From positions 62,001-126,000 of the forward strand of contig JAFGBK010000070.1 in assembly GCA_016933175.1 (NCBI GenBank): a DNA stretch of 64,000 nt, given 5' to 3'. Positions 1-64,000 of this stretch are shown here, in pieces. Position numbers and translations under genes: made by a program. The notes beneath the pieces were generated by a model. It did no database searches. It saw only the letters and a list, made by a program, of their open reading frames with translations, and was not told the DNA's origin. How positions within the stretch are numbered: position 1 is the first letter of the stretch; every line of letters starts with the position of its first letter. The DNA comes from Candidatus Krumholzibacteriota bacterium (GTDB lineage: Bacteria > Krumholzibacteriota > Krumholzibacteriia > JACNKJ01).

Positions 1-43
1 ACGGCGCTTCCGGCTCCGACCGGGATCCCGCCTGGCGCCGGGC

Positions 44-3000
44 CTAGAAGGGTGCGGCGGCCCCGCGGCGCCGTCCGCCCGCGCCGCCGCGGCCGTTGCG
101 CCCGTTGCCGCCGTTGCCGCGCCAGCCGCCCTGGCGGACGGGCTCCATGGGCCGGGGCGTCAGGCGGCAGCTGAGCCGCTCGCGGTGGGCGCGAAGGAAG
201 TCCGCCAGCCAGGCGCCGGTCTCCACCTTGAGGCCGCGGGCGCGCAGCACCACGGGCTTGCCCTCGGCGTCGGGCAGGTGGAAGAAGACCTCCCGGCTCC
301 CCGGGTGCGCCCGCAGCTCCCGCTCCAGGTCGGCCAGCCACCGGGGCTGGAAGCCCGGCGCCAGGTGTAGGTGCACGTCGCGCGGCCACGCGGCCAGGGC
401 CTCATCGAGGGTGAAGACGCGATCCAGGAGCAGCTTGGCCTCGCCGCTCTCCATGAGGTTGGTGCGCCCCTCGAGGGCCACGATGGCGTCCACCTGCAGG
501 CGGGCCTGGCAGTCGCCGTAGACCGAGCTGAAGGCGATGACCTCGTAGCTGCCCAGGTAGTCCTCGACGGTGAGGAAAGCCATCGTCCGGTCCTTGCTGT
601 CGATCTTCCGCTTGAGGGCGGTGACGATGCCCACCGTGCGCGCCTCGCTGCGGTCGGGCAGCTCCCTGAGGCTGGCGGCGTTGGCCACGGGCAGGGCCAG
701 CACCGTCTCGCGCAGGTCGTCCAGGGGATGGCCGCTGACGAAGAAGCCGAGCATCTCCTTCTCCCGGGCCAGCTTCTCCTTGCGGTCCCAGTCGGGCAGC
801 GGGGCCACGGCCTTGCGCACCTGGCGCTGCTCGTCATCGCCCAGGGCGTCGAGCAGGCTGAACTGGCCCGCCGCCCGCTCGCGCTGGCGGCCCTGCGCCG
901 AGGCCAGGGCCTCGTCCAGGGCGGCGAGCAGGCTGGGCCGGTTGGGGCCGAGCGAATCCATGGCCCCCGCGCAGACGAGGCTCTCGAGCACCTTCCGGTT
1001 GACGCGGGTCAGGTCGATGGACTCGCAGAAGTGGTAGAGGTCCTCGAAGGAGTCCGCCGCCTCGCGCGCCCGCAGGATCTCCTCGATGGCCCCGAGCCCC
1101 ACGTTCTTCACGGCGCCCAGGCCGAAGAGGATCCGCCCGCCGTCCACGCGGAAGTCCGAGTGGCTCCGCTGCACGTCGGGCGGCACCACCTCGATGCTGT
1201 GGTCGCGGCACTCGTTCATGAAGACCACGATGCGGTCCGTGTTGCCCATCTCGCTGGTCATGCAGGCCGCCAGGTACTCGGCCGGATGGTGCGCCTTGAG
1301 CCAGGCCGTGCGCATGGAGAGCACGGCGTAGGCCGCCGAGTGGCTCTTGTTGAAGCCGTAGCCGGCGAAGTAGGCCAGCAGGTCGAAGACCTCGCCGGCC
1401 TTGGCCGCGTCGTAGCCCTTGGCCTGCGCGCCCGCCAGGAAGACCTCGCGCTGCTTGGCCATCTCCTCGGGCTTCTTCTTGCCCATGGCGCGGCGCAGCA
1501 GGTCCGCCTGGCCCAGATCGAAGCCGGCCAGGACGGAGGCCACCTGCATCACCTGCTCCTGGTAGACGACCGCGCCGTAGGTCTCCGCGAGGTAGGGCAC
1601 CAGGTCGGGGTGGGCGTAGTCGATGCGCTTGCGCCCCTGCTTGCGGTCGATGAAGTCGTCCACCATGCCGCTGCCGATGGGCCCGGGCCGGAACAGCGCG
1701 TTGGTGGCGACGATGTCGCTGAACTCCGTGGGCTGGAGACGGCGCAGGATGTCGCGCATGCCCGCCGACTCGAGCTGGAAGGTGCCCACGGTGTCGGCGC
1801 GGCGCAGCAGCGCGAAGGTCGCGGGATCGTCCAGCGGGATGTCCTCGGCGCGCAGGTGCTCCGCCTCCGGCCGGCCGGCGTTGACGAAATCCAGGGCGTC
1901 CTCGATGACGGTCAGCGTGCGCAGGCCCAGGAAGTCCATCTTGAGCAGGCCGATCTTCTCGCACATGACCATGTCGTACTGGGTCGTCACCTCGCCCTTG
2001 TTGTTGACGTAGAGCGGCAGGTGCTCGATGAGGGGCGCCGGCGTGATGAGTACGCCCGCCGCGTGGGTGCTGGCATGGCGGGTCAGCCCCTCCAACGTGC
2101 GGCTGTAGCGGAGGAGCCGGTCGTAGGGCCAGGGCTCGGAGCGTCCGGCCAGGTCCGCCAGCTCGGGATTGAGCGCGAGGGCCTTGTCCAGGGTCATGCC
2201 CAGCGTCTCGGGCACCATCTTGGCGATGCGGTCCACCTCGCCGAAGGGCAGGCGCAGCACGCGCCCCACGTCGCGGATCACGGCCCGCGCCTTCATGGTG
2301 CCGAAGGTGATGATCTGGCAGACGTTGTCCTTGCCGTACTTCTCCGTGACGTACTCGATGACCTCGCCGCGGCGTACGTAATCGAAGTCGATGTCGATGT
2401 CCGGCATGGACACGCGCGCCGGATTGAGGAAGCGTTCGAACAGGAGCCCGTGCTCGAGCGGGTCCAGGTCCGTGATGCCCAGGCTGTAGCAGACCAGGCT
2501 GCCGGCCGCCGAGCCGCGTCCCGGCCCCACGGCGATGCCCCGCTCCCGCGCCGCCTGGATGAAGTCCCGCGTGATGAGGAAGTAGCCCGCGTAGCCCATC
2601 TGCGCGATGACGCCCAGCTCGTAGTCCAGGCGCGCGGTCCGCTCGGCACAGGGCGCGCCGCAGCGGCGCGCGAGGCCCTCCTCAGCCAGGCGCCGCAGGT
2701 AGGTGTCGGGCGCATCGAAGCCCGCGGGCAGGGGGAAGCGCGGCAGGGCCAGCTCGCCGAGGGGGATCTCGAGGTCGCAGGCCGCGGCGATCTTCAGCGT
2801 GTTGTCCAGGGCCGCGGGATAGTCGGCGAAGCGCTCGGCCATCTCCTCGCCGGACTTGAAGTAGAGCTCGGTGCTCTCGACGCGGAAGCCGCCCTCGTCC
2901 TCCAGGTCCCGCCCCGTGTTGATGCAGAGCAGGACCTCGTGGGCCTCGTGGTCGCCCTTGTCCAGGTAGTGGCAGTCGTTGGTGGCCACCAGGGGGATGC

Positions 3001-3595
3001 CCGTCTCGCGGCTGATGCGCGCGGCCCCCTCGCGCACCCGCTCCTCCTCGGGGATGCCGTGGTCCTGGATCTCCAGGTAGTAGTTGCCGTCGCCGAAGAT
3101 GTCCCGCAGCTCCAGGGCGCTGGCCCGGGCCTCGTCGTAGTTGCCGCTCGCCAGCAGGCGGTTCACCTCGCCCGACATGCAGGCGCCCAGGGCGACGAGG
3201 CCCGCGTGGTGCGCGCGCAGCAGCTCGCGGTCCAGGCGGGGCTTGTAGTAGAAGCCTTCCAGGTAGGCCAGGCTCGAGAGCTTGACCAGGTTGCGGTAGC
3301 CCTCGTAGTTCCGGCAGAGCAGGACCAGGTGGTGGATCTCCGTGCCGCGGCCGGTGCCGCGCTCCTTGCGGTCGCCCCGCGTGGTGTAGGCCTCCATGCC
3401 GACGATGGGCCGGATACCGGCCTTGCGGCAGGCCAGGTAGAAGCGGATGGCGCCGAAGAGGTTGCCATGGTCGGTCAGCGCCAGGGCCGGCATGCCGTAC
3501 TCCGCCGCCCGGGCCACCATCCGCTTGATGGGGATGGCGCCGTCCAGGAGGCTGTAGTCGCTGTGGGTGTGCAGGTGGACGAAGGGGCGGCTCAT
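44..3595 (-). CDS. dnaE: DNA polymerase III alpha subunit (DnaE1 type)
   Basis: Catalytic subunit of the replicative DNA polymerase. The 1183-residue product is full length for DnaE1. The PHP domain opens with [11 protein letters not shown] (residues 9-19). The palm contains the catalytic PDIDIDF motif (about 398-404), followed by fingers, the helix-hairpin-helix region and an OB-fold near the C-terminus. The last ~25 residues are a Gly/Asn/Arg-rich tail not typical of the core enzyme. The frame is open further upstream to 3790, but the ATG at 3595 has a GAGGAAG Shine-Dalgarno and begins exactly where the PHP domain should begin, so I chose it. It is divergent from the PpiD-like gene, with a candidate promoter at 3621-3649. 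Family assignment is certain. Confidence 0.97.
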
Positions 3596-3620
3596 GGCTT
3601 CCTCGCGCGCGATTGGCGCC

Positions 3621-3649
3621 ACTCTACTCCAGCCCCCGCGCGCCGGCAA
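3621..3649 (-). promoter_or_regulatory. candidate sigma-70 promoter of dnaE
   Basis: On the minus strand TTGCCG (3644-3649) and TAGAGT (3621-3626) are separated by exactly 17 bp, each matching the consensus at four of six positions. Transcription would begin near 3614, leaving a leader of about 18 nt that holds the GAGGAAG ribosome binding site. No experimental support. Confidence 0.5.
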
Positions 3650-3746
3650 GACCGGAGGCCCGATCCCGGCGGGGCCGCGCGTCTCCGGGCCCCGGCGAAC
3701 GGGCCGGTCCCGCCGGGGCGGCGGCGCCCCGTGCGCCCCTTTGCCG

Positions 3747-3812
3747 TTGCAGGCGCCGGCGCGCTGTGTTAACTTGTGCATTCCCAGCAACCTGGGCGCC
3801 CCACCGGGCGCC
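3747..3812 (+). promoter_or_regulatory. weak promoter and leader hairpin of the PpiD-like gene
   Basis: TTGCAG (3747-3752) and TTAACT (3769-3774), 16 bp apart, are a weak promoter match. They lie in the only AT-richer stretch of the 272-bp divergent region between dnaE and the PpiD-like gene. Downstream, GGCGCCC (3795-3801) and GGGCGCC (3806-3812) form a perfect 7-bp stem with a 4-nt loop, followed by TTT. This looks like a leader hairpin or weak attenuator in the 5' untranslated region. The rest of 3596-3867 holds nothing recognisable apart from the dnaE promoter. Confidence 0.25.
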
Positions 3813-3867
3813 TTTGCCTTGCATCCCCCGAGCGACGCGTCCCCGGCAGGAGAGGGAGGACCGGTCC

Positions 3868-5694
3868 ATGTTGAGTCAGATGCGGGAAGGCCAGTTCATC
3901 AAGACCATTCTGTGGATCGTGGTCGTCGCCTTCGTGGCGACCATGGTCTTCGTCTGGGGCGCCGACCTCGAGGGCCTGGACTGTAGCGCCGAGCGGGCGC
4001 CCCAGGGCCAGCGCTGGATCGCCAAGGTCGGCGACCAGGGCCTGAGCATCCGCGAGTTCGACCAGCGCTACCGCCAGGGTCGCAGCCAGGCGGCCCAGAA
4101 CCGCCGGCCGGGCCAGGTCATCACCGAGGACGAGGACATCCGCCTCATGGACCAGGTCTTCGACCAGATGGTCAACGAGGCCCTGTTCAATGCGGAGGTC
4201 GCCCGCCTGGGCCTGCTGCCCAGCGACGAGGAGATCGGCGACGTCCTCCTCTACGACCCGCCGGAGATGCTGAGGCGCCAGTTCACCAGCGAGAACGGCG
4301 AGTTCAACCGCGCCGCCTACAACCTGGCCCTCAACAATCCCAACATCGACTGGACTCCCTTCGAGGAATGGGTGCGGCTCAACCTGCCCTTCGAGCGCCT
4401 GCAGCAGCTCGTCGCCGCCGCGGTGCACGTGGGCGAGGGCGACCTGCGCCAGGAGTTCGAGCGGCGCTTCGCCAAGGCGCAGGTGCTCTACGCCGGCCGG
4501 TCCTGGCGGGACATGGCGCTGGCCGAGGAGGACCCCGGCGAGGAGGCCCTGCGCGCCCACTACGAGGCCAACCTCGACCGCTACGAGCAGGGCGAGAGCT
4601 GGCGGATCGCCGTCGTCACCCTGTCGCGGGATCCCAGCCCCGACGACGTGGCCTACGTCACGAGCCGCATGCAGGGCATCCGCAACCAGATCCTCGCCGG
4701 CACCCCCTTCGCCGACATGGCGCGCGACTATTCCCAGGACATGAGCAACGCCGAGCAGGGCGGCGACCTGGGCTGGTTCGGCCGCGGACGCATGGTGCCG
4801 GATTTCGAGGAGGCGGCCTTCGCCCTGGCGGTGGGCGAGGTCAGCGAGCCCGTGCGCACGCCGTTCGGGCTGCACCTGATCAAGAAGGAGGACGAGCGCG
4901 AGGAGGCCGGGGCCGTCGAGATCAACGCCCGCCACATCCTGCTCCTGGTGGAGCCCAGCTACGCGACCCTGGACAGCGTGGCGTCCCTCGCCGACTCCCT
5001 GCTCAACCGCGCCGAGGCTCTCGGCGACCTGAAGGCCGCCGCCGCCAGCCTCGGCCTGACGGCCGCGGAGCCGGCGCCCTTCAGCGAGAGCGCGTCGATC
5101 GAGGGTCTGGGCTTCAACAGCGCCATCAAGGCGCGCGTGCAGCACATGGAGCCCGGCCAGGTGAGCCGCCGCTTCAGCGGACGCGAGGCCGACTACATCA
5201 TCCAGCTGCTGGAAACGCTGCCGGGCGGACCGGCCGACTTCACCGACGTGCGCGACCGCGTCCTGGCCGACTGGCAGCAGGCCGCGAAGAAGGGCCTGGC
5301 CCGCAAGGCGGCCCAGGCCCTGCGCGACCGCTACGACCGGGGCGGCATCAGCCTGCGCGCGGCCGCCGAGGAGCTGGGCCTGGCACCCCAGGAGACCGGG
5401 CTCTTCACGCGCACCGAGTACCTGCCCGGCATCGGCGGCGAGGGCGCCTTCCAGACCGTGGCCTTCCTGCTCAACCGAGGCGACGTCTCCCAGGTCGTCG
5501 AGACGCCCCAGGGCGCCTACGTCCTCGAGGTGCTGGACAAGCGCCAGGCCGACACGGCCGAGTACCCCGCGGAGCGGGACAACCTGCTCCGCCGGCTGCA
5601 GGGCAGCGCCCAGCAGATCTGGTTCGAGCACTGGCTGGAGAGTCTCAAGGCGAAGACGGGCGTGCAGGACTGGCGCGACCGCTACTACCGCTGA
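3868..5694 (+). CDS. SurA/PpiD-type periplasmic peptidyl-prolyl isomerase
   Basis: 608-residue membrane-anchored folding factor for exported proteins. Residues 10-33 form one transmembrane helix ([19 protein letters not shown]), giving the PpiD topology with most of the protein in the periplasm. A SurA_N-like chaperone region follows. A parvulin (PpiC) domain at about 245-345 carries the typical [21 protein letters not shown] and PFGLHLIK segments. The remaining C-terminal half may contain a second, divergent parvulin-like unit. The ATG at 3868 has a long AGGAGAGGGAGGA Shine-Dalgarno; an in-frame ATG 12 nt downstream (3880) is the alternative. The stop codon lies inside the 3' end of the convergent tatA-like gene (10-nt overlap). 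Confidence 0.88.
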
Positions 5695-6098
5695 TCACGC
5701 GGCGCCCCGTCGGGGGGCACCGCGCTCCCGTCCCCATCGGCAGGCCCGGCGCCCGGCGCCGGGCCTTCTTCGTCGCCCTCGCCGGCGGTCGCGGCGCCGC
5801 CGGCGGCGGGCGCCGCCTCCTCGTCGCCGGCGGGCGCTGCCGCGTGGGCCTCGCGGTAGGCGAGCTCCGCGGCCTCGGCGGCGCGGCGGTCGGCCTCGCC
5901 GCCGGGCGGCGGTTCCTCGATGCTGCGGCTCAGCTCGCGCTGCAGCTCGCGGTTTGCGTCCTGGATGCGCGCGCTCAGACGGCCCAGGCCGCGCGCGAAC
6001 TCCGGGACCTTCCGCGGCCCGAAGATGACGAGGGCGACGGCCAGGACCAGCAGGACCTCCCAGCCGCCCACGCCGGCGAATGCCGGGCAGGTCACCAT
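5685..6098 (-). CDS. TatA/TatB-family twin-arginine translocase subunit
   Basis: 137 residues. A short N-terminal transmembrane helix (about 12-27, [17 protein letters not shown]) is followed by the diagnostic [14 protein letters not shown] hinge and amphipathic helix, then a long acidic Ala/Pro/Gly-rich tail. TatA proteins form the pore and TatB the receptor of the Tat export pathway; sequence alone does not separate them here. No tatC lies nearby. The ATG overlaps the stop of the DUF4321 gene by 7 nt (ATGGTGA), so the two are probably translationally coupled. It is the last gene of the folB operon and meets the PpiD-like gene tail to tail with a 10-nt overlap. Confidence 0.85.
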
Positions 6099-6361
6099 GA
6101 CCACTTGAGGAACTGGACCATCACGAAGATGCCGAGGATGGCCATCAGGTTGAACTTGATCCCGATGCCGAAGGTGACGCTGAGCACCAGCAGGTTGAGC
6201 GTGATCGGCGCCAGCTCGAAGCTCTTGGCGTAGGTGATCACGTCGCGGGGGATGCCCTCGGGCAGCACCATGCCCAGGATGTCGCCGACGATGGTGCCCA
6301 CGGCGATCCCCAGGAGGATCGTGAAAAAGATGGCGCGGAAGGATTTCCTGTGACTTGGCAT
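6092..6361 (-). CDS. DUF4321 family small membrane protein
   Basis: 89 residues with two hydrophobic segments (about 8-30 and 54-86). The pattern LLGIAVGTIVGDILGMVLPE, then LNLLVLSVTFGIGIKFNLMAILG, is characteristic of DUF4321, a family of unknown function found in several diderm lineages. The start at 6361 has a strong GAGGAGG Shine-Dalgarno; upstream in-frame ATGs lack one. It sits 17 nt after the LytR_C gene and overlaps tatA by 7 nt, so it is co-transcribed with envelope genes. A role in the envelope or export is inference from context only. Confidence 0.75.
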   Translation of the reverse strand: MPSHRKSFRAIFFTILLGIAVGTIVGDILGMVLPEGIPRDVITYAKSFELAPITLNLLVLSVTFGIGIKFNLMAILGIFVMVQFLKWSW

Positions 6362-6378
6362 GTCTCCTCCTCGCGGCG

Positions 6379-6939
6379 TCAGGACTCGGGCCACCGGTAA
6401 TCGCGCCAATCATGCCCCAGAAGCAGCGTCGCGTCCACCATCAGATCCTCGCGGCGCTGCAGGATCACAGGCACCCCGCCCAGGCGCCGCGCCAGGTCCT
6501 GGACGGCGGCGGCGCGACGCGTGTCGCGCACCACGAGCAGGGTCTCGGGGAAGGGCCAGGGCGGCGCGTTGCCCCGGTCCAGGGCGTCCACGTCCCAGGC
6601 CCGCAGCTTCTCGCCCGTCTCGAAGGCGAGCTTGGCGACGCCGGTGCCGTTGAGGATCTGCAGGCGCAGACGCGCCTCCGGCTCCTTCGCCGGCTCGGCC
6701 GCGACCGGGCCGGCGGTCGCGCCGTCGCCGGACGGGGCGTCGTCGCCCGGCGCCGCGGACTCGGCGCGGGAGGCCGGGGCCTCGCGTCCGCCGCCGCCCG
6801 CCGCCAGCCAAGCCGGGGCTTGCAGGCCGCGCAGGGCGTCGCCGTAGCGCAGCAGCAGGCTGAAGGCCAGCAGGCCCAGGAAGGCCGCCAGCAGGACGCC
6901 GCCGAGGACGCGGCTACTCCCGGTCCGTTTCCGGTTCAC
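6379..6939 (-). CDS. membrane-anchored LytR C-terminal (LytR_C) domain protein
   Basis: 186 residues. A short basic N-terminus precedes a transmembrane helix (about 11-31), then an Ala/Gly/Glu-rich linker and a C-terminal domain (about 93-182). That domain starts RLQILNGTGV and resembles the LytR_C domain that accompanies LytR-CpsA-Psr wall-polymer ligases. Here it stands alone without the catalytic LCP domain. The start is GTG at 6939, inside the end of the HIT gene (26-nt overlap), with GGAGG nine nucleotides upstream. Its exact role is unknown; a periplasmic peptidoglycan or polymer-associated function is inferred. Confidence 0.72.
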   Translation of the reverse strand: MNRKRTGSSRVLGGVLLAAFLGLLAFSLLLRYGDALRGLQAPAWLAAGGGGREAPASRAESAAPGDDAPSGDGATAGPVAAEPAKEPEARLRLQILNGTGVAKLAFETGEKLRAWDVDALDRGNAPPWPFPETLLVVRDTRRAAAVQDLARRLGGVPVILQRREDLMVDATLLLGHDWRDYRWPES

Positions 6940-7420
6940 GATCCATGGCCTCCAGGCAGCGGCGCAGCCGGGTGAAGGAGTCGTTCAGGGCCTCGGGCAG
7001 GACGCGCGTGTTGCCGATGGCGCTCATGAAGTTGGTGTCCCCCACCCAGCGGGGCACCAGGTGGACGTGCAGGTGACCGGGAATGCCCGCGCCGCCGGCG
7101 GCGCCGAAGTTGACGCCGATGTTCATGCCGTCGGGTCCGTAGGCGCTCTGCAGGAGCCGCTCCAGGCGGGCCAGCAGGGGGCCCAGCTCGGCCCGGGCCT
7201 CCCGGGAAAGCTGGCAGAGCCAGGCCGCGTGCTCGCGCGCCACCAGGAGCAGGTGCCCGTTGGTGTAGGGAAAGGCGTTGAGGGTCACGTACCAGTGGTC
7301 GGTGCGCAGCAGGATCTCGCCCTCGCCGCCCTCGTCCGCCAGGCGGCAGAAGACGCAGCCCTCCTCCCGCTCGCCGCCGATGACGTACTTGCCCCGCCAG
7401 GGCGAGCAGAGGTACTCCAT
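6914..7420 (-). CDS. HIT family hydrolase (diadenosine tetraphosphate hydrolase-like)
   Basis: 168-residue histidine-triad protein. The catalytic HLHVH triad is at residues 116-120 within GIPGHLHVHLVPRW. An N-terminal CVFC pair (22-25) may bind zinc, as in many bacterial HIT proteins. The family hydrolyses nucleotide phosphoramidates or dinucleoside polyphosphates such as Ap4A; the substrate here is not known. The ATG at 7420 overlaps the preceding stop by one base (TGATG), indicating translational coupling with the GlmU-like gene. The next gene starts inside its 3' end. Confidence 0.9.
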   Translation of the reverse strand: MEYLCSPWRGKYVIGGEREEGCVFCRLADEGGEGEILLRTDHWYVTLNAFPYTNGHLLLVAREHAAWLCQLSREARAELGPLLARLERLLQSAYGPDGMNIGVNFGAAGGAGIPGHLHVHLVPRWVGDTNFMSAIGNTRVLPEALNDSFTRLRRCLEAMDREPETDRE

Positions 7421-8187
7421 CAGGTCCTTCCTTCCGTCACGCGCCGCTCCATGGACGCGAGCTGGGCGCGGTCGTTGACGCCGGCGATCTCCACGGGATC
7501 CCCGCAGAGCCGCGCCGCCACCACCTCGCCGGCCTCTCGCAGGATGGCCAGCGTGTCGGTGAGGTAGTACTCGGCCTGGTCGTTGTCCGCGCGCAGCTCG
7601 CGGAGGGCGGCCAGCAGGGCGTCCACACGGAAGCAGTAGATGCCCGAGTTGACCTCGCGCACGGCGCGCTCGGCCGCGCTGGCGTCGCGGTGCTCGCGGA
7701 TGGCCGCGACGTTCCCCGCCGCGTCGCGCAGGATGCGCCCGTAGCCCGCGGGATCGTCCAGCTCGGCCGTGAGGACCGTGGCCGCCGCGCCCCGCGCGCG
7801 GTGATGGTCCACCAGCGCGCGCAGGGTCTCCGCCCGGATCAGGGGCACGTCCCCGGCCAGGATCACCACCTCGCCGCCGCGGCCCTCCAGCGCGGGGGCC
7901 GCCATCTGCACGGCGTGGCCGGTGCCCAGCTGCTCGGCCTGGAGGACGAAGCGCAGGCCCGCCTCGTCGGCCAGCGCCTCCCGCACGCTCTCGGCCTGGT
8001 GGCCCACCACCAGGATGACGGGGTCCAGCCCCGCCGCGCGGGCGGCGGCGATGACCCAGCGCACCAGCTCCCGGCCCGCCAGGACGTGCATGACCTTGGG
8101 CCGGTCGCTCTTCATGCGCGTCCCCTTGCCCGCGGCCAGGATGACGGCGGCGCAGGCGCCGCCGGGATCAGAAGAGCAGGGCGTCAT
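7420..8187 (-). CDS. GlmU-type UDP-GlcNAc pyrophosphorylase, uridyltransferase domain only
   Basis: 255 residues, only the N-terminal nucleotidyltransferase half of GlmU. Signature loop LAAGKGTRMKSDRPK spans residues 17-31; QLGTGHA, GDVPL and VNSGIYCF follow in the order seen in GlmU. It should make UDP-N-acetylglucosamine from UTP and GlcNAc-1-phosphate for peptidoglycan and LPS. The left-handed beta-helix acetyltransferase domain of the ~450-residue bifunctional enzyme is absent: translation stops and the HIT gene begins at once. The acetylation step must therefore come from another locus, or the enzyme uses another sugar phosphate. The start overlaps panC by 20 nt. Confidence 0.85.
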   Translation of the reverse strand: MTPCSSDPGGACAAVILAAGKGTRMKSDRPKVMHVLAGRELVRWVIAAARAAGLDPVILVVGHQAESVREALADEAGLRFVLQAEQLGTGHAVQMAAPALEGRGGEVVILAGDVPLIRAETLRALVDHHRARGAAATVLTAELDDPAGYGRILRDAAGNVAAIREHRDASAAERAVREVNSGIYCFRVDALLAALRELRADNDQAEYYLTDTLAILREAGEVVAARLCGDPVEIAGVNDRAQLASMERRVTEGRT

Positions 8188-9070
8188 GGACCGCCTCCCC
8201 CGCGACGCGATGGACCTGGTTGTCGATGAGGCGCGCGCGGCCCAGGCGGGCGGCGCCGGCCATGAGCAGCAGGCCGTCGCCGACGGCGGCCGGCGGCGCC
8301 AGGGTCTCCGGGTCGACGACCGCGAAGTACTCGGTGGTCAGGCCGGCCGCGGCCGCCAGGACCTCCCGCCCGGCCGCGGCCAGACGCTCCGGGTCGCGCT
8401 CGCCGCTCCGCAGGGCCGCGCCCGCGGCCGCCAGGGCCCGGCTGAGCGCCGTGGCCTCGCGGCGCTCGGTCGGCGACAGGTAGGCGTTGCGGCTGCTGAG
8501 GGCCAGCCCGTCCGGCTCGCGCACCGTGGGCCCCAGGCGAACCTCGACGGGAAAGCGCAGGGCCTCGGTCATGCGCCGCACCATGAGCGCCTGCTGCGCG
8601 TCCTTCTGGCCGAACCAGGCCGCGTCGGGCAGCACGGCGTTGAAGAGCCGCGCCACCACGGTGAGCACACCGTCGAAGTGCCCCGGCCGGCGGGCGGCGC
8701 AGAGGCGGTCCTGCCCCCAGGCCAGCTTCACCGTCACGTCGTCGCCCCCGCCCCCGCCGCGGGGGTAGAGTTCCCGCGCCTCGGGAACGAAGGCGACATC
8801 GCAGCCGACCGCGGCCAGGGCCGCCAGATCGGCCGCCAGCGTGCGCGGGTAGGCCGCGTAATCCTCGTCGGGGCCGAACTGGGTGGGATTGACGAAGATC
8901 GACGCCACCACGCGCTCGCACCTGGCCCGGGCCAGGCGCAGCAGGGACAGGTGCCCCTCGTGCAGGTTGCCCATGGTGGGCACGAGGCCCACGCGCTCGC
9001 CCGCCGCGCGCACGCGGCGGCTGAAGGCCTGCATCTCGGCGACGGCACCGATGCGGACGGGCGCGCTCAC
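8168..9070 (-). CDS. panC: pantothenate synthetase
   Basis: 300 residues, normal length. It condenses pantoate and beta-alanine with ATP to give pantothenate, the precursor of coenzyme A. The HIGH-like PTMGNLHEGH motif is at 31-40, followed by FVNPTQFGPDEDYAAYPRT and FGQKDAQQALMVRRM, all diagnostic of PanC. The start overlaps the panB stop by 4 nt (ATGA). panB lies immediately upstream and coaX 4 kb away, so three CoA-pathway genes lie in this window. Confidence 0.97.
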   Translation of the reverse strand: MSAPVRIGAVAEMQAFSRRVRAAGERVGLVPTMGNLHEGHLSLLRLARARCERVVASIFVNPTQFGPDEDYAAYPRTLAADLAALAAVGCDVAFVPEARELYPRGGGGGDDVTVKLAWGQDRLCAARRPGHFDGVLTVVARLFNAVLPDAAWFGQKDAQQALMVRRMTEALRFPVEVRLGPTVREPDGLALSSRNAYLSPTERREATALSRALAAAGAALRSGERDPERLAAAGREVLAAAAGLTTEYFAVVDPETLAPPAAVGDGLLLMAGAARLGRARLIDNQVHRVAGEAVHDALLF

Positions 9071-9912
9071 GCGTCCCCCCGCTGGCCGCGGCGGTCCCGC
9101 TCGCCCTGCGGCTCGAAGCGGTGCTCGGCGGCGGGGAAGACGCCCTCGCGCACCTCGCGGCAGTAGGTCGCCACGGCCGCGGTCACCTGCGCGCCGAGGT
9201 CCGCGTAGCGCTTGACGAAGGTGAAGTCGCCCCCGCCCAGGCCCAGCATGTCGTGCAGGACGAGGATCTGCCCGTCGCAGTGCTCACCGGCGCCGATGCC
9301 GATGGTGGGCACGGGGACGGCGGCGGTGATGGTGCGCGCCAGGGTCCAGGGGATGCCCTCGAGCACGATGCCGAAGACGCCCGCCTCCACCAGGGCGCCG
9401 GCGTCCTCGCGCAAGCGCTCGGCCGCGTCAGCCTCGCGCCCCTGGACGCGGTAGCCCCCCAGGGCCAGATGGCTCTGGGGCGTCAGCCCCAGGTGCCCCA
9501 GGACGGGGATCCCGGCCTCGACGATCCGCCGCGCGGCCGGCGCCGTGCGGCGCCCGCCCTCCAGCTTGACGGCCTCGGCGCGGGCCTCCTTCACGAAGCG
9601 GCCGGCGTTGGCCAGGGCCTGCTCGGGGCTGACCTGGTAGCTGAGGAAGGGCATGTCGGCCACCACCAGGGCGCGGCGCACGCCGCGCGCGACGGCGGCC
9701 GTGAGCACGAGCATCTCCGCCATGCTCACGGGCAGCGTCGAGTCGTAGCCGAGCACCACGTTGGCGGCGCTGTCGCCCACCAGGATCAGGTCCACGCCGG
9801 CCGCGTCCAGCAGGCGGGCCGTGGGATGGTCGTAGGCGGTCAGGGCGGCGATCTTCTCGCCGCGCTCCTTCATGGCCCGCAGGCAGCGGATCGTGACCTT
9901 CTTGTCGGACAC
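9067..9912 (-). CDS. panB: 3-methyl-2-oxobutanoate hydroxymethyltransferase
   Basis: 281 residues. It transfers a hydroxymethyl group from methylene-tetrahydrofolate to alpha-ketoisovalerate, giving ketopantoate. The metal and substrate-binding LVGDSAANVVLGYDST segment (about 44-59), MPFLSYQVSPEQALANAGR and GHLGLTPQS are all conserved. Translationally coupled to panC. Being in the same operon as folB and folK is notable because PanB consumes the folate cofactor those genes help to make. panE and panD are not in the window. Confidence 0.97.
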   Translation of the reverse strand: MSDKKVTIRCLRAMKERGEKIAALTAYDHPTARLLDAAGVDLILVGDSAANVVLGYDSTLPVSMAEMLVLTAAVARGVRRALVVADMPFLSYQVSPEQALANAGRFVKEARAEAVKLEGGRRTAPAARRIVEAGIPVLGHLGLTPQSHLALGGYRVQGREADAAERLREDAGALVEAGVFGIVLEGIPWTLARTITAAVPVPTIGIGAGEHCDGQILVLHDMLGLGGGDFTFVKRYADLGAQVTAAVATYCREVREGVFPAAEHRFEPQGERDRRGQRGDA

Positions 9913-9915
9913 GGC

Positions 9916-10566
9916 TCAGGCCTCCCAGCTTGGCACGTAGTAGCGGGTGCCCGTGAAGGGCGCCAGGACGCGCCGGACCAGGTCGTCCAGGTGTTCGGGT
10001 CGCCGGACGAAATCCATGCGGTCCGTGTTGACCACGAGCAGGGGCGAGCCCTGGTAGTGGAAGAAGAAGTGGTTGTAAGCTTCGGTCAGGGTCTCCAGGT
10101 AGGAGGGCTTCAGGTCCCGCTCCATGGGCCGGCCGCGGCGGCCGATGCGCTCCAGCAGCGTCTCCAGGGAGGCCTGCAGGTAGATGACCAGGTCCGGCGT
10201 CGGCACCCGCGGCGCCAGGGCGCCGGCCACCAGATCGTAGAGGGCCAGCTCCTCGTCGCCCAGGGTGATGTTGGCGAAGATGCGATCCTTCGCGAAGTGG
10301 TAGTCGCTGACCAGCAGGCGCTGGAACAGCTCGCCCTGCAGGAGCTCGGTCTGCTGGCGAAAGCGCGACAGGAGGAAGAAGATCTGGGTCTGGAAGGCGT
10401 AGCGCGCCGGGTCGGCGTAGAAGTGCTTGAGGAAGGGATTCTCCTCCACCTCCTCCAGGCTCAGGCGGGCCCCCAGGCGCTCGGCCAGCAGGCGGGCGAG
10501 GCTCGTCTTGCCGACGCCGATGACGCCCTCGACGACGATGTAGCCGGGCTGTCCGGGTTCAGGCAT
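9916..10566 (-). CDS. deoxynucleoside kinase family protein
   Basis: 216 residues. P-loop GVIGVGKTS near residue 14, then SRFRQQTELLQG, a DYHFAKDRIFANITL segment holding the conserved D-R-region, and a lid region LLERIGRRGRPMERD. This is the dNK/dGK family, which phosphorylates deoxynucleosides for salvage; the substrate preference cannot be read from the sequence. Such a kinase beside folK and panB/panC recurs in several diderm phyla. The start overlaps folK by 8 nt and panB follows after 3 nt. Confidence 0.88.
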   Translation of the reverse strand: MPEPGQPGYIVVEGVIGVGKTSLARLLAERLGARLSLEEVEENPFLKHFYADPARYAFQTQIFFLLSRFRQQTELLQGELFQRLLVSDYHFAKDRIFANITLGDEELALYDLVAGALAPRVPTPDLVIYLQASLETLLERIGRRGRPMERDLKPSYLETLTEAYNHFFFHYQGSPLLVVNTDRMDFVRRPEHLDDLVRRVLAPFTGTRYYVPSWEA

Positions 10567-11083
10567 CCTCGCGCCACCAGTCCTTCCCGCCGGCCAGCCG
10601 CACCGCCGTCTGACCCGGCTCCAGGGCCGCCAGCATCTCGCGCACGCTGAGGCGGCTCTCGGGGTGCCGCCACTCGGGCCGCAGCTCGACCAGGGGGGCC
10701 AGGACGAAGCGGCGCCGCGCCAGCCCGGGGTGCGGCAGGTTCAGGGCCGGGCCGCGCCGGCGCCCGGCGCCGTGCCAGAGCAGGTCCAGGTCCAGGGTGC
10801 GCGGGCGGCGGTGGCCGTTCGGCTCCCGGCCGGCCTCGCGCTCCAGATCCTGGCAGGCCGCGAGCAGGTCCTCGGGCGACAGGGCGCTGGTGCCCACGGC
10901 ACAGGCGTTGAGGTAGGCCGCCTGGGCGCCGGCCACCTCCACGGGATCGGTTTCCCAGAGGCCGCTCACCTCGAGTTCCCACAGCAGACCGCGATCCGCC
11001 AGACGGCGCAGAGCGCGGGCCAGGTGCCCGCGGCGGTCACCCAGGTTGCTGCCCAGGGACAGGGCCACCTCGCTGCCGCTCAT
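10559..11083 (-). CDS. folK: 2-amino-4-hydroxy-6-hydroxymethyldihydropteridine pyrophosphokinase
   Basis: 174-residue HPPK. It transfers pyrophosphate from ATP to 6-hydroxymethyl-7,8-dihydropterin in folate synthesis. The N-terminal SLGSNLGDRRGHL and the metal-binding RPRTLDLDLLWHG signature are intact. It overlaps folB by 4 nt (ATGA), so FolB feeds FolK both chemically and translationally. The C-terminus overlaps the kinase gene by 8 nt. Confidence 0.95.
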   Translation of the reverse strand: MSGSEVALSLGSNLGDRRGHLARALRRLADRGLLWELEVSGLWETDPVEVAGAQAAYLNACAVGTSALSPEDLLAACQDLEREAGREPNGHRRPRTLDLDLLWHGAGRRRGPALNLPHPGLARRRFVLAPLVELRPEWRHPESRLSVREMLAALEPGQTAVRLAGGKDWWREDA

Positions 11084-11445
11084 GCCTCCCTCCCGCGCTC
11101 CAGGACCACCTCCACCTCGCGGCAGGTGTTGGGGAAGGGCAGGTTCATCTTGCGCAGGGAGACGGTGACGCGCTCGACGCGCGGGAAGCGGTGCAGCAAG
11201 CCCTCGATGACGGCGGCGGCCAGGTGCTCCAGGAGCTGGCAGCGCGCCCCGCCGGCGAGCTGCTGGGCGGCCACGTAGACCTCCTCGTAGCTCACCGTGT
11301 CGGCCAGGTGGTCGCTGGCGGCCGCCTCGGACAGGTCCACGGCCAGGTCCAGGTCCATCAGGAGCCTCTGGCCCACCTGCTGCTCCGGCCCCGCCACGCC
11401 ATAGTAGCCGTAGACGATGATGTCCTTCAGCCGGATGTAGTCCAT
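11080..11445 (-). CDS. folB: dihydroneopterin aldolase
   Basis: 121 residues, normal for FolB, which cleaves 7,8-dihydroneopterin to 6-hydroxymethyldihydropterin and glycolaldehyde. The N-terminus MDYIRLKDIIVYGYYGV, the central YEEV region and LRKMNLPFP near the end are typical. The frame is open to 11517, but the ATG at 11445 aligns with the family start, has a GGGGAG Shine-Dalgarno and lies downstream of the promoter at 11489-11517. It is the first gene of the ten-gene operon ending in tatA. Confidence 0.94.
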   Translation of the reverse strand: MDYIRLKDIIVYGYYGVAGPEQQVGQRLLMDLDLAVDLSEAAASDHLADTVSYEEVYVAAQQLAGGARCQLLEHLAAAVIEGLLHRFPRVERVTVSLRKMNLPFPNTCREVEVVLERGREA

Positions 11446-11488
11446 GCTGTGGCTCCCCGCGCGGGCGGACGTCGCCCGCGATCGCCAG

Positions 11489-11517
11489 AGACTAGGAAGG
11501 CCCCCCCGACCTGTCAA
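11489..11517 (-). promoter_or_regulatory. sigma-70 promoter of the folB-to-tatA operon
   Basis: Perfect TTGACA (11512-11517) and TAGTCT (11489-11494) with a 17-bp spacer containing a run of seven G. The start site would be near 11482, giving a leader of about 37 nt with a small GC hairpin (GCGGGC / GCCCGC). It is the only clear promoter before ten tightly packed genes. Confidence 0.75.
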
Positions 11518-11585
11518 GGCGGGCTTGCGCGGTGCCGACGCTCCCCGGCCGGCGCCGCGCCGCGCGGTCCGCCGCTGCCGGCCGT

Positions 11586-11619
11586 AAAAAAGCCCCGGCG
11601 GCGCGAAGCCACCGGGGCT
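11586..11619 (-). terminator. Rho-independent terminator of groS-groL
   Basis: Read on the minus strand, AGCCCCGGUGGC pairs with GCCGCCGGGGCU (12 pairs, one G-U wobble) across a 5-nt loop, followed directly by six U. It lies 31 nt after the groL stop. The G-U pair would be a C-A mismatch on the other strand, so the signal is directed at groL transcripts. Confidence 0.9.
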
Positions 11620-11649
11620 GGAATCAAACGCGACGCCGGTGGCGCGCGC

Positions 11650-13278
<1,629 letters not shown>

Positions 13279-13341
13279 GGTTCTCTCCTTCTGGTCTGGG
13301 TCCCGCCCGGCGGGCGGGAGCGATCGTTGGCCCGCGCGGGG

Positions 13342-13626
13342 CTAGAGGATGGCGAGCACGTCGCTCTCGCGCAGGATGATGTACTTGTCGTCGTCGATGG
13401 TCACCTCGGACCCGGAGTACTTGCCGTAGAGCACCATGTCGCCGGCCTTGACCTCCATGGGGAGGCGTTCGCCGTCGTCGGTGAGGCGGCCCGGGCCGAT
13501 GGCCATGACCTCGCCCTTCTGGGGCTTCTCCTTGGCCGTGTCGGGGATGATGATCCCGCCCTTCTTCATCTCATCCTCTTCGAAGGCCTTGACCAGGATG
13601 CGGTCGGACAGGGGCTTGATGTCCAT
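13342..13626 (-). CDS. groS: 10 kDa co-chaperonin GroES
   Basis: 94 residues, standard length. Caps the GroEL cavity. [13 protein letters not shown], the mobile loop [20 protein letters not shown] and the C-terminal [13 protein letters not shown] are typical. The start at 13626 has an AAGGAGG Shine-Dalgarno seven nucleotides upstream. No CIRCE (HrcA) operator was found in its leader; a perfect 10-bp palindrome occurs there instead. Confidence 0.98.
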
Positions 13627-13718
13627 GCTCCCAACCTCCTTGACCTGCTTCTTTGGCAGTCCGCGACAGACCCGGAAGGGTCGCCTAAGTTTAGAAGTGA
13701 TTGTATTTGAATGTGTTT

Positions 13719-13785
13719 GGCAATTGCCGTGTGTGTTTGCTAGCCAGACAGGCGGCAATATAGAGAAGCCGGAAAGGCAATGCAA
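13719..13785 (-). promoter_or_regulatory. groS-groL promoter with palindromic leader site
   Basis: TTGCAT (13780-13785) and TATATT (13757-13762) lie 17 bp apart on the minus strand, a good sigma-70-type match at the 3' side of the PF05618 gene. About 30 bp downstream of the -10 is the palindrome GGCAATTGCC (13719-13728), flanked by two TGTGTTTG repeats. That palindrome is a candidate heat-shock operator by position only. The stretch 13680-13790 is markedly AT-richer than its surroundings. Confidence 0.72.
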
Positions 13786-13798
13786 GAGGAAAAGGCCA

Positions 13799-14308
13799 TC
13801 AAGCATCCCGATCTCGAACGGCCGGCAGCGGCAGGCTGGGTTCCGGCTCGAAGCGGTGCCGCACGGGCGTGTGGAGGTAACTGAGGGCCGGATCCAGGCG
13901 GAAGCGGCCTGCCAGGTCGGCGCGACCGAGGTGCAGGAAGTGCTGCCGCCGCGCGGCGCCCAGGAGCAGGGCCAGCTCGGCCTCCCACTCCCAGAGACCG
14001 AGACAGACGGGGACGCGCACCACGTAGCAGCGGCCCAGGTCCTCGCCCAGGCGGGTGCGGCGGTGGTAGAAGGCATGGACGATCTTGAGTCGCCCGCGCC
14101 CCCGCGCCATCGGCACGGCCAGGCGCAGGACCAGGCGCCGCTTGCCCGCGGCGTCTCGCATGGAGCGCAGCGGCGACACCTGCTCCACGGCCAGCGTGGA
14201 CAGGGGTGATGCGGGGTCGATGAGGGCCTTGAGGGTCAGTCCCCAGGCGGGAAAGCCGACCGTCTCCTTCCAGCCCAGGATCGGGAGCGACGCGGCAGCG
14301 CGTGCCAT
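13799..14308 (-). CDS. PF05618 family (RimB-like, retropepsin-fold) protein with altered active site
   Basis: 169 residues. LGWKETVGFPAWGL at the N-terminus and LGRADLAGRFRLDP near the C-terminus match the PF05618 family, once called ATP-dependent zinc proteases and later related to retropepsin-like aspartic peptidases. The usual catalytic stretch is KAKxDTGAxTSAL. Here it reads KALIDPASPLSTL: the Asp (residue 31) is kept but Thr-Gly-Ala is replaced. The protein may be inactive or use a modified mechanism. The start at 14308 has a GAGGAGG Shine-Dalgarno; the frame extends to 14353 without one. No RimK ligase gene is adjacent. Confidence 0.68.
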   Translation of the reverse strand: MARAAASLPILGWKETVGFPAWGLTLKALIDPASPLSTLAVEQVSPLRSMRDAAGKRRLVLRLAVPMARGRGRLKIVHAFYHRRTRLGEDLGRCYVVRVPVCLGLWEWEAELALLLGAARRQHFLHLGRADLAGRFRLDPALSYLHTPVRHRFEPEPSLPLPAVRDRDA

Positions 14309-14389
14309 GAACGCCTCCTCGCATGTCGGTTGCGAATCCCGGGCCGCGCGCATTTCCGCTTCAGCGCGGCGCCGTGCGGCCGATATCTC

Positions 14390-14512
14390 TACGTGGAGGG
14401 ACCGTGACGCTTCTCCCTGAGGTCCCTCCGAGAATTTGCTCCAAACTGACCTCGGCCCGGGGCCGAGGCAGGCTTCTCCCGGAATCCCGGTCGGCTGGCC
14501 GGGATTCTTTTT
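14390..14512 (+). ncRNA. candidate small structured RNA with intrinsic terminator
   Basis: The 246-bp gap between coaX and the PF05618 gene contains three hairpins in series: GGAGGGACC/GGTCCCTCC (14395-14403 with 14421-14429), CCTCGGC/GCCGAGG (14450-14468), and a terminator-like stem at 14482-14507 followed by T5. On the plus strand this would be an RNA of about 120 nt. It does not match the SRP RNA core, tmRNA or RNase P, and 6S-like pairing is not evident. No convincing promoter was found (only a TATCTC near 14384). The first two hairpins could equally belong to the minus-strand leader of the PF05618 gene. Confidence 0.3.
14482..14512 (+). terminator. Rho-independent terminator on the plus strand, no gene upstream
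   Basis: GAATCCCGG (14482-14490) and CCGGGATTC (14499-14507) form a perfect 9-bp stem with an 8-nt loop, followed by five T (14508-14512). A third segment ATCCCGG (14513-14519) could pair with CCGGGAT (14499-14505) instead, giving two mutually exclusive hairpins. Genes on both sides run on the minus strand, so no annotated plus-strand transcript needs this signal. Confidence 0.65.
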
Positions 14513-14554
14513 ATCCCGGAGCCGCCGCCGGCCCGCCGCCGGGGGGCCGACGCG

Positions 14555-15313
14555 TCAGTTCCGGAGCCGGCCCGCGCCCGCCTCGACCAGGGCCCTCAGC
14601 CCCAGCAGGGTCCAGTCGGGCTCCAGGCGCGGCGCCGTCCCCCGCCAGCGGGCGGCCAGGTCGGGGGCCAGTCCTCCGGTGAGGACCACGGCCTCCGCCG
14701 CGCCCAGGCGCGCCGCCAGCCCCTCGGCGGCGGCCAGCAGCCCCCATGTGGCGCCCGCGGCCAGGGCCGACGCCGTGTCGCGGCCCACGGGCTCCTCGGT
14801 CCAGCGCGGCCGGACTTCCGGAAGCCGCTCGGTCCCGCGGGCCAGGGCTCGCAGCATCATGTCCCGCCCGGGCAGGATCAGGCCGCCCCGGTAGACGCCC
14901 GCCGCGTCCAGCCAGTCGGCCGTGACGGCCGAGCCGGCGTCGATGACCAGGGCGGGCGCCAGGCCCTCGCGCCAGGCGGCCGCGGCGTTGCAGAGGCGGT
15001 CGGCGCCGAGGGTCGCGCGGCTTTCCACGGCCACCGGGAAGGGGACCTCGTCCTCGCCGGACACCTGCCGGACCGGCACGCGCCGGCTGCGCAGCCAGTC
15101 CAGCAGGGCGGGCTCGCGCGAGGGGGCGACGGAGCAGAAGGCGGCCCGCGTGCCGGGCTCGGTGAGCAGGGGCGCCAGGCGCCGGTCCCAGGCGGACGGA
15201 TCGGTGCGCCCCTCCAGGGCCAGGCGCGCACGGGACGCGCCGCCCACCACGAGGAGGGCCTTGAGGCGGCTGTTGCCGATGTCCAGGCAGAGCAGGGGCG
15301 CGGTCGCGGCCAA
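14555..15313 (-). CDS. coaX: type III pantothenate kinase
   Basis: 252 residues. It phosphorylates pantothenate in the first committed step of CoA synthesis. LLCLDIGNSRLK at the N-terminus is the phosphate-binding ASKHA motif; LGADRLCNAAAAW, VIDAGSAVTADWL and GLILPGRDMMLRAL are CoaX signatures. No ATG lies close to the family start. A TTG at 15313 with a strong AGGAGGTGAT Shine-Dalgarno gives the expected length, so I chose it over the distant ATG at 15436. It completes PanB-PanC-CoaX in one window. In many genomes coaX is next to birA; here a 4-kb plus-strand block separates them. Confidence 0.93.
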   Translation of the reverse strand: MAATAPLLCLDIGNSRLKALLVVGGASRARLALEGRTDPSAWDRRLAPLLTEPGTRAAFCSVAPSREPALLDWLRSRRVPVRQVSGEDEVPFPVAVESRATLGADRLCNAAAAWREGLAPALVIDAGSAVTADWLDAAGVYRGGLILPGRDMMLRALARGTERLPEVRPRWTEEPVGRDTASALAAGATWGLLAAAEGLAARLGAAEAVVLTGGLAPDLAARWRGTAPRLEPDWTLLGLRALVEAGAGRLRN

Positions 15314-15486
15314 GGGTATATCACCTCCTCGCGCCAGTGGATGGCCCAGGATACCCCATGACAGGAGCGAAATCCAGGTGCTCGGGCGTTGGTTCGCAGG
15401 GGTGCGGCGCGGGCGGATCGCGGAGCAGCTAGCCAAAAGCCTTAATGCTGGAGTTAAGAAAGTGTATGTAATACGATAACTATTCC

Positions 15487-15515
15487 TTGACTTGCGTAAA
15501 AGTCCTGTCTAGACT
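15487..15515 (+). promoter_or_regulatory. sigma-70 promoter of the XRE gene (leaderless transcript predicted)
   Basis: TTGACT (15487-15492) and TAGACT (15510-15515) with a 17-bp spacer. The predicted start site, about 7 nt after the -10, falls on the A of the ATG at 15522, and no Shine-Dalgarno precedes that ATG. Upstream is an AT-rich stretch with the inverted repeat CTTAA-N8-TTAAG (15441-15458), a possible operator. Confidence 0.75.
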
Positions 15516-15521
15516 TCGAGC

Positions 15522-15734
15522 ATGGCCATCAAGGTGAACCTCGATCTCGTCCTGGTCCAGCGCAAGATGTCGCTGACGGAGCTCTCGCAGCGCATCGGCA
15601 TCTCCATCACCAACCTGTCCCTGCTCAAGACCGGCAAGGTGAAGGGGATGCGCTTCAGCACCCTGGAGGCCATCTGCCGCGAGCTGGACTGCCAGCCGGC
15701 GGACATTCTCGAGTACGTCCACGACTATGTCTGA
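15522..15734 (+). CDS. small XRE-family transcriptional regulator
   Basis: 70 residues, almost wholly one Cro/C1-type helix-turn-helix (about 8-62; MSLTELSQRIGISITNLSLLKTG is the HTH core), of the short YozG/HTH_26 type. It probably controls its own promoter and the downstream membrane protein. The ATG lies at the predicted transcription start with no ribosome binding site, so it should be translated from a leaderless mRNA. The 3' end overlaps the longest possible version of the next gene by 8 nt. This regulator/membrane-protein layout is common for small autoregulated pairs. Confidence 0.88.
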   Translation: MAIKVNLDLVLVQRKMSLTELSQRIGISITNLSLLKTGKVKGMRFSTLEAICRELDCQPADILEYVHDYV

Positions 15735-15747
15735 CGAGGAGCGGATC

Positions 15748-16389
15748 ATGGACGCTGCCATCCACGCCACGAAGGGAGCCGAGGACATGAGGAAGAACCC
15801 CTACGCGCTGGGAGGCTGGATTTCCATCGCGGCCGCCGTGCTCTTCCCCATCACGATCGTGACGGCATTCCTCCAGAAGGTCATCGCCGAGGGCGTCGTC
15901 GGCTACCACGGCCCCCTGCTCGGACCCAGCGACCTGCTGGGGGTGCTGTTCACCATCCTCGCCGTCTACGCGCTCCTCGTCCTGCGTCGCTTCCTCAACG
16001 AGCGCTACCAGTACCACGGCATCGACGTGCTGATCATCCTGTCCATCGTCTGGAGCGTCCTCTTCCAGGTGGTGGGTCTGGCCAGCGAATTCCTCCTCAT
16101 GATGATCTGGCCCGTGAACGAGGAGGCGCTGCGCGTCATGCAGCTGATCCTCTTCGGCATCTTCATGCTCTGCGTGGGCGTCATCGACATCCTCATCGGC
16201 GTGCGGCTGATGCAGTCCAGCCAGGGCTTCTCCCAGCTCATCAAGGTCTTCGCCGTCCTCAGCCTCATCGCCGGCATCCTGGAGGTCGCCGTGCTGCTGT
16301 CGCCCCTGGCGATGCTGCTCGTGCCCGTCAACTTCGTGATCGTGGGGCTGATCCTGCTCCGCGACGAGGCCGAGGCCGAGTTCGTCTAG
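15748..16389 (+). CDS. multi-pass membrane protein paired with the XRE regulator, function unknown
   Basis: 213 residues from the chosen start. About six hydrophobic helices: ISIAAAVLFPITIVTAFL, LLGVLFTILAVYALLVL, VLIILSIVWSVLFQVV, LILFGIFMLCVGVIDILIG, VFAVLSLIAGILEVAVLL and LLVPVNFVIVGLILL. No catalytic motif is visible. Three starts are possible: 15727 (overlaps the XRE stop), 15748 (GAGGAG seven nucleotides upstream, chosen) and 15787 (AAGGGAG). Short HTH_26 regulators are often encoded beside such membrane proteins, for example DUF2975; I cannot confirm that family here. Confidence 0.7.
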   Translation: MDAAIHATKGAEDMRKNPYALGGWISIAAAVLFPITIVTAFLQKVIAEGVVGYHGPLLGPSDLLGVLFTILAVYALLVLRRFLNERYQYHGIDVLIILSIVWSVLFQVVGLASEFLLMMIWPVNEEALRVMQLILFGIFMLCVGVIDILIGVRLMQSSQGFSQLIKVFAVLSLIAGILEVAVLLSPLAMLLVPVNFVIVGLILLRDEAEAEFV

Positions 16390-16608
16390 GTCGCCGCGCC
16401 GCCCGACGTGCCCGGCGCGGCGCGCCACCTCCGGCGCGAGAGCTTCACGCACGAATCCCGCGGATCCCGCCCCCCGGCCCCGCAACGCGGCGCGCGGCCG
16501 GCGTGTCCGTCGTCCAGGCGGGCGGGGCCCCGCCGCCTTGTCCGTGGCATGATCTGCCGGCAGCGCATTTCGCCCCGCCGCCATCGCGCCGAAGAAAGGA
16601 AGTGCCGC

Positions 16609-17439
16609 GTGAGATCGCTTCGCCCCGCCGGTGGCCTGCTTGCCGTCTCCCTGCTGCTCCTGGGCGCCTGCGCCGCCACCCCCCGCCTGGACAGCGCGCG
16701 GCTGGATCCGCCCGCCTCGTCGGACCGGGGCCTGTCCGCCGCTCGAGACCGGCTCGCGCCCCTGGAGGACTGCCCCCTCTCCGTCGGCGTCGCCAATGAC
16801 GACTCGATCCTCTACCTGGTCCTCGCCACGGGCAACCGCGACCTGCAAGCGCAGATCCTCCGCCAGGGCCTCATCATCTGGTTCGACCCCACGGGTGGGA
16901 AGGCGCGGACCTTCGGCGCCCAGTACCCCCTGGGCACCATGGCCGACGCCCTCGAGGATGGCGCGCTGACGCGCCGGCGCCAGCCGGAGGGCGGCGAGCA
17001 GGACGAAGCCGCCCGGCGCCAGCGGCTTGCCGAAGCCGCCGAGGCGGTGCGCGGCCGCATGCGGATCCACTTCACCGGGGAAGGTGACGCCTGGAGCCTG
17101 GCCGTCGCCGAGTGCCGCGGCGTTTCCGTGAGCTACCGCGTCGAGGCCTCGCGCCTCGTCGTCGAGATGGCGATCCCCCTTTGGACCGGCCCCGGCCGTC
17201 CCTACGCCGTCGGCGCCGGCGCGGGCGGCACGCTCGCCCTGGGCTTCCAGACGCCCGAGCTCGATCGCGAGGCCCGGCGGGAAGCCATGGGCGGTCGCGG
17301 CGGCGGCAGGGGCGTGCCGCCCGGCGGCGGGACCGGCGGTCCGCCCGGCGGCGGCAGGGGCGGTCCGCCCGGCGGCATGTCCCGCCCCGATCCCCTCGAC
17401 TGGTGGATCATCGTGACGCTGGCACCGGCGGCCCCGTGA
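16609..17439 (+). CDS. putative lipoprotein with glycine/proline-rich tail
   Basis: 276 residues from a GTG with GGAAG upstream. A lipoprotein signal peptide ends in LLLLGAC (Cys21). The mature part contains VANDDSILYLVLATGN and LIIWFDPTGGKARTFGAQYPLG, a beta-rich domain seen in uncharacterised outer-membrane-associated proteins of Bacteroidetes-like bacteria. The last ~50 residues hold tandem GGP/PPGG repeats encoded at 17311-17378. The frame is open to 16408 but without a signal or Shine-Dalgarno. The 219 bp before the gene show no clear promoter. It precedes the TonB/ExbB/ExbD genes and may be part of that system; function unknown. Confidence 0.6.
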   Translation: MRSLRPAGGLLAVSLLLLGACAATPRLDSARLDPPASSDRGLSAARDRLAPLEDCPLSVGVANDDSILYLVLATGNRDLQAQILRQGLIIWFDPTGGKARTFGAQYPLGTMADALEDGALTRRRQPEGGEQDEAARRQRLAEAAEAVRGRMRIHFTGEGDAWSLAVAECRGVSVSYRVEASRLVVEMAIPLWTGPGRPYAVGAGAGGTLALGFQTPELDREARREAMGGRGGGRGVPPGGGTGGPPGGGRGGPPGGMSRPDPLDWWIIVTLAPAAP

Positions 17440-17609
17440 CCCGTGGCCGCACCGGTCCGCGGCAGCTCTGATGCCGATGCCGGGGCGGGAACCCCCGCGG
17501 CCGCGAGCTGTAGAGGTCGGGTCGCCGCCCGCGGCGGGCGGAGCGCGCCGACTGCGCGGGATCGAGATCCCCTCGTTCCCGCACCGTGTCCGCGAAACCG
17601 GGAGCACCG

Positions 17610-18518
17610 ATGCGACGGCGCGATCAGCAGGGCACCTGGTTCCTGGCGGCGCTGTTGTCCCTGCTGCTTCACGCCGGCGCGCTGCTGGGCGTCCGCGCCC
17701 TGCCCGCGGCGGGGCCGGCGCCGCCGCTCGATCGCGAGCCGGAGGCCCTGCGCATCGTCTTCGCGCCGGCCAGCGAGGAGCCCGCGGCCTTCACGGAGCT
17801 GCCCCCGGATCGCGCGGACGTAGCGCCGGACCGGGCTGATTTCCTGAGCAACGTGGACAGCCGCGCCCGCGATCGCGTCGCGAGCGGCGAGACGACGGCA
17901 CTGCCCGCTTCGGACGGCCTCGCCGAGATCCCGCAGGTCCGCATGGACCCCGCCCGGGACGGAACCGGCGCCAGCGCTCCGGCCCACCCGGACGCCGTCG
18001 CGCCCACCGCCGCCGACGCCGATGCCGGGCAAGCGGCGGTCCTCGGCCGCCTGCCGCGGCGGGCACCCTTCGGCGAGGCGTGGCCCCGCTGGCGCCCGGA
18101 TCTCGCGCTCCCGGGCGACGGCCATCCCTTCGCCGCGGCCAGCGACCTGTACCAGGAGCCGCTGGCGAACCCCGGCGGCAACGCCGACCTCGACGGCGAC
18201 GTCAGCCTGAGCACGACGGCGTGGGAGTACGCCCCCTGGCTGCAGGCCTTCCGCCGCGAGGTCTACGCCAACTGGTATCCGCCCTACGCATTCCACGCGG
18301 GAGTGATCGAGGGCTGGACGCAGCTCGAGCTCGAGATCGCGCGGAACGGCGAGCTCCTGCGCTGCGATGTCCTCGGCGAGGAGGGGCACGCGTCGCTGCG
18401 CGTCGCCAGCGTGGGCGCCATGCGCGGGGCGGCGCCCTTCACGCCGCTCCCGGACGCCTTCCCCGAGAAGACCCTGATCCTGAAGATCCGGATGATCTAC
18501 ACCCTGCACCGCCGCTGA
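17610..18518 (+). CDS. TonB-like energy transducer
   Basis: 302 residues. N-terminal membrane anchor (about 10-30, TWFLAALLSLLLHAGALLGV), a long Pro/Ala/Asp-rich periplasmic spacer, and a C-terminal domain (about 210-300; FRREVYANWYPPYAF ... LELEIARNGELL) resembling TonB/TolA C-terminal domains. It would link ExbB/ExbD (next two genes) to outer-membrane partners. The ATG at 17610 follows GGGAG; an in-frame ATG at 17586 is less likely. Whether it acts as TonB or TolA is undecided; no receptor gene is in the window. Confidence 0.7.
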   Translation: MRRRDQQGTWFLAALLSLLLHAGALLGVRALPAAGPAPPLDREPEALRIVFAPASEEPAAFTELPPDRADVAPDRADFLSNVDSRARDRVASGETTALPASDGLAEIPQVRMDPARDGTGASAPAHPDAVAPTAADADAGQAAVLGRLPRRAPFGEAWPRWRPDLALPGDGHPFAAASDLYQEPLANPGGNADLDGDVSLSTTAWEYAPWLQAFRREVYANWYPPYAFHAGVIEGWTQLELEIARNGELLRCDVLGEEGHASLRVASVGAMRGAAPFTPLPDAFPEKTLILKIRMIYTLHRR

Positions 18519-18558
18519 GCGAACGACACGACCGCGGCGAGCCAAGGAGATGCTCACC

Positions 18559-19182
18559 ATGCTCGACCTGCTCCAGAAGACCGGCCCCCTCCTCTACCCG
18601 CTGGGACTGTGCAGCCTGCTGGCCTGCACCATCACCATCGAGCGCGTCATCGCCCTGCGGCGCGGCCGCGTCTTCCCCCGCGAGATCGTCGAGGTGGTCG
18701 AGGCCGTGCTGCCGCGGCGCGACCTGGTTCCAGCCATCGACGTGTGCCGGCGCAATCCGGGCGTCTTCGCCGACGTCATGCGCGCGGGGCTCGAGCAGGC
18801 GGGCGCGTCCTGGGAGGTCATGCGCGACACCCTCCTGGACGCGGGCCGGCAGCGGGCGCCGGTCCTCGAGCGGCGGCTCGTGTGGCTGCAGACCATCGCC
18901 CAGGCCGCGCCCCTGCTGGGCCTGCTGGGCACCGTGCTGGGCATGATCAAGATGTTCACCGCCATCTCCCTGTCCGGCCTCGGCGATCCCCACGCGCTGT
19001 CGGGCGGCATCAGCGAGGCCATGCTCACCACCGCCATCGGCCTGGCCATCGGCATCCCGACGCTGGTGGCCTACAACCTGCTCGCCGCGCGGTCCGAGTC
19101 CCTCGTCGCCGAGATCGAGGCCCGCGCCTCGCGGCTCATCCTCGACCTGCGTCCCCGGGCGCTGCGGGGACCGGCCTCATGA
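18559..19182 (+). CDS. MotA/TolQ/ExbB proton channel family protein
   Basis: 207 residues with three transmembrane helices (about 10-30, 108-128, 150-172). The conserved segment LLGLLGTVLGMIKMFTAISLSG continues into GISEAMLTTAIGLAIGIP, the ExbB/TolQ channel signature. Two in-frame ATGs exist: at 18550 AAGGAG directly abuts the codon, whereas the ATG at 18559 has it nine nucleotides upstream, so I chose 18559. The stop overlaps the exbD start (ATGA). Forms the proton-driven stator with the next protein. Confidence 0.9.
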   Translation: MLDLLQKTGPLLYPLGLCSLLACTITIERVIALRRGRVFPREIVEVVEAVLPRRDLVPAIDVCRRNPGVFADVMRAGLEQAGASWEVMRDTLLDAGRQRAPVLERRLVWLQTIAQAAPLLGLLGTVLGMIKMFTAISLSGLGDPHALSGGISEAMLTTAIGLAIGIPTLVAYNLLAARSESLVAEIEARASRLILDLRPRALRGPAS

Positions 19183-19619
19183 GCGCGCTGAGCTTCCGCG
19201 ACGGACGGCGCCGCCCGCCGGTGACCCTGAACATGACGCCGCTCATCGACGTCCTGTTCCTGTTCATCATCTTCTTCATGCTCACGGGGACCTTCAAGCG
19301 CGTGGGCGAGCTCGAGCTCCAGCTGCCCGACTCCGAGACGGCGACGCCCGCCGCCGGCGAAGAGGCGGCCCATCAGCTGGATCTCGTGGCCACGGAGGAC
19401 GGGCGCCTGCTCCTGGACGGGAGCGCCGTGGCCCTGCCGGGCCTCAAGGCGGCTCTCGCCGCGGCGCTCAGGGAGGATCCCGCGAGCCGGGTGATGATCA
19501 AGGCGGAGGCGGGGGTGACGCACGGGCGGGTGGTGGTGCTGCTGGATATCGTCCGGGGCGCCGGCTTCCGCGGGGCCGGCATCGGCACCTACACGAAGGC
19601 CCCGGCGGCGGCGCCCTAG
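19179..19619 (+). CDS. ExbD/TolR family proton channel protein
   Basis: 146 residues. One transmembrane helix begins NMTPLIDVLFLFIIFFML with the essential proton-binding Asp at residue 24, followed by a periplasmic ExbD/TolR domain (MIKAEAGVTHGRVVVLLD). Coupled to exbB by a 4-nt overlap. Last gene of the plus-strand block; birA converges on it after 82 bp of GC-rich sequence with no terminator that I can see. Confidence 0.92.
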   Translation: MSALSFRDGRRRPPVTLNMTPLIDVLFLFIIFFMLTGTFKRVGELELQLPDSETATPAAGEEAAHQLDLVATEDGRLLLDGSAVALPGLKAALAAALREDPASRVMIKAEAGVTHGRVVVLLDIVRGAGFRGAGIGTYTKAPAAAP

Positions 19620-19701
19620 CGGCCCGGCGGCGCCGCGAGGGCGGCGCTGGCGCGCGGCCTGCCGCCGCCGTTGCCGGCGCGCGTGCGGCGGGGCGGCGTC
19701 C

Positions 19702-20517
19702 TCATGCCGGCTCGCCGGGCGCGGGCAGGGCGACGCTCACGTCGCCGGCGGCCAGGATCTCCCGCCCCCCAGGCCCCTCCACCACCAGGGCCCCCTGCGC
19801 GGTAACGTCGTCCAGGCGCAGGCGGCGGCCGGCCTCGTCCACGCCCGTCAGGCCGGCGTGGGGCCAGGCTTCCTTCCAGGCGGCCACCACGGCGGTCGCC
19901 CGGCCGGCCTCGATCGCGTCCAGGAGCGCCTCCAGCTCCTCGAGCCAGGCCGCCAGGAGGTCGCCGCGTGAGAGCTGGAAGCCCGCCGCCTCGTCCAGGG
20001 AGGCGGCCGGCACGAGCAGCTTCGCCGGGAAGTCGCCGGGCTCCTGATGGACGTTGACGCCCATGCCCAGGCAGAGGTGGCGCCAGCGGTCGCCCTCGAC
20101 GCGTCCTTCGGCCAGGACGCCCGCCACCTTGCGCCCCTCGTGCAGGACATCGTTGGGCCACTTGACCTGCAGTGTCGCGCCGAAGCCGGCGGCGGCCCGC
20201 ACCAGGGCCAGGGAGGCGGCCAGCAGCGGCAGCCCCGCCTCCTGGGGCCCCCAGCCGGGCCTGAGGAGCAGCGCGAGCAGCAGGCTGGCCCCGGCCGGGC
20301 TCTCCCAGCGCCGGCCGAGCCGGCCGCGCCCCCGCCGCTGGCGCTCGGCCAGGACCAGGGTGCCGGCCGGAGCGCCGCCGGCGGCCATGGCCGTCAGGGT
20401 GTCCAGGACGCTGTCCTGCTCGGCGTAGACGTACAGGGGGAAGCCCAGCTTCCCGGTGAAGCGGGAGGACCAGTCCTTCTCCCGGTCGGTCAGGCGCTTG
20501 GCGTCGAGGCCGCTCAT
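19702..20517 (-). CDS. birA: biotin-[acetyl-CoA-carboxylase] ligase, monofunctional
   Basis: 271 residues. It activates biotin with ATP and transfers it to a lysine of the carboxyl carrier protein. The biotinyl-AMP loop GRGRLGR is at residues 63-69; KWPNDV and KVAGVLAEG follow. There is no N-terminal winged-helix repressor domain, so this is a class I enzyme without regulatory DNA binding. The ATG at 20517 overlaps the nadC stop by 4 nt. Last gene of the valS-rodZ-uvrB-nadC-birA run. Confidence 0.95.
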   Translation of the reverse strand: MSGLDAKRLTDREKDWSSRFTGKLGFPLYVYAEQDSVLDTLTAMAAGGAPAGTLVLAERQRRGRGRLGRRWESPAGASLLLALLLRPGWGPQEAGLPLLAASLALVRAAAGFGATLQVKWPNDVLHEGRKVAGVLAEGRVEGDRWRHLCLGMGVNVHQEPGDFPAKLLVPAASLDEAAGFQLSRGDLLAAWLEELEALLDAIEAGRATAVVAAWKEAWPHAGLTGVDEAGRRLRLDDVTAQGALVVEGPGGREILAAGDVSVALPAPGEPA

Positions 20518-21440
20518 GACGAAATCACCTCCAGGGCCAGGTCCAAGGCGCGGGCGCTGTGGGTGACGGCGCCGAGGCTGGCGGCCTCCACGCCCGCGTA
20601 GGCCGGGTCGGCCAGGTCCTCGCCGGTCAGCCCGCCCGAGATCTCGTAGTCGGGTCCGCCGCCCCGCGCGGCCCGCAGGGCCACGGCGTCCGCCACCTGC
20701 CCGGGCGAGAAGTTGTCCAGCAGGATGCGGGTCACTCGCGGCGCCGCCGGGTGCGCCAGGACCGCCGCCAGCTCGGCCGGGTCGTCCACCTCGATGATGA
20801 CGGGCAGGCCGGCGGGCAGGTCGGTCAGGCGCGCCATGACCGCGGCGATACCGCCCAGGGCTTCCTTGTGGTTGTCCTTGACCATGGCCGCGTCCCACAG
20901 GCCCAGGCGGTGGTTGCGGCCGCCTCCCATGCGCACGGCGTACTTCTCCAGGAGGCGGTAGCCGGGCGTCGTCTTGCGCGTGTCCAGGACGGCCGGCCCG
21001 CAGGAGGCCGCCACGGCCCGCGCCGTGGCCGTCGCCACGCCCGACAGGCGCTGAAGGAAGTTGAGGGCCGTCCGCTCGCCGGCGTGCAGCGCCGCGGCCG
21101 GCAGCTCCAGCTCGGCCAGCGTCTCGCCGGCGGCGAAGACCTCGCCGTCTGTCCGGCGCGCCTTCGCCGCCAGGCCCGCCGCGGCCAGGGGCCGATCGGG
21201 ATCGAGCGCTTCCCCGGCCACATGGGCGGCGGCGGCCGCGAAGACGACCAGGAACAGGGGCAGGCCCGCCAGCACGCCCGGCTCGCGGGCCGTCAGGCGG
21301 GCGGCCAGGCGCCCGGGCCCGCCGCCGAACCAGCGGGCGGTGACGTCGCCGGCGCCCAGGTCCTCATCGAGGGCCAGCGCCACCAGCGGCCAGGCCGCGC
21401 GCCTCAGCTCGACGGGCCAGTCCAGCCACGGATCGCTCAT
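20514..21440 (-). CDS. nadC: nicotinate-nucleotide pyrophosphorylase (carboxylating)
   Basis: 308 residues. It converts quinolinate and PRPP to nicotinate mononucleotide in NAD synthesis. [15 protein letters not shown], the active-site [28 protein letters not shown] and the C-terminal YEISGGLT are diagnostic. ATGA overlaps join it to uvrB upstream and birA downstream. nadA and nadB are not in the window. Confidence 0.97.
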
Positions 21441-23485
21441 GGGCGCTCCTTCCGGCGAGGCGCCGACGCCTCCGGCGCCGGCGCGTCGGCGACGGCGGCG
21501 GCGCCCTGCAGGCGCAGCTCGGACACGAGATCCCGCAGGCTGGCCGCGGCCTCGAAGCGCAGGGCCGCGGCCTCGCGGCGCATCTCCGCCTCCAGCTCCC
21601 GGATGCGCTCGGCCAGGGGCAGGTGGCCGAAGTCCCGCGCCCGCGCCAGGGCGTCCGCCTTGGCCTCCTCGCGCCGCTCGTCGGCGACGCGGGTGGCCGA
21701 CTCGATCTCGTCGAGGCTCTTGCGGATGCTGCGCGGCGTGATGCCATGGGCGCGGTTGTAGTCCTCCTGGATGCGCCGGCGGCGACAGGTCTCCTCGACG
21801 GCGCCGCGGATGGCCTCCGTCTCGGCGTCGGCGTAGAGCAGCACGCGCCCGTCCACGTGGCGCGCCGCCCGCCCCGCCGTCTGGATGAGGCTGGTGTGGC
21901 TGCGCAGGAAGCCCTCGCGGTCGGCGTCGAGGACGGCCACCAGGCTCACCTCGGGCAGGTCCAGGCCCTCGCGCAGGAGGTTGATGCCCACGAGCACGTC
22001 CACCTCGCCGACGCGGAGCTGGCGCAGGATGGCCACGCGCTCCAGGGCCTTGATGTCGCTGTGCAGGTAGGCCACGCGCAGGCCGGCGGCCTGCAGGTAG
22101 TCCGTCAGCTCCTCGGCCATGCGCTTGGTGAGGGTGGTCACCAGCACGCGCTCGTCGCGCTCGGCGCGCGCGCGGCACTCGGCGAGCAGGTCGTCCACCT
22201 GGTGGCGGCTGGCGCGCACCTCGATCTCCGGATCGAGCAGGCCGGTCGGCCGGATGATCTGCTCGAAGACCTGCTTGCCGCTGCGCTCCAGCTCGAAGGC
22301 CGCCGGCGTGGCGCTGGCGTAGAGCAGGCGCGGCGCCAGGTCCATGAACTCCGCGAAGCGCAGGGGGCGGTTGTCCAGGGCGCTGGGCAGGCGGAAGCCG
22401 TGCTCGACCAGGGTCTCCTTGCGGCTGCGGTCCCCGGCGTGCATGGCGCCGATCTGGGGCAGCGTGACGTGGCTCTCGTCGATGATGACCAGGAAATCGT
22501 CGGGGAAGTAGTCCAGCAGGCACAGGGGACGCTGGCCGGGCGCGCGGCCGTCCAGGTAGCGCGAGTAGTTCTCGATGCCCTGGCAGAAGCCCATCTCGGC
22601 GAGCATCTCCAGGTCGTAGCGCGTGCGGCTCTCCAGGCGCTGGGCCTCGAGCAGCTTGTTTTCGGCGCGCAGCGCGTCGAGGCGCGTCTCCAGGTCGCGC
22701 GCGATGGCGTTGCGCGCCTCGGCCAGGCGCTCGCGCCCGGTGACGTAGTGGTGTGCCGCGAAGACGACGAGCTCCCCCAGCACCTCCTCGCCCCGCCCAG
22801 TGAGGGGATCGAAGGCCTCGATGAGCTCCACCCGGTCGCCGAAGAGCTCGATGCGGTAGGCCCGCTCCTCGTAGGCCGGGTAGACGTTGATCACGTCGCC
22901 GCGCACGCGGAAGGTGCCGCGCATGAAGTTGAGGTCGTTGCGCTGGTACTGCATGTCCACAAGCCGCCGCAGGATGCGCTGGCGGCCGGGCTCCTCGCCC
23001 ACGGCCACGCGAAGGATCATGCGCTTGAACTCGTCGGGATTGCCCAGCCCGTAGATGGCGCTGACGCTGGCCACCACCACCACGTCCTCCCGCGTCAGCA
23101 GGCTGCTGGTGGCGTTCATGCGCAGCCGGTCGATCTCCTCGTTCACCGAGGCATCCTTCTCGATATAGGTGTTCGTCGCCGGCACGAAGGCCTCGGGCTG
23201 GTAGTAGTCGTAGTAGCTGATGAAGTACTCGACGGCGTTGTCCGGAAAGAAGGCGCGAAACTCGCCATAGAGCTGGGCGGCCAGGGTCTTGTTGTGGCTG
23301 ATGATGAGGGTCGGCAGGTCCACGGCCGCGATGAGGGCCGCCATGGTGAAGGTCTTGCCGCTGCCCGTGACGCCCAGGAGGGTCTGGTGCTTGTGGCCTG
23401 CCAGGACGCTCTCGGTCAGGCCGCGGATCACCGCGGGCTGGTCGCCGGTGGGTTCGAAGGGCGCCTGCAGGCGGAAGCGCGTCAC
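21437..23485 (-). CDS. uvrB: excinuclease ABC subunit B
   Basis: 682 residues, normal length. DNA-damage verification helicase of nucleotide-excision repair. Walker A GVTGSGKT, the beta-hairpin region [22 protein letters not shown] (DEAD-like box), helicase motifs through QTAGRAARH, and a C-terminal UVR motif ([18 protein letters not shown]) for contact with UvrA/UvrC. It follows the RodZ-like gene by one base and overlaps nadC. uvrA and uvrC are elsewhere. Confidence 0.98.
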
Positions 23486-23486
23486 G

Positions 23487-24386
23487 TCAGGCGCCCGGCG
23501 GCGCGTCGAGACGCAGGGCCACCTGGCGCCCGCCCGCGGGGAGGGGGCGCTCCTCGCCGTTGACGCGTAGCCGGAGGTTCTGCCCCTGGGCGACCGACAG
23601 GACGACGAAGTCCTCGGCCAGGAGAACCCAGCGTTCGCCGGCGCCGGCGAAGCGGTGGGCCAGGTGGCGCCGGCCGTCCATGTTCACCTGCACCCGGCAG
23701 GGACCGGCGGCGCTCAGCTCCACGCGCAGGCGCGGCGTGCAGGGCGCCGGTGGCCCGGCGTCGCGGCGAGCGGCGGCCGCCGTGGGATCGAGAAAGACGG
23801 GCGGCCGCTCGAAGGCGGCCGGCGTCGCGGCGGCCTGTAGCGCGGCGGCCTGTGGCGCGGCGGCCTCCTCGCCGCCCGTCGCCCGGTCGCGATCCGGCGC
23901 GGCGTCCAGCGCCTCGGCGGTCGGCGGCGCGGTGGCCTGTGGCGCGCTGATCGGCTCATCGCTGATCGGCGGCGCGACGCCCGGGCCCGGCAGCCAGCCC
24001 TGCCACCAGGCCAGCAGGTAGGCCGCGACAAGGGCGATCGCCAGAATCCCCCAGAAGCGCCAGCCCGGGCGCCAGGCCTGCACCCGCGTTTCGACCACGG
24101 ACTCCTCGCGCCAGACGCCGTCCGGGGGCGGCCCTTCGACGCTGCTGCCCATCTGGTCCCGGTAGGCTGCCAGCAGCGCGACGCTGTCCAGCGCCAGGTG
24201 CTCGGCGAGGATGCGCAGGTAGTTCTGGGTGTAGATGCCGCCGGGCAGCTCGGCGAAGCGGTCCTGCTCGATGCGCCGGAGCACGGACAGGGTGAGTCGC
24301 GTGTCGCGGCTCACGTCCTCGAGGTCGAGGCCGCGCGCCTCGCGGGCGAAGCGGATGGTCTCACCGATGGTCCGCTGCGGGCCCAC
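23487..24386 (-). CDS. RodZ-like helix-turn-helix membrane protein
   Basis: 299 residues. An N-terminal HTH_25 domain (about 5-72; [24 protein letters not shown] and [13 protein letters not shown]) precedes a transmembrane helix (about 111-131), an Ala/Pro-rich linker with tandem QAA repeats, and a C-terminal DUF4115-like beta domain (about 220-298, ending in [19 protein letters not shown]). RodZ links the MreB cytoskeleton to the cell-wall machinery. The start is GTG at 24386 with GGAG upstream, 9 nt after the valS stop. mreB is not in the window. Confidence 0.85.
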
Positions 24387-24395
24387 CCCTCACTC

Positions 24396-27116
<2,721 letters not shown>

Positions 27117-27177
27117 GCTGCGGGTGGCGCCCTCCTGCGATCCCGGCCGGAGCGTCCGGAACTGCGTGGAAAGCGCC

Positions 27178-27206
27178 ATCTTAGGAATTAACGGCGGGCC
27201 GGTCAA
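27178..27206 (-). promoter_or_regulatory. sigma-70 promoter of the valS operon
   Basis: TTGACC (27201-27206) and TAAGAT (27178-27183), 17 bp apart, in the 113-bp gap between uppP and valS. The predicted start near 27171 gives a ~55-nt leader containing AGGAGG. It would drive valS-rodZ-uvrB-nadC-birA. Confidence 0.75.
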
Positions 27207-27229
27207 GCGGAGGACCTGAACGCGGGTGC

Positions 27230-28057
27230 TCAGCCCCCTCCGCGCAGGATGGCGAAGATGCCCACGGCGGAGGCCGCCCAGCAGTACCAGGCGAAGCGCC
27301 AAAAGCCCTCGCGGGCCAGAAGCCGCAGCAGCCAGACCAGGGAAAGCCAGCCGGCGACGAAGGCCGCCGCCGTGCCGGCCAGGACCACCGGCCAGTCCAC
27401 GGCGGCCAGGGACTCGATCTTGATCAGGTCGAAGAGTGCCGCCCCCAGCAGGGCCGGCACGGCCAGCAGGAAGGCGAAGCGGGCGGCCTCGCGCCGCTCG
27501 ATGCCGGCCGCCAGGCCCATGGCGATGGTGCTGCCGCTGCGGCTGATCCCCGGCAGGATGGCCAGGGCCTGCGCCAGGCCCACCAGCAGCCCGCTTCCCC
27601 AGCCCGCCTCGCCGGCGGCCCGGGGAGCCGTCCAGCGCGTGGTCAGGAGGATGAGGCCCGTCACCGCCAGGAAGACGGCGGCGGGCAGGGGACGCTCGAA
27701 CAGGCCCGCGATCCACTCGTCCAGGAAGAGCCCGACGAGCACGGCGGGCACCGTGCCCAGGGCGAGGATGCCCAGCAGGCGCAGGTCGGGCGTGTCCGCG
27801 GGCAGGGGATGCCCGCCCCGGCCCAGGGTGCGCAGGGGCGCGACCACGAGGCGCGCCAGATCCCGCCGGTAGTGCAGGACGATGGCCAGCAACGTGCCGA
27901 AGTGGGTCATCACAACGAAGAAGCGGTAGGGATCCCCCGCGTGCCCGCTGGCTCCCAGCCAGGCGCCGAAGAGGGTGAGGTGCCCGCTGGAGCTGATGGG
28001 CAGGAACTCGGTGATGCCCTGGATGATGCCCAGGAGGATGCTGTCCCAGAGACTCAT
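27230..28057 (-). CDS. uppP: undecaprenyl-diphosphatase (BacA/UppP)
   Basis: 275-residue polytopic membrane enzyme that recycles undecaprenyl pyrophosphate to the monophosphate lipid carrier for wall and LPS synthesis; it also confers bacitracin resistance. The two signature loops QGITEFLPISSSGHL and LPGISRSGSTIAMGL are intact. Eight or so hydrophobic segments fit the family. It lies 19 nt after the TPR gene and is probably co-transcribed with it. Confidence 0.95.
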   Translation of the reverse strand: MSLWDSILLGIIQGITEFLPISSSGHLTLFGAWLGASGHAGDPYRFFVVMTHFGTLLAIVLHYRRDLARLVVAPLRTLGRGGHPLPADTPDLRLLGILALGTVPAVLVGLFLDEWIAGLFERPLPAAVFLAVTGLILLTTRWTAPRAAGEAGWGSGLLVGLAQALAILPGISRSGSTIAMGLAAGIERREAARFAFLLAVPALLGAALFDLIKIESLAAVDWPVVLAGTAAAFVAGWLSLVWLLRLLAREGFWRFAWYCWAASAVGIFAILRGGG

Positions 28058-28076
28058 GGCACGCTCGCGAGGGTGG

Positions 28077-29213
28077 TCAGCGCACGGTGGCCCGGGCGGC
28101 GGCCACCCGGTGCCCCAGCTCGTCGGCGCGCTGGTAGGCCTGCTGGGCCAGTTCTGGCTGCCCCAGCTTGTCGTAGACGATGCCCAGGTAGTAGTGGCTG
28201 CGCCCGTCGTCGGGGGTCAGCTCCAGCACCTTGCGAAAGAAGGGCAACGCCTTGTCGTACTCGTTCATGTTCACGTGGCACAGGCCGAGGTAGTACTGGA
28301 CGCGGGCGTCTTCGGGAAAGACGCGCTCGGCCCGCCGGAAGGCCTGGAGAGCGCGCCGGTGGGCGCCGAGCCGGGAGTGGCTGACGGCCATGTAGAAGAG
28401 GGCCTCGCCGTGCTGGGGCTGCTGGCACAGCACGCGGTCGAACTCGGCGATGGCCTCGGCGTAGCGCGCGCCGTTGTAGCAGGCGACGCCCAGGCTCATG
28501 CGGGCCTCGATGCTGTCCGGAGCCAGGTCCAGGGTCTTGCGGAAGAGCTGGACGGCCAGCTCCACCTCCCCCATCTCGCCGTAGAGTGCGCCGAGGTTGA
28601 GGTGTCCCTCGGCGTTGGTGGGATCGAGCTGGATGGCGCGCTTGAAGTACTGGATGGCCTGCTCGGTCTCGCCGCGCCGGTCCAGCGCGTAGCCGAGGTT
28701 CGTGCAGGCCTTGCCCAGGCGGGGCTCCAGGGCCAGGGCCTCGCGGAAGGCCGCCTCGGCCTCCGCGTAGCGCTCCTCGCGCAGCAGGGTGCAGCCCAGC
28801 TGGTACTGGCTCTCGGCGCGGTCCCCGGCGCAGGTCAGGGCCAGGCGATGCAGCTCGTGGGCCTGCTCGAAGCGGCCGGCCAGGGAGTGCAGGCGGGCGG
28901 CCTGGTTCAGCGGCGCGGCCGCGTCGGGCTCGCGGCGCATCCAGGCCTCGGCCAGGCTCAGGCCGCGCTCGAAGAGCTGGGCCCGATAGCTGGCCTCGAT
29001 GAGATCGGTGTAGGTCTCGGTGGGCAGCTCCAGGGGATCGGGCAGCTCCTCGATGAGAGCGGCCACCTCCTCGCGGGCCCCTGCGGCCAGGCGCTCGTCG
29101 AGCCAGCGGCCCAGGGCCTCCTTGCTGGCGCCGTTCTCGCTCAGGAAGCGGTTGAGCAGCAATCGGCGCTGGCTGCGCTTCTGGAGCCGGCGATACCAGG
29201 ACCATGGGCTCAT
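28077..29213 (-). CDS. tetratricopeptide repeat protein
   Basis: 378 residues. After an N-terminal helical region of ~100 residues come about seven TPR units (for example AESQYQLGCTLLREERYAEAEAAFREALALEP, read as two helices per unit), extending to the C-terminus. No signal peptide or catalytic domain, so it is probably a cytoplasmic scaffold; the binding partner is unknown. Its own promoter (29243-29272) lies just upstream and uppP follows. Confidence 0.85.
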   Translation of the reverse strand: MSPWSWYRRLQKRSQRRLLLNRFLSENGASKEALGRWLDERLAAGAREEVAALIEELPDPLELPTETYTDLIEASYRAQLFERGLSLAEAWMRREPDAAAPLNQAARLHSLAGRFEQAHELHRLALTCAGDRAESQYQLGCTLLREERYAEAEAAFREALALEPRLGKACTNLGYALDRRGETEQAIQYFKRAIQLDPTNAEGHLNLGALYGEMGEVELAVQLFRKTLDLAPDSIEARMSLGVACYNGARYAEAIAEFDRVLCQQPQHGEALFYMAVSHSRLGAHRRALQAFRRAERVFPEDARVQYYLGLCHVNMNEYDKALPFFRKVLELTPDDGRSHYYLGIVYDKLGQPELAQQAYQRADELGHRVAAARATVR

Positions 29214-29242
29214 GCGGCCTCCTCCCGAGGGCGTTCGGCGGC

Positions 29243-29272
29243 AGGATAGGCGGGGCCCCGAAAAACGGTCAA
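29243..29272 (-). promoter_or_regulatory. sigma-70 promoter of the TPR-uppP pair
   Basis: TTGACC (29267-29272) and TATCCT (29243-29248), 18 bp apart. The spacer contains the palindrome CGGGGCCCCG. It lies in the 87-bp gap between the secreted-protein gene and the TPR gene. Confidence 0.6.
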
Positions 29273-29300
29273 GGACTATTCAGGAGACGAAACGCGGGTC

Positions 29301-29813
29301 TCAGTCGGCGTCGGCGGGCGTCGTTTCCGCTTCCTCCGGAAGGGTCGCAGCGGGGTTGTCGCGCAGGTACCAGGGCTGGTCCCAGGCCCGCCACGTCCAG
29401 CCGTAGGGACTGGCGGCACCGAGTTGCTGGTACTCGAGACGAAGGGTGACGTGCTCGCTGGGCCGCCAGGTGAGGGACGCCTCGGGCAGGGTGAAGCTGG
29501 CCGGACCCTCCCGGCCGGACAACTGCGCGCCGGGCGTGAAGGCGAGACCGAAGCGCGCGCGGAAGGTGAGCCCGGGCGCCAGGACGCTGCGCAGCTCCTG
29601 GAGCAGGAAGCCCTGGCTGGCGCTCGCGCCGCCGGACCAGGCCGCGCTGTAGGCCAGCGTCGTCGGACCCCACTCGAGACGCTCCAGGTTCAGGCCAGGC
29701 GTGGCTGCGATGGGATCCAGGGGCTTGGCGAAGGGATGCGGCGCATCGGCCGCCGCGGCCGCCGCGGCGAGGAGGAGGCCCGTGGCGAGGCACAGGGCGC
29801 GTCGGAATGTCAT
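29301..29813 (-). CDS. small secreted protein of unknown function
   Basis: 170 residues. A typical signal peptide (residues 1-22, ALCLATGLLLAAAAAAADA) is followed by a beta-rich sequence with alternating aromatic residues (FRARFGLAFTPGAQLSG, LTWRPSEHVTLRLEYQQL), as in small outer-membrane beta-barrels or periplasmic proteins. No family recognised. The start overlaps the response-regulator stop (ATGA), so the two are translationally coupled. Confidence 0.65.
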   Translation of the reverse strand: MTFRRALCLATGLLLAAAAAAADAPHPFAKPLDPIAATPGLNLERLEWGPTTLAYSAAWSGGASASQGFLLQELRSVLAPGLTFRARFGLAFTPGAQLSGREGPASFTLPEASLTWRPSEHVTLRLEYQQLGAASPYGWTWRAWDQPWYLRDNPAATLPEEAETTPADAD

Positions 29814-30163
29814 GCGAGGAGCTCCTTGACCTTGCGCTTCAGGGGATCGAGGTCCGCCGACTTGACGACGTAGGCTTCAGCGAGCCAGGAGGAGAAGTCC
29901 TCCTTGTAGCTGCTGTACGCGCTGCAGATGACCACCGGCAGGTCGCGCTGCGATGCCATGATCGTGCGCAGGTAGCTTAGTCCGTCCGGGCCGCCGAGGC
30001 GGATGTCGAGGATGAGCAGGTCCGGCCGCCGCTCGGTGATGGCGCGGTCGGCCTCCTCGATAGTGGCCACCGCCTCGACCTCGTAGCCCTCGTCCTCGAA
30101 CTCCCGCGCGTAGAGCTCGCGGATGTTGGCTTCGTCGTCGAGGATGAGGAGTCGCTTGGGCAT
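29810..30163 (-). CDS. single-domain response regulator (CheY-like receiver)
   Basis: 117 residues, a receiver domain only. Acidic pair D9-D10, phospho-acceptor D53 (LLILDIRLGGPDG), S81 in the switch position and K101 are all present, so it should be phosphorylatable. With no output domain it must act through protein contacts. Gene start at 30163 with AAAGGAAAGG upstream. It sits between the MglA-like GTPase gene and a coupled secreted-protein gene. Its kinase is not adjacent; the nearest histidine kinase is at 55553-57412. Confidence 0.93.
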   Translation of the reverse strand: MPKRLLILDDEANIRELYAREFEDEGYEVEAVATIEEADRAITERRPDLLILDIRLGGPDGLSYLRTIMASQRDLPVVICSAYSSYKEDFSSWLAEAYVVKSADLDPLKRKVKELLA

Positions 30164-30176
30164 TGCCTTTCCTTTA

Positions 30177-30212
30177 CTGCGGAAGGTAGTCCAGGGTTCC
30201 GCAGCCTGTCAA
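30177..30212 (-). promoter_or_regulatory. response-regulator promoter with inverted repeat
   Basis: Perfect TTGACA (30207-30212) and TACCTT (30183-30188), 18 bp apart, immediately after the MglA-like gene. The perfect 8-bp inverted repeat CTGCGGAA / TTCCGCAG (30177-30184 and 30197-30204, 12-bp spacing) covers the spacer and -10, the expected position of a repressor operator. As RNA it has no U-tract and so is not an intrinsic terminator. Confidence 0.5.
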
Positions 30213-30219
30213 GAAAGGC

Positions 30220-31647
30220 TCACTCCGCCCGGAGCAGCTCCGGCTCGCGCGCGCCCTCGACGGGCGACAGCTCCTTCTCCTCGCTGATGAGCAGGCGCAG
30301 GCGCAGCTCGCCCGACTCGAGCAGGCGCCGCGGGAGGCGCACCTGGATCTCAGGCATCTGGCCCGTCGGCGACAGCAGGAGCTTGGCCTCCACCATGGTC
30401 GGCGTGTCGCTGGCGTCGCTGCTGGGCGGCAGCGATTCGGCCAGGCCCGGCTCCTCGTCGCCCGGCGCGGGATCCAGCGGCGCGGCCGCCTCCGCGGGCG
30501 GCGCCGCAACGGGTGCGTCGGCGGCCGGCGGCGCGTCCATGGCCGCGGGCGGCACCGGGGGCGCGGCAGCGCCGGGAGCGGCCGGCGCGGTCGGCCCGGC
30601 CGCGGCGGAAACGTCCGGCGGGAACGACTCGCCCGTGGCCGCGGGCGCGGGCGACTGGGCGGGAGCGTCCGGCGCCGGCAGCGGAGCCGGCGGCGCTTCT
30701 TCGACCACGAGGACCCCATCGAGGGGCGGCGCGCCGCTGTCCATGCCCGTCGCGTCCAGCTTGTAGCCGGGCAGGGCTTGCTCGGACGCCGGCGCAGGCT
30801 CCGGATCCTCGCCGATCATGGGCAGATCCACCACCAGGGGCTCCGGCAGGTCGTCCAGGTCCACCTCGGCGAGCCCGCTGCCGGGCAGTGGCGCCGGGGC
30901 GTCGTCCTGGGCGCCCGCGGGCGGCGCCGGCGGCATCGCCTGGGCCGGCGCGCTGTCGGTGGCGGGCGACTCGGTGGCCGGCTGCGGCGCCGGCACGGGC
31001 GCCTCGGCGCCGGGGATCTCCTGCGTGGCCCGCTCCCGGGCACGCAGCCCCAGCTCCTCCTCGATCTGCTTCTCGAGCAGGGGCCGCAGCAGGCCCGCCA
31101 CGCCGCGCAGGGTCTCGTGGACGCCCTCGCCGCGCGTGGCCACGGACTCGAACCAGGAGATGCCGCCGGGATTCAGGGCGGTCTCGAGCTCCTCGATGGT
31201 CGCGACGTCCGGCAGGTCGCGCTTGTTGTACTGGAGGACCCAGGGCAGCTCGTCCAGCTTGAGCCCCATGTCGTCGAGGTTCTGCCTCAGGTTCTCCAGG
31301 CTCTCGATGTTCTCGTCCATCTTGTCGCGCTGGCTGTCGGCGACGAAGACGAGGGCGTCGACGCCCTTGAGGACGAGGCGCCGCGTGGCGTTGTAGTAGA
31401 CCTGGCCCGGCACCGTGTACAGGAGGATCCGCACCTGGAAGTCGTGGATCGGATCCGCGTTCATGGGCAGCAGGTCGAAGAAGAGGGTGCGGTCCGTGCG
31501 CGTCTTCATGGAGATCATCTTGCCGCGCCGGTCCTCGGCGACCTCCTTGAACAGCGCCTCCAGGTTGGTCGTCTTGCCGCAGAGACCCGGGCCGTAATAG
31601 ACCACCTTGGCGCTGATTTCCTGTCCCGCTCGGTTGATGAGTGCCAC
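30220..31647 (-). CDS. MglA-like small GTPase with long Ala/Pro-rich C-terminal extension
   Basis: 475 residues. The N-terminal ~200 residues form a Ras-like GTPase of the bacterial MglA type: G1 GPGLCGKTT (19-27), TVPGQVYYNATRR in the G3/switch II region, and QYNKRDLP as G4. MglA proteins set cell polarity for motility. A ~200-residue Ala/Pro/Asp-rich, probably disordered linker follows, then a short ordered C-terminal part (ending in EIQVRLPRRLLESGELRLRL). The start is GTG at 31647 with AAGGGG upstream; the open frame to 31803 is not conserved-looking. No mglB (Roadblock) gene is adjacent. The extension is well beyond the ~195 residues of standard MglA. Confidence 0.83.
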   Translation of the reverse strand: MALINRAGQEISAKVVYYGPGLCGKTTNLEALFKEVAEDRRGKMISMKTRTDRTLFFDLLPMNADPIHDFQVRILLYTVPGQVYYNATRRLVLKGVDALVFVADSQRDKMDENIESLENLRQNLDDMGLKLDELPWVLQYNKRDLPDVATIEELETALNPGGISWFESVATRGEGVHETLRGVAGLLRPLLEKQIEEELGLRARERATQEIPGAEAPVPAPQPATESPATDSAPAQAMPPAPPAGAQDDAPAPLPGSGLAEVDLDDLPEPLVVDLPMIGEDPEPAPASEQALPGYKLDATGMDSGAPPLDGVLVVEEAPPAPLPAPDAPAQSPAPAATGESFPPDVSAAAGPTAPAAPGAAAPPVPPAAMDAPPAADAPVAAPPAEAAAPLDPAPGDEEPGLAESLPPSSDASDTPTMVEAKLLLSPTGQMPEIQVRLPRRLLESGELRLRLLISEEKELSPVEGAREPELLRAE

Positions 31648-31943
31648 GCTTGTCCCCTTGTTGTTGAATTCTGCACGTCTCTCTGGCGGAATGAGAAACG
31701 GCCCGCCTGCCGAGGACGCCGCGCGCCGCGACGGGAAAGCGCGGGCCCGTTCGCGACAGCGCGGAGCGGGAAATGCAAGAAGCGTGTCTCTCGGGAGAGG
31801 CATTACGCTCGGCCGAAACCCGCCGGCGGACCCGCGCGTCGCCTCGCGAGACGGCCTGGAATTTGCAGATTACGGCCGCGATACGAGGGGCCGCGCCGAC
31901 GGCCGGCGGCCGCGGTCCACCCATCCCGCTACGAGGAGCGAGC
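31648..31943. other. divergent intergenic region, nothing recognised
   Basis: 296 bp between the divergent MglA-like gene and the 148-residue gene. It carries GAGGAG before the plus-strand start and AAGGGG before the minus-strand GTG. No -35/-10 pair better than chance was found on either strand, and no RNA motif or coding signal. Confidence 0.5.
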
Positions 31944-32390
31944 ATGGCGGATACGCGCAATGTCCTGGCGGACATGTTCGACCGATTCCTGGGCATCGAG
32001 GTCACGGCGGACATCCAGGAGAAGCTGGTATCCATCGTCGACAAGGTGGAGGCCAGCATCCGGGACGACATGGATCTGGGCACCGTCCAGGGCCAGAACA
32101 CCCTGCGCATGCTGCTGGCCACGCTGGTGGCCTACGGCTGGGGTATCGGCATGCATCCCTTCCACAATCCCCCACGCGACAAGAGCGGCCGCATCCTCGA
32201 GGTGCGGGCCAGCAAGGACATCCTCGTCCCCGTGGAGGACCTGCAGTCGATCCGCTACCTGAAGAAGGACAAGTACGGCCGCGTGCGGAAGGCGCTCTTC
32301 GAGCCGGACCAGAACGCCCGCGTGCGCAGCCAGATCGACGGCCTGCTCGCCGAGATCGCCGTCAACAAGTGGCAGGAAGAGGAAAGCTGA
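31944..32390 (+). CDS. conserved-looking hypothetical protein
   Basis: 148 residues, soluble, no signal peptide or membrane segment. It begins with an amphipathic helical stretch (MFDRFLGIEVTADIQEKLVSIVDKV) and has a central Gly/His/Pro-containing segment (YGWGIGMHPFHNPPRD), then a basic region (SIRYLKKDKYGRVRK). The ATG at 31944 has GAGGAG seven nucleotides upstream. I do not recognise the family. It is divergent from the MglA-like gene and convergent with the ATPase gene; a link to either is only positional. Confidence 0.6.
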   Translation: MADTRNVLADMFDRFLGIEVTADIQEKLVSIVDKVEASIRDDMDLGTVQGQNTLRMLLATLVAYGWGIGMHPFHNPPRDKSGRILEVRASKDILVPVEDLQSIRYLKKDKYGRVRKALFEPDQNARVRSQIDGLLAEIAVNKWQEEES

Positions 32391-32445
32391 TCCGCCGCGG
32401 CCCGCGCCGGGCAAAGGCCGCCGGCCGGCGGGTCGACTTTGCCGC

Positions 32446-33297
32446 CTAGTCCCCCTTGGCCTCCCGCCGACGCGCATAGAGGATCACCGCGCGCCCGCCC
32501 CGCTCGAAGCGAACGTGGTCCATGGTCTCCCGCATGAGGAGCAGCCCCCGTCCGCCGGGCCGCCGCAGGCCGGCCTCGCTGGCGGGATCCGCCTGCTCGT
32601 CCGGCGCGAAGCCCGCACCCTCGTCCTCCACGCGCACCTTGAACACGTCCCGGCGGATCCACGCCTCGACGTGGACGCTGCGCGCGGCGTCCTCCCGGCA
32701 GCCGTGCTTGATGGCGTTGGTCAGCGCCTCGTCCAGGGCCAGGGGCAGGTTCTCCGCCCAGACCCGCGGCGGGAAGGCGTGCTCCCGGGCCAGGCGGCAG
32801 AGTAGTCCCACGGCGGGCGACATGTAGCGCATGTCGGCGGGGATCGCGAAGCGCGTGTGCGTGTGGACCCGCGCGTCCAGGTCCGGCAGGCGTCGGTCCA
32901 GGGGCAGGACACGGCCGCGCGCGGTGAACTCCCGGTCCAGGTCCAGGTGGGCGAAGGGCGGGCAGTGCACCTCGTGCAGTCCGCGGTGGATCAGGCGGCG
33001 CCAGAGGCGTCCGTCGCAGTCGGGCAGCAGGAGCAGCACGGCGGCGCCGTGGCGACGCCGCAGCCTGTCCACTGCCTCCCACGGCAGGGCATCGGCGTCC
33101 GCCGCCGCCAGGACCACGCCGGCTCCCGGCGGCAGGACCGGCCACTCCGCCTCGGGAGGCAGGGGCGACAGGCGCCCGGCCGGCGGCCGCGTCTCCTCCA
33201 GGAACTGGCGGGTGAGCGCGGGCTCCCGGTCCCAGAGGAACAGGGCGGCGGGCGCGGCGGTGCGCGGCGGCTTCACGTCAGAACAGCGGCTTGCCAT
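32446..33297 (-). CDS. RsbW-like ATPase fused to a receiver-like domain
   Basis: 283 residues. The C-terminal half (about 150-278) is an HATPase_c_2 (GHKL) domain of the RsbW/SpoIIAB type: N-box LDEALTNAIKHG, G1 DEGAGF, G2 GRGLLLMRETMDHV. Such proteins are anti-sigma kinases that phosphorylate STAS antagonists. The N-terminal ~110 residues resemble a degenerate receiver: alternating VVLAAAD, AVLLLLPD and EVHCPPF strands without a clear phospho-Asp set. The start is uncertain: ATG at 33297 (20-nt overlap with the upstream gene) or GTG at 33276; neither has a strong Shine-Dalgarno. No sigma factor is adjacent. Confidence 0.72.
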   Translation of the reverse strand: MASRCSDVKPPRTAAPAALFLWDREPALTRQFLEETRPPAGRLSPLPPEAEWPVLPPGAGVVLAAADADALPWEAVDRLRRRHGAAVLLLLPDCDGRLWRRLIHRGLHEVHCPPFAHLDLDREFTARGRVLPLDRRLPDLDARVHTHTRFAIPADMRYMSPAVGLLCRLAREHAFPPRVWAENLPLALDEALTNAIKHGCREDAARSVHVEAWIRRDVFKVRVEDEGAGFAPDEQADPASEAGLRRPGGRGLLLMRETMDHVRFERGGRAVILYARRREAKGD

Positions 33298-33775
33298 CGG
33301 CGAGGATCTCGTTCAGGGTTTCGCGGAACGCGGGGAGGCGGCGGGCCAGCGCGTCGCCGAGCTGGCTCCGGTACTCCTCCCAGGCCCGCCGTATCTCGGG
33401 GCCCAGTTCCAGGAGCAGGCGGCCCGAAGCTAGGGCGCGGTCGCGCCGCTCCCGGACCGAGGGCCGCCCCATCAGGTCCAGCACCAGGGCTCGCGCCAGG
33501 CGGCGGGCACGGCGCTCCAGGCGCTGTCGCTCGCCCGGCGACAGCGCCTCCCAGTCTGCGGCCGCCCCGGTTTCCGCCGGGGACGGCGCCCCGGCCGCGG
33601 CCCGGTCCGGACCGGCCGGCGCCGACGGGCCCTCGGTGCCACCGGGAACCAGCCGCAGGCGGAATCCCTGGCCACAGGCTGGGCAGCGCACCGCCAACTC
33701 CTTCCGCTGGAACAGTTTATCCGGAAGGGGATAGCGGCGGCCGCAAGAAGGGCACTGGACGCTTCTGGGCCGCAT
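33278..33775 (-). CDS. zinc-ribbon (MJ0042-type) protein
   Basis: 165 residues. The first 40 hold two CxxC pairs (C8/C11 and C31/C34) in CPSCGRRYPLP...CPACGQGF, the MJ0042 zinc-ribbon pattern found at the N-terminus of many diderm proteins. An Ala/Pro linker and a helical C-terminal region (about 75-165) follow. Function unknown. The 3' end overlaps the ATPase gene by 20 nt, suggesting co-expression. Confidence 0.75.
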   Translation of the reverse strand: MRPRSVQCPSCGRRYPLPDKLFQRKELAVRCPACGQGFRLRLVPGGTEGPSAPAGPDRAAAGAPSPAETGAAADWEALSPGERQRLERRARRLARALVLDLMGRPSVRERRDRALASGRLLLELGPEIRRAWEEYRSQLGDALARRLPAFRETLNEILADGKPLF

Positions 33776-33844
33776 GGAGCGCTCCGTTGCGGTTCGAACC
33801 GCCCCGGATCAGCAATCCACGTGCCGGGCGGGGCAGGGCGGGCC

Positions 33845-35944
33845 TCAGCCGACCCCGGCCAGGACCATGCGCTCCCGGTGGGCGCGCCGCAGCAGGTCCC
33901 GCAGGGGCCGCAGGTCCTGGGCGATCAGCTCGGGATCCCGGCGCACGAGATCACGGGCGCGGCGCCGGGCCAGGGCCACCAGCGTGGCATCGTGGAGCGG
34001 ATGGGCGAGGCTCAGCTCGGGGCGCCCGTGCTGGCGGGATCCGAAGACCTCGCCGGGGCCGCGCAGCTTGAGGTCCTCCTCGGCCAGGCGGAAGCCGTCC
34101 CGGATGCGGGCGAAGACGGCCAGGCGCTCGCGGGCCGAGTCGGCCATGCCCGGCGGGGCCAGCAGCAGGCAGTAGCTCTTGGCCGCGCCGCGGCCGACGC
34201 GACCCCGCAGCTGATGGAGCTGGCTGAGCCCGTAGCGCTCGGGATTGTGGATCACCATCAGGGTGGCCTCGGGCACGTCGATTCCCACCTCGACGACGGT
34301 GGTCGCCACGAGCAGGCGCGTCGCGCCGCCGCGAAAGCGCTCGAGGGCCTCGGCCTTGGCAGCGGGCCGCAGGCGGCCGTGGAGCAGGTCGCAGGGCAGG
34401 CCGGCGAAGTCCTCGGCGCGCAGGCGCTCGTACTCCTCCGTGGCGGCCCGGATCTCCGCGCGGTCGCCCTCCTCCACCAGGGGAAACAGCAGGAAGGCCC
34501 GCTCGCCCGCCGCCAGGCGCTCGCGGACGAAGGCGTAGACGCGGTCCCGCTTCGTCTCCTCCACCACGCGGGTGACCACGGGCGGCCGTCCCGGCGGCAG
34601 CTCGTCGATGACGGTGAGGTCCAGGTCCCCATAGAGGGTCATGGCCAGGCTGCGGGGAATGGGCGTCGCGCTCATCACCAGGACGTGGGGCGCGCCCTGT
34701 TTCTGGAGGCTGGCGCGCTGCAGGACGCCGAAGCGGTGCTGCTCGTCCACCACCGCCAGACCCAGGCGGGCGAAGTCCACGCCCTCCTGGATGAGGGCCT
34801 GCGTGCCGAAGACCAGGTCGATCTCTCCGGCCGCCAGGTCGGCCAGCAGGCGGCGGCGCTCGCGGGCCGGCGTGCCGCCGGTGAGCAGGCCCGTGCGCAG
34901 ACCGAGGGCTTCCAGGGGTCCGCGCCAGCCCGCGTGGTGCTGCTGGGCCAGGATCTCCAGGGGCACCATGAACGCGCCCTGCCAGCCGGCGGCCGCCGTC
35001 TGCACCAGGGCCGCCAGGGCCACCACCGTCTTGCCGCTGCCCACGTCCCCCTGCAGGAGGCGGTTCATGCGGCCGCCGCCGGCCAGATCCGCGCCGATGG
35101 CCGCCAGGGCCCGCTCCTGGGCCGGGGTGAGTCGGAAGGGCAGGTCCGCCAGGAAGCGCGCGAGGCGCGGATCGCCCGCCTCCAGCACGGGCCCCTTCTC
35201 GCTCTTCAAGCGGCGCCGGCGCAGGGCGCCCAGCAGCTGCAGGATGAACAGCTCCTCGAACTTGAAGCGCTCGCGAGCGGCGCCCAGGACGGCGCGGTCG
35301 GCGGGGAAGTGGATCCGGCGCAGGGCCTCGGCCCGCTCGGGCCAGCCGCCCGCGCGCAGCCACTCGGCGGGGAGGATCTCGCCCAGCGACGCCGCCAGGC
35401 CGCCACGCTCCAGGACCTCGCCCACCAGGCGCCGGAGCCAGCGCTGGCTCAGGCCCCGCGTCAGGGGATAGACGGGCAGGATGGGGCGCGCCAGCAGCCG
35501 TCCGCCCGGCGCCGCTTCGTCCAGCACCTCCAGCTCCGGCTGGGCCATCTGCAGGCGGCCGCGGAAGGCGGCCACCTCGCCGCTGGCCAGGACCTCGCTG
35601 CCGTTGGGCAACTGCTTGCGGTGGTAGGGCTGGTTGAAGAAGACCAGGGTCAGTCGGCCACTGCCGTCGTCCAGGAGCACCGAGAGGACGCTCATGGCGC
35701 GCCGGGGGCGCCGCTCGTCGCTGGCCATGACGCGGCCGCGCACCGTTGCCCGCTGGCCGGGCCGCAGGGAGGCCAGAGGGACGCGCTCGCCCAGGTCCAG
35801 GTAGTCGCGGGGAAAGTGGAGCAGCAGGTCCTCGACGGTGTGGACGCCCAGGCGCGCCAGGTCGGCGGCCCGCCGCGGCCCCACGCCCTTGAGGTACTGG
35901 CAGGGCATCTCCAGGCCCTGCCGCTTGCCGTCTCCGTCGCTCAT
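33845..35944 (-). CDS. recG: ATP-dependent DNA helicase RecG
   Basis: 699 residues. Branch-migration helicase that regresses stalled forks. N-terminal HhH/OB wedge domain (GVGPRRAADLARLG, RATVRGRVM), Walker A GDVGSGKT, DEQH box (VVDEQHRFGV), SATPIPRSLA, and QLRGRVGRG with the C-terminal TRG-like region. No good Shine-Dalgarno precedes the ATG at 35944; the ATG at 35908 (MPCQYLKGVG) is possible. 43 bp after the TPR gene. Confidence 0.97.
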   Translation of the reverse strand: MSDGDGKRQGLEMPCQYLKGVGPRRAADLARLGVHTVEDLLLHFPRDYLDLGERVPLASLRPGQRATVRGRVMASDERRPRRAMSVLSVLLDDGSGRLTLVFFNQPYHRKQLPNGSEVLASGEVAAFRGRLQMAQPELEVLDEAAPGGRLLARPILPVYPLTRGLSQRWLRRLVGEVLERGGLAASLGEILPAEWLRAGGWPERAEALRRIHFPADRAVLGAARERFKFEELFILQLLGALRRRRLKSEKGPVLEAGDPRLARFLADLPFRLTPAQERALAAIGADLAGGGRMNRLLQGDVGSGKTVVALAALVQTAAAGWQGAFMVPLEILAQQHHAGWRGPLEALGLRTGLLTGGTPARERRRLLADLAAGEIDLVFGTQALIQEGVDFARLGLAVVDEQHRFGVLQRASLQKQGAPHVLVMSATPIPRSLAMTLYGDLDLTVIDELPPGRPPVVTRVVEETKRDRVYAFVRERLAAGERAFLLFPLVEEGDRAEIRAATEEYERLRAEDFAGLPCDLLHGRLRPAAKAEALERFRGGATRLLVATTVVEVGIDVPEATLMVIHNPERYGLSQLHQLRGRVGRGAAKSYCLLLAPPGMADSARERLAVFARIRDGFRLAEEDLKLRGPGEVFGSRQHGRPELSLAHPLHDATLVALARRRARDLVRRDPELIAQDLRPLRDLLRRAHRERMVLAGVG

Positions 35945-35987
35945 GGGGCCAGCTTAGGGTCTGGTCGGTCGGGTGGCAAGGCGGGGC

Positions 35988-37634
35988 TCAGGGCGCGTCC
36001 AGGTCTCCGAAGCTGCGGCTGAGCAGGCGGCGCAGCTCGGGCCGGTCGGGATGGCGGGCCGCGAGGGTTTCCAGCAGGGCGGCGGCTTCCTCGCCGCGGG
36101 CCTGGTTGCGCAGGGCCAGGGCGAGCCCGAGGCGGGCCTCCAGGTAGTCCGGCGCACCGGCTAGAGCCCGCCGGTAGTCCTCCTCGGCGGCGGTGTAGTC
36201 GCCGGCGCGGAGGTGGAGCTCGGCCATGAGGCAGCGCAGGTCGGGGTAGTCCGGGTGGCGCTCCAGGGCCTCGGCCAGCAGGGCGCGGGCCTTGCCCAGG
36301 CGCCCCAGGTGCAGCTCGCAGCGCAGGCGTCCCTTGAGGGCGTAGAGGTTGCCCGGCTCGCCGGCCAGGGCCTGGGCGAAGCTGTCCAGGGCCTCGTCGT
36401 AGCGGCCCTGCTCCAGGCGGGCCCGGCCCAGGAAGCTGTGGAGGGCCGCGTCGTCGGGGCGCTGCGCGGCCAGGCGCTGGAACAGGCCCTCGGCGTCCCG
36501 CCAGTCTCCCCGCTCCAGGTGCATGAGGGCCAGGTCCATGCTGGCCGCGTGCAGGTGGGGATCGGCGCGAAGGGCCGCCTTGAGCAGGCCGATGCCGTCC
36601 TCGCCGCCCTCGCGGAAGCGGACCAGGCCGCGCAGGTAGAGGGCCTGGGCCGAGTCGGGCCGCCGCTCCAGGACGGCGCCGAGCAGGCCGTCGGCCTCGT
36701 CCAGCTTGCCCAGCTGGAACTTGCACTGGGCCAGCTGGAAGAGCACGTCCGGCGACTCCTCGCTGAGCTCCCGGGCGTACTCCAGGGCCTCCTCGGCCTC
36801 GCGGTAGCGCTGCAGCCGCAGCAGGGCCGCGCCCAGATAGTAGCCCGCCTCCAGGAACCGCGGGTTCACGACCAGGGCCGCCTTGAAGGCCGCGACGGCC
36901 TCCTCCAGGTGCTCGGACTGGAGGCGCGCCAGCCCCAGCTGGCACTGGAGGTCCGCGTAGTGGGGCTTGATGGCCACGGCCCGGCCGAGCAGGTCCGCGG
37001 CCAGCGCGTACTGGCCCAGATTGAACTGCGTGATGCCCTCCGTGTAGACCTCGCGGAAATCCTCGGCGCTGTCGAGCAGCTCCAGCACGGGCGCGATCTC
37101 CGGCAGCAGGGACTCGCGCTCCTTGAGCTTCACCAGCAGGAAGGGATTGACCTGGATCGGGATCTCCGAGCGCCGGCGGGTCACCTCGCGCAGGTGGCCC
37201 CGCGCATCCTCCTCGCGCGCGAGCTCGTGGAGGGCGACGGCCAGGAAGCAGCGCGCCTCGACGTAGTCGGGGTTGATCTCCAGGGCGTGCTCGAAGAAGG
37301 GCAGGGAGGCCGCGACCTCGCCCAGCATGAACACGGCGACCCCGAGGCAGTACTGGAGATCCGGGAAGTTGGGGGTCTCGACGACGGCCTTCTCGAAATG
37401 CGCGCGGGCCTCGACGTAGCGCTCGGCCTTGAGCAGGGCCCGGCCCAGGTGGGCATGCGCCTCGGCGGCGTAGAAGACGCCCAGGCGATAGGTGGTGCTG
37501 GTCTCCGGCGCGTCGGCCACCGCAGCCTCGAAGTGCGCGATGGCCTCCGCGTAGCGGCCTTCGTTGTACAGAGTGATGCCCGCGTTGTAATCGTCGCTGC
37601 GCCGGTTGCGGAAGAGCTTCTTGAAGAGGGGCAC
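35988..37634 (-). CDS. large tetratricopeptide repeat protein following ftsZ
   Basis: 548 residues, made almost entirely of TPR units from about residue 12 (YNAGITLYNEGRYAEAIAHFEAAV) to the C-terminus, with a less regular insert around 165-225. No signal peptide, although the N-terminus (PLFKKLFRNRR) is basic. The start is GTG at 37634 with AGGGGG upstream, only 8 nt after the ftsZ stop, so it should be co-translated with the division genes. A scaffold role in division or envelope assembly is inferred from position only. Confidence 0.85.
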   Translation of the reverse strand: MPLFKKLFRNRRSDDYNAGITLYNEGRYAEAIAHFEAAVADAPETSTTYRLGVFYAAEAHAHLGRALLKAERYVEARAHFEKAVVETPNFPDLQYCLGVAVFMLGEVAASLPFFEHALEINPDYVEARCFLAVALHELAREEDARGHLREVTRRRSEIPIQVNPFLLVKLKERESLLPEIAPVLELLDSAEDFREVYTEGITQFNLGQYALAADLLGRAVAIKPHYADLQCQLGLARLQSEHLEEAVAAFKAALVVNPRFLEAGYYLGAALLRLQRYREAEEALEYARELSEESPDVLFQLAQCKFQLGKLDEADGLLGAVLERRPDSAQALYLRGLVRFREGGEDGIGLLKAALRADPHLHAASMDLALMHLERGDWRDAEGLFQRLAAQRPDDAALHSFLGRARLEQGRYDEALDSFAQALAGEPGNLYALKGRLRCELHLGRLGKARALLAEALERHPDYPDLRCLMAELHLRAGDYTAAEEDYRRALAGAPDYLEARLGLALALRNQARGEEAAALLETLAARHPDRPELRRLLSRSFGDLDAP

Positions 37635-37642
37635 GGAACCCC

Positions 37643-38911
37643 CTAATCGCTCTGCCGACGGAGGAAGGTCGGCACGTCCCAGTCGTCCGCGTTGCGCTCG
37701 CCCGGGCTGATGTCCGGCAGGACCTCGGCCCGCATGGCGTCCGCCTCCTCCGCGAGCCGCGTCGCCGCCGGTGCCGCTTCGGCCTCCGGCCGGGGTTCGG
37801 GACGGATCTCGATGACGCGCAGCTCGCCGCCCGCCGCGCCCGCGGCGGCGGCCAGGGCCGCCTCGGCGGCGGCCACCCCGGTAGCCGCCGGCTCGGCGGC
37901 GTCGTCCCGCCCGAAGACGTACTCGGCGCGGCCGGCGCCGAAGCCCGTGGCGATCACCGTCACGCTCAGTTCGTCGCTCTCGCGCGCGTCCAGGACGGCG
38001 CCGAAGATGATGTTGGCCTCTTCGCCCACGGCCTCGGTGATGATCTCCGTCGCGCGGGTCACCTCGCGCAGGGTCATGGATGCGTTGCCGGTGAGGTTGA
38101 TGAGCACGCCGCGCGCGCCGGCGATGTCCTGATCCTGGAGCAGGGGGCAGCTGATGGCCTGGCGGGCCGCGGCCTCGGCGCGGCTCTCGCCGCTGGCGCG
38201 CCCGGAGCCCATGAGGGCCGGCCCCATGCCGGCCATGATGTTCTTGACGTCGGCGAAGTCGAGGTTGATCAGGCCCGTGACCGTGATCAGGTCGCTGATG
38301 CCGCGCGTGGCCTGCAGCAGCACGTCGTCGGCGATGCGGAAGGCCTCGGTGAAGGGCAGGTCGAGGTCCACCACCTCGAAGAGGCGCTGGTTGGGGATGG
38401 TGATGAGGGTGTCCACCTCGGCGCGCAGCTCCTCGAGGCCCGCCTCGGCGGCGCGCATGCGCTGGCGGCCCTCGAAGAGAAACGGCTTGGTGACGACGCC
38501 GACGGTGAGGGCGCCGGCCTGGCGGGCCAGGCGCGCGACCACGGGCGAGGCGCCGGTGCCCGTGCCGCCGCCCATGCCGGCGGTGACGAAGACCATGTCC
38601 GCGCCGCGCAGCACCTCGGCGACGCCGTCCACGTCCTCCTCGATGGCCTGGCGGCCCATCTCGGGATCGCCGCCCGAGCCCAGGCCCTTGGTCAGCTTGC
38701 GTCCGATCTGGATGCGGTGCAGCGCCTGGCTCTCGGCCAGCACCTGGGCGTCGGTATTGATGCTGACGAAATCGACGCCGGTCAGTCCAGCGTCGATCAT
38801 CCGCGACACCGCGTTGCCCCCGGCTCCCCCGACGCCGACCACCTTGATGGTGGCCGTGTCGGAGAAGTCCGTGTCGAAATCGAACTTCATGCGCGAGCGC
38901 GCTTCGGCCAT
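37643..38911 (-). CDS. ftsZ: cell division protein FtsZ
   Basis: 422-residue tubulin-like GTPase that forms the Z-ring. GVGGAGGNAV (26-35), the GGGTGTG tubulin signature (114-120) and the T7 loop NLDFADVKN (about 216) are intact. After a ~90-residue Ala/Glu-rich linker, the conserved C-terminal peptide DDWDVPTFLRRQ for FtsA binding is present. A GTG at 38932 extends the frame, but the ATG at 38911 has the better Shine-Dalgarno (GGGAG). The 83-bp gap after ftsA may contain a promoter, but none is clear. Confidence 0.98.
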   Translation of the reverse strand: MAEARSRMKFDFDTDFSDTATIKVVGVGGAGGNAVSRMIDAGLTGVDFVSINTDAQVLAESQALHRIQIGRKLTKGLGSGGDPEMGRQAIEEDVDGVAEVLRGADMVFVTAGMGGGTGTGASPVVARLARQAGALTVGVVTKPFLFEGRQRMRAAEAGLEELRAEVDTLITIPNQRLFEVVDLDLPFTEAFRIADDVLLQATRGISDLITVTGLINLDFADVKNIMAGMGPALMGSGRASGESRAEAAARQAISCPLLQDQDIAGARGVLINLTGNASMTLREVTRATEIITEAVGEEANIIFGAVLDARESDELSVTVIATGFGAGRAEYVFGRDDAAEPAATGVAAAEAALAAAAGAAGGELRVIEIRPEPRPEAEAAPAATRLAEEADAMRAEVLPDISPGERNADDWDVPTFLRRQSD

Positions 38912-38994
38912 TTCTCCCACCCCTTGTTTCACCCCGCGGGGAACAAGATCTACCCTGGGCGAAGTGTGCCCCGGCCCAGAAAGACCGTCCAGCT

Positions 38995-40230
38995 TTATTT
39001 TGCCCGCCGTGGATCCGCCCGGAAGAACCGCCGCAGGGCGCCGCCGAGGCCCCGCGGCGAGGCGCCCTCGCCGCCGGCGAGGTCCAGGCGGTGGGCGCCG
39101 TAGTGGAGCAGGCCGACCGTCGGCGTGTAGCGCGGGCTCTGGAGCTCGGCGATGAGGCCCGTCGTGTCCAGGGGCGCGGCCAGGCGGACGCTGCGGTCGA
39201 AGAGCTGGGCGGCCAGCTCGGGCAGGCCGGGCAGGAGGGCGCCGCCGCCGCAGAGCACCACGCCGGCCGCGTGCCGCCGGGCCGCGTCACTGCGCTGGGC
39301 GCGCTCCCAGGCCAGCTCCAGCAGTTCCCGCACCCGGGGCGCGACGATGGAGTGCAGGGTGCGCGCCGTGACGAATCGCTCCGCGTCCCGCCCCACCTGG
39401 TGGATGGCGTGGCGCTCGTCGGCATCCTCGGCCCCGGGCAGCACGCTGGCGTGGTCCAGCTTGAGGCGCTCGGCGTCGGCCAGGGTGACGCCCAGGCCGA
39501 TGGACAGGTCGCGCGTCACGTTGGCGCCGCCCAGGGGCAGCACCTCGGCGTGACAGGGCGCGCCGTCGTGGATGACCAGGATCTCCGTCGTGCCCGCGCC
39601 CAGGTCCATCAGGATCACGCCCCCCTCGCGCTCGTCCTCCTCCAGCGCGGCCAGGGCCGTGGCCAGCGGGCTGAAGACGAGGCCCTCGACGGCGAGGCCG
39701 GCCTTCTCCACGGCCTTGGCCGCGTTCTCCAGGACGGTACTCTCGCCGAGGATCAGCAGGACGTCGGCCTGCAGGCGGACGCCGTCCATGCCGACGGGAT
39801 CCTTGACGCCGCTGCGCCCGTCCAGGGTGTAGTCCAGGGGCAGGGTGTGGAGGATGCGGTAGCCGGCGGGCAGCTGGAGGCTGCGGGCGACGCGCACCAC
39901 CTGGGCCAGGTCCTCCGGCGTGATCTCGCGGCTGCCGCCCTCCTTGGCGTGGACGCCCTCGCTGCGCACGGCGCGGAAGTGGTCGCCGGTCACCTTGGCG
40001 AAGACCGAGCGGATCTCCAGGCCGCTGGCGCGCTCGGCCTCGTCGACGGCGGCGCGGATGGCGGCCACCGCCGGTTCGAAGCCGACGACGACGCCCTTGC
40101 GCACGCCCTCGCTGGGCACGGTGCCCAGGCCCAGCACGCGCAGGGCGCCGCGCGCGTCACGCTCGGCCGCCACCACGGTGACGCGGTGGCTGCCCAGGTC
40201 CAGTCCGACGACGATGCTTCTCTCGTTCAT
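38995..40230 (-). CDS. ftsA: cell division protein FtsA
   Basis: 411-residue actin-like ATPase that tethers FtsZ to the membrane. IVVGLDLGSHRVTVV (phosphate 1), VILMDLGAGTTEI (phosphate 2) and LCGGGALLPGLPELA (adenosine loop) are conserved, as is the SHS2/1C region. The C-terminal ~20 residues (GLGGALRRFFRADPRR) look like the amphipathic membrane-targeting helix. 21 bp after ftsQ. Confidence 0.97.
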   Translation of the reverse strand: MNERSIVVGLDLGSHRVTVVAAERDARGALRVLGLGTVPSEGVRKGVVVGFEPAVAAIRAAVDEAERASGLEIRSVFAKVTGDHFRAVRSEGVHAKEGGSREITPEDLAQVVRVARSLQLPAGYRILHTLPLDYTLDGRSGVKDPVGMDGVRLQADVLLILGESTVLENAAKAVEKAGLAVEGLVFSPLATALAALEEDEREGGVILMDLGAGTTEILVIHDGAPCHAEVLPLGGANVTRDLSIGLGVTLADAERLKLDHASVLPGAEDADERHAIHQVGRDAERFVTARTLHSIVAPRVRELLELAWERAQRSDAARRHAAGVVLCGGGALLPGLPELAAQLFDRSVRLAAPLDTTGLIAELQSPRYTPTVGLLHYGAHRLDLAGGEGASPRGLGGALRRFFRADPRRAK

Positions 40231-40251
40231 GCCTCGTCCACCCCTCCCGTC

Positions 40252-40995
40252 TCAGCGGGCGACGACCTGGTCGCGGTAGCGCAGGTCCAGCTCGGCGGGG
40301 AAGGCGCCGGCCCCGGCCAGCTCGGTGAAGACCTCGCGGTAGCATCGGGTCCGCGCCTCGAAATCCTCCCAGCCCAGGATGACGCGCGTGCCGCTCTGGT
40401 TGCGATAGTAGACCAGCCCCTCGGCCTCGACGGCCAGCTCGCTCACCTCGCCGGCCAGGTCGAAGGACGCCGCGCCCAGCGCGGCCAAGGCGCGCAGGGC
40501 CAGGCAGCGCGCGCTGTCGGCCGGCACGGTCCCGCTCCGGCGGATGATGGGCAGGTCCGGCGGCGCGTCGCCGAAGCGCGCCAGCGGGCGGCCGGCGGCG
40601 TCCAGCTCCCGCCAGGCGCCGTCCCAGACCAGGGCCACGGCCTCGGCCTCCTCGATGCGGCAGACCAGCGTGCCCGGCAGCCGCCGGTGGACGCGGGCGC
40701 GGCGGACCCGCGGCAGGGAGTCCAGGACCGCCGCCACGCTGTCGGGCCGCAGCCGGTGCAGGGGCCGGCCCAGCAGGGGCTCCAGGGCCTCGCGCACGCG
40801 CTCCTCGGGCAGGACCCGGCAGCCCGTGATCTCCAGGCTGCTCAGGGTCATGAAGTCGCTGGCGAGAAAGGCGCGGATCCCCGTCCAGCCGCCCCAGCCG
40901 GCCAGGCAGCCCAGGAAGACGAAGACCGCCAGCAGGACGCGGGCCCAGGGCCCGCGCTGCTTCACCGCCATGGCCCGGCGCCTAGGGCTCGCCAT
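40252..40995 (-). CDS. ftsQ: cell division protein FtsQ
   Basis: 247 residues. One transmembrane helix (about 19-37), then a POTRA domain (LSSLEITGCRVLPEERVREAL) and the FtsQ beta domain. It scaffolds FtsL/FtsB and FtsW/FtsI at the septum. The ATG at 40995 overlaps the murB stop by 14 nt; a second ATG at 40971 is possible. ddl, often between murB and ftsQ, is absent. Confidence 0.88.
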   Translation of the reverse strand: MASPRRRAMAVKQRGPWARVLLAVFVFLGCLAGWGGWTGIRAFLASDFMTLSSLEITGCRVLPEERVREALEPLLGRPLHRLRPDSVAAVLDSLPRVRRARVHRRLPGTLVCRIEEAEAVALVWDGAWRELDAAGRPLARFGDAPPDLPIIRRSGTVPADSARCLALRALAALGAASFDLAGEVSELAVEAEGLVYYRNQSGTRVILGWEDFEARTRCYREVFTELAGAGAFPAELDLRYRDQVVAR

Positions 40996-41896
40996 AGATC
41001 CGGATCTCCCGTTCCAGCCGCACGCCCGTCTCCCGCGCGACGGCGGCGGCCACCTCCTCGATGAGGGCCTCGACGTCGGCGGCCGTGGCCGTCTCGTCCA
41101 GAGCCTCGATGAAGTTCGCGTGATGCGCGAAGACGCGCGCGCCGCCGCGGCGGCGGCCCTTGAGGCCGCAGGCGTCGATGAGGCGGCCGGCGTGCTCGCC
41201 CGGCGGGTTCTTGAACGTGCAGCCGGCCGTGCGCACCCCCGCCGTCCGCGCCGCGGCCCGCTTGCCGCTGATGGCCTCGTAGCACTCCCGCTCCGCCGGC
41301 AGCGCGGCCGGCGGCAGGGGCGGCAGGCGCAGGTCCACGCGCGTGACGACGGCGCCGGCGGGCAGATGGCAGCGCCGGTAGCTGAAGCGCAGGGCGCCGG
41401 ACTCGATGCGCAGGGGCGAGCCGTCGGGCAGGTAGCCCGCCACGGCCGCCGTCGCGCCGGCCATGTCGCCGCCGTAGGCGCCGGCGTTGCCGGCCAGGGC
41501 GCCGCCGAGGCTGCCCGGCAGCCCGGCGGCCCACGCGAAGCCGCCGCGGCCGGCCTCGATCGCGCGGCGCGCCAGGACCGCGGCGGGCAGGCCGGCGCCG
41601 CACCGGGCGAGGCCGTCCTCCCAGGTCAGGCCGGCGAGGTCGCGGCCCACGCGGATCACGGCGCCGCGCACGCCGCCGTCCCGCACCAGGACGTTGGTGC
41701 CGTCGCCGAGGATGGTGACCGGCACGCCGTGCGCGTGGAGGCAGGCGAGCAGGGGTCCCACCTGATCGTCGCGCTCGGGTGTGAAGAGCCAGTCGGCCGG
41801 CCCGCCCAGGCCGAAGCGTGTCAGCGGCGCCAGGGGCGCATCCGCGGCCGCGGGTCCGTCGTAGGCGGCCGCCAGGTCCTCGGCCAGGGTCCTCAT
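40982..41896 (-). CDS. murB: UDP-N-acetylenolpyruvoylglucosamine reductase
   Basis: 304-residue FAD enzyme that reduces UDP-GlcNAc-enolpyruvate to UDP-MurNAc. PLTRFGLGGPADWL, LGDGTNVLVRDGG (FAD binding), GLPGSLGGALAGNAGAYG and AGCTFKNPPGEHAGRLIDACGLKG are conserved; the last indicates a type II MurB. The start overlaps murC (4 nt). Confidence 0.96.
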   Translation of the reverse strand: MRTLAEDLAAAYDGPAAADAPLAPLTRFGLGGPADWLFTPERDDQVGPLLACLHAHGVPVTILGDGTNVLVRDGGVRGAVIRVGRDLAGLTWEDGLARCGAGLPAAVLARRAIEAGRGGFAWAAGLPGSLGGALAGNAGAYGGDMAGATAAVAGYLPDGSPLRIESGALRFSYRRCHLPAGAVVTRVDLRLPPLPPAALPAERECYEAISGKRAAARTAGVRTAGCTFKNPPGEHAGRLIDACGLKGRRRGGARVFAHHANFIEALDETATAADVEALIEEVAAAVARETGVRLEREIRIYGEP

Positions 41897-43278
41897 GGCA
41901 GCGCGCGCTCCGCGGTCAGGCGGCCGACCAGGTCCTCGGCGAAGCGGTTGAGATCACCGGCGCCCAGGGTGAACACCAGGTCGCCGGGCCGCGCCTCGGC
42001 CAGCAGGGCGCGGGCGATCTCCTCCCGGTCGGCCATGCGGCGGACGGGCGTCCTTCCCCGCTGGCGGACGGCCTCGACGATGAGGCCGGCGTCCACGCCC
42101 GGCCGCGGCGCCTCGCCGGCCGCGTAGATCTCGGTGACGATGAGGTCCGCGGCGTCGTCGAAGGCCGCGCCGAACTCGGCGTGGAGGATCTCGGTGCGCG
42201 AGAAGCGATGCGGCTGGAAGACCACGCGCAGCGGCCGCCCGAAGTGGCGCCGCGCGGCGGCCAGGGTGGCCGCGATCTCCGTGGGATGGTGGCCGTAGTC
42301 GTCCATGACCAGCACGCCGCCGGCCTCGCCCTTGACCTCGAAACGCCGGCCCACGCCCTGGAAGGCGGCCAGCCCCCGGGCGATGGCCTCGGGATCCAGG
42401 TCCAGCTCGAGCCCCACGGCCACGGCCGCCAGGGCGTTGAGCACGTTGTGGCGGCCCAGGACGGGCATGTCCACCTCGCCCGCGTGGGTGGGGCTCTCCC
42501 AGCGGAAGCGGGTGCCGCCGGCGTACTGCTCGAGGATGTGGCCCCGCAGGGTCGCCTCCTCGCCCAGGCCGTAGCCCACCACCCGGGCCGTGACCCGCGG
42601 CAGCAGATCGCGCAGGACGGGGTCGTCCGTGCAGGCGATGGCGGCGCCGTAGAAGGGCAGGCGGCAGAGGAAGTCCACGAAGGCCTGCTGCAGGCGCTCG
42701 AAGCTGCCGTAGTGGTCGAGGTGCTCGCGGTCGACGTTGGTGATCACGGCCCAGGTGGGCGCCAGGCGGAGAAAGGAGCCGTCGCTCTCGTCGGCCTCGG
42801 CCACCATGAAGGGACCGGCGCCCAGGCGGGCGTTGCTGCCGAAGCTCTGCAGGCGGCCTCCCACCACGGCCGTCGGGTCGAGGCCACCCGAGTGGAGGAC
42901 CTGGGCCACCAGGCTGCTGGCGGTCGTCTTGCCGTGGCTGCCCGTGACGGCGATGCCGTGCTTGAGGCGCATGAGCTCGGCCAGCATCTCGCCGCGGCTG
43001 ACGACGGGGACGCCCCGCCGGCGGGCCTCCGCGAGCTCCGGGTTGTCCGCCGGCACGGCGCTGGAGTAGACCACCACGTCGGCTCCGGCCACCTGATCGG
43101 CCCGATGCCCCACGTCGCAGCGCACGCCCAGGTGGCGGAGGCGTGCCAGGAGCGGGCTGTCGGCCAGGTCCGATCCCGTCACCACAAATCCCGAATTGGC
43201 AAGGATTTCGGCGATTCCGCTCATGCCGATTCCACCGATGGCGACCAGATGGACCTGGCGGGTGCGTCCCAGGCGCAC
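41893..43278 (-). CDS. murC: UDP-N-acetylmuramate--L-alanine ligase
   Basis: 461 residues. Adds L-Ala to UDP-MurNAc. HLVAIGGIGMSGIAEIL near the N-terminus, the P-loop TGSHGKTTASS, ITNVDREHLDHYG and DDYGHHPTEIAATL are diagnostic. Two starts compete. GTG at 43278 has AAGGAG 5 nt upstream and gives the common MurC N-terminus (chosen). ATG at 43341 overlaps the murG stop (ATGA) and adds 21 Ala/Pro-rich residues. Coupled to murB downstream. Confidence 0.95.
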   Translation of the reverse strand: MRLGRTRQVHLVAIGGIGMSGIAEILANSGFVVTGSDLADSPLLARLRHLGVRCDVGHRADQVAGADVVVYSSAVPADNPELAEARRRGVPVVSRGEMLAELMRLKHGIAVTGSHGKTTASSLVAQVLHSGGLDPTAVVGGRLQSFGSNARLGAGPFMVAEADESDGSFLRLAPTWAVITNVDREHLDHYGSFERLQQAFVDFLCRLPFYGAAIACTDDPVLRDLLPRVTARVVGYGLGEEATLRGHILEQYAGGTRFRWESPTHAGEVDMPVLGRHNVLNALAAVAVGLELDLDPEAIARGLAAFQGVGRRFEVKGEAGGVLVMDDYGHHPTEIAATLAAARRHFGRPLRVVFQPHRFSRTEILHAEFGAAFDDAADLIVTEIYAAGEAPRPGVDAGLIVEAVRQRGRTPVRRMADREEIARALLAEARPGDLVFTLGAGDLNRFAEDLVGRLTAERALP

Positions 43279-43337
43279 GGACTCTCCTTCCCGGGGTGGG
43301 GTGGCGGCCGCGGCCGGCGCGGCCGTGGCCCGGTGTA

Positions 43338-44441
43338 TCATCGGCCCCCGGGGCCAGCAAGGATTTTCTCCATGCCGGCCAGGATCTCGGCGGTGGCCTC
43401 GGGCCGGCCCAGGGAACGGCTGGCGCGGGCCATGGCCTCCTCCCGCCCCGGCTCCTCCCAGAGGCGCTCCAGGAGCGCGGCCAGCCCCTCGCCGGTGAGC
43501 TCGGCGTCGGGGACGAGGACGGCAGCGCCCGCGTCCACCAGGGAGCGGGCGTTGACCGTCTGGTGGTCGTCCACGGCGTGGGGGAAGGGAACCAGCACGG
43601 CCGGCAGTCCCATGAGTGTGATCTCGGCCAGGGTCATGGCGCCGGAACGACATATGACCCAGTGGCTTCGCGCCATTTCTTCAGGCATGTTCTCGATGTA
43701 GGCGCGCACCTGGACCCGCGGCGCCAGATGCCGCAGCGCCTCGCCGATCCGCCCGGCGTCGTCCTCGCCGGTCTGGAGCAGGGCCTCGAAGTCCGCGTGC
43801 CGCGCCAGACGGGGCAGGGCCTCGCAGGCAGCTTCGTTGAGGCGACGGGCGCCGCGACTGCCCCCGAAGATCAGCAGGCGCCGCGGTCCCGGCGGCGGCC
43901 CCTCGGCCCGGCGCCGCCGGGCGCGGTCGCGGATGGCCGCTCGCACGGGATTGCCCGTCACGCGGCGCGGCGGCCGTTCGCTCAGGCCCGCGGCCGCCGC
44001 GGGGAAGGCCAGGAAGAGACCGCGGGCGCTCGCGGCGAAGAGCCGGATCACCTGGCCGGGCACGCTGTTCTGCTCCTGTAGGAAGAAGGGCCGGCCCGCG
44101 AGACGGGCGGCGGCCAGCACGGGCAGGCTGGCGAAGCTGCCCGTAGCCAGGACGGCGTCGGGCCGGAAGCGGCGCAGCAGATCCATGGCGCGCAGCGTGG
44201 CCAGGGCCGTCTCGCCGGGAAAGAGCAGGCGTTCGCCCAGCCCCTTGCCGCGGAAGCCCCGCATGGACAGACCCCGGAAGGGCATGCCGGCCGCCGGCAC
44301 GATGCGCGCCTCCAGGCCGCGGCGGGATCCCACGAAGAGGACCTCCCGGCCCTCGCCGCCGGCCAGGAAGGCCTCGCCCAGGGCCAGTGCCGGGTAGACG
44401 TGCCCGCCCGTACCTCCGCCCGTGACGAGCAGGCGCCTCAT
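43338..44441 (-). CDS. murG: UDP-GlcNAc:lipid I N-acetylglucosaminyltransferase
   Basis: 367-residue GT28 glycosyltransferase making lipid II at the inner face of the membrane. LVTGGGTGGHVYPALAL at the N-terminus, QEQNSVPGQV, FGGSRGARRLNE and CRSGAMTLAEI / PFPHAVDDHQTVNA in the UDP-GlcNAc pocket are all present. Overlaps ftsW by 4 nt. Confidence 0.97.
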   Translation of the reverse strand: MRRLLVTGGGTGGHVYPALALGEAFLAGGEGREVLFVGSRRGLEARIVPAAGMPFRGLSMRGFRGKGLGERLLFPGETALATLRAMDLLRRFRPDAVLATGSFASLPVLAAARLAGRPFFLQEQNSVPGQVIRLFAASARGLFLAFPAAAAGLSERPPRRVTGNPVRAAIRDRARRRRAEGPPPGPRRLLIFGGSRGARRLNEAACEALPRLARHADFEALLQTGEDDAGRIGEALRHLAPRVQVRAYIENMPEEMARSHWVICRSGAMTLAEITLMGLPAVLVPFPHAVDDHQTVNARSLVDAGAAVLVPDAELTGEGLAALLERLWEEPGREEAMARASRSLGRPEATAEILAGMEKILAGPGGR

Positions 44442-45592
44442 CGTCCCCTCCCGCCGAAGAGGTCCTCCATCAGGATATTCTCGCGCCCCTCGGCGCGGCG
44501 CCGCGCCGGCCTCCCGCCGCGGCGACTCCGCGTGACGGAGAGAACCAGGCCCAGGGCGCCCAGGTGCATGACCAGGGAGCTGCCCCCGTGGCTGACGAAG
44601 GGCAGGGGCACCCCCGTCAACGGGAAGAGTCCCAGGGCCACGGCCATGTTCAGGGTCGTGTAGACGAAGATCGTCGCCCCCACCCCCGCGGCCAGGTAGC
44701 AGGCGAAGGGATCGGCCTGCCGCGCGGCGAGGATCAGGGCCCGCAGGGACAGGGCCGTCAGCAGCCCGAGCAGGGTCAGCGTGCCCAGCAGGCCGAACTC
44801 CTCGCCGGCGATGGCGAGGATGAAGTCCGTGTGGTGGTCGGGCAGGAAGCTCTTCTGCCGGCTGCGGGCCGCGCCCTGGCCCCACAGGCCGCCGGCCCCC
44901 AGGCCGATGAGGGACTGGCGGAGCTGGTAGGTCTCGCCGGTGTCCTCCATCCCGCCGGCGTGGTAGGTGAGGTCCACGCGGTGCTGGATGCGGTCGCTGA
45001 AGCGATAGCCCGCCGCGCCCACCACCACCAGCGCGAGCAGGCCCGCCAGCAGCCAGCGGCGCGGCGGCGCGGCAGCCACGAGGACGGCCCCGCCGCAGAA
45101 TCCCAGGGCCAGGGCCGAACCGTAGTCGGGCTGCAGGGCCACCAGGCCCGTGGCCAGGACCAGGGCGGCCAGGGGCAGGGCGAAGCGCCGCCAGGCGCGG
45201 GAATCCGCGGCCCGCGCCGCCAGGCGCTCGGCCAGCAGCATCAGCAGCCCGACGCGCGCCACGTCCACGGCCTGGAAGCCGCCGATCCAGCCGCGCGTGC
45301 CGCGCACCGAGGCCGTGAACAGGACGGCCACCAGCAGGGCGATGCCCAGCAGGCCCGCGGCCGGCGACAGGCGCCGCAGCCAGCGGTGGTCCGTCAGGGC
45401 CAGGGCCAGCATGAGCGCGAGGCCCACGGCGAGCTGGGTCAGGCGGCGCAGGAGATAGGCGCTGCCGTGGCCGGGGCCGCTCAGCTCCCAGCCCCCGGAC
45501 GCGACGGCCGAGCCCAGCACCACCATGCCGGCCAGGACGGTCAGGAAGGTCAGGGCCAGCAGGGTGCGATCCAGCGTGCCGAGGGCGTTCAC
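44438..45592 (-). CDS. ftsW: SEDS peptidoglycan glycosyltransferase FtsW
   Basis: 384 residues, polytopic. FtsW polymerises lipid II at the septum with FtsI. RGTRGWI, LQPDYGSALAL, the QLRQSLIGLGAGGLWGQG loop and GVPLPFVSHGGSSL are SEDS signatures. The start is GTG at 45592, overlapping the murD stop (GTGA), with GGGAGG upstream. The C-terminal ~30 residues are basic and probably cytoplasmic. Confidence 0.95.
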   Translation of the reverse strand: MNALGTLDRTLLALTFLTVLAGMVVLGSAVASGGWELSGPGHGSAYLLRRLTQLAVGLALMLALALTDHRWLRRLSPAAGLLGIALLVAVLFTASVRGTRGWIGGFQAVDVARVGLLMLLAERLAARAADSRAWRRFALPLAALVLATGLVALQPDYGSALALGFCGGAVLVAAAPPRRWLLAGLLALVVVGAAGYRFSDRIQHRVDLTYHAGGMEDTGETYQLRQSLIGLGAGGLWGQGAARSRQKSFLPDHHTDFILAIAGEEFGLLGTLTLLGLLTALSLRALILAARQADPFACYLAAGVGATIFVYTTLNMAVALGLFPLTGVPLPFVSHGGSSLVMHLGALGLVLSVTRSRRGGRPARRRAEGRENILMEDLFGGRGR

Positions 45593-46965
45593 GGAACGGC
45601 CTCCCGCACCAGGCGGCGGAAGGCGTCGCCGCGCGCCTCGAAATCCCGGTACTGGTCGAAGCTGGCGCAGGCCGGCGAGAGGACGAGCCGCTCGCCGTCG
45701 CGGCCCTCGTCCAGGGCCGCGCGCAGGGCGGCCGCCAGGTCGCCCGCCAGGCGTCCCCGTGGGCCGAAGGCGAGGACGACGCTCGGGCCGGCCTCGCCGA
45801 TGCCGTAGGCGAGGCGCACCTGGGGCAGCTCCCGGGCCAGCAGGTCGAAGTCGCCGCCCTTGTCCCGCCCGCCGGCGATGAGGAGCAGCGGCCCGGCCAG
45901 CCCGCCCAGGCTGGCCAGCGTGGCCTCGACGTTGGTGGCCTTGGAGTCGTTGTAGCAGTCCAGGACGCCGCATCGCCCCAGCGGCTCCATGCGATGGGGC
46001 AGGCCGGGGAAGGCGCGCAGGACGCCGGCCAGCGCCGCCTCGTCGCGCAGGAAGGGCAGGGCGCAGGCCAGGGCCGCCAGGGCGTTGGCCAGGTTGTGAC
46101 GGCCCACCAGGCGCAGGTCGGCGGCGGGCAGGAGCGGCGTCTCGCGCCCCGCGCGGCGCAGGACGATGGCGCCGCCGCGCAGGCCGGCGCCGTCGGCGCC
46201 CGCGTCGCCGCCGGCTGCGGCCGTCGCGCCCGCGTCGCTTGCGGGGCCGCCGCCGGCTCCCGCGCCGCCACACGGCTCGAAGCGGAGCCGGCGCGCCGGG
46301 CAGCCGCCCAGGCGCGCGTCCAGCCCGCCCCCCGCCGGCAGGACCAGCCAGTCGTCGGCGGCCAGGCGCTCGAACAGCCGCAGCTTGGCGGCGTAGTAGC
46401 GCTCGGCGTCGCCGTAGCGATCCAGGTGGTCGGGCGTCAGATTGAGCAGGGCCGCCGCGTGGGGCCGGAAGCGGGCGAAGGTCTCGGCCTGGAAGCTGCT
46501 GACCTCCAGGACGTAGAAGTCGGCGTCGGGCTCCGCGAGGACGAGCTCGCTGAAGGGGCGGCCCAGGTTGCCGCCGGCCGGCGCCAGCCAGCCCTGGCTC
46601 TCCAGGAGCAGGCCCAGCAGGGTCGTCGTCGTGCTCTTGCCGTTGGTGCCGGTGACGGCCAGCACGGGCGCTCCCGCCAGGGCGAAGGCCTCCTCCAGCT
46701 CGCCGCTGACGGGAATCCCCGCCGCGCGGGCCGCGCGCGGGGCCGGCGCGTCCGGGAGCACGCCGGGGCTGACGGCCAGGCGCGTGACGCCCTGCAGCCA
46801 GTCCGCCGCGAAGGGTCCGCCGTGAAAGGGCAGACCGCGCAGGTCGTCGGGCAGGTCGCCGGCCGCCAGGCGCTCGTCGGCCAGCACCACGGCGCGGCCC
46901 CGCGCCTGCAGGAGGCGCGCCAGGGCGCGGCCGCTGCGCGCCATGCCGAGGATGAGGGTCGCCAT
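45589..46965 (-). CDS. murD: UDP-N-acetylmuramoylalanine--D-glutamate ligase
   Basis: 458 residues. Adds D-Glu to UDP-MurNAc-L-Ala. LILGMARSGRALARLL at the N-terminus, the P-loop VTGTNGKSTTTTLLG, LNLTPDHLDRYG and CYNDSKATN are MurD motifs. An Ala/Gly-rich insert (GGAGAGGGPASDAGATAAAG) lies in the middle domain. 9 bp after mraY, coupled to ftsW. Confidence 0.96.
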   Translation of the reverse strand: MATLILGMARSGRALARLLQARGRAVVLADERLAAGDLPDDLRGLPFHGGPFAADWLQGVTRLAVSPGVLPDAPAPRAARAAGIPVSGELEEAFALAGAPVLAVTGTNGKSTTTTLLGLLLESQGWLAPAGGNLGRPFSELVLAEPDADFYVLEVSSFQAETFARFRPHAAALLNLTPDHLDRYGDAERYYAAKLRLFERLAADDWLVLPAGGGLDARLGGCPARRLRFEPCGGAGAGGGPASDAGATAAAGGDAGADGAGLRGGAIVLRRAGRETPLLPAADLRLVGRHNLANALAALACALPFLRDEAALAGVLRAFPGLPHRMEPLGRCGVLDCYNDSKATNVEATLASLGGLAGPLLLIAGGRDKGGDFDLLARELPQVRLAYGIGEAGPSVVLAFGPRGRLAGDLAAALRAALDEGRDGERLVLSPACASFDQYRDFEARGDAFRRLVREAVP

Positions 46966-46974
46966 CGTGCCTCG

Positions 46975-48060
<1,086 letters not shown>

Positions 48061-49470
48061 CTAGCGCAGCTCCTCCCGGCGCCGGCCCAGCGACGCCTCC
48101 AGCGCGTCCAGCACGCCCTCCATGGCCATGCCGCGCGATCCCTTCACCAGCAGCAGGTCGCCGGGCCCGAGGACCGCGGCGAGGTCCGCGGCCAGGGAGC
48201 CGAGATCGTCGTGGTGGCGCGCCGAGGCCAGGCCCGCCGCGCGGGCGCCGGCCACCAGTTCACGCGAAAGGGGCCCCACGGCCAGGAGCCCGTCCAGCCC
48301 CAGGCCGGCGGCCTCCTCGCCGACGGCGCGGTGCAGGGCGGGACTCCTCTCGCCCAGCTCGAGCATGTCCCCCAGCGCCGCCCAGCGGCGTCCGGCGGCC
48401 GGCGCCTCGCCCAGCCAGCGCAGTGCGGCGCGCAGGGAATCGGGATTGGCGTTGTAGCTGTCGTCCATGACGGTGATGTCGCCGAGGCGGTACAGGGCGC
48501 CGCGGTTGCCCTCGCGCAGGGCGCCGGGGACGGCGGCGGCCAGGGCCGCGGGCTCGCCGCCCAGGTGGCGCGCCGCCAGCCAGGCCGCGGCGGCGTTGAG
48601 CAGGACGTGGCGCGCCGGGCGCGGCAGCGTCAACTCGTGGCCCTCCAGGCGCAGGCGCCGCGACGCGGGCCCGGCCGGGCCCAGGTCCTCCACCACCAGG
48701 TCGTTGCCCGGCCCGAAGCCGAAGCGCTTGACCGGCGCGCGCGTGCGCGCCGCCAGGGCGGGCGCGTAGGCGTCGTCGCCGCCCAGGATGCACAGGCCGT
48801 CGGCGGGCAGCGCCGCCGGCAGCTCGCCCTTGGCGCGTGCCACGCCGTCCAGGTCGCCGAGCATCGCCAGGTGGCCGGCGCCGATGTTGGTGACGATGCC
48901 GATGCGCGGCGGGAAGAGGCGGCACAGAGCCTCGATCTCGCCGAAGCTGGAGCAGCCCATCTCCAGGACCAGGTAGCGTGCGGCGGCGGACAGGCCCAGC
49001 AGGGTCAGGGGCAGGCCGACGAGGTTGTTGTAGTTGCCCTCGCTGGCGTGGACGGGGCCGAGGGTGGCCAGCAGGGCGCGGCACAGGTCCTTGGTGCCCG
49101 TCTTGCCGTTGGTGCCGGTGACGGCCACCACCACCGGCGCCACCTCGCCGAGGCGCGCGGTGGCCAGGGCCTGGAGGGCGGCCAGGGGATCGGGCACCAG
49201 GTAGAGCGCCGCGCCGGGATGCTCGGTGGCGAGGACGTCGAAGCGTGACGCGTCGCCCAGGAGGGCGGCCGTGGCGCCGGCGGCCAGGGCCGCTCCGGCG
49301 TGGGCGTGGCCGTCCGTCCGCGCGCCGGGCAGGGCGACGAAGAGCTCGCCGCCGCGGACGCGCCGGCTGTCGGCGACAGCGCCGGCGACCGGCGCGCCGC
49401 CGCCGGCGCGGCTGCGCAGCAGCAGTCCCGCCTCGCCGAGACGCGCCTCCACCCAGGTCGCGGGGATCAC
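48061..49470 (-). CDS. murF: UDP-N-acetylmuramoyl-tripeptide--D-Ala-D-Ala ligase
   Basis: 469 residues. Adds the D-Ala-D-Ala dipeptide. VTGTNGKTGTKD (P-loop), NYNNLVGLPLTLL, ITNIGAGHL and MDDSYNANPDSLRAAL are MurF signatures. The start is GTG at 49470, overlapping the murE stop (GTGA), with GGGAG upstream. Its dipeptide substrate needs a Ddl ligase, which this dcw cluster lacks. Confidence 0.95.
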   Translation of the reverse strand: MIPATWVEARLGEAGLLLRSRAGGGAPVAGAVADSRRVRGGELFVALPGARTDGHAHAGAALAAGATAALLGDASRFDVLATEHPGAALYLVPDPLAALQALATARLGEVAPVVVAVTGTNGKTGTKDLCRALLATLGPVHASEGNYNNLVGLPLTLLGLSAAARYLVLEMGCSSFGEIEALCRLFPPRIGIVTNIGAGHLAMLGDLDGVARAKGELPAALPADGLCILGGDDAYAPALAARTRAPVKRFGFGPGNDLVVEDLGPAGPASRRLRLEGHELTLPRPARHVLLNAAAAWLAARHLGGEPAALAAAVPGALREGNRGALYRLGDITVMDDSYNANPDSLRAALRWLGEAPAAGRRWAALGDMLELGERSPALHRAVGEEAAGLGLDGLLAVGPLSRELVAGARAAGLASARHHDDLGSLAADLAAVLGPGDLLLVKGSRGMAMEGVLDALEASLGRRREELR

Positions 49471-50945
49471 GCGCTCCCACCCCTTTCGCGCCAGGCCGCC
49501 CGCAGGACCTCGCGGTCCGAGAAGGACCGGCGGCGGCCGTCGATCTCCTGGTACTCCTCGTGCCCCTTGCCCAGGACGGCGATCAGGTCCTCCGGGCCAC
49601 AGGCGGCCAGGGCGGCGCCGATGGCCCGGGCCCGGTCCACCTCTTTCTGCCAGCTTCCGGCCGCCGGGTCCATGCCCTTTTCCATCTCCGCCAGGATGGC
49701 CGCGGGATCCTCGCCGCGCGGGTTGTCGCTGGTGAGCCAGACGCGGTCGGCGCCCCGCTGGGCCGCGGCGCCCATCAGGGGCCGCTTGCCGCGATCGCGG
49801 TCGCCGCCCGCCCCCAGCACCACCACCAGGGACCCCCGGCACAGGGGGCGCAGGGCGGCCAGGACCTTGGCCACGGCGTCCGGCGTGTGGGCGTAGTCCA
49901 CCACGGCCGCGGGCCCGCCGGCGAGTTCCACGCGCTCGAGCCGCCCCGGCACGCCGGGGAAGCACGCCAGGCGCCCGGCCAGGTCGTCGGCGCCGGCGCC
50001 CAGGGCCAGGGCCAGGGCCAGGCAGCCCGCGGCGTTGTCAAGGTTGAACGCGCCCGGCAGGGGACTGGCGAACTCCCGCGCGCCGCCGGGCCCGTGCAGG
50101 CGGAAGCGCGAGCCCGCCAGCCCGCTGGCCAGGGGCTCGCAGCGGTAATCGGCGCCGGCCCCGCGGCCGTAGCCCAGGCGCGGCCCCTCGCCGGTCGCGC
50201 CGCCCGCCAGCAGGCGCGCGAACCAGGGATCGTCCGCGTTGAGCAGGGCCGGCGCGCCGGGCGCCCGCAGGTCCAGCAGCCGCGCCTTGGCGGCGAAGTA
50301 GGCCTCGAGGGTGCCGTGGTAGTCCAGGTGGTCCCGGCTGAGGTTGGTGGCCAGGACGCCCGCGAAGCGGCAGCCCGCCACGCGGTCCTGATCCAGGGCG
50401 TGGCTGCTGACCTCCATGGCCACGCCGGCCCGCCCGTCGGCGACGCTCTCGGCCAGGAGGGCGGCGAGGGCCACGGGGTCCGGCGTGGTGTGCGTGCTGG
50501 GCCGCGCGGCGGCCCCGGCCGCGAAGGCGAGCGTGCCGAGGCGTCCCCAGGGCGCGCCGGGCTCGTCCAGGAGCCACTGCAGCAGGTGGACGCAGGTGCT
50601 CTTGCCGTTGGTGCCGGTGACGCCGAGCAGGCGCAGGCGGCGCGTGGGATCGCCGGCCAGCAGCTGGGCCGCGCGGCCGGCGGCCTCGCGCGGCCGGGCG
50701 CAGAGCAGGCAGGGCACGTCCGGCGGCGGCGTGGCTTCCGCCGGCAGCAGGAGGGAGCCGGCGCCGCGGGCCAGGGCGTCGCCGATGAAGGCGCGGCCGT
50801 CGGCATGGCTGCCCGGCAGGGCCGCGAAGAGCGCGCCGGGCGCGACCGCCCGGCTGTCGATGGCCAGGGACGGCACCGGCGCGTCCCCCGCCGCGCGGCA
50901 ATCCGTCAGGGCGGCCGCCAGGGCCCGGAGGGTCCAGTCGCTCAC
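49467..50945 (-). CDS. murE: UDP-MurNAc-L-Ala-D-Glu--meso-diaminopimelate ligase
   Basis: 492 residues. P-loop VTGTNGKSTCVHLLQW, EVSSHALDQDRV, NLSRDHLDYHGT and, decisive for substrate, TSDNPRGEDP: the DNPR motif selects meso-diaminopimelate rather than lysine, matching a diderm wall. ATGA overlap with ftsI and GTGA overlap with murF. Confidence 0.96.
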   Translation of the reverse strand: MSDWTLRALAAALTDCRAAGDAPVPSLAIDSRAVAPGALFAALPGSHADGRAFIGDALARGAGSLLLPAEATPPPDVPCLLCARPREAAGRAAQLLAGDPTRRLRLLGVTGTNGKSTCVHLLQWLLDEPGAPWGRLGTLAFAAGAAARPSTHTTPDPVALAALLAESVADGRAGVAMEVSSHALDQDRVAGCRFAGVLATNLSRDHLDYHGTLEAYFAAKARLLDLRAPGAPALLNADDPWFARLLAGGATGEGPRLGYGRGAGADYRCEPLASGLAGSRFRLHGPGGAREFASPLPGAFNLDNAAGCLALALALGAGADDLAGRLACFPGVPGRLERVELAGGPAAVVDYAHTPDAVAKVLAALRPLCRGSLVVVLGAGGDRDRGKRPLMGAAAQRGADRVWLTSDNPRGEDPAAILAEMEKGMDPAAGSWQKEVDRARAIGAALAACGPEDLIAVLGKGHEEYQEIDGRRRSFSDREVLRAAWRERGGSA

Positions 50946-53041
50946 GAGCGCTGCTCCGACGCCACCGTGGCCAGATCCAGGACGATCAGCCCGCCGCGCG
51001 CGGGATCCGGCGCCGCCTGACCCGTGACGACGCCGCGGCCGCGGGGCAGCACGTCGTAGCCTCCCTCCAGGGCACGCCGGCGCGCCTCGCGCAGGCTGAG
51101 GCCGCGCAGGTCCGGCGGATCAAGCCGCCGCTCGGGATCCCCCAGGATCAGGAGCAGTGGCTGATCGGGCAGCAGAGGGCAACCCGGCCCGGGCAGCTGC
51201 GCCACCACGCGCGCGCCCTCCCCCTGGAAGCGAACGCTCAGGTGCCGCGCCAGGGCCAGGGAGTCGGCTCGGTTCACGGGCAGGTCCAGCAGGCGGGGCG
51301 CCCGGGCGGCGGCGGCGGCCGGATCCGGCGGCGGCGCGGCGGCGGCATCCAGCAGGTAGTCGGTGGCGACGGCGATGCCCTCGACGATGCGCGCGAAGGC
51401 CGGCGCCGCGCTCTGACCGCCATGATAGTGTTCGGTGTCGGGCTCGTCCAGGAAGACGCCCACCACCAGGCGCGGCCGGGCCAGCGGCGCCACGCCCACG
51501 AAGCTGGCCAGGTAGGCGCCCTGCTTGAGGCGCCCGTCCTCGAACTTCTGGGCCGTGCCCGTCTTGCCCCCCACGCGCAGGCCGGCGACGGCCGCGCGCT
51601 CGCCGGTGCCGCGCGCCACCGCCTCGCCCATGAGGTCCAGGATGCACCGGGCCGTGCTGGCGCGGCAGACCCGGCGCAGGGCGACCGGCTCGACGGTCGT
51701 CAGCTCCCCGCCGGCGCGGTCGCGCCGAGCCCTGACCAGGCGCGGGCGCATCAGGCGGCCCTCGTTGGCCAGGGCGCCGAAGGCCGCCGTCACCTGCAGG
51801 GGCGTGGCGCTCAGCTCCTGGCCGAAGACCAGGGTCATGCGGCTGCGCCCGGACCACTCGCAGGGCTTGCGCAGGACGCCGCCCTCCTCGCCCGGTAGGA
51901 TCAGGCCGCAGGGTATGCCCAGGCCCAGGTCCTGGTAGGCGCGGAACAGCTCCTGGTCCGTGATGCGCACGGCGAACTTGGCGAAGCAGATGTTGCTGGA
52001 GTGGACGAAGGCCTCGCGGAAGCTGAGCAGGCCATGGTGGGGCCGGTCGTCGCGGATCCAGATGCCCTCGATGCAGGCCCGGCCGCCCTCGGGATCGGCG
52101 GTGGTCGCCAGGTCCAGACCGCCGCGCTCCAGGAGAGGGATGGCGCTCAGGGCCTTGAAGGTGGAGCCCGGTTCGTAGGCGGCATGGACGGGCAGGAGCT
52201 GCCACTCGGCCGGGCGATAGGCGCCGCGCCGCTCGGGGCTGGGCCAGGTGGACAGGGCCAGGATGTCGCCCGTGGCCGGATCCAGGACCACGGCGCTGCC
52301 GGCCCGGGCACCCGCGGCCTCGGCCGCGCGCGCCAGCTCGGCGTCCGCCAGGGCCTGGACCTTGTGGTCGATGGTCAGCAGGACGTCGTCGCCCTGCCGG
52401 GGCGGCACCAGCAGGCGCTGCCCGGAGCCCAGGAGGCTGCGCCCGCGCCCGTCCTTGGGCACGAGCGCCAGGCCCGGCCTCCCGGCCAGCGCCTCCTGCA
52501 GGCCCGCCTCGAGGCCGGCCACGCCCTGCCCCCCGGCGTTGACGAAGCCCACCAGCGGCGCTCCCGTGGCGCCGAGGGGATAGAGGCGCTGCGCCTGCCG
52601 CTCGAGGTGGAGCAAGCCCGAACGCTCCAGCAGCCGCCGCTCCGGCATGGCGAGGACCAGTCCCTCGTGCAGCACCAGGTAGCGCCCGGACGCGCGGGCG
52701 AGGGCGCGCTCCAGCGCGCGCGGAGTTCGCCCCAGGACCGGAGCGATGGCGGCCAGCAGATCCTGCCGCTCGCTGTCGGGCAGCGCGCGCAGGCACTGGG
52801 GATCGCAGCTGACATGGGTGGCCAGGGTCGAGACGGCCAGGGGCGTGCCGCGGCGGTCGTAGAGATTGCCGCGCAGCGCGGGCAGGCGGATCTTCTTCTC
52901 CCACTGGCGGCCGGCCAGCTCGCGGTAACGGTCGTGGCGGAGCACCTGGATCTGGAACAGGCGCAGGCCGAGCACGGCGGCCGTCGCGACCACGAGCGCG
53001 GCCAGGAGGGGAATCTCATGCCGCGGTCGGCAGCGACCCAT
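50942..53041 (-). CDS. ftsI: septal transpeptidase (FtsI/PBP3 class) with C-terminal PASTA domain
   Basis: 699 residues. N-terminal transmembrane helix (about 10-30), dimerisation domain (ALRGNLYDRRGTPLAV) and transpeptidase domain with EPGSTFKA (SxxK), HSSNICFAKF (SxN) and GGKTGTAQ (KTG). After a Pro/Ala-rich linker there is one PASTA-like domain (about 625-690, PDLRGLSLREARRRALEGGY). A PASTA tail is usual in SpoVD/PBP2x but less so in proteobacterial FtsI. 18 bp after ftsL; coupled to murE. Confidence 0.95.
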   Translation of the reverse strand: MGRCRPRHEIPLLAALVVATAAVLGLRLFQIQVLRHDRYRELAGRQWEKKIRLPALRGNLYDRRGTPLAVSTLATHVSCDPQCLRALPDSERQDLLAAIAPVLGRTPRALERALARASGRYLVLHEGLVLAMPERRLLERSGLLHLERQAQRLYPLGATGAPLVGFVNAGGQGVAGLEAGLQEALAGRPGLALVPKDGRGRSLLGSGQRLLVPPRQGDDVLLTIDHKVQALADAELARAAEAAGARAGSAVVLDPATGDILALSTWPSPERRGAYRPAEWQLLPVHAAYEPGSTFKALSAIPLLERGGLDLATTADPEGGRACIEGIWIRDDRPHHGLLSFREAFVHSSNICFAKFAVRITDQELFRAYQDLGLGIPCGLILPGEEGGVLRKPCEWSGRSRMTLVFGQELSATPLQVTAAFGALANEGRLMRPRLVRARRDRAGGELTTVEPVALRRVCRASTARCILDLMGEAVARGTGERAAVAGLRVGGKTGTAQKFEDGRLKQGAYLASFVGVAPLARPRLVVGVFLDEPDTEHYHGGQSAAPAFARIVEGIAVATDYLLDAAAAPPPDPAAAAARAPRLLDLPVNRADSLALARHLSVRFQGEGARVVAQLPGPGCPLLPDQPLLLILGDPERRLDPPDLRGLSLREARRRALEGGYDVLPRGRGVVTGQAAPDPARGGLIVLDLATVASEQRS

Positions 53042-53059
53042 GGATGGTCCCGCCGTGCG

Positions 53060-53494
53060 CTAGTGCCCGTCCGCGGCGCGCGCGGCGGGCACGGTGATGC
53101 CGGCGCTCGCCAGCCAGGCCGAACTCTCGCGCCGGGGCAGGTCGCCCGCGGCGACGGGGATGAAGATGCGGCCGTCCAGGTCGCGGCTGGCCAGCTGGGC
53201 CGCGGGCAGGCCGCGCAGGAGCCGCTCGGGTTGCCGCTCGCGCGCCACGGCCACGCCCAGCTCCAGGATGCGCGCGCGCAGGGCGTCGCGCTCGGCCTCC
53301 AGACTCGCCACCTCGCCCGCCAGGCGCAGGCCGCGGTTCTGCTGCCAGACGAACCAGAGCAGGAGGGCGAACAGGACGAGACCCACGAAGAACCAGACGT
53401 CGCGGCGCCGCAGGGCGTCGCGGCTGTGGACGCCCTCGCCGCGGCGGCTGTCGGGATCCCAGGTCCGGGTGGGGTGACCGGGAAGCAGACTCAT
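53060..53494 (-). CDS. ftsL: FtsL-like division protein
   Basis: 144 residues. Short cytoplasmic N-terminus, one transmembrane helix (about 33-51, VWFFVGLVLFALLLWFVW), then a coiled coil (LAGEVASLEAERDALRARI) and a periplasmic tail. Sequence is poorly conserved in this family; the call rests on topology, size and the rsmH-ftsL-ftsI position. The start overlaps the rsmH stop (ATGA). Confidence 0.85.
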   Translation of the reverse strand: MSLLPGHPTRTWDPDSRRGEGVHSRDALRRRDVWFFVGLVLFALLLWFVWQQNRGLRLAGEVASLEAERDALRARILELGVAVARERQPERLLRGLPAAQLASRDLDGRIFIPVAAGDLPRRESSAWLASAGITVPAARAADGH

Positions 53495-54411
53495 GGAACG
53501 ATCCTCCTGACCGCCCGCAGCCGGGCGCTGCGGGCTCGCGGGTTGCGGAGCCGCTCGTCGGGACCGGGACGCAGGGCCCGGGGCGTGAGCAGTTCGAAGG
53601 AGCGACGGTGCCCGCAGGCACAGACCGGAAGCTCCGGCGGGCAGAGGCAGTCGGTGCTCTCGCGGCGGAAGCAGCGCTTGACGCGCCGGTCCTCCAGGGA
53701 GTGGTAGCTGACGACCGCCGCCCGGCCGCCGGGGGCCAGGCAGCGTGGCAGGGCCGCGAGGGCGCTGTCCAGGGCGGCCAGCTCGTCGTTGACGGCGATG
53801 CGCAGGGCCTGGAAGACGCGCGCCAGCTCCGCGTGCGAGCCCCGCGCCCCCGTGACGCTCTCCACGGCGCGGCGCAGATCGCCGGTGCCGGCCAGGCGGC
53901 CGGCGTCCCGGGCGGCGAGGATGGCGCGGGCCAGCGCGCGGGGACGCCGGACCTCGCCCAGCTCCGAGAGCAGGGCGGCCAGGCCACCGGCATCGAGGTC
54001 GGCCAGGAGGGCCGCGGCGCCGGGGCCGTCGTCGCCCATGCGCATGTCCAGGGGTCCGTCCTGCATGAAGGAGAAGCCGCGGTCGGGCAGGTCCAATTGC
54101 ATGGAACTCACTCCCAGGTCGAGCAGGACGCCTTGCGCGCCGTCGGGAGCGAGAGGCAGCAGGTGGGTTTCGAGGTCCGCGAAGTTGCCGCGGACGAACC
54201 GGACCCGGTCGGCGTAGTCGGCCAGCCTCCGGCGGGCGATCTCCAGGGCCGCCGGATCCCGGTCGATGCCGAGCACGCGGATCCCCGGATCGGCCCGGAG
54301 CAGGGCCTCGGCGTGCCCGCCCGCGCCCAGCGTGGCGTCCACGTAGAGCCCCGGCCCCCCGGCGGTCAGGATCGTGACGCACTCCCGCCGCAGGACCGGC
54401 TCGTGCTCCAT
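53491..54411 (-). CDS. rsmH: 16S rRNA (cytosine(1402)-N4)-methyltransferase
   Basis: 306 residues (MraW). EPVLRRECV at the N-terminus, the SAM-binding DATLGAGGHAEALL, LLDLGVSSMQLD, GRAAVVSYHSLEDRRVK and a C-terminal NPRARSARLRAVRR are conserved. Methylates C1402 of the ribosomal decoding centre. 42 bp after the STAS-like gene. Confidence 0.97.
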   Translation of the reverse strand: MEHEPVLRRECVTILTAGGPGLYVDATLGAGGHAEALLRADPGIRVLGIDRDPAALEIARRRLADYADRVRFVRGNFADLETHLLPLAPDGAQGVLLDLGVSSMQLDLPDRGFSFMQDGPLDMRMGDDGPGAAALLADLDAGGLAALLSELGEVRRPRALARAILAARDAGRLAGTGDLRRAVESVTGARGSHAELARVFQALRIAVNDELAALDSALAALPRCLAPGGRAAVVSYHSLEDRRVKRCFRRESTDCLCPPELPVCACGHRRSFELLTPRALRPGPDERLRNPRARSARLRAVRRIVP

Positions 54412-54453
54412 TCCCGGGGCTCCCTGCCAAGCGCGCGGGGAGCGGCCCGCCGG

Positions 54454-54855
54454 CTAGGCCGGCAGACCGCTCCCCCTTCTCTCACCCTCTTGCGCGGTCA
54501 AGTCAAAAGCGGCGGAAGTGCTGCCGATTCCCAGTGCCGCACTTGCCTCTGAAGGGAAAACGGGAATCTGTCTGGGAACATCTCCCGCCGCCAAGATATC
54601 GAGCAGGTAGGGGCTGGGGCCCACGAGAACCAGGCTGCCGCCGAGCTGCCGGACCTGGCGGTAAAGACCCAGCAGCTCGGGCAGCACCCGGTACTGGATG
54701 TGGGACACACCCAACAGGCTGACGGCGAAGCTGCGGACGCCCACGACCGCGAGGCCCAGCACCTCGCTCTCCAGCTCGCGCTGCAGGCGGACATCCCAGT
54801 CCGCCACGAGACTCAGCTCCACGAACTCCGCGTGTCGCGTGACGATCAGGGCCAT
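54454..54855 (-). CDS. STAS-like domain protein inserted between mraZ and rsmH
   Basis: 133 residues. The pattern of a beta strand, VRSFAVSLLGVSHIQYRVLPELLGLYRQVRQLGG, then SLVLVGPSPYLLDIL, follows the anti-sigma-factor antagonist (STAS) fold. The usual D-S/T-S-G phospho-acceptor region is replaced by IQYRV, so regulation by an RsbW-type kinase is doubtful. A ~35-residue tail follows. The ATG at 54855 has GAGAGG upstream; mraZ lies 45 bp before it and rsmH 42 bp after. STAS genes are not a normal dcw member. A candidate partner is the RsbW-like ATPase at 32446-33297 (inference). Confidence 0.7.
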   Translation of the reverse strand: MALIVTRHAEFVELSLVADWDVRLQRELESEVLGLAVVGVRSFAVSLLGVSHIQYRVLPELLGLYRQVRQLGGSLVLVGPSPYLLDILAAGDVPRQIPVFPSEASAALGIGSTSAAFDLTAQEGERRGSGLPA

Positions 54856-54900
54856 CGCCGCCTCTCTCTCACCCTCCTGCCGCTCCGACCCGCCCCCGGG

Positions 54901-55332
54901 TCAGAGCAGGTTCTCCATCTCCCGCAGGGCCTCGGGGGCCTCCGCGAGACCGGTCTGGAAACGCTCGGGCTGCCAGACCTCTATGTAATCCAGGGCCCCG
55001 ACGAGCAGGGTCTCCTGGTCGATGCCGTAGTCCGCGAGGAACTCCCGGGGCAGACCCACGCGCCCCTGCTTGTCCAGGACCAGCGTCGCCGAGTTGCTGC
55101 TGTAGAAGCGCACGACCTGGCGCTTGCGGGGGCCGGGAGGCAGGGCCTGCAGCTTCGCCTGGAACTGGCGCCAGCCCTCGGGGGCGTAGAGCAGCAGGCA
55201 GCTGTCGATGCCCCGCGTCAGGACGAAGGTCTCGCCGCCCTCGGCTCCCAGGTGGCGGCGGAAGCTGGCCGGCACGTTGATGCGGCCCTTGCTGTCCACC
55301 TTGCAGCGATGGGTGCCGATGAAACCGCTCAC
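54901..55332 (-). CDS. mraZ: transcriptional regulator MraZ
   Basis: 143 residues with two SpoVT/AbrB-type half-domains (FIGTHRCKVDSKGRINVPASFRR and YSSNSATLVLDKQGRVGLPREF). MraZ binds repeats at its own promoter and controls the dcw cluster. The start is GTG at 55332 with GGGGGA upstream and aligns with the family N-terminus; the open frame to 55410 crosses the promoter boxes and is rejected. Confidence 0.95.
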   Translation of the reverse strand: MSGFIGTHRCKVDSKGRINVPASFRRHLGAEGGETFVLTRGIDSCLLLYAPEGWRQFQAKLQALPPGPRKRQVVRFYSSNSATLVLDKQGRVGLPREFLADYGIDQETLLVGALDYIEVWQPERFQTGLAEAPEALREMENLL

Positions 55333-55374
55333 GAGTCCCCCAAGATCACAGGTGGTGGATTTCAGTGGATCTTG

Positions 55375-55410
55375 CCCCACTTTCACCCACGGCGGCCACA
55401 ATATCCCCAC
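55375..55410 (-). promoter_or_regulatory. candidate MraZ-binding repeats
   Basis: On the minus strand four GTGG hexamers follow one another: GTGGGG (55405-55410), GTGGCC (55394-55399), GTGGGT (55385-55390) and GTGGGG (55375-55380). They lie 9-11 bp apart, so they share one helix face. Characterised MraZ boxes are TGGG-type repeats with about one-turn spacing upstream of mraZ. They overlap the -10 and the predicted start site, consistent with repression. Confidence 0.75.
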
Positions 55411-55426
55411 GACACGGGAGGGTCAA
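55398..55426 (-). promoter_or_regulatory. sigma-70 promoter of mraZ and the dcw cluster
   Basis: TTGACC (55421-55426) and TATTGT (55398-55403) separated by 17 bp, with AT-rich sequence upstream. The predicted start near 55391 gives a ~58-nt leader before the GTG. It is the only clear promoter for the ~18-kb minus-strand cluster. The rest of the gap to the histidine kinase gene (55427-55552) holds nothing recognised. Confidence 0.8.
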
Positions 55427-55552
55427 CCACTATTTTCCCGCTCCGAAACGGCCGAATACCCGGATTTCGACTCCGCGGCACAGCCTGGATTGACAGCAGA
55501 GACTTTTTAACATTTGTGTGATTTATAGAGCGGCACGGATCCGGCGGGCGGC

Positions 55553-57412
55553 TCAGCCGGCCGGCTCCTCCCGTCCGCTCCCGGAGGGGATCGGGACGCC
55601 GCGGGGCAGGGTGAAGCAGAAGCATGCGCCGCGGCCGACGCCCGCGGACTCGACCCAGATGCGCCCGCGGTGGTGCTCCACGATGCGCTTGACGATGGCC
55701 AGGCCGATGCCCGTGCCCTCGCCGCCGGTGTCGAGCTTGGCGAAGAGGCCAAAGATGCGGTCGGCGTTCTCAGGCGCGATGCCGACGCCGTTGTCCCGCA
55801 CGGTGACGACCGTCTCGCCGCCCTCGGTCCGGCTGCCCACCTCGACGCGGGGCGCGGCCTGTCCGCCCATGAACTTGGCGGCGTTGTCCAGGAGGTTCTG
55901 CAGCACCTCGAGCAGGCGGACCCGGTCCCCCACCACGCGGGGCAGGTCCGAAGCGATGTCGAGAGCGATGCCCGCCTGGCGGTAGCGGCCCTCCACGGCG
56001 GCCGCCGCCTCGCGCGCCAGCTCGCCCAGGTCGATCTCCTCCTCGGGATTCGCCAGGCGGCCGATGCGCGAGAGCTCGAGCAGGTCGTGCAGCAGCATCT
56101 CCATCTTCTCGGTGGCCGTGACGATGCGCGCGATGTCGGCGCGGACGCGCTCGGCGTCGCCGGCCGCGCTGTCCTTGTCCAGCAGCTGGGCGAAGGCCCT
56201 GATGGTGATCAGCGGCGAGCGCAGGTCGTGGGAGACGGTGTAGGCGAAGCGCTCGAGCTCGGCGTTCTTCTCCTCCAGCTCGCCGATGAGGGCCTGCTCG
56301 GCGCCTCGCGCGCGCTGGCGCTCGGTGATGTCCATCGCCGTGAAGACCAGCCCCGCGTCCATGGTGCCGGGATCGATGGCCGCCGAGCTGAGCAGGATGT
56401 CCAGGACCACCCCGTCCTTGCGCCGCCAGCGCGTCTCCACGGCGCCGAGGCCCGCCTCCCGCACCTGGGCGTGCTTGACCCGGCCCACGCGCGCGTGCTC
56501 CTCGTCGGTCTCGTAGAGCAGGCGGGCGGGCCGCCCCCGCAGCTCCTCGCCGGCGTAGCCCGTCATGCGCTGCAGGGCGGCGTTCGACCAGCCGAGGACG
56601 CGCTGGCCGTCCACCAGGCCGATGCCGATGGGCGCCGCGCGGAAGACGCTGCGCAGCGTGGCCTCCCGCTCGCGCAGGGCCGCCTCGGAGACCTGCAGCT
56701 CCGCGCGCACGCGGGCCGCCTCCACCAGCTCGCGCGCCAGGGTGAAGCCCATGAGCAGCACCAGGGCCACGTAGGCGTACTCGATCAGATAGACGGCGCG
56801 GTACAGGCCGCTGCTCACGGCCGTGTCGTTGAAGACGCCGGCGAAGAAGACGAGCAGGGCCGCGATGAGCGGCCTCATCTCCCGCCGCCGCCCCGCGCGG
56901 TAGGCGCGCACGGCCAGGATCATCACCACCGCGAAGACGAGGATGCCGAGCAGGCCCTGGAGGATGGTGAGGGGACCCGGGGCCATCTCGTAATAGGTGG
57001 TCTCCAGGCCGAAGGGCAGCAGGACCTGCTTGACGAGGGGGCGGTCGGTCCAGCACAGCCCGCCCCGCTCCACCGTGGCGACGGCCGCGTAGACCAGGCT
57101 GAGCAGGGCGAGGACATGGACGAGGCGCCGTCGGCGCAGGGCCAGGTAATCCGCCACGAAGCGCAGGAAGGCGGCGTTGGCCAGGGCCAGGGCGATGAGC
57201 TGCAGGCGTTGCCAGCGCACGCCGTCGACGGGCGCCGCGGACTGGTAGAGCCCCGCCGCGAAAATGTCGTAGAAGCCGACGGCCAGGCAGGTGAGGGCGA
57301 AGGAGAGATCCATGGCGCCGCGGCCGCGGCCCGCCCACAGCAGCAGGTAGAAGCCGCCGCAGAGGAAGGCGACCACCGCGAGCAGGAGGGCGGGCAGGGA
57401 TGCGCAATCCAT
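55553..57412 (-). CDS. membrane-bound PAS-containing sensor histidine kinase
   Basis: 619 residues. About seven N-terminal transmembrane helices (1-225) are followed by a PAS domain (about 245-365; FRAAPIGIGLVDGQRVLGWSNAAL), HisKA with the phospho-His in FAYTVSHDLRSPLITIRAF, and HATPase_c with LLDNAAKFMGG (N-box), VRDNGVGI and GTGIGLAIVKRI. The HisKA-HATPase type resembles phytochrome/cyanobacterial-type kinases. No response regulator is adjacent, so it is an orphan; the single-domain receiver at 29810 is a distant possible partner (speculative). The ATG at 57412 follows GGGAG. Confidence 0.93.
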   Translation of the reverse strand: MDCASLPALLLAVVAFLCGGFYLLLWAGRGRGAMDLSFALTCLAVGFYDIFAAGLYQSAAPVDGVRWQRLQLIALALANAAFLRFVADYLALRRRRLVHVLALLSLVYAAVATVERGGLCWTDRPLVKQVLLPFGLETTYYEMAPGPLTILQGLLGILVFAVVMILAVRAYRAGRRREMRPLIAALLVFFAGVFNDTAVSSGLYRAVYLIEYAYVALVLLMGFTLARELVEAARVRAELQVSEAALREREATLRSVFRAAPIGIGLVDGQRVLGWSNAALQRMTGYAGEELRGRPARLLYETDEEHARVGRVKHAQVREAGLGAVETRWRRKDGVVLDILLSSAAIDPGTMDAGLVFTAMDITERQRARGAEQALIGELEEKNAELERFAYTVSHDLRSPLITIRAFAQLLDKDSAAGDAERVRADIARIVTATEKMEMLLHDLLELSRIGRLANPEEEIDLGELAREAAAAVEGRYRQAGIALDIASDLPRVVGDRVRLLEVLQNLLDNAAKFMGGQAAPRVEVGSRTEGGETVVTVRDNGVGIAPENADRIFGLFAKLDTGGEGTGIGLAIVKRIVEHHRGRIWVESAGVGRGACFCFTLPRGVPIPSGSGREEPAG

Positions 57413-57468
57413 GGAGACTCCCGTGGCAGGCGCCAGGCGGCCTCGCCGCCGGTGGCGCGTCCACGGCG

Positions 57469-57497
57469 AGTATCCTTCAAGGCCGCGGTTTTTTAAA
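57469..57497 (-). promoter_or_regulatory. candidate promoter of the histidine kinase gene
   Basis: TTTAAA (57492-57497) and GATACT (57469-57474), 17 bp apart, in the 99-bp gap after the lipoprotein gene. Each matches consensus at four of six positions, and the stretch is an AT-rich island in GC-rich DNA. Confidence 0.4.
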
Positions 57498-57511
57498 GAT
57501 GCGATGCGCGC

Positions 57512-58060
57512 TCAGGTGCCCCCGCCGCCCGGCGGACTCTCGAGAATGCCCGTCAGGTGGCGCCGCGGCCGCCGGCTGAGCAGGGGCGGCGCGTCGTAGT
57601 CGGGGTAGCCGGGCAGGAGCAGGGCGCCGGCCTCGCTCGGGTCGGGCAACATCTCGACGCCCAGGGGCACGAGGACGCGCCAGAGGCGCAGGGTGTCGCC
57701 GTCGCCGGTGACGAAGTCGCGGGCCGCGGCGAAGCGCAGCTCCAGGGCGCCGCGGCGCCGGGCCTGGGCCACGTCGGCGGGACCCGGCGCTTCGGCCAGG
57801 GGCCGGGCGCTGCGGAAGAGGGAGTCCACCTCGGCGAGGAGCCGGCCCGCGCGCGCATCGCCGGCGGGCAGGTCGGTGATGCCGTGTCTCCCGTGCAGCA
57901 GGATCTCCGGCGGACGGACGGACGGCGGCGGCGCGCCCCCGCGCTCGGCGGGCGCGCCGCCGCAGGCGGCGGCCAGCAGCGCCGCCAGGCAGGCGGCCGC
58001 CGGCAGGCGGCCGGGTCCGCCGCCGCGCGGCGGAGGGGCCGGCGTCGCGGCGCGCCTCAC
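57512..58060 (-). CDS. small putative lipoprotein
   Basis: 182 residues from a GTG that overlaps the C25 peptidase stop (GTGA). A hydrophobic stretch LPAAACLAALLAAAC ends in a possible lipobox cysteine (about residue 33), although the -3 residue is Ala rather than the preferred Leu. The mature part has no recognised domain; it is rich in Asp and Pro and includes DTLRLWRVLVPLGVEMLPDP. It is apparently co-translated with the C25 peptidase, hinting at a joint role on the cell surface. Confidence 0.55.
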   Translation of the reverse strand: MRRAATPAPPPRGGGPGRLPAAACLAALLAAACGGAPAERGGAPPPSVRPPEILLHGRHGITDLPAGDARAGRLLAEVDSLFRSARPLAEAPGPADVAQARRRGALELRFAAARDFVTGDGDTLRLWRVLVPLGVEMLPDPSEAGALLLPGYPDYDAPPLLSRRPRRHLTGILESPPGGGGT

Positions 58061-60396
58061 TTGAGCAGCACCAGGCGCCGCGTCTCGGCGCGGCCGGGCA
58101 GGGAGAGCCGCGCGAAGTAGACGCCGCTGGCCAGGCGCCGGCCGGCGTCGTCGCGGCCGTCCCACGGGATGCCATGCACGCCGGCCGGCAGGGTCCCTTC
58201 GACGAGGACCCGCACCCGGCGGCCCCGGGAGTCGTAGATCCCCAGCCGGGCCGGCCCCGGTCTGGCGGGAATGGCGCAGACCAGCCTGGTGCCGGGATTG
58301 AAGGGATTGGGCACCGCCGCCCGCAGCTCCAGGCGGGTCGGCGCCGCATCCGCGACGGCGGTGGGATCGGTGGTCACCGCGGCCGAGCCCTCGTAGGGCA
58401 GGTAGTCGGTGCCGGTCACCGTCACCAGCAGCTCGCCGGCGGCCGGCGGGGTGAAATCGAAGCTGGCCGCGCCGGCCACGGTGGTTTCCACCAGGTGGAG
58501 ATCCTCCCCCTGCCAGAGGCAGACCGTGGCGCCGTCCACCGGCATGCCCTCGCAGCTCACCGCCACCGTGAAGGCGACGGCCTGGCCGGCCAGCAGTTCG
58601 CCGGGATGCGCGACCGCGAGCTCCCGCGGATCCGCGGTCCAGACCGGGAGCTCCGGATCGCCCAGCAGGAAGAGCTGCGTGAAGCAGTACTGGTGCAGGT
58701 TCAGGGGATCGTCGGCCACGTACTCGTCGTTCTTGAGCAGCATGAAGTTCTCGCCCAGGCGGCGCACGCCCAGCGCGAAGAGGTTGCGGTAGAAGAAGGC
58801 GTCCTGGCGCACGGTGTAGAGGATGGGATCCTCGGCGGGCCCGCCCCAGCCCGTGCGGGAGTCGCCCATGAAGGCCATCCCGCCGCCGCCGGCGTTGAGG
58901 ACGTAGGCCTCGGCGATGCTCGTGGTCGCCGTGATGTCGCAGGGATTGCAGCCCACGGCGAAGAGCAGGCCGTACCGGCCGGCGTTGGCCAGGGCCGCCA
59001 GCTCGCTGGTGTAGATCAGGTCGCCGTGGCAGATCCAGCCGGTGCCCAGGCAGTAGTCGTGGCAGTGGTCGTGGTGGTTGACCAGGTGGTAGCCGTGCGC
59101 CAGGTAGGCCAGGACATCCTCACGGTGCCCGCCCGGCTCGGCGTCGTACTCGGTGGCCAGGGTCCAGTCCGCCGGCAGGTAGGCGGCGCGGATCCACTCC
59201 TTGCAAATCTCCCCGCTCATGTCGCCGCAGGCGGAGATGTCGAAGCCGAAGGAGACGGCCGTGGTGGCGTATCCCGTCCGGGGCGGATCCTTCTCGTAGG
59301 CGAGGACCTTGGCCGTGTAGGCGGCGATGTCGGCGTCCGTGCGGGCCGAGAGACGGCCTACGGCCACCTCGCAGACCCAGTCGTCGTCGTAGTCGGCGTA
59401 GTAGGTGTCGTTGGGCACATCGTGCGTGAAGTAGCCCGGGATGGTGATGATGCGGTGATGACAGGGGATCACCGGCGTGTCGCCGCCCAGCAGGAAGCTG
59501 GTGGCCCCCCACGTGGCGTGGGCATCGGCCACGAAGGCCCGGATCTGTTCCAGCGGGGTGCCGCCGGCATAGCCCCCCTCCTCGCAGATCCAGCTCGTGG
59601 AGACGATGGCCGTGCGCCGGCCGATCCGGGTGCGCCAGTCGGCCAGCGGCTGGAAGTCATCCGTCCACGCGGCACCCGTGATGATGACGTGCTCGTAGCT
59701 CCCCGGCGGCACGCCGCGCCCCCCGGTCCGGGGATCGACGCCGCCGCGCAGGGCGATGGCATCCGGATTGGCCACCAGGGCGGCCAGCTGACGGTGATAC
59801 ATCCCGCGCGTCGTCGGCGAAGCGCCGGCCGGCAGGTAGTCCCCGCAGCGCCAGCCCCGCGTGAACTCGACGACGATCGCCAGGCGCTCTATCAGGAGCA
59901 GCTCCCCCGTGCCCGGATCGAAGCTGAGGGGGCAGACCCGCAGGAGGGCGAAGACCTGTCCGGCCAGGTCCCCCTGCCCCAGCAGGGTCACGGCGTTCTC
60001 CGGGAAGGGAGCTGCGCTCCCGTAGATCGCCGGATCGGGCGCCACCGGACGCGCCGGCAGCTCGGCATCGATGGCGGTCGGGCCTGGGGCCGGCGCCACG
60101 TGGAAGCGACCGGGGAGGCGATGCCGGCGGAGGTCTTCCGCCCGGACCGCCGTGACCAGGGCATCGCCCGGCAAGGCCACCCTCAGTAGGCGCGCCGGCA
60201 GCAGCGGCCGTCCCGGCTGCTCCAGTGAGGAACAGCCCGCCAGGCGGATCCGGTCCAGGCCGTCCTGGCGCTCCCAGTGGAGATCCTGCCGGGGAAAGTC
60301 GAGGACCAGGCGCAGCTCCTCGGCCGCGGCTACCGATCCGATCGCCAGCCCGGCGATCAGCAGCACTGTCGTGGAAGTGATTCGTGTCAACCGCAC
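58057..60396 (-). CDS. secreted C25 (gingipain-type) cysteine peptidase with FlgD-like C-terminal module
   Basis: 779 residues. Signal peptide (1-25), pro-region, then a C25 catalytic domain (about 235-560). The catalytic His lies in HLVNHHDHCHD (about 437-447) and the catalytic Cys in FAVGCNPCD (about 480), in the family's order. An Ig-like segment follows (about 580-680). The C-terminus (about 695-779) contains AAVPNPFNPGTRL and GRRLASGVYFARLSL, the FlgD-like module common at the ends of exported proteins in FCB and candidate phyla. The start is GTG at 60396 with GGGAGG upstream. The final 104 bp repeat in the neighbouring gene. Confidence 0.85.
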   Translation of the reverse strand: MRLTRITSTTVLLIAGLAIGSVAAAEELRLVLDFPRQDLHWERQDGLDRIRLAGCSSLEQPGRPLLPARLLRVALPGDALVTAVRAEDLRRHRLPGRFHVAPAPGPTAIDAELPARPVAPDPAIYGSAAPFPENAVTLLGQGDLAGQVFALLRVCPLSFDPGTGELLLIERLAIVVEFTRGWRCGDYLPAGASPTTRGMYHRQLAALVANPDAIALRGGVDPRTGGRGVPPGSYEHVIITGAAWTDDFQPLADWRTRIGRRTAIVSTSWICEEGGYAGGTPLEQIRAFVADAHATWGATSFLLGGDTPVIPCHHRIITIPGYFTHDVPNDTYYADYDDDWVCEVAVGRLSARTDADIAAYTAKVLAYEKDPPRTGYATTAVSFGFDISACGDMSGEICKEWIRAAYLPADWTLATEYDAEPGGHREDVLAYLAHGYHLVNHHDHCHDYCLGTGWICHGDLIYTSELAALANAGRYGLLFAVGCNPCDITATTSIAEAYVLNAGGGGMAFMGDSRTGWGGPAEDPILYTVRQDAFFYRNLFALGVRRLGENFMLLKNDEYVADDPLNLHQYCFTQLFLLGDPELPVWTADPRELAVAHPGELLAGQAVAFTVAVSCEGMPVDGATVCLWQGEDLHLVETTVAGAASFDFTPPAAGELLVTVTGTDYLPYEGSAAVTTDPTAVADAAPTRLELRAAVPNPFNPGTRLVCAIPARPGPARLGIYDSRGRRVRVLVEGTLPAGVHGIPWDGRDDAGRRLASGVYFARLSLPGRAETRRLVLLK
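58061..58164 (-). repeat. 104-bp direct repeat, copy 1
   Basis: 3' end of the complete C25 gene. It matches 60524-60627 at 100 of 104 positions without gaps, in the same reading frame, and encodes the last part of the FlgD-like module (DDAGRRLASGVYFARLSLPG). Confidence 0.95.
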
Positions 60397-60478
60397 GCGC
60401 GAACCTCCCGGTCGGGAAATGATGATTGGCGTGTGGGGTGGATCTTCACTTCATCCGGTACAGCCATTCTAGCACATT

Positions 60479-60506
60479 GCCGCGGCCGGTCGCAGCCGGC
60501 CGCGGC
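60479..60506 (-). other. perfect 11-bp GC hairpin downstream of the partial C25 gene
   Basis: GCCGCGGCCGG (60479-60489) and CCGGCCGCGGC (60496-60506) with a 6-nt loop, 13 nt after the stop of the upstream C25-type gene. There is no U-tract, so this is not a standard intrinsic terminator. It may protect the 3' end or slow polymerase. A TAGAAT (60466-60471) just downstream could be the -10 of a promoter for the complete C25 gene, but no -35 is evident. Confidence 0.4.
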
Positions 60507-60519
60507 TGTCGCTTCCACA

Positions 60520-63500
60520 CTACTTGAGCAGCACCAGCCGCCGCGCCTCGGCGTGGCCGGGCAGGGAGAGCCGCGCGAAGTAGACGCCGCTGGCCAGGCG
60601 CCGGCCGGCGTCGTCGCGGCCATCCCAGGCCAGCTCGTGGCGACCGGCGGGCAGGTCCCCGGCGCACAGCCGGCGCAGTCGGCGCCCCGAGGGGGCGAGG
60701 ATATCCAGCGTCACGGGTCCCGCCTGCGCGGTCTCGAAGCGCAGCGTGGTTGCGGGATTGAAGGGGTTGGGGAAGGCCCCCGCGAAGCGGTCCCGCCACG
60801 GCGTCTCCGGCACGGTCACCTCGCCGAGGGCGAGGCGGTCCCAGTCGTCGCCGAGCCAGGCCAGGGCGAAGTAGCGGTAGCGCCCGCCGGGCGCCACGTC
60901 GCTGTCGCGCCAGGTGAACTGGTCGTCGGCGGCGGCCAGGTCCTCGCCGAGCAGGCGGCCCTCCCCCCAGCCGAGCGCCAGGCGGCGCTCCCGCCAGAGC
61001 CCCCAGCGCGGCGCGCCCGCGCCGGTCCAGGCGACGCACACGGCGCCGTCCTCCCAGGCCAGGCGGATGTTGCTGAGGGCCACGGGCACGTCGTCCCACT
61101 CGCTCGCGTTGCCGCGACGGAAGAATCCCCCGGACAGCGTGGGCCAGGGACAGCTGGCCGCGCCGAAGGCGCCGGGCAGGTCCCAGACCAGGACGCGCCG
61201 GTTCCAGGTGGCGGCCACGAGCTCGCTGTCGCCGTCATGGTCCAGGTCGGCCAGGGTCGGGGTGCCGCGGATCTCGCCGCCGACGCTGATGGGGAAGCCG
61301 GGCTGCACGCTGCCGTCCTCCCGCAGGCCGTAGAGGATGCCCTGCTCGTTGCCCCAGACGAACTCGAAGTCGCCGTCGCCGTCCAGATCGCCGACCACGG
61401 GGCTGCTCTCCGCATTGGCGGCCAGCGCCACGGGCCAGCCGGCGCGGTCGCCGCCGTCGTGATCGATCAGGTGCAGGATGCTCTGCTCGCCGGCGATGCT
61501 CTCCACCACCAGCAGCTCCAGGTCGCCGTCGCCGTCGATGTCCACCGGCGCGGGCCCCGGCCCCGTGGCGGCGTTGTTGGTGACGAAGTGCCGGGGGAAG
61601 CCGGGGAAGCGGCTGCCGTCGGCGCGGAAGGCGAAGAGGCTGTCGGCCTCGGTCTGGACCAGGATCTCCAGGGTGCCGCCGGCGTCGCCGTCGAGGTTGC
61701 ACAGGACCAGCGGCGTCTTGACGTCGTACCAGCCCGCGCCGCCCAGGTCGAGGTCCACGGGGAAGCCGGCCAGGTCGCCGCCGGCGCCGTTCAGGGCGTA
61801 GAGGAAGCCGTTGGTGGTTGCCACGACGAACTCGTCGGCGCCGTCGCCGTCCAGGTCGCCGGCGGCGGGGCTGCCGAGGGTCCAGGTGCCGAGGCCCGCG
61901 CGCAGCACGCCGATGGTGCCGGGATTGCTGTCGCCGTCCACCACCTCGCTGCCGTCGTGGTGGAAGGCGTAGACCTTGCCCGCGTGGTCCAGGCCGACGA
62001 CCTCCACGTCGCCGTCGCCGTCCAGGTCGGCGCCCACCAGGTTGGTCCAGATCCAGTTGGTGGTGGTCCGCGGCCAGCCGGGCAGGTACTGGCCCGCGTG
62101 GTCGAAGGCGTGGATGGCGTAGGGCGCTCCCCGCGTGGCGACGACGATCTGCCGGTAGCCGTCGTCCAGCAGCGGCAACAGGGAGACGGCGCCGACGATG
62201 TCATAGGCGTCCAGGCTGAAGACGCCGTTCGTCGTCGCCTCGCCGTCGCCGTCGCGCACCTCGGTGCCGTCGTGGTGCCAAACGTAGACGGCGTCCGCGG
62301 CCGCCACCAGCTCCAGGCCGCCGTCGCCGGCCACGTTGGCCACCGCCGGGCTGGAGGAGCAGGTGGCCAGCAGCTCCTGGGGGAAGCCCGCCAGCTGGGC
62401 GGGGTTGGTCGAGGTGTGCAGAATGGCCGAGGGCACGCTCTCCATGCCGCCGCTGTCCACGGCCGTCGCGAAGAGGTGGGTGGCGCTGTTCTCCAGCAGC
62501 CCCTCCAGGTACACGGCCGTATGAGCCACGGGCAGCAGCGTGGCGCGCGCGTAGTCGCCGGTGGACGCCGGCGCCTCGCCCTGGGCCACGTAGACGTGGT
62601 AGCCGGCCACGTCGCCCGCCGTCGAGGCCGTCCAGCGCAGCGCGATGGCGTCGGCGGCGTCGCTGGTGTCGGTGGCCAGGTCCGTGGGCGGGTAGGGACG
62701 CCGGAAATCGAAGGTGTCCACGCTCACGCGCCCGAAACCATCGTTGACGGTGAGCACGGCCAGGTACTCCTGGACGATGCTGGCCAGGCTGACCTGGAAG
62801 CCGGGATCCGGCTGGGCGCCGTCCATCAGGCCCAGGGAGGGCACCGTCACCTGGTCCTCGCCGGGCGTCACCGTGAGCCCTGCGTCCAGGCTGGCGAGGG
62901 TGGCGGTCAGGGTGCCCGTGGCGCCGCCGCCCAGGTTCAGCCAGCGCGGCTTGGCGCGCAGCAGCTCGCCGGGCTCGATGTTGCCGTCGCCGTCGCCGTC
63001 GGGACCGTCGTCCAGCTCCCACTCGGCGATGACCGGCCGCGGCGCGTGCAGGGTCAGCAGCAGCGTGTCGCGGCGCGTAGCGATGTTCCCGCCGGTCAGG
63101 ACGGCCTCCACGCGCACGTGGCCGCCGTCCGCCGCGCCGAGGGCGGGCAGGGCCGCGTGGACGCCCGTGGCGCCGTCGGACGCGGCGCCGGCGGCCAGGG
63201 AGCCGACGACCTCGGGACCGCCGCTCACGGCCAGGGAATCGTTCAGGGAGAGGAGCTGGAGGGCGACGCCGTCGGCCGCCGCGTCGCCGGCGTTGCGCAG
63301 GGTGGCGACGAGGAAGGCCGTCTCGCCGCCGTCCAGGCGGCCGTCGCCGTTGTTGGTCGGACCGTGGGCGGGATCATCGTCGACGGCGAGCGTCGCCACG
63401 TGCACGAAGGGCCCGACGGCGCCGGTGACGGTGATGGCCTGCGCCACCTGGTCGGCGTTGGCCGCCCAGACGACGAGGTCGAGCGATCCCGGGGTGAGGG

Positions 63501-64000
63501 GACGGGCCGGCAGCTGGCAGAGCCCGGCGGCGTCGGTGGCGCCCGTGGCCCAGACCTCGCCGGCCTTCTGCAGGGTCGCCCGCGCGCCGGCCACGGGCTG
63601 GCCGCCCGCGGTGACGGTCACGTCCACGGTGTGGTCCCCCACCGCCAGGCTGGCGGGGGCCGCCACGTCTAGCTGCCGCGGCGCGCCGGCCCAGAGGTCC
63701 AGCAGCGGATCGCCGAGGAAGGTGATGAGGAAGTAGGTCCAGCGGCCGTAGCCCTCCTCCTCGGCCAGGTAGGCCCGCGCCTCGCGCATGAGCTTCTGGG
63801 CCGCGCCGGGCCGCGTGATGTCGTCCTGGAAGAGGCGCGCGTAGTAGTCGTCGGCGTAGGGGATGCTGTGGATCGGGTAGCTGCTGTCCGTGGTGCCGAA
63901 GGCGGCGATGGCACCGCCCGTCGGATGGAGCAGGAAGCGCTCGGCCAGGCAGTCGTAGTCGTAGGCCGCCGACGAGCAGTTCATCAGGTTGATGTGGAAG
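60520..64000 (-). CDS. C25-type peptidase with FG-GAP repeats and FlgD-like tail (5' end beyond window)
   Basis: C-terminal ~1160 residues; the frame runs off the end of the window. It opens inside the end of a C25 domain: NLMNCSSAAYDYDCLAERFL holds the likely catalytic Cys, and GGAIAAFGTT follows as in gingipains. Next come several beta-sandwich domains, a fibronectin III-like domain (about residues 435-530 of the visible part), then FG-GAP/VCBS repeats with Ca-binding DLDGDGD-type loops (at least five; about 545-920). The protein ends in a FlgD-like module with PNPFNPATTL. Probably a very large secreted or surface protease/adhesin. Confidence 0.85.
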   Translation of the reverse strand, partial: FHINLMNCSSAAYDYDCLAERFLLHPTGGAIAAFGTTDSSYPIHSIPYADDYYARLFQDDITRPGAAQKLMREARAYLAEEEGYGRWTYFLITFLGDPLLDLWAGAPRQLDVAAPASLAVGDHTVDVTVTAGGQPVAGARATLQKAGEVWATGATDAAGLCQLPARPLTPGSLDLVVWAANADQVAQAITVTGAVGPFVHVATLAVDDDPAHGPTNNGDGRLDGGETAFLVATLRNAGDAAADGVALQLLSLNDSLAVSGGPEVVGSLAAGAASDGATGVHAALPALGAADGGHVRVEAVLTGGNIATRRDTLLLTLHAPRPVIAEWELDDGPDGDGDGNIEPGELLRAKPRWLNLGGGATGTLTATLASLDAGLTVTPGEDQVTVPSLGLMDGAQPDPGFQVSLASIVQEYLAVLTVNDGFGRVSVDTFDFRRPYPPTDLATDTSDAADAIALRWTASTAGDVAGYHVYVAQGEAPASTGDYARATLLPVAHTAVYLEGLLENSATHLFATAVDSGGMESVPSAILHTSTNPAQLAGFPQELLATCSSSPAVANVAGDGGLELVAAADAVYVWHHDGTEVRDGDGEATTNGVFSLDAYDIVGAVSLLPLLDDGYRQIVVATRGAPYAIHAFDHAGQYLPGWPRTTTNWIWTNLVGADLDGDGDVEVVGLDHAGKVYAFHHDGSEVVDGDSNPGTIGVLRAGLGTWTLGSPAAGDLDGDGADEFVVATTNGFLYALNGAGGDLAGFPVDLDLGGAGWYDVKTPLVLCNLDGDAGGTLEILVQTEADSLFAFRADGSRFPGFPRHFVTNNAATGPGPAPVDIDGDGDLELLVVESIAGEQSILHLIDHDGGDRAGWPVALAANAESSPVVGDLDGDGDFEFVWGNEQGILYGLREDGSVQPGFPISVGGEIRGTPTLADLDHDGDSELVAATWNRRVLVWDLPGAFGAASCPWPTLSGGFFRRGNASEWDDVPVALSNIRLAWEDGAVCVAWTGAGAPRWGLWRERRLALGWGEGRLLGEDLAAADDQFTWRDSDVAPGGRYRYFALAWLGDDWDRLALGEVTVPETPWRDRFAGAFPNPFNPATTLRFETAQAGPVTLDILAPSGRRLRRLCAGDLPAGRHELAWDGRDDAGRRLASGVYFARLSLPGHAEARRLVLLK
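60524..60627 (-). repeat. 104-bp direct repeat, copy 2
   Basis: 3' end of the partial C25-type gene, 100 of 104 positions identical to 58061-58164 at a constant offset of 2463 bp. It encodes the same C-terminal peptide of the FlgD-like module. Sequence outside the block diverges at once. Confidence 0.95.

Follow-up and report, generated by a model that had tools for sequence, protein, structure and literature searches.

The window, a 64,000-nucleotide stretch of a Candidatus Krumholzibacteriota genome, encodes a long MglA-type GTPase that belongs to an MglA paralogue older than the divergence of the families of its phylum. The usual mglB-mglA pair has been cleanly lost in the window's family (f1), where the long MglA, with its motifs intact, is the sole MglA. 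We tentatively favour the reading that the long MglA locus is an MglB-independent MglA-receiver-TPR polarity hub, probably for type IV pili or polar surface machinery, in which the C-terminal arm and tail of the GTPase dock a partner. The features of the locus are as follows (window coordinates):

28077..29213, minus: TPR-repeat protein, 378 aa (TPR families, E down to 3.4e-48; synteny)
29301..29813, minus: small exported protein, 170 aa, with a signal peptide, beta-strand-rich and outer-membrane-like (conserved family A3)
29810..30163, minus: stand-alone receiver-domain response regulator, 117 aa (PF00072, E 1.9e-19)
31647-30220, minus: long MglA, 475 aa, GTG start
31063..31647, minus: MglA-type G domain, residues 1-195 of the long MglA (PDB match, motif alignment, AlphaFold2)
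30394..31062, minus: Ala/Pro-rich low-complexity linker, residues 196-418, predicted disordered (composition, pLDDT)
30823..30840, minus: linker motif PLVVDL, residues 270-275, the f1 version of the class motif G.[IVM]V[DE]L (regular expression against shuffles)
30220..30393, minus: C-terminal tail, residues 419-475 plus stop (tail profile A1, leave-family-out test)
30351-30277, minus: tail core EIQVRLPRRLLESGELRLRLLISEE, residues 433-457
31944..32390, plus: P4, 148 aa, divergently transcribed, no known family
32446..33297, minus: HATPase_c_2 protein with an RsbW/anti-sigma-like ATPase domain (PF13581, E 2.2e-24)

Conservation of the long MglA locus

We read 28 long-MglA loci from 28 genomes and eight families, the phylum of the window being represented by a single class. 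The block runs in the order RecG, zinc-ribbon gene, HATPase_c_2 gene, P4 (divergent), long MglA, receiver and exported protein where present, TPR gene, UppP, and ValS. P4 adjoins the long MglA in all 28 loci, with intervening genes in several f3, f6, and f7 genomes, and the TPR gene adjoins the block in 27 of them, across all eight families. The exception, L049, has a pseudopilin-like gene and a GspE/PilB-like gene in the TPR place, followed by the contig end. A preliminary description of this DNA had proposed that the GTPase, the receiver, and the exported protein form a cassette. All three genes were found at the coordinates listed above, and their order recurs in relatives (f1, f3, and f7; 12 genomes). 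They are not, however, the conserved unit: the receiver is found at the locus in f1, f2, f3, and f7 and the exported protein in f1, f3, and f7, and both are missing in f4, f5, f6, and f8. The long MglA has two constant partners, P4 and the TPR protein, and two optional ones, the receiver and the exported protein.

P4 is strongly conserved and present in one copy per genome in 54 of the 57 genomes of the phylum. Searches of Pfam, NCBIfam, and the PDB returned no match for it, a profile search against the PDB gave nothing usable, and its single-sequence structure model reached a pLDDT of 54. By synteny, the HATPase_c_2 gene is a conserved upstream neighbour in most families; the N-terminal 150 residues of its product (32446-33297) resemble, by eye, a degenerate receiver domain. 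The unit could be split by a terminator-like hairpin (30236-30221) and by a promoter-like site ahead of the TPR gene. Since housekeeping genes surround the block (RecG, UppP, and ValS), synteny alone is no proof of shared function.

The receiver carries residues D9/D10/D53/S81/K101, and its phosphorylation-site residues are invariant in 12 orthologues. Its stop codon overlaps the start codon of the exported protein (ATGA), an arrangement that recurs in f1 and f3, so the earlier portrayal of a lone phosphorylatable receiver coupled to a small exported protein holds. Two of the seven members of exported family A3 weakly match TonB_dep_Rec_b-barrel (best 1.7e-4), and the profile of this family retrieved nothing usable from the PDB. 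In a strict search (E <= 1e-15), none of the tested f5, f6, and f8 genomes yielded a receiver orthologue, and f4 yielded unlinked relatives (39-43%). Being absent from four families, the receiver cannot be an obligate input.

A complete MglA-type G domain

The GTG start of the long MglA, at 31647, is preceded by AAGGGG and is common to its homologues (MVLIN/MAVYN/VALINR). The match to MglA chains in the PDB covers residues 2-192 (E about 4e-66), and AlphaFold2 modelled most of the G domain with a pLDDT of about 80-96. In line with the preliminary description, all MglA G-motifs are present: the motif alignment shows that GxxxxGKT, Arg53, Thr54, Asp58, TVPGQ with Gln82, and NKRD are kept. Arg53, Thr54, Asp58, and Gln82 are the catalytic residues named for MglA, with roles as described in PMC6785124. 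The protein thus carries the signature of the MglA family, namely TVPGQ (Thr instead of Asp), NKRD, and intrinsic Arg53 and Gln82. A paralogue search of the window's own genome found no second MglA, leaving one in total.

Two MglA paralogues and the loss of mglB-mglA

Most genomes of the class encode two MglAs, a long one and a short one of about 192 aa, the latter at the locus recR-mglB-mglA-pgpA-cinA. In a tree from which the degenerate f4 copies were left out, all long copies group together (100/99), and the short copies coupled to MglB make up a separate clade (100/100). The clade of long copies stands beside the short MglAs and the MglAs of other phyla, all compared sequences being MglA-like, with no Rup/Roc outgroup. 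The long clade differs from the MglB-coupled copies in switch 1 (A48K/R and E50R/Q). Leu at position 59 is found in f1 alone; in M. xanthus, Phe59 is an MglB-contact residue (PMC6785124).

No Roadblock (MglB) protein was detected in the window's genome (92.9% complete), whether within four genes of the long MglA or elsewhere, nor in any of the four f1 genomes (G000-G003). In three of the f1 genomes, recR abuts pgpA, where relatives carry mglB-mglA; because recR runs straight into pgpA, this is a clean loss and not a gap, and the possibility that a Roadblock gene was missed through assembly gaps was ruled out. The preliminary description had noted that the GTPase lacks an MglB neighbour, which is true and extends to the whole of the window's genome as assembled. 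The absence is not intrinsic to the long MglA, however, as most relatives keep mglBA elsewhere. Lacking the usual switch and its regulator, f1 must control its long MglA in some other way.

The catalytic motifs of the long MglA are all kept in seven of the eight families. In f4, the P-loop Thr, TVPGQ, and NKxD are gone from the gene at the long locus, and the short pair is present in most genomes. The C-terminal tail has been kept despite this decay, and thus appears to serve some purpose independent of GTP hydrolysis.

Several further variants were observed. The f4 pseudo-GTPases (L106:7891-8724, L107, L108, L109, and L110) have GKR in the P-loop, no TVPGQ, and NHRD or NRRD, with the tail kept. 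Genome G038 carries a diverged Roadblock and MglA pair at the recR-pgpA locus (L134:6993-7484), missed by the Pfam Roadblock model and found with phmmer at E 3.8e-4. Long MglAs from f5 and part of f6 (L056 and L058-L062) have Ala21 in place of Gly21 in the P-loop, and their genomes have MglB; A/S21 has been linked to MglB-free MglAs (PMC3983030).

The linker and the C-terminal tail

Beyond the G domain, the window's protein has 280 additional residues (196-475), close to the roughly 270 of the preliminary description, and its linker is indeed Ala/Pro-rich (24% Ala and 24% Pro, 48% together). The AlphaFold2 pLDDT falls to about 40-55 beyond residue 200. Of the 28 linkers, 18 contain the short motif G.[IVM]V[DE]L and 18 contain [FIL][IV].[DN]P, against about 0.5-0.6 expected from shuffles for each; both motifs were picked by eye from the same, related sequences on which they were tested. 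The f1 form of the first motif is P.[IV]V[DE][LY].

The protein ends in a class-wide element of about 28 residues with the pattern xVPVxL-xxxxL-xxGxxLRIVLxIxV. The long MglA was the sole match to tail profile A1 in each of ten genomes, with no other match below E = 0.28; as the profile was built from the same tails, only this exclusivity is informative. Profiles built with one family left out recovered f2, f6, f7, f8, and most of f3, and recovered f4 and f5 weakly; the f1 tail was not recovered by the profile built without f1. In the reverse search, with an f1-only profile, f4 tails were among the best cross-family matches (E 0.09), and a chance-like match to an f1 zinc-ribbon gene scored better (E 0.0096). 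Synteny, position, and this weak similarity to f4 hint that the window's own tail is a diverged version of the class tail. The tail had been described as short and ordered: as a conserved sequence element it stands across the class, but AlphaFold2 shows it at low confidence, in a model that drew on homologues with other tails only. No reliable PDB match to a known domain was found for it, the best (ubiquitin, E 0.16) being taken as chance. The extension is present in all eight families examined and is not confined to one genome, and an annotation or GC artefact was ruled out by the conserved ends in 28 genomes.

Long-linker MglAs are also common in Zixibacteria, Calditrichota, and Planctomycetota. 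A long linker with a tail is thus peculiar neither to this lineage nor to MglB-free MglAs, since MglAs of Zixibacteria and Planctomycetota have linkers with other tails and lie beside MglB. The proteins of Zixibacteria and Calditrichota (L063-L093, L096, and L104) have long disordered linkers and a near-invariant basic amphipathic tail, KKRGFFKRLFGIK, which is likely to target the membrane, and their genes lie directly upstream of mglB. Others, mostly from Planctomycetota (L094, L097, L102, and L103), have a linker ending in a hydrophobic helix (Kyte-Doolittle maximum 1.95-2.59) with mglB downstream, as tail-anchored Ras-like GTPases. A Nitrospinia MglA frame (L095:2397-3584) has a long C-terminal region that is helix-rich by eye and not Pro-rich. 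The long MglA of the window resembles the tailed MglAs of Zixibacteria and Planctomycetota in its G domain, disordered linker, and conserved C-terminal element, but that element is either a basic amphipathic end resembling KKRGFFKRLFGIK or a transmembrane helix, and mglB follows directly downstream. As linker MglAs with differing ends occur across phyla, an arm with a tail is a recurrent MglA architecture with interchangeable ends. Its layout is comparable, by analogy, to the hypervariable region of eukaryotic Ras.

Comparison with characterized MglA systems

Bdellovibrio bacteriovorus has an MglA without MglB, together with RomR and a 40 kDa TPR protein, Bd2492 (PMC3983030). With this hub the window has in common an MglA unaccompanied by MglB, a protein with a receiver domain, and a TPR protein of about 40 kDa. 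Unlike in Bdellovibrio, where the genes are scattered, those of the window are adjacent; the receiver of the window is a lone domain whereas RomR has more; and MglA-Bd has Ser21, whereas the window's protein has Gly21 and the 280-aa extension. Myxococcus has a TPR protein, SgmX, that binds GTP-bound MglA and promotes the formation of pili (PMC7519303). The M. xanthus system of MglA, MglB, RomR, and SgmX (PMC3441718, PMC7519303) resembles the window in its G domain with intrinsic Arg53 and Gln82 and in the type of its receiver and TPR partners, but differs in that the window's genome has no detected MglB, its MglA is tailed, and the genomic setting is another. RomR combines a receiver, a linker, and a conserved C-terminal region; at this locus, the adjacent regulator is a lone 117-aa receiver. 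Orphan MglAs such as SofG (PMC4316618) are likewise MglA-family GTPases uncoupled from mglB; by description, the window's protein is set apart from SofG by its phylum-wide conserved locus and its C-terminal linker and tail.

A putative polarity hub and its alternatives

We favour the hub reading because an MglA, a receiver, and a TPR protein without MglB match the composition in Bdellovibrio, because SgmX offers a precedent, and because PilT-family genes are present. Type IV pilus machinery, as judged from the PilT family only, is present in the window's genome (G000, over the cut-off, four hits in all), and PilT is found in 77 of 80 class genomes; as nearly all of the class has type IV pili, finding them counts for little. 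We infer the interactions, signalling order, and output of such a hub as follows. The long MglA would combine a GTP switch, the G domain, with a long flexible arm, which bears a linear motif and, at the C-terminus, a tail of beta type. The receiver would be an optional input, conveying a phosphorylation signal to the hub. The TPR protein would bind MglA as an effector or scaffold, like SgmX and Bd2492; judged from its architecture and adjacency, it may be such an effector, TPR proteins being common neighbours. Arm and tail would dock one fixed partner, whether the TPR protein, P4, or a polar complex; the output would be the type IV pilus or another polar surface machinery, and the small outer-membrane-like protein would be an accessory on the envelope side. 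In the window's family, the long MglA locus would have taken the place of the lost mglB-mglA pair and be the only MglA system left. The preliminary description had suggested a polarity or surface-organisation module distinct from Myxococcus MglAB/RomR: the locus does differ from that arrangement, with no Roadblock detected and a different core, and a role in polarity would be a matter of interpretation.

The main alternative, possible but rather unlikely in our estimate, is that the long MglA serves as a scaffold for the envelope or for cell division, positioning an envelope-building complex, with a GTPase cycle that is secondary or dispensable. The locus lies between an FtsA/FtsZ/Mur block and a run of UppP, ValS, and a RodZ-like HTH_25 gene, and in f3 and f6 the block holds, by eye, lipid/glycosyl-transferase-like genes, a Wzi-like outer membrane protein, and a UbiA-like gene. 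Such a scaffold would also fit the retention of P4, TPR, and tail in f4 with its dead G motifs, and of P4 in genomes without detected MglB or PilT (for example, G054 and G065). However, the intact catalytic motifs of the other seven families argue for a working switch there, and the housekeeping neighbours may be passive synteny. That the GTPase, receiver, and exported protein are unrelated neighbours that have stayed together by chance in a slow-rearranging region seems improbable. Two of them are missing in half of the families and housekeeping genes flank the block, but the ATGA overlap recurs in two families and P4, long MglA, and TPR persist while intervening genes come and go. About as improbable is that tail and linker act in cis, the tail folding onto the G domain to substitute for MglB as a GAP, GEF, or lock: the f1 protein, a sole MglA with no Roadblock detected, does keep Arg53 and Gln82, but tail and linker are equally present in families that have retained MglB, the f4 tail persists although the G domain no longer works, and the AlphaFold2 model, built without tail homologues, has no confident docking.

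More speculatively, P4, the tailed MglA, TPR, and the optional receiver and exported protein might make up a second MglA system, spread across the phylum and working with no Roadblock GAP at all. In that case, the disordered arm and the beta-type tail might be a targeting or regulatory device like the Ras hypervariable region, one that mattered enough to outlive the GTPase in one family and to take over all MglA function in another.

Implications

To our knowledge, descriptions of bacterial Ras-like switches portray proteins of a single domain, most of them with a Roadblock GAP as partner. The window's family is a natural case in which the usual mglBA pair was lost and the tailed paralogue was left; f4, in the same phylum, is the opposite case, in which the pair was kept and the GTPase of the paralogue decayed. 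A likely but unstudied partner is the P4 family, of which almost every genome in the phylum has one member. The contrast between f1 and f4 offers a way to test how the nucleotide state is set in an MglA that lacks MglB, and what purpose a C-terminal arm serves on a bacterial Ras-like protein.
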